Shown here: piece after piece, positions 1 through 64,000 of the stretch | Numbering within the stretch: position 1 is the first letter of the stretch | Layout of the letters: each line of letters opens with the position of its first letter | Source of the DNA: Dermatophagoides farinae | Taxonomy: Eukaryota > Arthropoda > Arachnida > Sarcoptiformes > Pyroglyphidae | Direction: 5' to 3' | NCBI RefSeq assembly: GCF_024713945.1 | Contig: NC_134686.1 | Span: 1,140,001 to 1,204,000, forward strand | DNA: 64,000 nucleotides | The notes under the pieces: model-generated | Databases searched by the model: none | What the model saw: the letters and a program-made list of their open reading frames with translations, nothing else | What the model was told of the DNA's origin: nothing | Program-made: the position numbers and the translations under genes

Positions 1-2773
1 ATAATATATCTAATATTTGGATATTTCCAAAGTAGTAATAATCATATGGGGATTGAATGTTGCAATCATTCATCCATTGATTTTATTTGGACCGATCCAT
101 TTCGATTTCTCATCGGTCCAATTCTCTTTTTTTGTTGTTGTTGTTGTTGTTCATCAAGGGATTTTTTTTCACTTTCTTTCTTTCTTTTTTTTTCTACAAA
201 GCCAGGAAGTAAATTATTAAAACCAAGCTATAACACAAAATACCGATTACACTTTGTGATCATCTTTTTTCTCTCTGGCAAGCAATACGATGATGATGAT
301 GATGATGATGTGTGTGTGTGTCTTAGGAAAAAGAAAAATGAAAAAAAATCTCGGATGAAACTCACGCACATGAAATGAAAAACCAAAACCAAAAAAAAAA
401 CCGAAAAAAATGAACATTCAATGGTTTGTGGAAATGCCCAATGAATTCAAACATTTAAAGCTCATCACTATTTTTTTTTTCATCCACTGGTAAATGTAAT
501 TTAATGCAATTTCATTCAATGATCAATGATGATGATGATCATGATTTTTTTTCTGGTTTTTTTTTCTAGGTTTTTTTTCTCATTATCCATTTGATGAAAA
601 ACAAAAACAAAACAAAAAAAATTCTTCCAAAAATCAAAACTTTTTTTTTCTATTTTTTGGCCTTTAATTTTGTAGCCATAAACTTTTTGTTGTTGTTGTT
701 GTTGTTGTTCATTTTATTTTTCCAGTGAATAAAGTGAAAAACAAAATTTTTTTCATTTCATTTTTTTTTATATTCATGAGATAACCATATATATGTATGA
801 ATAAATCTCTATGGATACTGTGTGTTTTATTTACCATTCACTGATTCAATGATTCATTGGAACGGTGTGTATTGATAATGATGAAAGAATTGATTATTCG
901 TTTTTTTTTCGAAAAGTTTTCATACAATTAACTTTTTTTTTGTACTTTTTTTTCACTCTTTTCGTTAAAATATTCCCGGTTCATAATTTCAAGTTTTTTG
1001 TTGTTGTTGTTGTTTTTCATATTATTTATTTATTTTCTGTCGAATCCGTTGCAAATGGATAATGTGAATATGAATAAATGGATCGGTGGTGAATTGTGCT
1101 TCATCATCATCCTCATCAACAACAAAAAAAAAAAAAATGAAAATTTAACCCAAACTTTGAACAACGAGCATCACCATACGCTTGAAAACACTTGAATGAA
1201 TTTGAATATCATCGTTGAAATTAAAAATGAATGAAAGGCAAAAAAAATCGCTGTGTGTGTAATAATAAATGGAGAGGGTGGGGACAATTTCTTGATAATT
1301 TTTTTTTTGTTAACACTTTAACCGCCGTTTAGAGTTCAACTTGATTTTAAATCAATTTTTGTTGTTGTTGTTGTTGTACACATATGGACATTTTATTTTT
1401 GTTTGATTGGAATTTTTTTTTAACAGCCTAGGCTGGCCCTAGGTCATTCCAAGTTTGATCATTCATTCGTTCACTTATTCATTTTTTTCCCCATTCTCAT
1501 TCCAACAAAGATGATGGTAGAGTGAGAGAGAGAAATTTGATAGTGGAAAAAAAAGTTGAATCCCAATAGGATAAACCATATATGACGACGACAACAACAA
1601 CAACAAGAAAAAAATATGTATGAGTTTTACCGAATGAAACAGATTCTGAATTTTGGTTCCACATATGAATTCTTTGGAATCTTTTCCGTGGTGCATTCAC
1701 CATAATAACCGAGTAGAATATGCATCATGAATCACACACACACACTCAGTATATCAGCCATCAACATCCAATTTGATTTGATTTGAGTTTGAGTTTGAAC
1801 GGGTTTTTTTTTGTTGTTGCTGACATCATCCCGTCCATCAACATCATTGATGTGTGTGTGTGTGTGTATGTGTGTGGGTGCCAAATATTCAACTCTTTGG
1901 TCACAACGATTAATAAATATAATTTTTGGATTTTTATTTGATTTTGATTTTGATTTTAGTTCAACTTTGAATAATGCACCAACAGCGAGTTATGTAATTC
2001 ATTCAACAATGGGTGGTGGTGGTGGTGATGGTGGTTGTAGTGTTTACAATGAATGAATTTCCCAATGGACAGCGAACCACCACCACCTCCACCACCACTA
2101 TCACCGTATATTTTGTATTTGTTTATTTCATTAAAAAATTATAATTTCAAAAAAATTTTTTTTTGTCCATGGTCTAATAATAACTTAAAATAATGATGAT
2201 GATGATGATGATACCATTGCATTCTCTTCTGGGTCCCATCGGTATTAGACAAATAGATGATACACACACACCGTATATATGGTGAAAGAATAGATGATGA
2301 TTATGTTGATGAGTTAAATTTTGGTTCTGGTTGATGGAAATGAGTTTTCTTTTCCATTCTATAATAATCATATTCAGTAAGAAAAAAAGTTTAAGTTTTT
2401 TTTAGCATTTATTCAATTATATAACAAAAATGAAACGAAACGAAACGAAACGAAAAAAAAACAAAATTCAGTTGAAAAAAATAAACGGGTTACAAAACGA
2501 TTTTTTTTGACGCTTAAAGATGCTCATGAGAGAGAGAGAGAGAGATGAGGAAGAAGAATCAATGATAGATCAATAAAAATTATGACCTAAAACTAATGAT
2601 GTGTATGATATCTAAACATAAACATTGATGCTGATGATGATGATGATGTACAAGAATTCAATGAAACGATAGAATTTTGTATTATTTTTTTTTCCTTCAG
2701 AATTTTATCTGAAATTCTTGTTTTTGTTGTTGTTGTTGTTGTTGTTTTGTTTGAATTGGGTGGAAATTTTCAT

Positions 2774-2820
<47 letters not shown>

Positions 2821-3540
2821 AAGAAACAAGTTGTTTTCATTGTCATGGATTGATTCTATTGTTGAAATTCTTGAAAAGTTTCAATTCTTTAAATGTCTTA
2901 TTGTTTGTGAATTGTGAATTAAATCGAACAGAGAGAGAGAGAGAGAGAGAGAAACTGATAAATTCAACAAACATGCAAATAACTTGATTTACTTTAGTTT
3001 TTTTTTCCTCGTCATATTCCAATGAACTGGAAAATTTTCTCGCCTATTTCCTGAAGTTTTTTTTATATCCATTCACTATGATGAAATGTCAAAGATAGAT
3101 GAAAACTAAAATTCTTGTTCATCGATTGTTAGTCGTCAATTATTATGATTCTGATTCTGATTCGGATTCTGTTTTTTTTTGTTTGACATATCAACAGTGT
3201 AGGCGGGAATTTTATATTGTACTGTCAAAGTTGTACGGCTACAAAAAAAAAAATTTAAAATTTTAAAATTGAAACATCATCATCATCATCATCATTGTCA
3301 TTGGGAACAAATGAAAGATTCAATTATATGTAACTAAAACGAAACAAAACAAAAAAAATGAATTCTTTTTTTTCATTTGTTAACACTCAGTTAGTCATCA
3401 TTTAAAAATTTTTTTCATTCCTGGTGATGATTTTAATTAGTTTTGACTGTTTTTTTTTGTTCCATATATAGATGTAGTTATTAAATTGAATGATGATGAT
3501 GATGACAAGCGAATATGAATTTGTTGAATTTCATTTTTTT

Positions 3541-3542
<2 letters not shown>

Positions 3543-3573
<31 letters not shown>
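3543..3573. repeat. (GT)n dinucleotide microsatellite
   Basis: About 15 uninterrupted GT units follow the T-rich sequence and run into a short GGGTGGGTG tail. This is one of the longest GT tracts in the window and lies in non-coding DNA. Confidence 0.9.
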
Positions 3574-3584
<11 letters not shown>

Positions 3585-4893
3585 AAAATGAAAAGAAAAA
3601 GTTCAAATCGAATCATTCATTGTCATTTTCATGGATGATGATGATGATGATTTGTACGGATTTTTTTTTTCTCTAACATCATCATCATCGTCACCAAGTT
3701 CAACTGAATTTTAATAGAAAAAAAAAGAAATTGAATTTATGAATAACATACACACACACACACACACATGTACGTCATATATGAATTTGAATGAAAGAAA
3801 AAAAAAATTTGCTGATTAATTCAATTTCATTTTGACATTTTTTTTTGTTTTCTGCTGCCATTATTCTATTATTCCAATGAAAAAAAATACGAAAATTGAA
3901 ATTAACACGTCTTTTTTTTGTTGCTAACTGAAACACACACACACACACACACACATTTGCAAATTGAATTAATCAAACACAAACCGAAAAAGGTCAAATG
4001 TCGCAATGTCGTACAGATGTCTAATTTTCAATTACAGAAATGATGAGAAATGATAAGAATATATAAGATAAGAAGATAACGTTAGTGTTTTCATTGCAAA
4101 AAACTTTTTTGCTGTTACTGCTGTTGAAACAATAAAAAAAAACGAAATAAAAACAAACATTGAGGATTATCTTATTCTGTAGGAATTCTGTATACACATT
4201 GATTGGTAGTGAAAACAGAACAAGAAAATGAAATAAAAAAAAAACTCCAAAAATCTATAAATCTGGATTTCGTAATCTTTTTATGTCACTATTACTGTGT
4301 GTTTCTGTGTGTGTGTTGGTTTTTCAAACTTTTTTTTTTTACTGCGTCCCTTATTCCTGGGAAGCAAGCGATAGAGTATAAGAATCTTTTCACACCAAAT
4401 CAAGTAAAGAAATTGAAGCATTCGTAAATGGGTTTCATGTCCAAGAAAAAAAAAGAAAAAATTTCTTTCAAGGTTCTTCATCCTTCACCATTTTATTCTT
4501 GTCGATTCAGATTTTTAGACATAAAATTCTTTATTTCGTCATCAGATATAAAACGAACCAAAAAAAAAAAAAAAAATGATGGTTCCACATCCATGATGAT
4601 GACGATGATGTTTGTTTATCTTATTCCTTTTTTTTATTGCATTTTATTCGGTTGTTTGATTGTTTTTTTTTCTTTTTTTTCTCATTCTTGAAAATGTGGA
4701 ACATCAGTGCAAAAACAATCTTGTAACATACACACATACACACACACACAAACCATGAACCCGGAATATAACAGGCAAACAAGAGAAAAAGTTGTTGGAA
4801 ACTTGACAATATGTTTCACGTATATGATAACACATACGAAATTCTAGAAGATTCTTTAACGAAACAAAAAAAAAAATTTAAACTACGTGTAAA

Positions 4894-4917
4894 CCCCGTC
4901 CCCCCGTCCGCCCGCCC
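4894..4917 (-). other. C-rich island, G-quadruplex motif on minus strand
   Basis: Four C runs (CCCC, CCCCCC, CCC, CCC) are separated by short loops. The minus strand therefore reads GGG-C-GGG-CGGAC-GGGGGG-AC-GGGG, which meets the canonical G3+N1-7 quadruplex rule. The surroundings are extremely AT-rich, so the block is compositionally isolated. It lies about 1.3 kb upstream of the 146-aa ORF. No function can be assigned. Confidence 0.6.
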
Positions 4918-6231
4918 TCCATTCAACAACAACAACGACTATTATTCAGTTATATGCTAATCAGGTTTTCAAGTTTGTTTTTTTTTCTTTTCTTTTTCTT
5001 TTTTTTCCTGATCAATGTCTATGTTCCAACGACAACGTTGATTTAGACATTGATCCTTTGCTGTTGTTGTTGTTGTCGGATACAAAAAGATGATGATGAT
5101 GATGATGTAGAATCGTTATATCGTGGGTTTTTTTTCCAATTTCCCATCAGTATATCATATGTGTGTGTGTGTGTAGGAAGATGTGAAATATGTTTTTTTT
5201 TTCACCCAAAATTAAGAAATATGATCTTCTTGTGCTTTGTGTCTCGATCAATGTCGTTGTTTGTTGTAGTTGTTGTTGTTGTTGTATCTGTTTCTATTTC
5301 CGTTTGTTTTATATAATCCAAATGTGGAATGTTTATTGAAACAAAAAAAAACGAAAAGTTTTATAAAACTGGAATTTTGATTCGAATAATAAACATAATA
5401 TAATAATCGTGGCACAAAAGGAAGGAAATGTGGATGTATTAGCTTAGAAATGGGTATGAAAACGATACGATGAATGCTGGTGGTGGTGATATAATTGAAT
5501 TAAAGTTTTACATTTGTACGTGGGCGTGTATATGTTTGTTTACACCTTTTTTTTGTTTGGTACGAAAAATTTTTTCTTTTGTTGTGAATTGAAAAAAAAT
5601 TGAATTAAATTGCCATGAATTAATGAATGAATATGACAAACAACAACAATGGAATTTGGAAATTTTGAAAAAAAAATTCGAACAGAATAATGAAAAAAAA
5701 TTCTCTTTTGCTATATATAAAAGCCAATCATCATTCTGTATGGCTGGTATTAACGAAACGATTTAGTGATTCTTTTTTTCTTTTTTTTTTGGTAAGTTCT
5801 TGTTGTTTGCCTTCTAGTCAAATGTTAAAATTTCATTCTTTTTTTTCAATTATAATATTTCCCTTTTTCTACTTCTTAACACGTAACATATATATCACAC
5901 ATAAAGCCGAAAAAAACCAATTAACGAATTTTCATTTTTCATTTTTTTTTTTTTGGCTTGCTTGAAACTTTTTTTTTTTGTTGTTGTTGTGCAACGACGA
6001 GTACACCGAATATTTATTGTGTTTTTTTTTTTAATTTTTGAAAATCAAGTAAAAAGTTTCATCTATTGTGTGTGTGTGTGTGTGCACGACTGGTTTTGAT
6101 TTACGCATCATCATCATCAATAGGATATTGTTATTCAATTTTTTCAGTTACAACTGCCTGGTTAGCTAAAAAAAAGCTTGAAGCAAAAAAAAACGTAGAA
6201 AAAAAACCACAAAAAACCACACACACAGACA

Positions 6232-6672
6232 ATGGCATCATTATCAACAACATCAGCATCTGCATCTTCATCTTCATCATCATCATCATCATCATCAATG
6301 GAAAATGTTAAAGTAATGACATCATTTACAAAAGATTCTGATGGTCAATTACAATCAACGGAAATTGTTGAATTAGTTAAAATTAATCAACAATTTAAAA
6401 TGGCATTACCAAAAGATATGGGTACTGTGGTCGTTAGAATTCGTGAAGATACCCGTTTACCATCGGATGCTGATATGCCAATGCGTTTTATTTGTAAATT
6501 ACCATGTAAAGAACAATTACAATCACAATCGCAACAACAATTAGATGGTGCCATTCTAACAGCAATTAATGATAGTTTATCATCATCATCATTGTTAAGC
6601 GGTAGTGGTGGTGGTAGTAGTAGCGGTGGTGGTGGTGGTGGTGTTTCTACTACTACTAATAATCCAAAATAA
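6232..6672 (+). CDS. Unrecognised single-exon protein, 146 aa
   Basis: I do not recognise this protein. It starts with a Ser-rich segment encoded by (TCA)n (residues about 2-22). A mixed-composition core follows at residues about 23-95, with ordinary codon use and motifs such as EIVELVKINQQFKMALPKDM and GTVVVRIREDTRLPSDADMP. The C-terminus is low-complexity Ser/Gly/Thr. The core does not look repeat-derived, which is the main reason to treat it as a real gene. The start context ACAATGGC is favourable; a second in-frame ATG at 6298 just before the core is an alternative start. A TCAGTT at 6144-6149 could be an initiator or a 3' splice site. AATAAA lies at 6937-6942. There is no signal peptide or membrane span. 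It could be an independent gene or a conserved exon of a larger transcript. Confidence 0.55.
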   Translation: MASLSTTSASASSSSSSSSSSSMENVKVMTSFTKDSDGQLQSTEIVELVKINQQFKMALPKDMGTVVVRIREDTRLPSDADMPMRFICKLPCKEQLQSQSQQQLDGAILTAINDSLSSSSLLSGSGGGSSSGGGGGGVSTTTNNPK

Positions 6673-8378
6673 AATTTTTTTCTTAGTGTCTACGGTGTGT
6701 TGGTGTGATTGTCGCGTAATAACCGGAAAAATTGAAACCAAAAAATGAAACGAACACACTGCCACCAAAAAATAATGTTGATGAAAATCAAATAAAAAAA
6801 AAAACAAAAATCGAATTTGAACGAAAAAAAAACTTGACAACAACAAACACACAAGAAGTGAATGATCCAGAAACAACAACACCAAACACACACACACACA
6901 CACATACACACAGAATACACACAAACACATAATAAGAATAAAGTAAGTTTGTCTTTCTGAATGTCTCGCTCTCGTTTTTTTTCTATGTGTGTGTGTGTGT
7001 GTGTGTGTAAATAGTGAAGAATGATATAATGCATCATTTAATTTGACAACTATAACGACACAACAATAACCATGAAAACAAAAATCGTGTTATGTGTATG
7101 TGTGTGTGTGATGTCCATCATCTATATATGAAAAGAATGTTGATGAAGAAAATATAGAACAAACACAACTGACCACAAAAAAAACCAAAAACAAAATATC
7201 AATCTCAAGCTTCAATGATATTGATGATGATGATGATGATGAAAACAAGAATCCAAAAAAAAAAAAAACAAGAATCCAAAAATAAAAATTGTATGGGAAA
7301 CAAAAATGTGGCGTGTGTGTGGTGAAGAAAATGAATCAAAGCGTATATAATGTGTGTGTGTGTAGTGGTGTGATGATGGTGAAACAATGAAGAAATGAAT
7401 CTTGGATAACCAACCAACAAACCGTCGAACCACCAACACTGAAAAAAATTCAATAGATGAAAGAATATCTGCTCTCGAAGCGATACACAGCCCTATCACA
7501 ATCAATTAAACATTTATTTTGTTGTTGTTTCGTTTTTTTTTCTTCTTCCTGGTAGTGTTTCTCATCATCATTCCGTTATGTCATTGTCATTTGTCTGTAT
7601 CATTTTTTTTTTCATTTCACCCAGTGTGTGTGTGTGAATTGTCTTTGTTCCAAGAAAAAAAAATGGAGTGATTTCGTGTTTTCCAACGAATAAACAAAAA
7701 TAAAAAAAAACAAAACCCGCCGTTGCACGCTATAATATAATACACGCATCAACACAAACTTTGGATTAAATTTTGAAAAAAAAATTTTTTTTTTGTACAA
7801 AAACCTAGTGTCATGATGATGATGATTACAGCCACCATCACCACCACCACCACCACCACCACCACCGCTGCATTCCAATGGAATTATTATTTTTGATGAT
7901 GGCAGTGTGTGTGTGGTGGTGGTGGGGGGGAGGCAGTTGGTTAATGGTTGGTGGGTTTTTTTTTCTTTGATCTCATCATCAATTGAATTCGTTTTTTTTC
8001 TTGCACATTTGCATTCACCATATAACATTATAATATTTTAATTTCATTTCATTAATATGAAAAAAAAGTCAAAGAAGAAACAAAAATAAAAGGGAAATGC
8101 TGTAGGGATGTGTGCGTGTGTGAGTATTCATGTTCAACCACCATGGGTTATTGTTGACAATTTTCATTTTCATTTTCATTTTGATCATTATTATTCCATG
8201 GTGTGAAAAAAAAAATTTCGGTCCACAACAACAACAAACACAACAACAACAATGGGTGTGAATAATGATGATGATGATGAAAATCATAAAAGATGTGTGG
8301 ATGTAAAATTTTTTTTTCCAGATAATCACTAGTCTTACTAATTTCGTTTTCTTTTTTTTTCTTTTTTTTTCAATTTAG
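6673..8378. other. Gap between the 146-aa ORF and the Sidestep-like exons
   Basis: This stretch holds the likely 3' UTR of the 146-aa gene (AATAAA at 6937-6942) and many CA/GT, GAT and GGT repeats. A strong donor-like AAGTAAGT sits right after the AATAAA. A signal-peptide exon ending in phase 1, which the next gene requires, was looked for but not found convincingly. Confidence 0.5.
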
Positions 8379-11300
8379 CATCAATCATCTATACAGCTGT
8401 CGATGGTGGAAAGGTAATGAATTGATGATAATATAATAAATTTAAAATTCGAACCACAGTGTATTTCATTTTACCCCATTATTATATAATTGAAAACAGG
8501 TTGCATTACCATGTAATATAATACCACCAACAATCGATGATCATGTTGTATTGATCCTATGGTATAAAGATGATGAAGTAAGTGATACGAGTAACAAAAA
8601 AAAAAAAAAATTTCGAAACGTAACGATTCTGTTTTTGTTTTGTTTTTTTATTCTTTTTTTACCTGTGGCCAATTCTTGCTTTCATGAAAACAAAAAAAAA
8701 AAAATGGTAAAACATAAAAAGTTTGAACCAATCTATACGATTGATGCACGAAAAGGTATGTAACGGATTTATATATCATTGATGTGCCATTGTTTTAATA
8801 TTCTATTTGGATTTGTTTGGATCATCATCATCATCATATATATTATAGATCCATTAGAAAAAGCAAGAATTATTGCATCACCAAATTTAATTGGTAAGTT
8901 TATAATTCATTGATGTTTGTCGATGAGATCATGTCGATTTTTTTGTTTTGTTTTTGTTTTTCGGTTTTATAGATCGTGTTTATTTCAATCAACATAATCA
9001 GCCTGCCTTTTTACAAATTGATCCAGTACAAACAAAAGATGCTGGTGAATATCGTTGTCGAGTTGATTTTAAAAAAGCTCGTACAGTCAATATAGTGATA
9101 CAGCTTAAAGTGATTGGTATGATGATGATGTTATATACACACACACGCACACACACATCCAGAATATTTAAAAAAAAAATTCAAAAAAAAAAAATATTGC
9201 AAATGCACTACCATCTAGTGGCCAAGATTAATACTAATTTTGATTTTGATTTTGATTTTTTTTTTGTTTTCGCAGTACCACCTGAAGAGCCAATCATTTC
9301 GTATAAATATTCACAAAGTACATCACATCCATTAAAAGGCCTTATCGGACCATTCAATGAAGGTGATAGATTAGTATTGGTCTGTACATCGTTTGGTGGT
9401 AAGACAACAACCAGTAACCAGAAAAAAATTTCGTCATTCATTTCATTTTTCTTTTCATTTCTTTTCTGTTCGTTTCGTTCAGGTAAACCACGACCAACAT
9501 TAACCTGGTGGAAAGATTATTCCATTATTGATGATAGTTTTGAATATAAAAGCAAAGATGGTCTGTTTTCTCATTTTTTAACCCTTTTCCAGTGCTTAAG
9601 AATTTTTTCATTTTTTTTTTTTTTTTTTGTAAACAAAAAACAGTTACAACCAATGAGCTTGTTATTGAATCATTAGCACGACATCATTTATTATCAATAT
9701 TCACTTGTCAATCATCAAATAATAATATTACAATTGCATCATCAGCATCGATTACTATTGATCTAAATTGTAAGTGATGATTATCCAAATGATGATTTCG
9801 ATTTAATTTTTTTTTTCTTGGATTTATTTTTCCCAGTAAAACCATTGGAAATAAAAATTCATCAAATTTCATCATCATTATTAGCCAATAATGATGCAAA
9901 ATTTGAATGTAAATCATTTGGTTCAAAACCAAAAGCACGATTATATTGGATGTTTGATAATGTTCGTTATGATACAACATTACAAGGTTTGTAAAAAAAA
10001 AAAAAAAACTTTAAAAGATTAATGCTCGACAACTGAATTCTTTCGCTCTCTTTTTCCACTTTTTTTTTTAGGTGATATGCAAACAATATCAATCATTAGT
10101 CTACCATTGAAACGTGAAAACAATGGCCATATATTGTCATGTCATGCAGAGAATCCAAAAATTTTTAATTCAACAATTTCAGAACATTTTGTTCTCAGTG
10201 TAGAATGTATATGGTTTTATGTTTTTTTTTTACAATTTGTAAAATCTCATCACAATTTGAATGCAGAATATTCTTGCATTCATTCATTCATTTTGTTGTA
10301 GTAACACCATATTTTGTGATGAATTATTATTATTACATGGTTATTAATCGTTATTTTTCCATGTTTTTCCATAGATGTACCAGAATTAACATTACAACTT
10401 GGCACAACAACCATATCATTGAATACAATACAGGAAGGTAATGACATTTATTTTGATTGTATATTGGATGCAAATCCAATGCCAACAACGCCATTAATAT
10501 GGAGATTTAATGATGAAATATTGGAACCAAGACAAGGTAAATAATATCAATCAATCGGGTGTTTTTTTATTGTTGTTGTTTGGTTTTGCATTGAACCAAG
10601 AACAACAACAACAATAACAACAATCTTAATTCTAAGAAGTGAAAATGAAAATAAAAAAACCAATTTAAGCACTAAAACGAAAATTGTTTCGAAATCAAAC
10701 AAATATTCATCAAACATAATCCTCATATATGAAATTGATTCTTGGTAGAAAACACACACGCACACACGCAAATTGAAAAAGGCTTAGCAAAACAATTAAC
10801 AAAACGTTAAGTTGTTATTTACACACCAAGAATGGAGTGCAAAAAAAACTACAAAAATTCCATCTGAATTCTGTTGTGTGAATAATTTTCATTATTTATT
10901 TTCAAATTTTTTTTTGTTTTGTTTTTTGTTCACCACAACAGGAATAATCCAAAGTAATTATTCATTGGTATTACAAAATGTCCGTCGTCATATGTCTGGT
11001 GATTATAAATGTGAAGCCACCAATCAACATGGTACACGAACATCAAATTCAATCATATTGAATATACGTTTTGCACCATATTGTAAATTTAAATCAACGT
11101 ATGTGTTTTTTGTATAAACAAAAAAATTCTGACATTTCTTGTGTCTATGGTTGAGTAAACAGAATAAAATTCCTTTCTTTTTTTGATTCTTGTCCACAGA
11201 TTAGCATATGGTCTTTCGTTATTCGAATCAAATGCCTTAGTTTGTGAAGTAGATTCCAATCCGATGCCCAGTTCATTTCAATGGAAATTTGAAAAACAAA

Positions 11301-13105
11301 TTGAATTAACAACGGTTCATTCGTATAACTATAGGTTTGTTTTGTGAGAATTTTTTTACATTTTATTTAAAATGAAAATTGTCAACTGGAATTTTTTTTG
11401 TTTGTTTGTTTGTTTCATCCACAGTTCATTATTATATTATATGCCAAATTCAACACATCATTATGGTACAATTGAATGTATAGCTAAAAACGATGTTGGC
11501 ATGCAACAAATACCCTGTAAATATCATATCATTGATTCAGGTAATAATAAAGATTCTGGAATTTTCTGTTGCTAATGAAATTCTGTTTATTTTTTTTTTG
11601 TTGTCAACATTACAATTTCTAAGGTCCACCAAATTTTCCATTCTATTGTCAATTATATAATCAATCAATCGATAAGATAACGATAAAATGTACAAGTGAA
11701 AATGATTATCAAATAATTTCAAATGATAATGTTGATGATGACGGTGATGGTGATAACGATGATGATGATGATGAACAACAACCAAAACATAAACAATATT
11801 TATCATCATCAGAAATGACAATAGACAATCAATACAATCATCAACAACAACAACAACAACAAAAACAACAACAATCGGCAAAAATTGGCCAAACAATTTT
11901 TGTACATCCAACTACACATTATATTGCTGAAATTTATGATAAACATGGCCAATTATTACAGAATCTGACATTGAATCCACCGATGCCTTTTTCAAACATA
12001 TCAACATTAAGTATGTGTTTTTGTTTATCTTTAAAAAAAATCTTTAATCTCTCTCTCTCTTTTGTTCACCACAGTAAATCAAACAAATAAAACATCAAGT
12101 ACATCGATGACAATGTTTAATTTTCAAATTGATCATTTAATCGAATCAAGTAATTATAAGATAAAAATTTATGCACTCAATACAAAAGGAACCAGTGATC
12201 ATCGATGGATCAATGCTCAAACATTACGTAAAGCAGAAAAATATATTTATAATAATAGTAAAAATTTTACAACCGACACAACTGGATTATTGTTTACAAA
12301 TTATGCAATGAATCATATCAAAATAATAATGGTTAGCGTATGTGGATCATTAACCATAATGCTTATTGTTATTGTGATTGCCATATCGTATATGTCGAAA
12401 TTTTGTCAACGAATACGTAATAATAATAATAATAAGAAGAAAAATTATGGACGTAAATTGAAGAATGGTGATAATTTTAAAATTCATGGTGATAAAAATG
12501 ATGATAATGATAATAATGATGATGATGATGAAATTGGATTGAATGTAATGAATAATCATCAAAGAAATGATGTTTGTTCCAATGTTGATATGAATATTAC
12601 AAATGGAACAATGATTAATACTACTACTACTACTTTAAATGTTGGCTGCGGTGGCGGTGGTGCTGGTGGTATTGTGAATGATAATGCTGATAATAATAGT
12701 GGCCATCATCATCATCATCATAATAATAATAATCATCATGGTGGTGGTGGTGGTGGTGGTTATGGTACTTTAGATAATTTAGCCATACCGACTGTTTATA
12801 CGGAAACGAATGTTATTTGTAATGAATATTATAGTAATTTATTGGCTGGATTTAGTGCTAAAGATAACAAATCAAATATGGAATTGTTGAGTTTAGATCT
12901 ATACAGTATGAATCCGGCAATTGCTCATGGTGGTCATCATACTGGTCATCATCATCATAATCATCATCATCATCTCAATAATAAAGGTCCACCTGATTTA
13001 ATACCAACATTTTATTATAATCCATCTACATCAACAAATAGTGATGATTGTACAACAATAGCGGATACTGATCGTACAGATTTAATGAGTTCAATTAACA
13101 CTTGA
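8379..13105 (+). CDS. Sidestep-like immunoglobulin-superfamily receptor, 5' partial
   Basis: Single-pass receptor of the Sidestep type; in insects these act in axon guidance and cell recognition. Exons: 8379-8413, 8500-8577, 8722-8755, 8849-8893, 8973-9116, 9276-9398, 9483-9560, 9644-9769, 9837-9986, 10072-10206, 10375-10536, 10942-11098, 11200-11334, 11425-11540, 11624-12010, 12075-13105. All junctions are GT-AG and keep frame, giving 977 aa. A V-type Ig domain comes first (GGKVALPC, LWYKDDE, DAGEYRCRVDF). Ig domains 2-5 follow (cores CTSFGG/TWWKD, CKSFGS/YWMFD, LIWRFND/SGDYKCEATNQ, FQWKFE/GTIECIAKND), then an FN3 domain, a membrane helix (about 12322-12393) and a tail of about 240 aa rich in Asn, Asp, His and Gly. 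The first exon starts in phase 1, so a signal-peptide exon is missing. The family call is strong; orthology to a particular Side paralogue is open. Confidence 0.88.
12322..12393 (+). other. Transmembrane helix of the Sidestep-like protein
   Basis: The last exon encodes a hydrophobic run (IIMVSVCGSLTIMLIVIVIA) followed by basic residues (KFCQRIR), the expected stop-transfer arrangement. The tail beyond it carries Asn, Asp, His and Gly runs made of AAT, GAT, CAT and GGT codons, and ends in TDRTDLMSSINT. Confidence 0.85.
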
Positions 13106-13266
13106 TCGATGTTGTTGTTGTTGTTGATGATGATGATGAAGATGAATCACCATTGTCCTGTTGTAATGATATCAACAATAACATTGTTGAACGATAAAAT
13201 TTCCATAATATCAATGGATAACAGCTTAATACTACAAAAAAAATTGACAATCAAATCAAATCAATC

Positions 13267-13272
13267 AATAAA
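13267..13272 (+). terminator. Candidate poly(A) signal of the Sidestep-like gene
   Basis: AATAAA lies about 160 nt after the stop codon and is the first canonical hexamer downstream. The 3' end itself is not visible from sequence. Confidence 0.45.
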
Positions 13273-13826
13273 CAAATCAATCAATCAAATATAATTACAG
13301 AATGGAGTGCTAAAATATTTCAAATAACTGAAAATAGACCATTTTCTACTATGAACATTACGTATTGTCCATGGTTGTTGTAAATCATTGTCAACATTAT
13401 CGCCAAACATCATTGGATCCATTTTTAATTGATAATCAAATTGATTGATACACATGATGATGATTGTTTTCTCTGATTGAATGAAAACAAAAAAAAATTT
13501 TTTTTTGTTAAAAATTTCTTGTTACATAATTGATTTGAATAAGAAACAAACAAACAAACAAACAAACAAAAAAATTGTCTGTGATGTAAATCTGTACATT
13601 TATCATCAGCATTATCGTTGTAATATATATATATATATATATAATTCTTGCCCAATGTCCAGCAGAACAAAAAAAAAAAAAAAAAAAACAAAAACAAACC
13701 AATTATTCTGTTTTCTAATAGAATGCCAAACACACACACACACACACTGTAAAAACAAAGCAAAAAAAAAAATTTCTGGATAAAATCAAAAAAAAAAATT
13801 TGAATTTGAAATGAAAAAAAAATGAA

Positions 13827-13827
<1 letters not shown>

Positions 13828-13880
<53 letters not shown>
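13828..13880. repeat. (TTG)n trinucleotide microsatellite, about 17 units
   Basis: An uninterrupted TTG array, one of the longest trinucleotide arrays in the window. Open frames across it read poly-Asn or poly-Thr on the minus strand and are not considered coding. Confidence 0.9.
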
Positions 13881-13881
<1 letters not shown>

Positions 13882-15263
13882 GAATATATTGCAAACACGC
13901 GTGACCAATCACTATCAATGAATTGGAGTGAAAATTTTTTTTCTTTTTTTTTGAAAATGAATCACCAACAAAAGTTTGAATACAATCAACCAGATTAATT
14001 TTTTGCATTGTTTCTCTCATGTGGTACGTGAAAATCACACACACAAAAAAAATGATCATGATGATGATTTGAGAATGGCGAATTTCATCGAAAATCGCAC
14101 CACTCAAAACACACACACACACACACACGGTCATTTTGGTTAATAATATAATTATTACATAATTTATCTATTATGATGATTCATGAATAATTGAATATAT
14201 GGAGCGAAGAAGAAGAAAAAATTTCATTCGAAAATGGTCATTGTTTTTGGTATATTTTGAAAGCCAGAGGGTGAGTTTTTCTTTATGAATTAAAGATGAT
14301 GTTTTTTTTCCCAGATAGGTAGGTAGGTAGGTAGGGTAAACAACATTTCCAACTGGAGAAATAACGGGGTGGTAATCAACAATCAACCACCAAACAACAA
14401 CAACAACGGCAACAACAAAAAACAAATCCGTACAATGAACTTTTATTTAAACGTTGTTTAATCTTTCTATTTCACTCCATATCCAAAAAAGAGTGGTGGT
14501 GGTGGTGGTGGTGCTGTATTTTATTATCCATGATCCATGATGATTATTATATGACTATTACGATGATTCATTTACTACGGTTCCAGAAAGAAATACCCAG
14601 GATACCGCCATTCATTCATTCATTCATACGGAGATTTTGGCTTGTAATATATGTGAATCCTAATACAATACCTGAATTGTTTGTTTTGGAATTTTTGTTG
14701 TTGTTTTTGTTGTTGTTGGATCGTTTATTCACTCGGTTGATTGGCTGGTTGGTTGATGAAATTGGTCTATTTCTACTCTTGTTGATTTTTTTTAATGATG
14801 ATTCGATGTAAAAATGTAATCTGATTCGAATTGTAATTGTCACCATCTATAAACATTATCTGAGTGTGTGTGTATGTGTGTGTATTGCAATAGCAACAGT
14901 GAAACAACAGAAAAAAAATGTCAAATGTTTTCTTGTGAAAATTTTTTTTTATTTTTAGAAATTCAAAATTTTCTTTTTTTCATTGTTTTGATGATGAAAA
15001 TGTCGTCGTCGTAGTCGTCGTGGTTGCCATAGAGAATTGGAAGAAATTCATACACGGTATTCATATTGATTGGCAAAGAATAAAGTTTCTGTTTCTGTCT
15101 TCTTATTTTTTTGTTATTCAAATCAATCAATAAAAACAACAACAACAACAAAAACACCAACAACAACAATTGTGCCAACTGTATAACAAGCAAACCAACA
15201 ACATATACATCTAATTTAAGATTCACAAATGGCAAATGTCTGATAGAGTGGCAATAAAAATAA

Positions 15264-15294
<31 letters not shown>

Positions 15295-15399
15295 CCATAA
15301 TCATAATCATCATGCGAAATGTAAGTTTTTTATTTATTTGTTGTTGTTGTAACAGATAAATACGTTGTTTCAACAATTTCATCATTACAGATATCGCCA

Positions 15400-18300
15400 A
15401 TGGATATTAAAGAAATTGAAAATGTTTTTGTCAGCGTTCGTATACGACCATTCATATCCTTTTTCTTAAAAAAAAAAAAACAAACAAACAAAATTTTACA
15501 AATCAATTTTTGATTATTATTCCTTAATTTTATTTTATTTGTTTTTTTTATATATAAATTCATTTCGTTTCGTTTGATTAAAACACAATCAACGAGAAAA
15601 AAAACGTTCAGCCAAATCAATAGTATCGTTGATTGATTCGAATAGTATAATATTGAATCATCCGGAAGATGATGATAATCGTAAACGTTTTATTTATGAT
15701 CGTATTTTTTGGTCACATGATGGATTTACTGAAGCACAGAATGGTCTATTTGTGGCCGATAATAATCATCCGGATGGTGAAATTTATGCCGATCAAGTAT
15801 GATGATGATGATGGGATTTATATTTAACTGAAATTGAATTTTTTCTCTTTACCGTGTAGCAATGTATATTTCAAACATTAGCATTACCATTGCTCAATAA
15901 TGCATGGCGTGGTTATAATGTATCATTATTTTGTTATGGTCAAACTGGTTCCGGAAAATCATATACAATGGTTGGCCTAGGCGCCAACAAAGGATTAGTG
16001 CCAAGAATTTGTGAAGAATTATTCAATATTATTGATAATCGTAAAGGAATGGATATTAATACTGAAGTAAATTTGTCCATGATAGAATTATATTCAGAAA
16101 ATGTACGTGATCTTCTTGATACTGAATATAATGTGAAAAAGAAAGGATTAAAAATTCGTGAACATCCTGTAAAAGGTTTTTTCGGTATGATGATAATTTC
16201 ACAACTTGTGTCATTTTGTTTTTATTAAATTGAAAATTTTCCACATTTTTTTCATACATATCAGCTGAAGGCCTAATACGTTGTACGGTTTTATCGCAGA
16301 AAGAAATTCTGGAAAAATTTGAACAAGGTGTCACTAATCGTAGTATATCGGCAACAAATATGAATGAAACATCATCACGATCACATATGATAATCACAAT
16401 AACATTGAGTCAACGTTCAATCAATTCGAATGGCAATGAAGAGACGAAAACATCTGTAATAAATCTTGTCGATCTAGCTGGAAGGTAAATAAATGATTAA
16501 TTTCAACCGATATCAATATCAATTTCATTAATTAAAATGATGATCTTAAAAAAAAAATAGTGAACGACTATCTGATTTAGCTGGTGGACGAAATTCCGTT
16601 ACTGGTGATCGATTCCGTGAATCTGTTGCCATTAATCAGTCATTGTCATGTTTAGGCAATTGTATACATGCATTGGCTGAAAAAGCAAATGGTCGTAATG
16701 TTAAAGTACCATATCGTGAATCAGTGTTAACACGATTATTAATGAATGCATTGGGTGGTAACAGTAAAACGGCAATGATTGCCAATATTAGCCCAGCTGA
16801 TATCAACTATGATGAAACATTATCAACATTACGTTATGGTTTGTATCATTCAAAAAAATTTCTAAACATTGATCATTGATCATTCTATGGTCTGATTGTT
16901 TTAATTTTTATTTTGTTTGCAACAATGGTGTTATATAATGATTGAAATGAAAAAATTTATTATTACAAATTTTTCCTTATAGCCGATCGAGCGAAACAGA
17001 TACAGAATTTTGCCAAAATCAACATTGATAATACTGATAAGATTATCAGAGATCTTAAAGAAGAGAATGAAAAATTGAAAAAATTATTGGAAAAAGAATC
17101 GACAGTAGCAGCAGCAGCAGCGGCTGCTGCTTCGGCTGCCGTGGCCACCAATACTGCCTCAACAACATTGTCCAAATCACCATCACAGTCCTTTTACGGT
17201 ATCATTGATTCTTCATTTTCCATCATGTTTTTGTTTTTGTTTCTTGATTTTCATTTTCATTTTCATTTTTCATTTTATAATAGATGATGATAATAAATTG
17301 AAATTAGAAGAAGAAATTGAAGCCATTATGAAGGAAAATGAAAGAAAATTAAATGCATTACGACAATCATATGAAGAACGTTTACAACAGGAACGACAAG
17401 AACGTTCACATAAAGAGCTTGAAGAAAATCGTAAACAAATTGAACTTGAAAAACAGCAAAAAGAAATGAATCCACATTTGTCCAATCTGAATTTCGATGA
17501 ACAACTTGTAGATAAAATTATTTTCATTATTAAAACTGGCACAAATTTGATTGGCAAAGGCGGTGATTGTCCAATACAATTGATGGGTCCATTGATACAG
17601 GATCATCATGCTGTTATTAATCGTACGGAAAATGAAAAAATCATATTGGAACGTATCGATGATGAATGTCGTATCCTATTGAATGGTGATCTAGTCACAC
17701 ATAAAGTCAATTTAGCACATAATGATAGGTATATATGGTATTATTGAATGGCAATAAATCACTAATTTATTTGGATTTTTATACAAATTGACATTTTTAT
17801 TCTCTCTCTATCACTCTAATTCCCATTTATTCTGCTTATCATCATTATAGGTTATTATTCGGTACATCACAATTGTTTGTATTCAGGAATCCTCTTGATA
17901 GTTTGCATGGAAATTCCATATTGAATGTAACATATGAATTAGCACAAGAAGAAATAGCATCAAAAGCTGGCTATAATTTTAACAACGATGATAACTCAAT
18001 TGAACAGGAATTGTTGAATAAAGAACTATTAGAATTGATTCCAGCTGTTGAGGAGGCAAATGCCATTAGTGAAGAATTGGAAAAAATGGTCCATTTTGAA
18101 AATGTACTTGTATCGCCAATATTTTTAGGGAAAATTGGCCGTAAACCTGAAGTAAGATGATGATGATAAATATTTGATTATAAAAAAATTTGGTAGTGAA
18201 GAAATCTGAAATTATCATTTTTTTTGTTTTATTTCTTTTTTTTTCTCCCATTTTCCAAAATCAAAAAAAAAAACACACATATAAAGCCATATGTACACGT

Positions 18301-19647
18301 GATGAATTCGAATACAGGTCAAGAATTTCTTTGGAATAAAGAAAAATTTCTAGATCGAATGTATTTTATGAAACAAATGTATCATTGTTATGAAACTGGT
18401 GAAGAAGAATGGGATGTTCCATTGGTATGTGATTTGATTTAAAACTAACACACACACACACACACACACACATACACCTTATGATCATATTTTTTTGTTT
18501 TGTTTCTGATTCTCAAAGGAAGAAGATCCATTTACAGAAAATCTTGATGCTGAATGTTTAATTGGTACCGCACAATTATATTTACAACCACTTGCCTATA
18601 TGATTGAAATAAAAGAACATCTTTCTGTCAATGATTTTACTGGCCAAGAAATTGGTGTTATCAATGTTGAAATAATACCATGTGATGAGAATGGCCAAGA
18701 ATATGTTGAACAAGATGATGTTTATGTGGATACACCACAAGAATTGTTAGGAAAATCATTGAATTTTATTATCAAAATAATAGGCTGCCGTGGATTGCCA
18801 AATAAATTTACTGTAAGTTTTTGTTTGTTGTTGCTAAATTACTTTTTTTTCAACAAAAAAAAAAAATAATGTTTTTTTCTCTTCATATTCACAGGAAATA
18901 TATTTAAAATATTTAATGTTTGTCGATGAAAATTATTCCATTTCGGATAAAGTTGGCGTAACGGTCAATCCGAATTTTAATTTTAAAAAATTATTCCATT
19001 ATAGTCATGTAACACAGCCATTAATCGATTATTTGAAAGAAGGAATACTAAATATTGAAATATGGGGTAGACAGCTGCTTAAATCTGGCTATATGATACC
19101 ACCACCAATGTCTAATGTACCATATACTACAATAAATAATGGTCGTAATAATAATAATAATAATAATCATCATCAACATCATCATGAAACAGGAAAAGAA
19201 TTACTACAAGAAGAACTAGCTAAAGCCGGTTCAGAATTGATGAATGGTTTTAAAATGAATGGACGGGTCATCGATCCAAATAAACAGAGTATTATTGTTG
19301 AACTACTGTTGTTGAAAAAACAGCAGGCACGAATGCATCAAAGAATTGTAAATGTTTTTTTTTTGTTTTGTTTCATTCATTCAAATGATGATGATAAAGT
19401 CCATAAATATGAACCCTACACCAATGACATATATGTAAATTAATGATGTTTTTTTTCCTTCTACTTCTTCTTCTCATTCTTAAATCCAAAAAATTCCATC
19501 ATTTAGAATAATATTAAAAAATTGATTGAAATTGCAGAAAAACAACATCTTCGACTAATACCCGTAAACATATTAAAGGAATTGATTTTTACAACTTCAG
19601 CCGATTCGGCAGATGATATTCTTTCACGAATGTTGAATAGTAAGTAG
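15400..19647 (+). CDS. Kinesin-3 family heavy chain, KIF28-like
   Basis: Plus-end microtubule motor of about 1024 aa. Exons: 15400-15453, 15587-15796, 15860-16184, 16265-16484, 16561-16838, 16983-17198, 17284-17728, 17851-18151, 18287-18424, 18519-18812, 18895-19347, 19507-19647. The motor domain (about residues 8-370) has RIRPFNQRE, P-loop GQTGSGKS (115-122), switch I NETSSRSH (230-237), switch II DLAGSER (266-272) and LRYADRAKQI. An Ala run, a charged coiled coil and an FHA domain (about 506-600, with [11 protein letters not shown]) follow. Next come a KIF1-type segment ([32 protein letters not shown]) and a C2-like region ([11 protein letters not shown]). The start lies in CCAATGG. Intron 1 is AT-AC; all others are GT-AG and keep frame. 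The final stop overlaps a strong donor, so a longer C-terminus is possible. Kinesin-3 is certain; the KIF28 subtype is recalled, not tested. It converges with the latrophilin-like gene. Confidence 0.9.
15454..15586 (+). other. U12-type AT-AC intron in the kinesin gene
   Basis: The intron begins ATATCCTTTTT, matching the U12 donor consensus ATATCCTTT, and ends AAAACAC. It joins CCA TTC to AAT CAA CGA in phase 0 and restores the kinesin motif [15 protein letters not shown]. No GT lies just after exon 1, and no AG lies between 15481 and the start of exon 2. A branch-site-like TTCCTTAAT occurs at about 15520-15528, farther from the acceptor than usual; GATTAAAAC next to the acceptor is a weaker, closer candidate. 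Confidence 0.82.
15587..16838 (+). other. Kinesin motor-domain core (exons 2-5)
   Basis: These exons encode the catalytic core: the ATP-binding P-loop in exon 3, switch I in exon 4, and switch II split across the exon 4/5 junction (GGAAG then TGAACGA gives GSER). All nucleotide-binding residues are intact, so an active motor is expected. Confidence 0.93.
17470..17890 (+). other. FHA domain of the kinesin
   Basis: The segment holds [15 protein letters not shown], a buried His stretch ([13 protein letters not shown]), [15 protein letters not shown] and [14 protein letters not shown]. This is the kinesin-3 FHA layout between the coiled coil and the KIF1-type segment. The usual FHA phosphate-binding arginine is replaced by a Lys-Gly pair in the GKGG turn, so phosphothreonine binding cannot be assumed. 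Confidence 0.75.
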
Positions 19648-19797
19648 TAATGTACAATTTGTAGTCATGTGTATTATGTAGTGTTCATTTTTTTTCCTGT
19701 TAATAATGAATATAGAAACAAAAATCAATCAATAATTAATTTTTCAATTTTTTTTCTCTCTCTTTTTACCCATATATATTTGATGTATGCAACTAAG

Positions 19798-19856
19798 ATG
19801 ATTATCAAATGATGAAAAGCAATGCAAACCAATCGACTACATGTAGAATATCTTGA
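19798..19856 (+). CDS. Candidate alternative last exon of the kinesin
   Basis: If the donor AATA|GTAAGTAG at 19639/19640 is used, the next good acceptor (CAACTAAG after a long C/T tract) opens an in-frame tail, NDYQMMKSNANQSTTCRIS, with TGA at 19854-19856. This replaces the two residues SK plus TAG of the unspliced form. Both forms are plausible; spliced length would be about 1041 aa. Confidence 0.4.
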
Positions 19857-19956
19857 AATATTTACGAATAACAATTCCAGAAGAGCACAAATATCATCAT
19901 CATCATCATCATGTGTTTTGAATCTTTATTTATTTATTTTTTTTTTTGTTTTGGAA

Positions 19957-19962
19957 AATAAA
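19957..19962 (+). terminator. Candidate poly(A) signal of the kinesin gene
   Basis: AATAAA lies 310 nt after the first stop and about 100 nt after the alternative stop. More AATAAA-like hexamers follow near 19990. Confidence 0.45.
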
Positions 19963-20359
19963 AACAAGAAAATTAATACCAAGAAATAATAATAATAAAT
20001 ACAAATATAAAGACACTACTTACGAAACAAACTTGGAGCTGAAAAAAAATTTTTTTTCCTGAAAATTCTGAGCTTTTTTTTTGACAACAACAACAACAAC
20101 AAAAAAAGAATACAGAATTGACTTATCAAATTGTCCAACAACAACAACAACAACAACAGAAAAAAAGAGATGAAGATTCGAACATCCAATGAACCAACAT
20201 GATTATGTCTTTGATAAAATCAAAACAACAACAACACCACCAAGTGGTTGGTGATAATTAGATTGAATTGTATATTTCCGTCTCATTCCATTTTTAATAT
20301 TATTATTATTATGAACACATGTGTGACATTTATTGATTCAATACAGATTGTAACATTTT

Positions 20360-20377
20360 TTTATTTTATTTTATTTA
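20360..20377 (-). terminator. Candidate poly(A) signal cluster for the latrophilin gene
   Basis: Repeated TTTATT on the plus strand gives overlapping AATAAA on the minus strand, about 370-390 nt after the latrophilin stop codon. In an AT-rich genome such hexamers are common, so this is only a candidate. Confidence 0.3.
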
Positions 20378-20748
20378 TTTCAATTCATCATTCATTAATT
20401 CAAGAAAAATTTGGTCGATCAAATGAATAGGCTCGATTATTAGTTGTTGATGATGGTCCATGTTGTTGAAGGTGTGATGCAACAAAATGTGATCGTATAC
20501 GATTGAGACTCATGTCTAAAACACATCGCACAGAATTGTCGTTTTTTGTTCCATATAAATGAATGAATTGATATGGATATGAAATGAAATGAAATGAAAA
20601 AATGAATGAATCAAAAGAAAGAAAAAAATATATGGAGAGAGAGAGAAAGAAAAAAAAATGAAAACGGAAACAAATTAGAAAAGGAAGAATTCTTTTTTTT
20701 ATTTTTTCTTTTCGTTTTCCTGTTGATGATTAATGATGCGAAATTGGG

Positions 20749-53679
<32,931 letters not shown>

Positions 53680-56600
53680 CTGTTTTTTTTTGTTCAATGA
53701 GAAAAAAAATGAAGAAAATTACAAGTTAATTCTGTAAAACAAACAAAAATAGAATTGCAGAATTCTAGAATTCTAGAATTTCATTTTTCAATTTTTTTCC
53801 AATTTCTCATTGTCCACTGTTTTCAGGAACATCAATGAACCAAAACTTTGTACTAGAGAGACATGAGAACTGAAGAGAAAAATGTTTATGTCAAGTCGAA
53901 GGTCTATCATTATTTTCACTAAGCAACACTACTCATTTTTTTCTGGTTATTGACCAGAACCAGAATATGAACAACAGTGTAGACTGGGGGCAAACAAAAT
54001 GAGAAAAAAAAGAGGAAAGAGAGAGAAAAAAATGTAATAAATCATCATTCGTTTTATATCAAATGATAGCATTTTGTTACTGATTTTCATTTTTTCATTT
54101 TTTTTCATCGTAACTAAATTCTGATTCTGGTACTCTGGTGTTATTGACATACTGTGTGTGTGTGTGTGTGTGTGCGTTTGGAACTGAGAGGCAAGTTTCA
54201 GAGAATAACAACAACAACAACAACAACAATGACGACGACGATGATGATGATATTATCGATGACAATTCTCATAGCATGTGCCATGGATATTGTCACCAAC
54301 AAAAATAAAAATGGACGGAACTTTCAAGAAGAAGAGAAAAAAAAACAAATTGAATTGATGCAACAACAACAACAACAACAACAAAAGTGATCAAATAATG
54401 AAATGGTAAAAAAAAACTCCAACAAATGCTCAAATTATTATTCTTGCTCAAGAAAAAAAATCAAAAAAAAATTTTTCGGAATCGGAAGACCTCCAGATAC
54501 TTTGAACTTTTCAACCACTCCATCATCATCATCATCATCAGCATGATCAATGGAGAGTTTTTCACGATTCCTGGTGTTCTGTTCTGTTCAGTTGTTGTTG
54601 CTGTTTTTTTTTTGTTTTTTTTGGCCCCTGATAACCAACCAACTGCCACAATTGACCAGCAGCTGTGAAATTGGTTTGAAAATTTATTGTTTTTTTTTTG
54701 CTTTCGCCAAACAAAAAGTTAAAAGTTATAATCGAAAGTTGAAAGAATTGTAAAAAATGAATGAATGAACGAATGAAATCGGTCCATAGAGATGTTTGAA
54801 AATTTTCGATTTTTTGTTTTTCATTTTTCATTCAGAATTCAAAAAAAGCACAAAAATCAATGAATGTCATTGGTGAACGTAAAAGTTAGGTAACGTTCAA
54901 TGACCGTAATGACTAACTAAATGTCATCATCATCATCATCAACATTAAAGTTACGCCAAATTAATTCTGATCAACCATTGAATTGAACCAAAAAAAAAAA
55001 AAAAAAAAATTGGATTTTGTGTAGCCAAAAATTAACGATAATTAGACCATACGGGATTCAATATATATTAGAACCAGATGAAAAACAAAAAAAATTTTTC
55101 CATATATTAACACACACGCAAACACACACACACACACACAGTGTTTAGAGACAAATCCATTTTTCGATATTTTTTTATAAATTCCATACACGATACAGAT
55201 TGCTCATCATTGAAAAAGAAGAATGGAAACGCCCATGATTTTCAAACAAAAAGAATTACTATCACTACCAGTAGAAATGACCTTTTTTTACATACGCACG
55301 TTGTTGATGAGCGATCACAAGAATTGTAATAATGAAAAAAAAAACAGAAAATTCCATTAAGTATAATCAAATGAATTTGCATGAATGAGAATCGGTTTTG
55401 TCAAACAAAAGTCGCCTGTCTATTTGTCTGTCTGTCTGTGAGATTCATATTCTTTTTTCTTCAATTCAGAAAAAAAACAAATCAGTCACCGAAACCAAAA
55501 AAAAGGAATATTCATGAAAATTCAAAAAAAAACAGAATAAAAATGGAATGAACAAAAACAAAAAAAAAACAAAAAACAAAAAAATTCTTTCCATTTTTTC
55601 TTGCAAATGAACATCATCACCATCACCATCACCATGATCATCATCATCATCACATTGAAAAGTTTCATCATGATGATGATTCTATAGCAATGAGGATTTA
55701 ATTTGTTTTCATTTTCACATTCCTAATCCAAACAACAACAACAACAAAAAAAAACTATGAACACAAACTGAACAGTGAATACTTTTTCAACTTTTTAAAT
55801 TTTGTTTTTTTTTACCTATTAAAATAAATTTTCGCATACTTTTTTTATTTGAACAGAAGAAAAAAAAACGAAAAAAAAATTTTGCCATTTATTCTACCGT
55901 TAAATTACTTTTCATTTATTTATTTATTGCAAACAAAAAAAAAAACAAGTGAAAAATTCTCTTCGACGGCAAGAGAGAATATTCTTCAGGAGTTGGATAA
56001 ATTTAATTTAAAGTTAGAATGAATAAAAATTGGATAGACAACAACAACAACAACAACAACAATAGAATGTATATATTACGAAAAAAAGGTTTTTGGATCA
56101 ATAAATGATATGGAATCACATTGTATCAATTGATGATGATAAAGTGAAGAAAAGAATCTCAATGATTCTTGATCGATAACAATAATCATCATCATCATCA
56201 TCCATGGTGACAATTGATGAACATGAATTGTTTGTTCCCATTGTTAATGTAACCCGTAACAACCAGTATTGTTGAAGAATATTCATCCAGAAATAAGTGA
56301 CAATATTGAATAAGAGAATACAAAAGTTAATTTCATGGTTGTGATTGATATCAATTCTGTAGAATATAGAAGAAAAAAAAGGAAATTCATCAGAAAACAA
56401 TTTGTTTCATCACCATCATCATCGTATTGTGAGTGATTTTCGTTCGTATAATGGATATTTTTCACTTCACTTGATATCATTCACACCATATTCAAAGTTT
56501 GTAAAAAAATTATTTTTTTCATTCCATTTTCAGACAGTTTGTCTTTGATTTTTTTTGTTTGTCAACAATTCGACAAACGACCAGAATAAAGTGGAAAAAA

Positions 56601-58432
56601 ACAAGAAGAAATAAATATTCTTGGCCTATTCGCACACACACACACACACACAGAGAGAGACAGACAGACAATCAGATTTATTTACAGATCAAAGAACCAG
56701 AGAAATAAAACAGCCAAACCTAGAAAAGAATTTCAAAAAAACTTGAACCAAAAAAATAAAACCAAGTTTCGTTTCGTTTCGTTTCGTTTTTTTTTTTGGT
56801 TGGAACTATGAAAAAAAGGAAAAAAATTTAATTTTCAAATCAAAGCACGTTGTCACATCATCCACACACACACAAACACACACACATCCATACTTTGATC
56901 AAATTTAACAAACCATGTTCTATGACAAATATTCAGTATTCAGCTTGTCTATTCTTCTGTTGTTGTTGCTGTTGTTTAGCTGCAATTTATACAACGGAAT
57001 TCAGCTTGAATTGTTGTTGTTCTGTCAATTCTGTTGCTGTAACTGTTACTGTTACTGTTGTTGTTGTTGTTATTGAGCATTTATACAAAAATACGAGTAT
57101 AGATGAAAAGAGAAAGAATAAAATTTCGAAAATTCCACTAACCAAAAAAAAAAGAATATTCGATGACACTCAATTCAAACACACACAGAAAAAGTATTGA
57201 AGAATAAAAAAAAATTCTCTTTTCACCCCAAAGATAAAAAACACAATTGTGTAAACAGATTCAAACACACAGACAGGCAGAGAGAAATACCAAGGGGAAA
57301 GAACATTCAATATCAAATCAATGGTGTGTGTGTCTGTGCATACACACTCAGAATCCAAAAAAAAACCAAAATCAAAGTCGATTTGGTATTTATTGGATTA
57401 TTTGTATATATAGAATATTCTATATGACACACACACACACACATAGTGAATAATATAAGATTGTGAAGTGAATATTATATTTATTTTTTCAATTCTCGTT
57501 CAAAGAAGTTTTTTTTCATATATATTCGTTCATCAAAGTTTGTTCTCTAAGGCTGATTTTTTTTTCAATGATGGAAAAAAAAACACAACCAAACAAACGA
57601 AACATCATCATCGTCTTCATCAGATGAGAAAAAAGAAAACACGAAAAGGCAAATTGCCTGAATTAAGGAAAAAAAAACTTTGAAAAAGTAAAACTTTTTT
57701 TTTCTCTCTCTCTCTGTTTCTCTGGTAGATTCGATCCAAAGAAGAATTTGAAATTGAGCTAGGTTTCTCGTCATCATCATCACCATCATTATTATTGATG
57801 ATGATGAAATCATTCACACAAATAAATAAATAGAAATGTGCTAAGAATTATTTCTTACAGACAGCAGAAAAAATAAAAAATTGATTTGAATGAATTTGAC
57901 ATGATAACAAAAAAAAAAATTTCTCTTCTTCATCGATTCATTCATTCATTCATTCATTGAACAAGATTGACACAATCAAACAATTTCCAATAAACATTGG
58001 CCAATGAATTGGCTGCTGGTACTGGTGGTGCTGGTGGTAGCTAGATACCGTATGGTTCCATTTATCGAACCAGAAAAAAATAACCAAATTGAATGAATCC
58101 AAATAAATGGAAAAAGAGAAAAGCTATAGCTAAATCATTCAAGTGTGTGTGTGTGTGTGTGTGTTTGTGCATAATATCCAACAACAACAAACAACAACAA
58201 CAACAACAAAGAATGGTATTCCAAAAAGAAACTTTACTTAATGTAATTGCTCACCATTATTATCATCATCATCATCATCATGAGAATACATGGAAGAATA
58301 TTCTTTAGATCTATGGTCCTTTGAGTTTATGTTTTTTTTTCTGTTGTTGTTGTTGTTGTTGTTATTACAAATTTTCTCTCTATACAAACAACACACTCCT
58401 ATTTTTATTCAAAACATTTATTTATCGATAGT

Positions 58433-58469
<37 letters not shown>

Positions 58470-61400
58470 GTATCGATATTATTATTATGGATGGATGAAT
58501 GAATGGATGGATAGAACATTATTGAATGTTGAAAAAATAAAAATGACGAAATACGATGCCAATTTATAGACAAAATAATGATGATGATGATGATGATGAT
58601 GAAACTATTTCATTGGATTTTATTGTTGATCCAACGAGTGAAAAAAAAAATACTAGACCGTTGAAATATTTTCAAATGAATCCTTGCCGATCATTTTTTT
58701 TGTTTTGTTTATTGGATCGGGTTCGAGTTCCATCATCATCATCATCATAATAATAATAATCATTATTATATCAATTGAAAATGATTACAAGATTCGATCT
58801 CATTGATCGTTGTTTTTTTTTCTGCTGGGTTATATAATAAATAGCATCGATTATTAGTTGTTGTTGTTGTTGCAGTTGTCGAGTTAGTAATATCCGATCA
58901 TCATCATCATCATGATCAAAGTGAATAATATGTAATGGGCCATACTGTTAAATATCAAAAGAAACATTTTTCAATGGCTTACACATTGTGTTAATCCCCA
59001 AATTCGTCCAATAAATATAAATAAATAGCAAGAGAGAGAGAGAGAGAGAGAGAGAAAAATTCTACTTCCTGAATCTACATCAACAATTGGATGACCCACA
59101 AAAAAAAAGAAAATTTCTCTTCGTTCATGTACATTTTTCATAGTGTTGACAAACACACACACACACACATAGAAAACGAGGGATAATTTTTCAAAAAAAA
59201 AAGAAAAAAAATTCATACATGTGACATTTGCTTAATATTGGTGTATAGAATCGAATAAATAACAACAACGTGACTGTACCCAGCCCAGTGATATTAGAAA
59301 ATAAATATCACTACATCATCATCATCAACAACAACAACAACAACGTTATAGTCACGGAATCTGTTATTCTGTTGAAAAATTCTATATAATAATGAGAAAA
59401 AAAGGATTGAACAACAACAACAACAAAAACCAAGAATCAATCGGATGCAAAGAAATTTGTCAATATAGCCAAAACACAAAGGGAAAAAAGAATGAGGTGA
59501 AAATGTCAAATTTATGATGATGATGATGACAAAAGAATAAATAAATTTCCGGGATTAACTACTAACTGTAACCAAATGGATGAGCACATTAGTGAATCTT
59601 TTTTAAATGGCAAACAATAACTAATATATCATAAATGCTTGATGTTCAATTTAAGACATTAGGGTAATTAAAGATTGTAATAGAAAAAAAATCGCCATTC
59701 ACATATAACATGACGTATTGATGTATTATTTCCAATAAATGAAATCCCACATTGAAAACGAATACAAATCGAATATCGAGTGAGAGAAACGGAAGAAAAA
59801 AAATTTATTAAAAATAAAATTAAAAATGACATGCTTTTAATGATATTTGATTTTTTTTCTTCTTCTTCTTCCAAAAGATTTATGGGCTGCTACTGTATTG
59901 TCCAGAAACATTCCGTCTTTTTTTCCGTTTTTGTTTGTTTGTTCATCTAATCAATAATAGGGTTTGACCTTGTTGTTGTTGTTGTTGGAATTTTCGACAG
60001 ATTTTCATGAAAGACAAAATGAAAAAAAAACTTTAAATATTTCTTCTTTCTCTCATCTTTTCATCCACCTCTGCTCACGAATTTATAAATTATAACGAGT
60101 TTCAAACCAACAAACAAACGACAACGGAACAAAAATTTTTGATCAAAATTCAAAAAATTCAATTCAATTTAATGGCACACACACATGCATGCACGAACAT
60201 AAAATAAGCATTTTATTTATGTGACAAGCAACATGGAGAAACAAACAAACAGACAAACAAAAGACAAAAAAACAACATATATTGCCTATGGGAGTGTGTG
60301 TGTGTGTGTGTGTATATTACGGACATAATCGGAAAAAATAAATAAAGAGAAAACAAAAAAACACCAGAATATTCACATTTCACAACGAAACATCGACGAC
60401 AACAATAATCCAATGACATTGTATGTGTGTGTTTGTGTGTGTGTGTGAATATTAAAAAAAACTGAATGTTTGGAATCGTGGAAAAAATAATAAATAAAAA
60501 AAATTCCAAACGAAAAAAAAACCATCATCATCATCATCATCAACCATAGAAAGTGTCATTGAAAATTATTATCCAACAAATTTTCATTTTTATCCTTCTT
60601 TGGGAATATTCTAGATTCTAGAAACCGAGAATGTTGAGAAGAACAACAACAACAATAACAATAATCCAATGATGACCGAATCAAATAATGAAAAAAAAAA
60701 TTCTTTGTGAATATTTCTAGCATTCAGTGGTCAAACGGAACGATGGAATGAAGCAAAAAAAAAAAAAAATTCCTGATCCAATCTGATAGCCAATAATAAC
60801 TTTTTTTTCGTTGTTGTTGTTGTTGTTTTTTGTAGCCGCTCAAGAATCATAATCATAATCATCATCATCATGATGACAATAATCATCATAATGTTGATGA
60901 TGATAATGATCATAATGGCCATAATAATAATAATCATCATCATCATAATCATGATCATGGAAATGTCATCATTCAAATTCATAATCATTGTAATATACGA
61001 TGAATAAGAATAAAATTTCTAATGCAAAACAATAAGAATATCAAATGGGTATCGAATTTTATTGTTTATATTTATTTATAACTTGACATCGGCATTGATG
61101 AAAAAAATTTTTTTTTTTGTCGTTGCTTCTGCTGTTTATCAGAATGAATGAATAAAAAAAAAATTTTTTTTTTCATTCATTCTAACGACAACAACATCAA
61201 GAGAGAGAGAGAGAGAGAAATAAAAAATGAGAATCCGGAAAGACTGATGATCAGTACAGAATGGAGGCCAGCAAAAAAAAAAACAGATCAGTCATTTCAA
61301 ATTAAGCAAAACTTTGGTGCAAACAAAAAAAAAAAAAAAAAATTCAAGAATATGTGAGGGCGCTATTTGGATATATATATGTATGGAAAACAATTTTGAT

Positions 61401-62212
61401 GGGTAAAAAAAATAAAAAATAAAATAAAAAAAAAACATTCCACACACACACACATAGTGTCACTACTTTAGCCCATTTCCATTTCTCATTTTCATCATCG
61501 TCATCATGATGATGATGAATAATGAGGAGAAAATGGAAAAAAAAATTATTGCCCTAGCGGCCTAGTTTTTTCAGTCATCATCATCATCATTCGATATTTA
61601 TAAATTTGCCTAATAATAATAAAAAAACAACCAACAAAATTCTTTTCTCAATCTAATATTCACAATCAAATACGATAATAAAGAATCATCATTAATCTTT
61701 TGAATCATCGTCATCATCATTGTGACATTTATTTTATAATATCGATATATCGATGATAACAACAACAACAATAATCGATTGTAATGAAAATCTTCACCAT
61801 TCAACAACAATCCATTAGTCACTATGTAATCAATATTTTTTTTTGTTTGTTTGTCATTCATCATGTTCATATTCATGCGCATCCATTAATGATTGGGATC
61901 CCAATTGGGATTGGGATTAAATGAATTTTTTTTTCATTTTAAAATTTTTTAAAATATTCAAAAAAAGGTAATGTTTACAAAGTTAATGAAGCGCAGCGAA
62001 CTAAAAAAAAATTAGATCATCAAATTTGATGTAAATACTAAAGACAGAATTATTTTCAATGAACCAAAAAAAAAAAAAAAAAAAAAAATTCTGCCTACAC
62101 CAACAAGAATGTTAAAAATCCCATGGATCATCATCATCATCAGCAAAGGATTCTATCCAACCACCACCACCACCACCACATATCCTCCTCTATCATCATA
62201 TTTAATATGATC

Positions 62213-62244
<32 letters not shown>

Positions 62245-64000
62245 ACTTAATTTTATAACTCAAGTAGGACGACAGTGAACATAGAAAAAAACGAAAAAAA
62301 AACAAGAGAAACACAATGTTGAAAAACACACAGATGCACAGCAGATGCGTTGACGTTTAAACAAAAAAAATAAATAACCAGAATATTGTGTGTTTGTGTG
62401 TGCGGTAATAACATTATCAAACACACACTCACACACACACACGAAGTACAAAATGAACAAGAAAAAAAAATCGAAATTTTTTTTTTTACTTTACTTTTCT
62501 TTATTACAATGGAAAGCACGAACAAACACACACACACACACACAAACAAACTATCCACACATTCATTCATTCATTGATGATGAGTAACAGAGAAAAATAT
62601 ATCAAGAAGAAGAAGAAGAAGAAGAAGGTTTTCTGGTGCCTGGTTTCACTTTCACCCGACATCATCATCCAGCTATATTTTTTTTGCTCGAATTACTCCT
62701 AAACACACACACGGTGATTATTTCGTTTAATTCAATTAGAAAATGCCACACACACACACACACACATATCAAATAAATTTTTTTTTTCTTCTTCTGGTTC
62801 ACAATGGATGATGATGATGATGATAAAGACAAGACAAGACAAGACGAAAACAATGGCCAGACAAATTATTTGATGATGAAACGACAAAAAAAAAACGTTC
62901 GAATGACAAAAAATAAAATAATTTTTGTCTCGATTCGAATATTATCATCAAAAAAAAAAAAAAAATTTTCAAAATGCAAAAAAATCAATATTCAATCGAT
63001 TCGAATGAACATGAATTCATGGATGCTTGAATCAATCAATTCATCATCATCATCATCATTATCATATACAAATTGATCAGAATTGGGTCATAATATGAAT
63101 TTTTCTTTGGAGGGGGGTTGGAAAAAAAAGAACAAAAGAAAAAAAAGCGTGCATGGTATCCATGTCGAACACAGTTTACATACACCCACACCCACACACA
63201 TACACACACAGTGAAAGGCAATCATTATTGGCGAAAAAAAATGAAAATGAAAATGAAAATGAAAATTGAAAACAAAAAACCAAAAAAACCAAAAAAAAAT
63301 CCACCAAATTCAAATCATTTATAATCATTGTTTTGCTGGTTATTATCATTATCATTATTAATAGCTAAATGAAAAATGAAAAAAAATTCTGTGGTATAAA
63401 TTCAAATTATACAGAATATTCTTGCAATCCAAAAAAAAAAACTATAATCAAACTTTCATTCAAAAGGGCAAATTCTCTGCATATATTGTTTGATCATTAC
63501 AACAGCCGGGAATGAAGCGGTAAATTTCTATCATGCACTTGGAAAAAAAAAAAATAATAAAATCACGAAGGTAGACATCCAAAACAACAACAACAACAAA
63601 AATCCATAAAACAAAACAAAAAGCAAACTTTATTACTGATCAATATATATGTTTGTATTTTGCATATGGTACACAATATATGCAAAATCACGCAAAAAAA
63701 AACAAACACAGAAAAAAACTTTCTCATTATTGAGATTAATCAAAAAAAAAATGTGATGGACCCAATAAATAATTTTGTTTTTTTTTTGATGTTGCTGTTC
63801 ACCCTCACTAATTAGTGTCAAAGTTTTTTGTTGTTGTTGTTGTTATGGATCACGCCAAAAACAGAGTGTTATTTTTCAGTGTGCAATTTTTACTAATAAA
63901 AAAAAAAAAAATTTTCAAACAATCAAGGTTCATCCCAATCAAATGTGCGTGTGGTTCAATAAAACCATCACCATCATCATCATCATCGTCATTGGCAAAC
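53680..64000. other. Repeat-rich DNA upstream of the first visible latrophilin exon
   Basis: A further upstream exon, ending in phase 1 and encoding the signal peptide, is required but was not found here; the region is probably intron or promoter of the latrophilin. Contents include a 20-nt palindrome at 53761-53780, a GTTTC array at 56766-56790, (GT)n near 58435-58466 and ATCATA/GATGAT-rich DNA near 60846-60960. No coding frame looks more than repeat-derived. Confidence 0.55.
58434..58466. repeat. (GT)n dinucleotide microsatellite
   Basis: About 16 GT units in non-coding DNA upstream of the latrophilin exons. Confidence 0.85.

Follow-up and report, generated by a model that had tools for sequence, protein, structure and literature searches.

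Whether a minor-class (U12-type) AT-AC intron persists in this genome, and whether the RNAs that could remove it are encoded there, is the question raised by a 133-nt segment at positions 15454..15586 of the forward strand. The segment interrupts a kinesin motor domain in the window, that is, the whole 64,000-nt stretch of DNA that was analysed.

A probable AT-AC intron in a kinesin-3 motor domain

The segment is free of AG, opens with the U12-type 5′ splice site ATATCCTTT at 15454..15462, carries the U12-type branch-site match TTCCTTAAT at 15520..15528 with its As at 15526 and 15527, and closes with CAC at 15584..15586, the in-frame intron end (all on the + strand). The original prediction, which had read an exact U12 donor consensus and an AC end here, was thus correct in both letters and coordinates. 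The extended 5′ splice site and the branch site are each of U12 type, and these two are the defining features of such introns according to PMC3584512, where spacing and absence of a polypyrimidine tract are merely typical. Removal of the 133 nt in phase 0 joins 15453 to 15587, and the joined frame is open, restores RIRPFNQRE as had been claimed and continues as NQREKKRS from 15587, whereas read-through runs into stop codons. The donor falls exactly at the RPF|N codon boundary, and the RIRPFNQRE region is the nucleotide-pocket motif of the motor. Use of the AC ending at 15584, which adjoins the acceptor CAC, would shift the reading frame.

The exons on either side are those of a kinesin-3 gene on the + strand. 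Its first coding exon (15400..15453) has its ATG 9 nt after the cag that ends at 15390, and the second (15587..15796) begins NQREKKRS. The third (15860..16184, with the P-loop GQTGSGKS), the fourth (16265..16484) and the fifth (16561..16838) have GT-AG introns on both sides, and the sixth (16983..17198), where the motor domain ends, is preceded by a GT-AG intron and followed by a GT donor. The six motor exons were joined with their ends placed at splice dinucleotides so as to preserve the frame, and by this procedure four of the five introns are GT-AG and one, 15454-15586, is AT-AC. The joined motor (PF00225) aligned nearly end to end with 7wrg at 394 bits and with RPFN in register, this being the best solved-structure match among the best 60 of 157, followed in the same set by KIF14, KIF13B and KIF1A. 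The entry 7wrg is named 'Kinesin-like protein' and is presumably C. elegans KLP-6. An FHA domain (PF00498, 31.7 bits, cut-off 20.7) comes after the motor in an exon region at 17286..17732 whose ends are approximate, and motor followed by FHA is the kinesin-3 architecture.

[AG]TATCCTT was found a single time in the window when both strands were scanned, at the kinesin donor, and TTCCTTRAY once per strand, the + strand copy lying inside the AT-AC intron. Under a dinucleotide model of the window, ATATCCTTT has a probability of 7e-6 of standing at a given site, and TTCCTTRAY of 0.003 of standing anywhere in the intron. The combined pattern TATCCTTTN{30,60}TTCCTTRAY matched once in the 62.4-Mb genome, at this intron, but the reversed control pattern gave 0 and 2 matches, so that the donor and branch pair alone is not beyond genome-wide chance. 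Since rarity is insufficient by itself, the case rests on the coding and on where the signals fall, exactly between two codons of a conserved motif. Altogether, a real U12-type AT-AC intron at 15454-15586, hosted by a KLP-6-like kinesin-3 gene, is given a probability of roughly 0.88. It is a well-supported intron of an ordinary kind; what sets it apart is the spacing of its branch site and how far the RNAs expected to act on it have diverged.

Branch spacing and the rival readings

The branch site had been described as unusually far, about 59 nt, from the acceptor, and measurement bore this out: the As at 15526 and 15527 lie 60 and 59 nt before the last intron base. The optimum for U12-type introns is reported as 11-13 nt (PMC3584512), and the kinesin intron departs from this typical spacing. 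Known animal AT-AC U12 introns, such as those of fly prospero and human PROX1 (Table 2 of PMC2831892), resemble it in their ATATCCTT donor, TCCTTAAC-like branch and AC acceptor, but have the branch approximately 11-13 nt from the acceptor as opposed to 59-60 nt; the host gene here differs as well, being a KLP-6-like kinesin. The branch-site match, at about −66 to −58, is also outside the −55 to −5 interval in which intronIC scores branch sites (PMC7367187). A branch site this far away would put the 11-13 nt rule to the test.

Between branch site and acceptor lies a T-rich stretch of 54 nt without AG or AC (15529..15582, +), composed of 34 T and 3 C interrupted by 13 A and 4 G. The lack of both dinucleotides is not significant by itself, because 13% of composition-preserving shuffles of the stretch were also free of both. 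U12-type introns are typically without a distinct polypyrimidine tract (PMC3584512), and the T-rich 3′ part of the kinesin intron looks more like that of a major-class intron. A hairpin bringing the branch nearer to the acceptor was considered and discarded, the predicted energy being merely −2.5 kcal/mol with no strong structure.

That the branch lies roughly five times as far away as the optimum is what would speak for a relic, i.e. an intron of U12 origin now decaying and mostly retained or mis-spliced, with an acceptor that has drifted out of range and a kinesin that is losing its function. Such a reading may overlap with that of a genuine U12-type intron, and it is improbable given that the joined motor frame is open across all six exons, that the motor aligned to 7wrg over nearly its entire length and that the FHA domain is present after it.

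The original prediction had further held that no GT suited to a standard donor follows RPF nearby and that no AG precedes NQRE. The absence of AG from the segment means that a GT-AG intron cannot end inside 15454-15586. As a refinement, GTs upstream at 15424, 15430, 15436 and 15440 and AGs downstream ending at 15596, 15611, 15623 and later permit eight in-frame splices with standard dinucleotides. A larger GT-AG intron, for instance one with its donor at 15440 (GTATACG) and its final AG ending at 15611 or 15596, would produce a protein without RIRPFNQRE and would make the U12 signals accidental. Every one of the eight removes this conserved motif, and for the two that were tested the first exons scored 50.0 and 51.7 bits against the Pfam kinesin model, 14.2 and 12.5 bits below the 64.2 bits obtained with the AT-AC splice. 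With the exact U12 donor at that place then amounting to a 7e-6 coincidence, the larger GT-AG intron is very unlikely.

Predicted minor-spliceosomal RNAs

The search for snRNAs that the original prediction had called for was successful for U6atac and U11, which were both above the Rfam cut-off; U4atac came out below its cut-off and was recognised by co-changed pairing, and U12 is represented by a divergent candidate only. As a control of the method, U2 was found three times in the genome. U11 (G000:C7:1827191-1827395) scored 51.8 bits on its locus and 45.7 genome-wide with a cut-off of 39; at a loose E of 1 the U11 family also gave a below-cut-off match in one of the 14 control genomes, a cyanobacterium. 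The predicted RNA begins GAAAAGGG, and GAAAAGGGG at its start can pair with the kinesin donor (TCCTTTTTC, 15457-15465) at −9.8 kcal/mol with two G-U pairs. U6atac (G000:C4:4978258-4978364, positions 1501-1607 on the minus strand of its locus L011) scored 60.7 bits with a cut-off of 33. Its AAGGAGAGAAGGTTAGCACTCCCC is intact and the stretch that follows departs from the Rfam consensus. Two pattern searches for U6atac were abandoned, one with the canonical core (13 matches at two mismatches, none exact, and one match of the reversed control) and one with a two-part pattern (one match, control 0) that led nowhere; both were fruitless because the U6atac of this genome is altered in those positions.

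The U4atac gene (G000:C7:3601302-3601431, positions 1501-1630 on the minus strand of L012) had 45.7 bits, under the cut-off of 53, with an E of 3e-5. Its 5′ GTCCTCATCCAGG and the CCTGGATGAGGAC of U6atac are perfectly complementary over 13 nt, where 400 random pieces of the window reached at most 11. Compared with the Rfam consensus pairing of U4atac and U6atac at 15 positions, there are two double changes (C-G to U-A and A-U to G-C), three U-U mismatches that have become pairs, one pair lost, one changed to G-U and eight unchanged, a comparison that omits two consensus C-G pairs whose U6atac bases are bulged in the alignment. The U4atac of this genome pairs with the consensus U6atac at −10.3 kcal/mol versus −26.6 kcal/mol with its own U6atac, while the reverse swap of partners gave −21.5 kcal/mol and is weaker evidence. 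The gene was accepted in spite of its score because of the perfect 13-nt complement and the two double compensatory changes.

Upstream of their RNAs, L018, L020, L021 and L012 share an element that resembles an snRNA promoter and lies around AAAACTGTAA, or CAGTAA in the case of U4atac; its core ends 52-57 nt before the RNA start. The region upstream of U6atac was less similar. One of the three U2 copies, at 1501-1692 of L020 (144.2 bits), has ATTTAGTA in place of GTGTAGTA around the branch-binding region and is either a variant U2 or a pseudogene.

U12 is the weak point of the case for a minor spliceosome. The Rfam U12 family had no match in the 62.4-Mb genome and none in the control genomes either, a negative result that does not equal absence; the canonical U12 core with up to three mismatches gave 0 matches genome-wide and two in the control. 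The pattern AGTAAGGAN{36,65}AATTTTTG, which combines the branch-binding motif with an Sm site, gave five matches genome-wide and two in the control. One of the five, L015, is a divergent U12 candidate near 1501-1556 on the minus strand, at around 4807085-4807140 of G000:C4, with AGTAAGGAAAATAA and the Sm site AATTTTTG in a sequence reading AGTAAGGAAAATAATCGGG...AATTTTTGTAGG. Upstream of it, GTAACGAAAAACTGTAATG resembles the element common to U2, U11 and U4atac, with a promoter-like score of 13.2, a value that a single one of the 127,962 window positions attained. The promoter model was built from four sites (two U2, U11 and U4atac) and is a modest test: the left-out U11 was equalled or beaten by 717, the left-out U4atac by 273 and U6atac, which was never in the model, by 941 of the same 127,962 positions. 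The distance to the promoter element implies an RNA start approximately 33-38 nt before AGTAAGG. The other four matches, L013, L014, L016 and L017, were discarded as U12 candidates on best upstream promoter scores of 0.8 to 6.1, against the 13.2 of L015.

The L015 candidate had a fold z of −2.98, and its GTGCT and GACC are able to pair with AGCAC and GGTT of U6atac at −15.7 kcal/mol; among 3,000 random 38-mers, 20 did as well or better, down to −21.8 kcal/mol for the best. It was not called U12 by cmscan. L015 is probably the divergent U12 of this genome. A 7-bp hairpin, CTTTGTG/CACAAAG, adjoins its branch-binding motif.

The idea that the major (U2) spliceosome removes the AT-AC intron, for which there is precedent in the major-class AT-AC introns of human SYCP2 and TAF2 and in the 34 T of 54 in its 3′ part, is very improbable when the donor is a full U12 consensus able to pair with U11 of the same genome, a U12-type branch-site match lies within the intron and U11, U4atac and U6atac genes are predicted alongside. 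The U12-type AT-AC reading put forward in the original prediction is supported by the same donor and branch-site match, by the AC end and by these predicted RNA genes.

From the signals present in the DNA and the RNA genes predicted in it, we infer every step by which the kinesin intron would be spliced. U11 would recognise the donor by pairing with TCCTTTTTC, and the divergent U12 the branch site by pairing with TTCCTTAAT; U6atac would leave U4atac and then replace U11 at the donor, where its AAAAGGA is able to pair with TCCTTTT at −6.2 kcal/mol. The acceptor would be the CAC that keeps the frame, at a distance of 59-60 nt from the branch As and beyond a T-rich stretch that has neither AG nor AC, and the outcome would be an mRNA encoding an intact motor domain. 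A working minor spliceosome in this genome is suggested by the same evidence.

The one protein searched for was CENATAC, which has a preference for AT-AN introns in human cells; its PF14968 profile did not find it in the genome, the only weak match being EBP2. The locus concerned (L022 1414-2472, − strand) was rejected as CENATAC, being an EBP2 rRNA-processing gene (PF05890, 199.1 bits). Tentatively, the minor spliceosome here may be a stripped and rewired one, with a U12 beyond the reach of Rfam, a 13-pair U4atac/U6atac duplex rebuilt by compensatory change, possibly no CENATAC and a relaxed choice of 3′ splice site that accepts an AC ~59 nt away from the branch; it would serve a few AT-AC introns, among them the ones in the KLP-6-like kinesin and prospero.

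Minor introns in mites and a signal set at prospero

The genome of the kinesin intron is probably that of a mite, judging by its size and composition and by a prospero fragment with 49 of 56 positions identical to fly, and thus of a group in which minor introns have almost vanished. Acari (mites and ticks) are described as extremely poor in them, and some species have reportedly none left (PMC10639083). The mite Aculops lycopersici retains just one AT-AC U12 intron, which lies in a calcium-channel gene, and Tetranychus urticae is said to have three U12 introns (PMC7738191); a predatory mite has been annotated with U11, U12, U4atac and U6atac (PMC7936031). Mites that retain a minor spliceosome are thus of an already known kind. 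The Aculops intron is, like the kinesin intron, an isolated AT-AC minor intron retained in a small genome, but it lies in another gene, is 12.5 kb long and has RNA-seq support, whereas the kinesin intron is 133 nt and predicted from sequence. A literature search on house dust mites gave only PMC7738191, and one on U12 introns in kinesins gave no clear report among the matches listed. Surveys could undercount minor introns and their machinery in a genome such as this, because the kinesin branch site falls outside the intronIC interval and because the Rfam model that one such survey employed does not recognise the U12 candidate. What a minimal minor spliceosome still requires can be seen from a genome in which hardly any minor introns remain.

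The relaxed pattern TATCCTTTN{28,58}CCTTRAY, whose gap range excludes the kinesin intron by one base, had five matches genome-wide and by itself means little, since the reversed control had 22. One match, at 1500-1577 of L026 (G000:C9, 85497-85574), is a complete AT-AC U12 signal set directly before a homeo-prospero domain (PF05044), which aligned with 1xpx. It reads ATATCCTTTTC...GTCCTTAACTTCTTTGCAC, is 78 nt long, phase 0 and stop-free, and ends in CAC; the spacing between the branch As and that end is an ordinary one (12 and 11 nt). An AT-AC U12 intron is already known at prospero/PROX1 (PMC2831892, Table 2), and from the position of the signal set beside the domain we infer that the site is the same.

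Given its open interior, retention of the 78-nt segment would add 26 residues, and the segment could therefore be an optional, exitron-like minor intron that is either spliced or retained. Drosophila prospero is a twintron with AT-AC U12 signals at the same gene, whose two products differ by 29 residues (PMC3564746), as against 26 here, and a nested GT-AG intron inside the 78-nt segment was not apparent by eye. With its open frame, the signal set might be a simple form of the switch that the twintron provides in fly.

The four other matches of the relaxed pattern were dropped by eye, L023 (c) and L027 (t) with a first base that is not A or G, and L024 and L025 with an implausible coding context on one or both sides. 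Within the 180 nt upstream of position 1500 of L024 stands GGCCCCACCGAGATTCGAACTCGGG, which on the opposite strand looks like a piece of a tRNA; ARAGORN called no gene there, and the stretch is a possible tRNA remnant.
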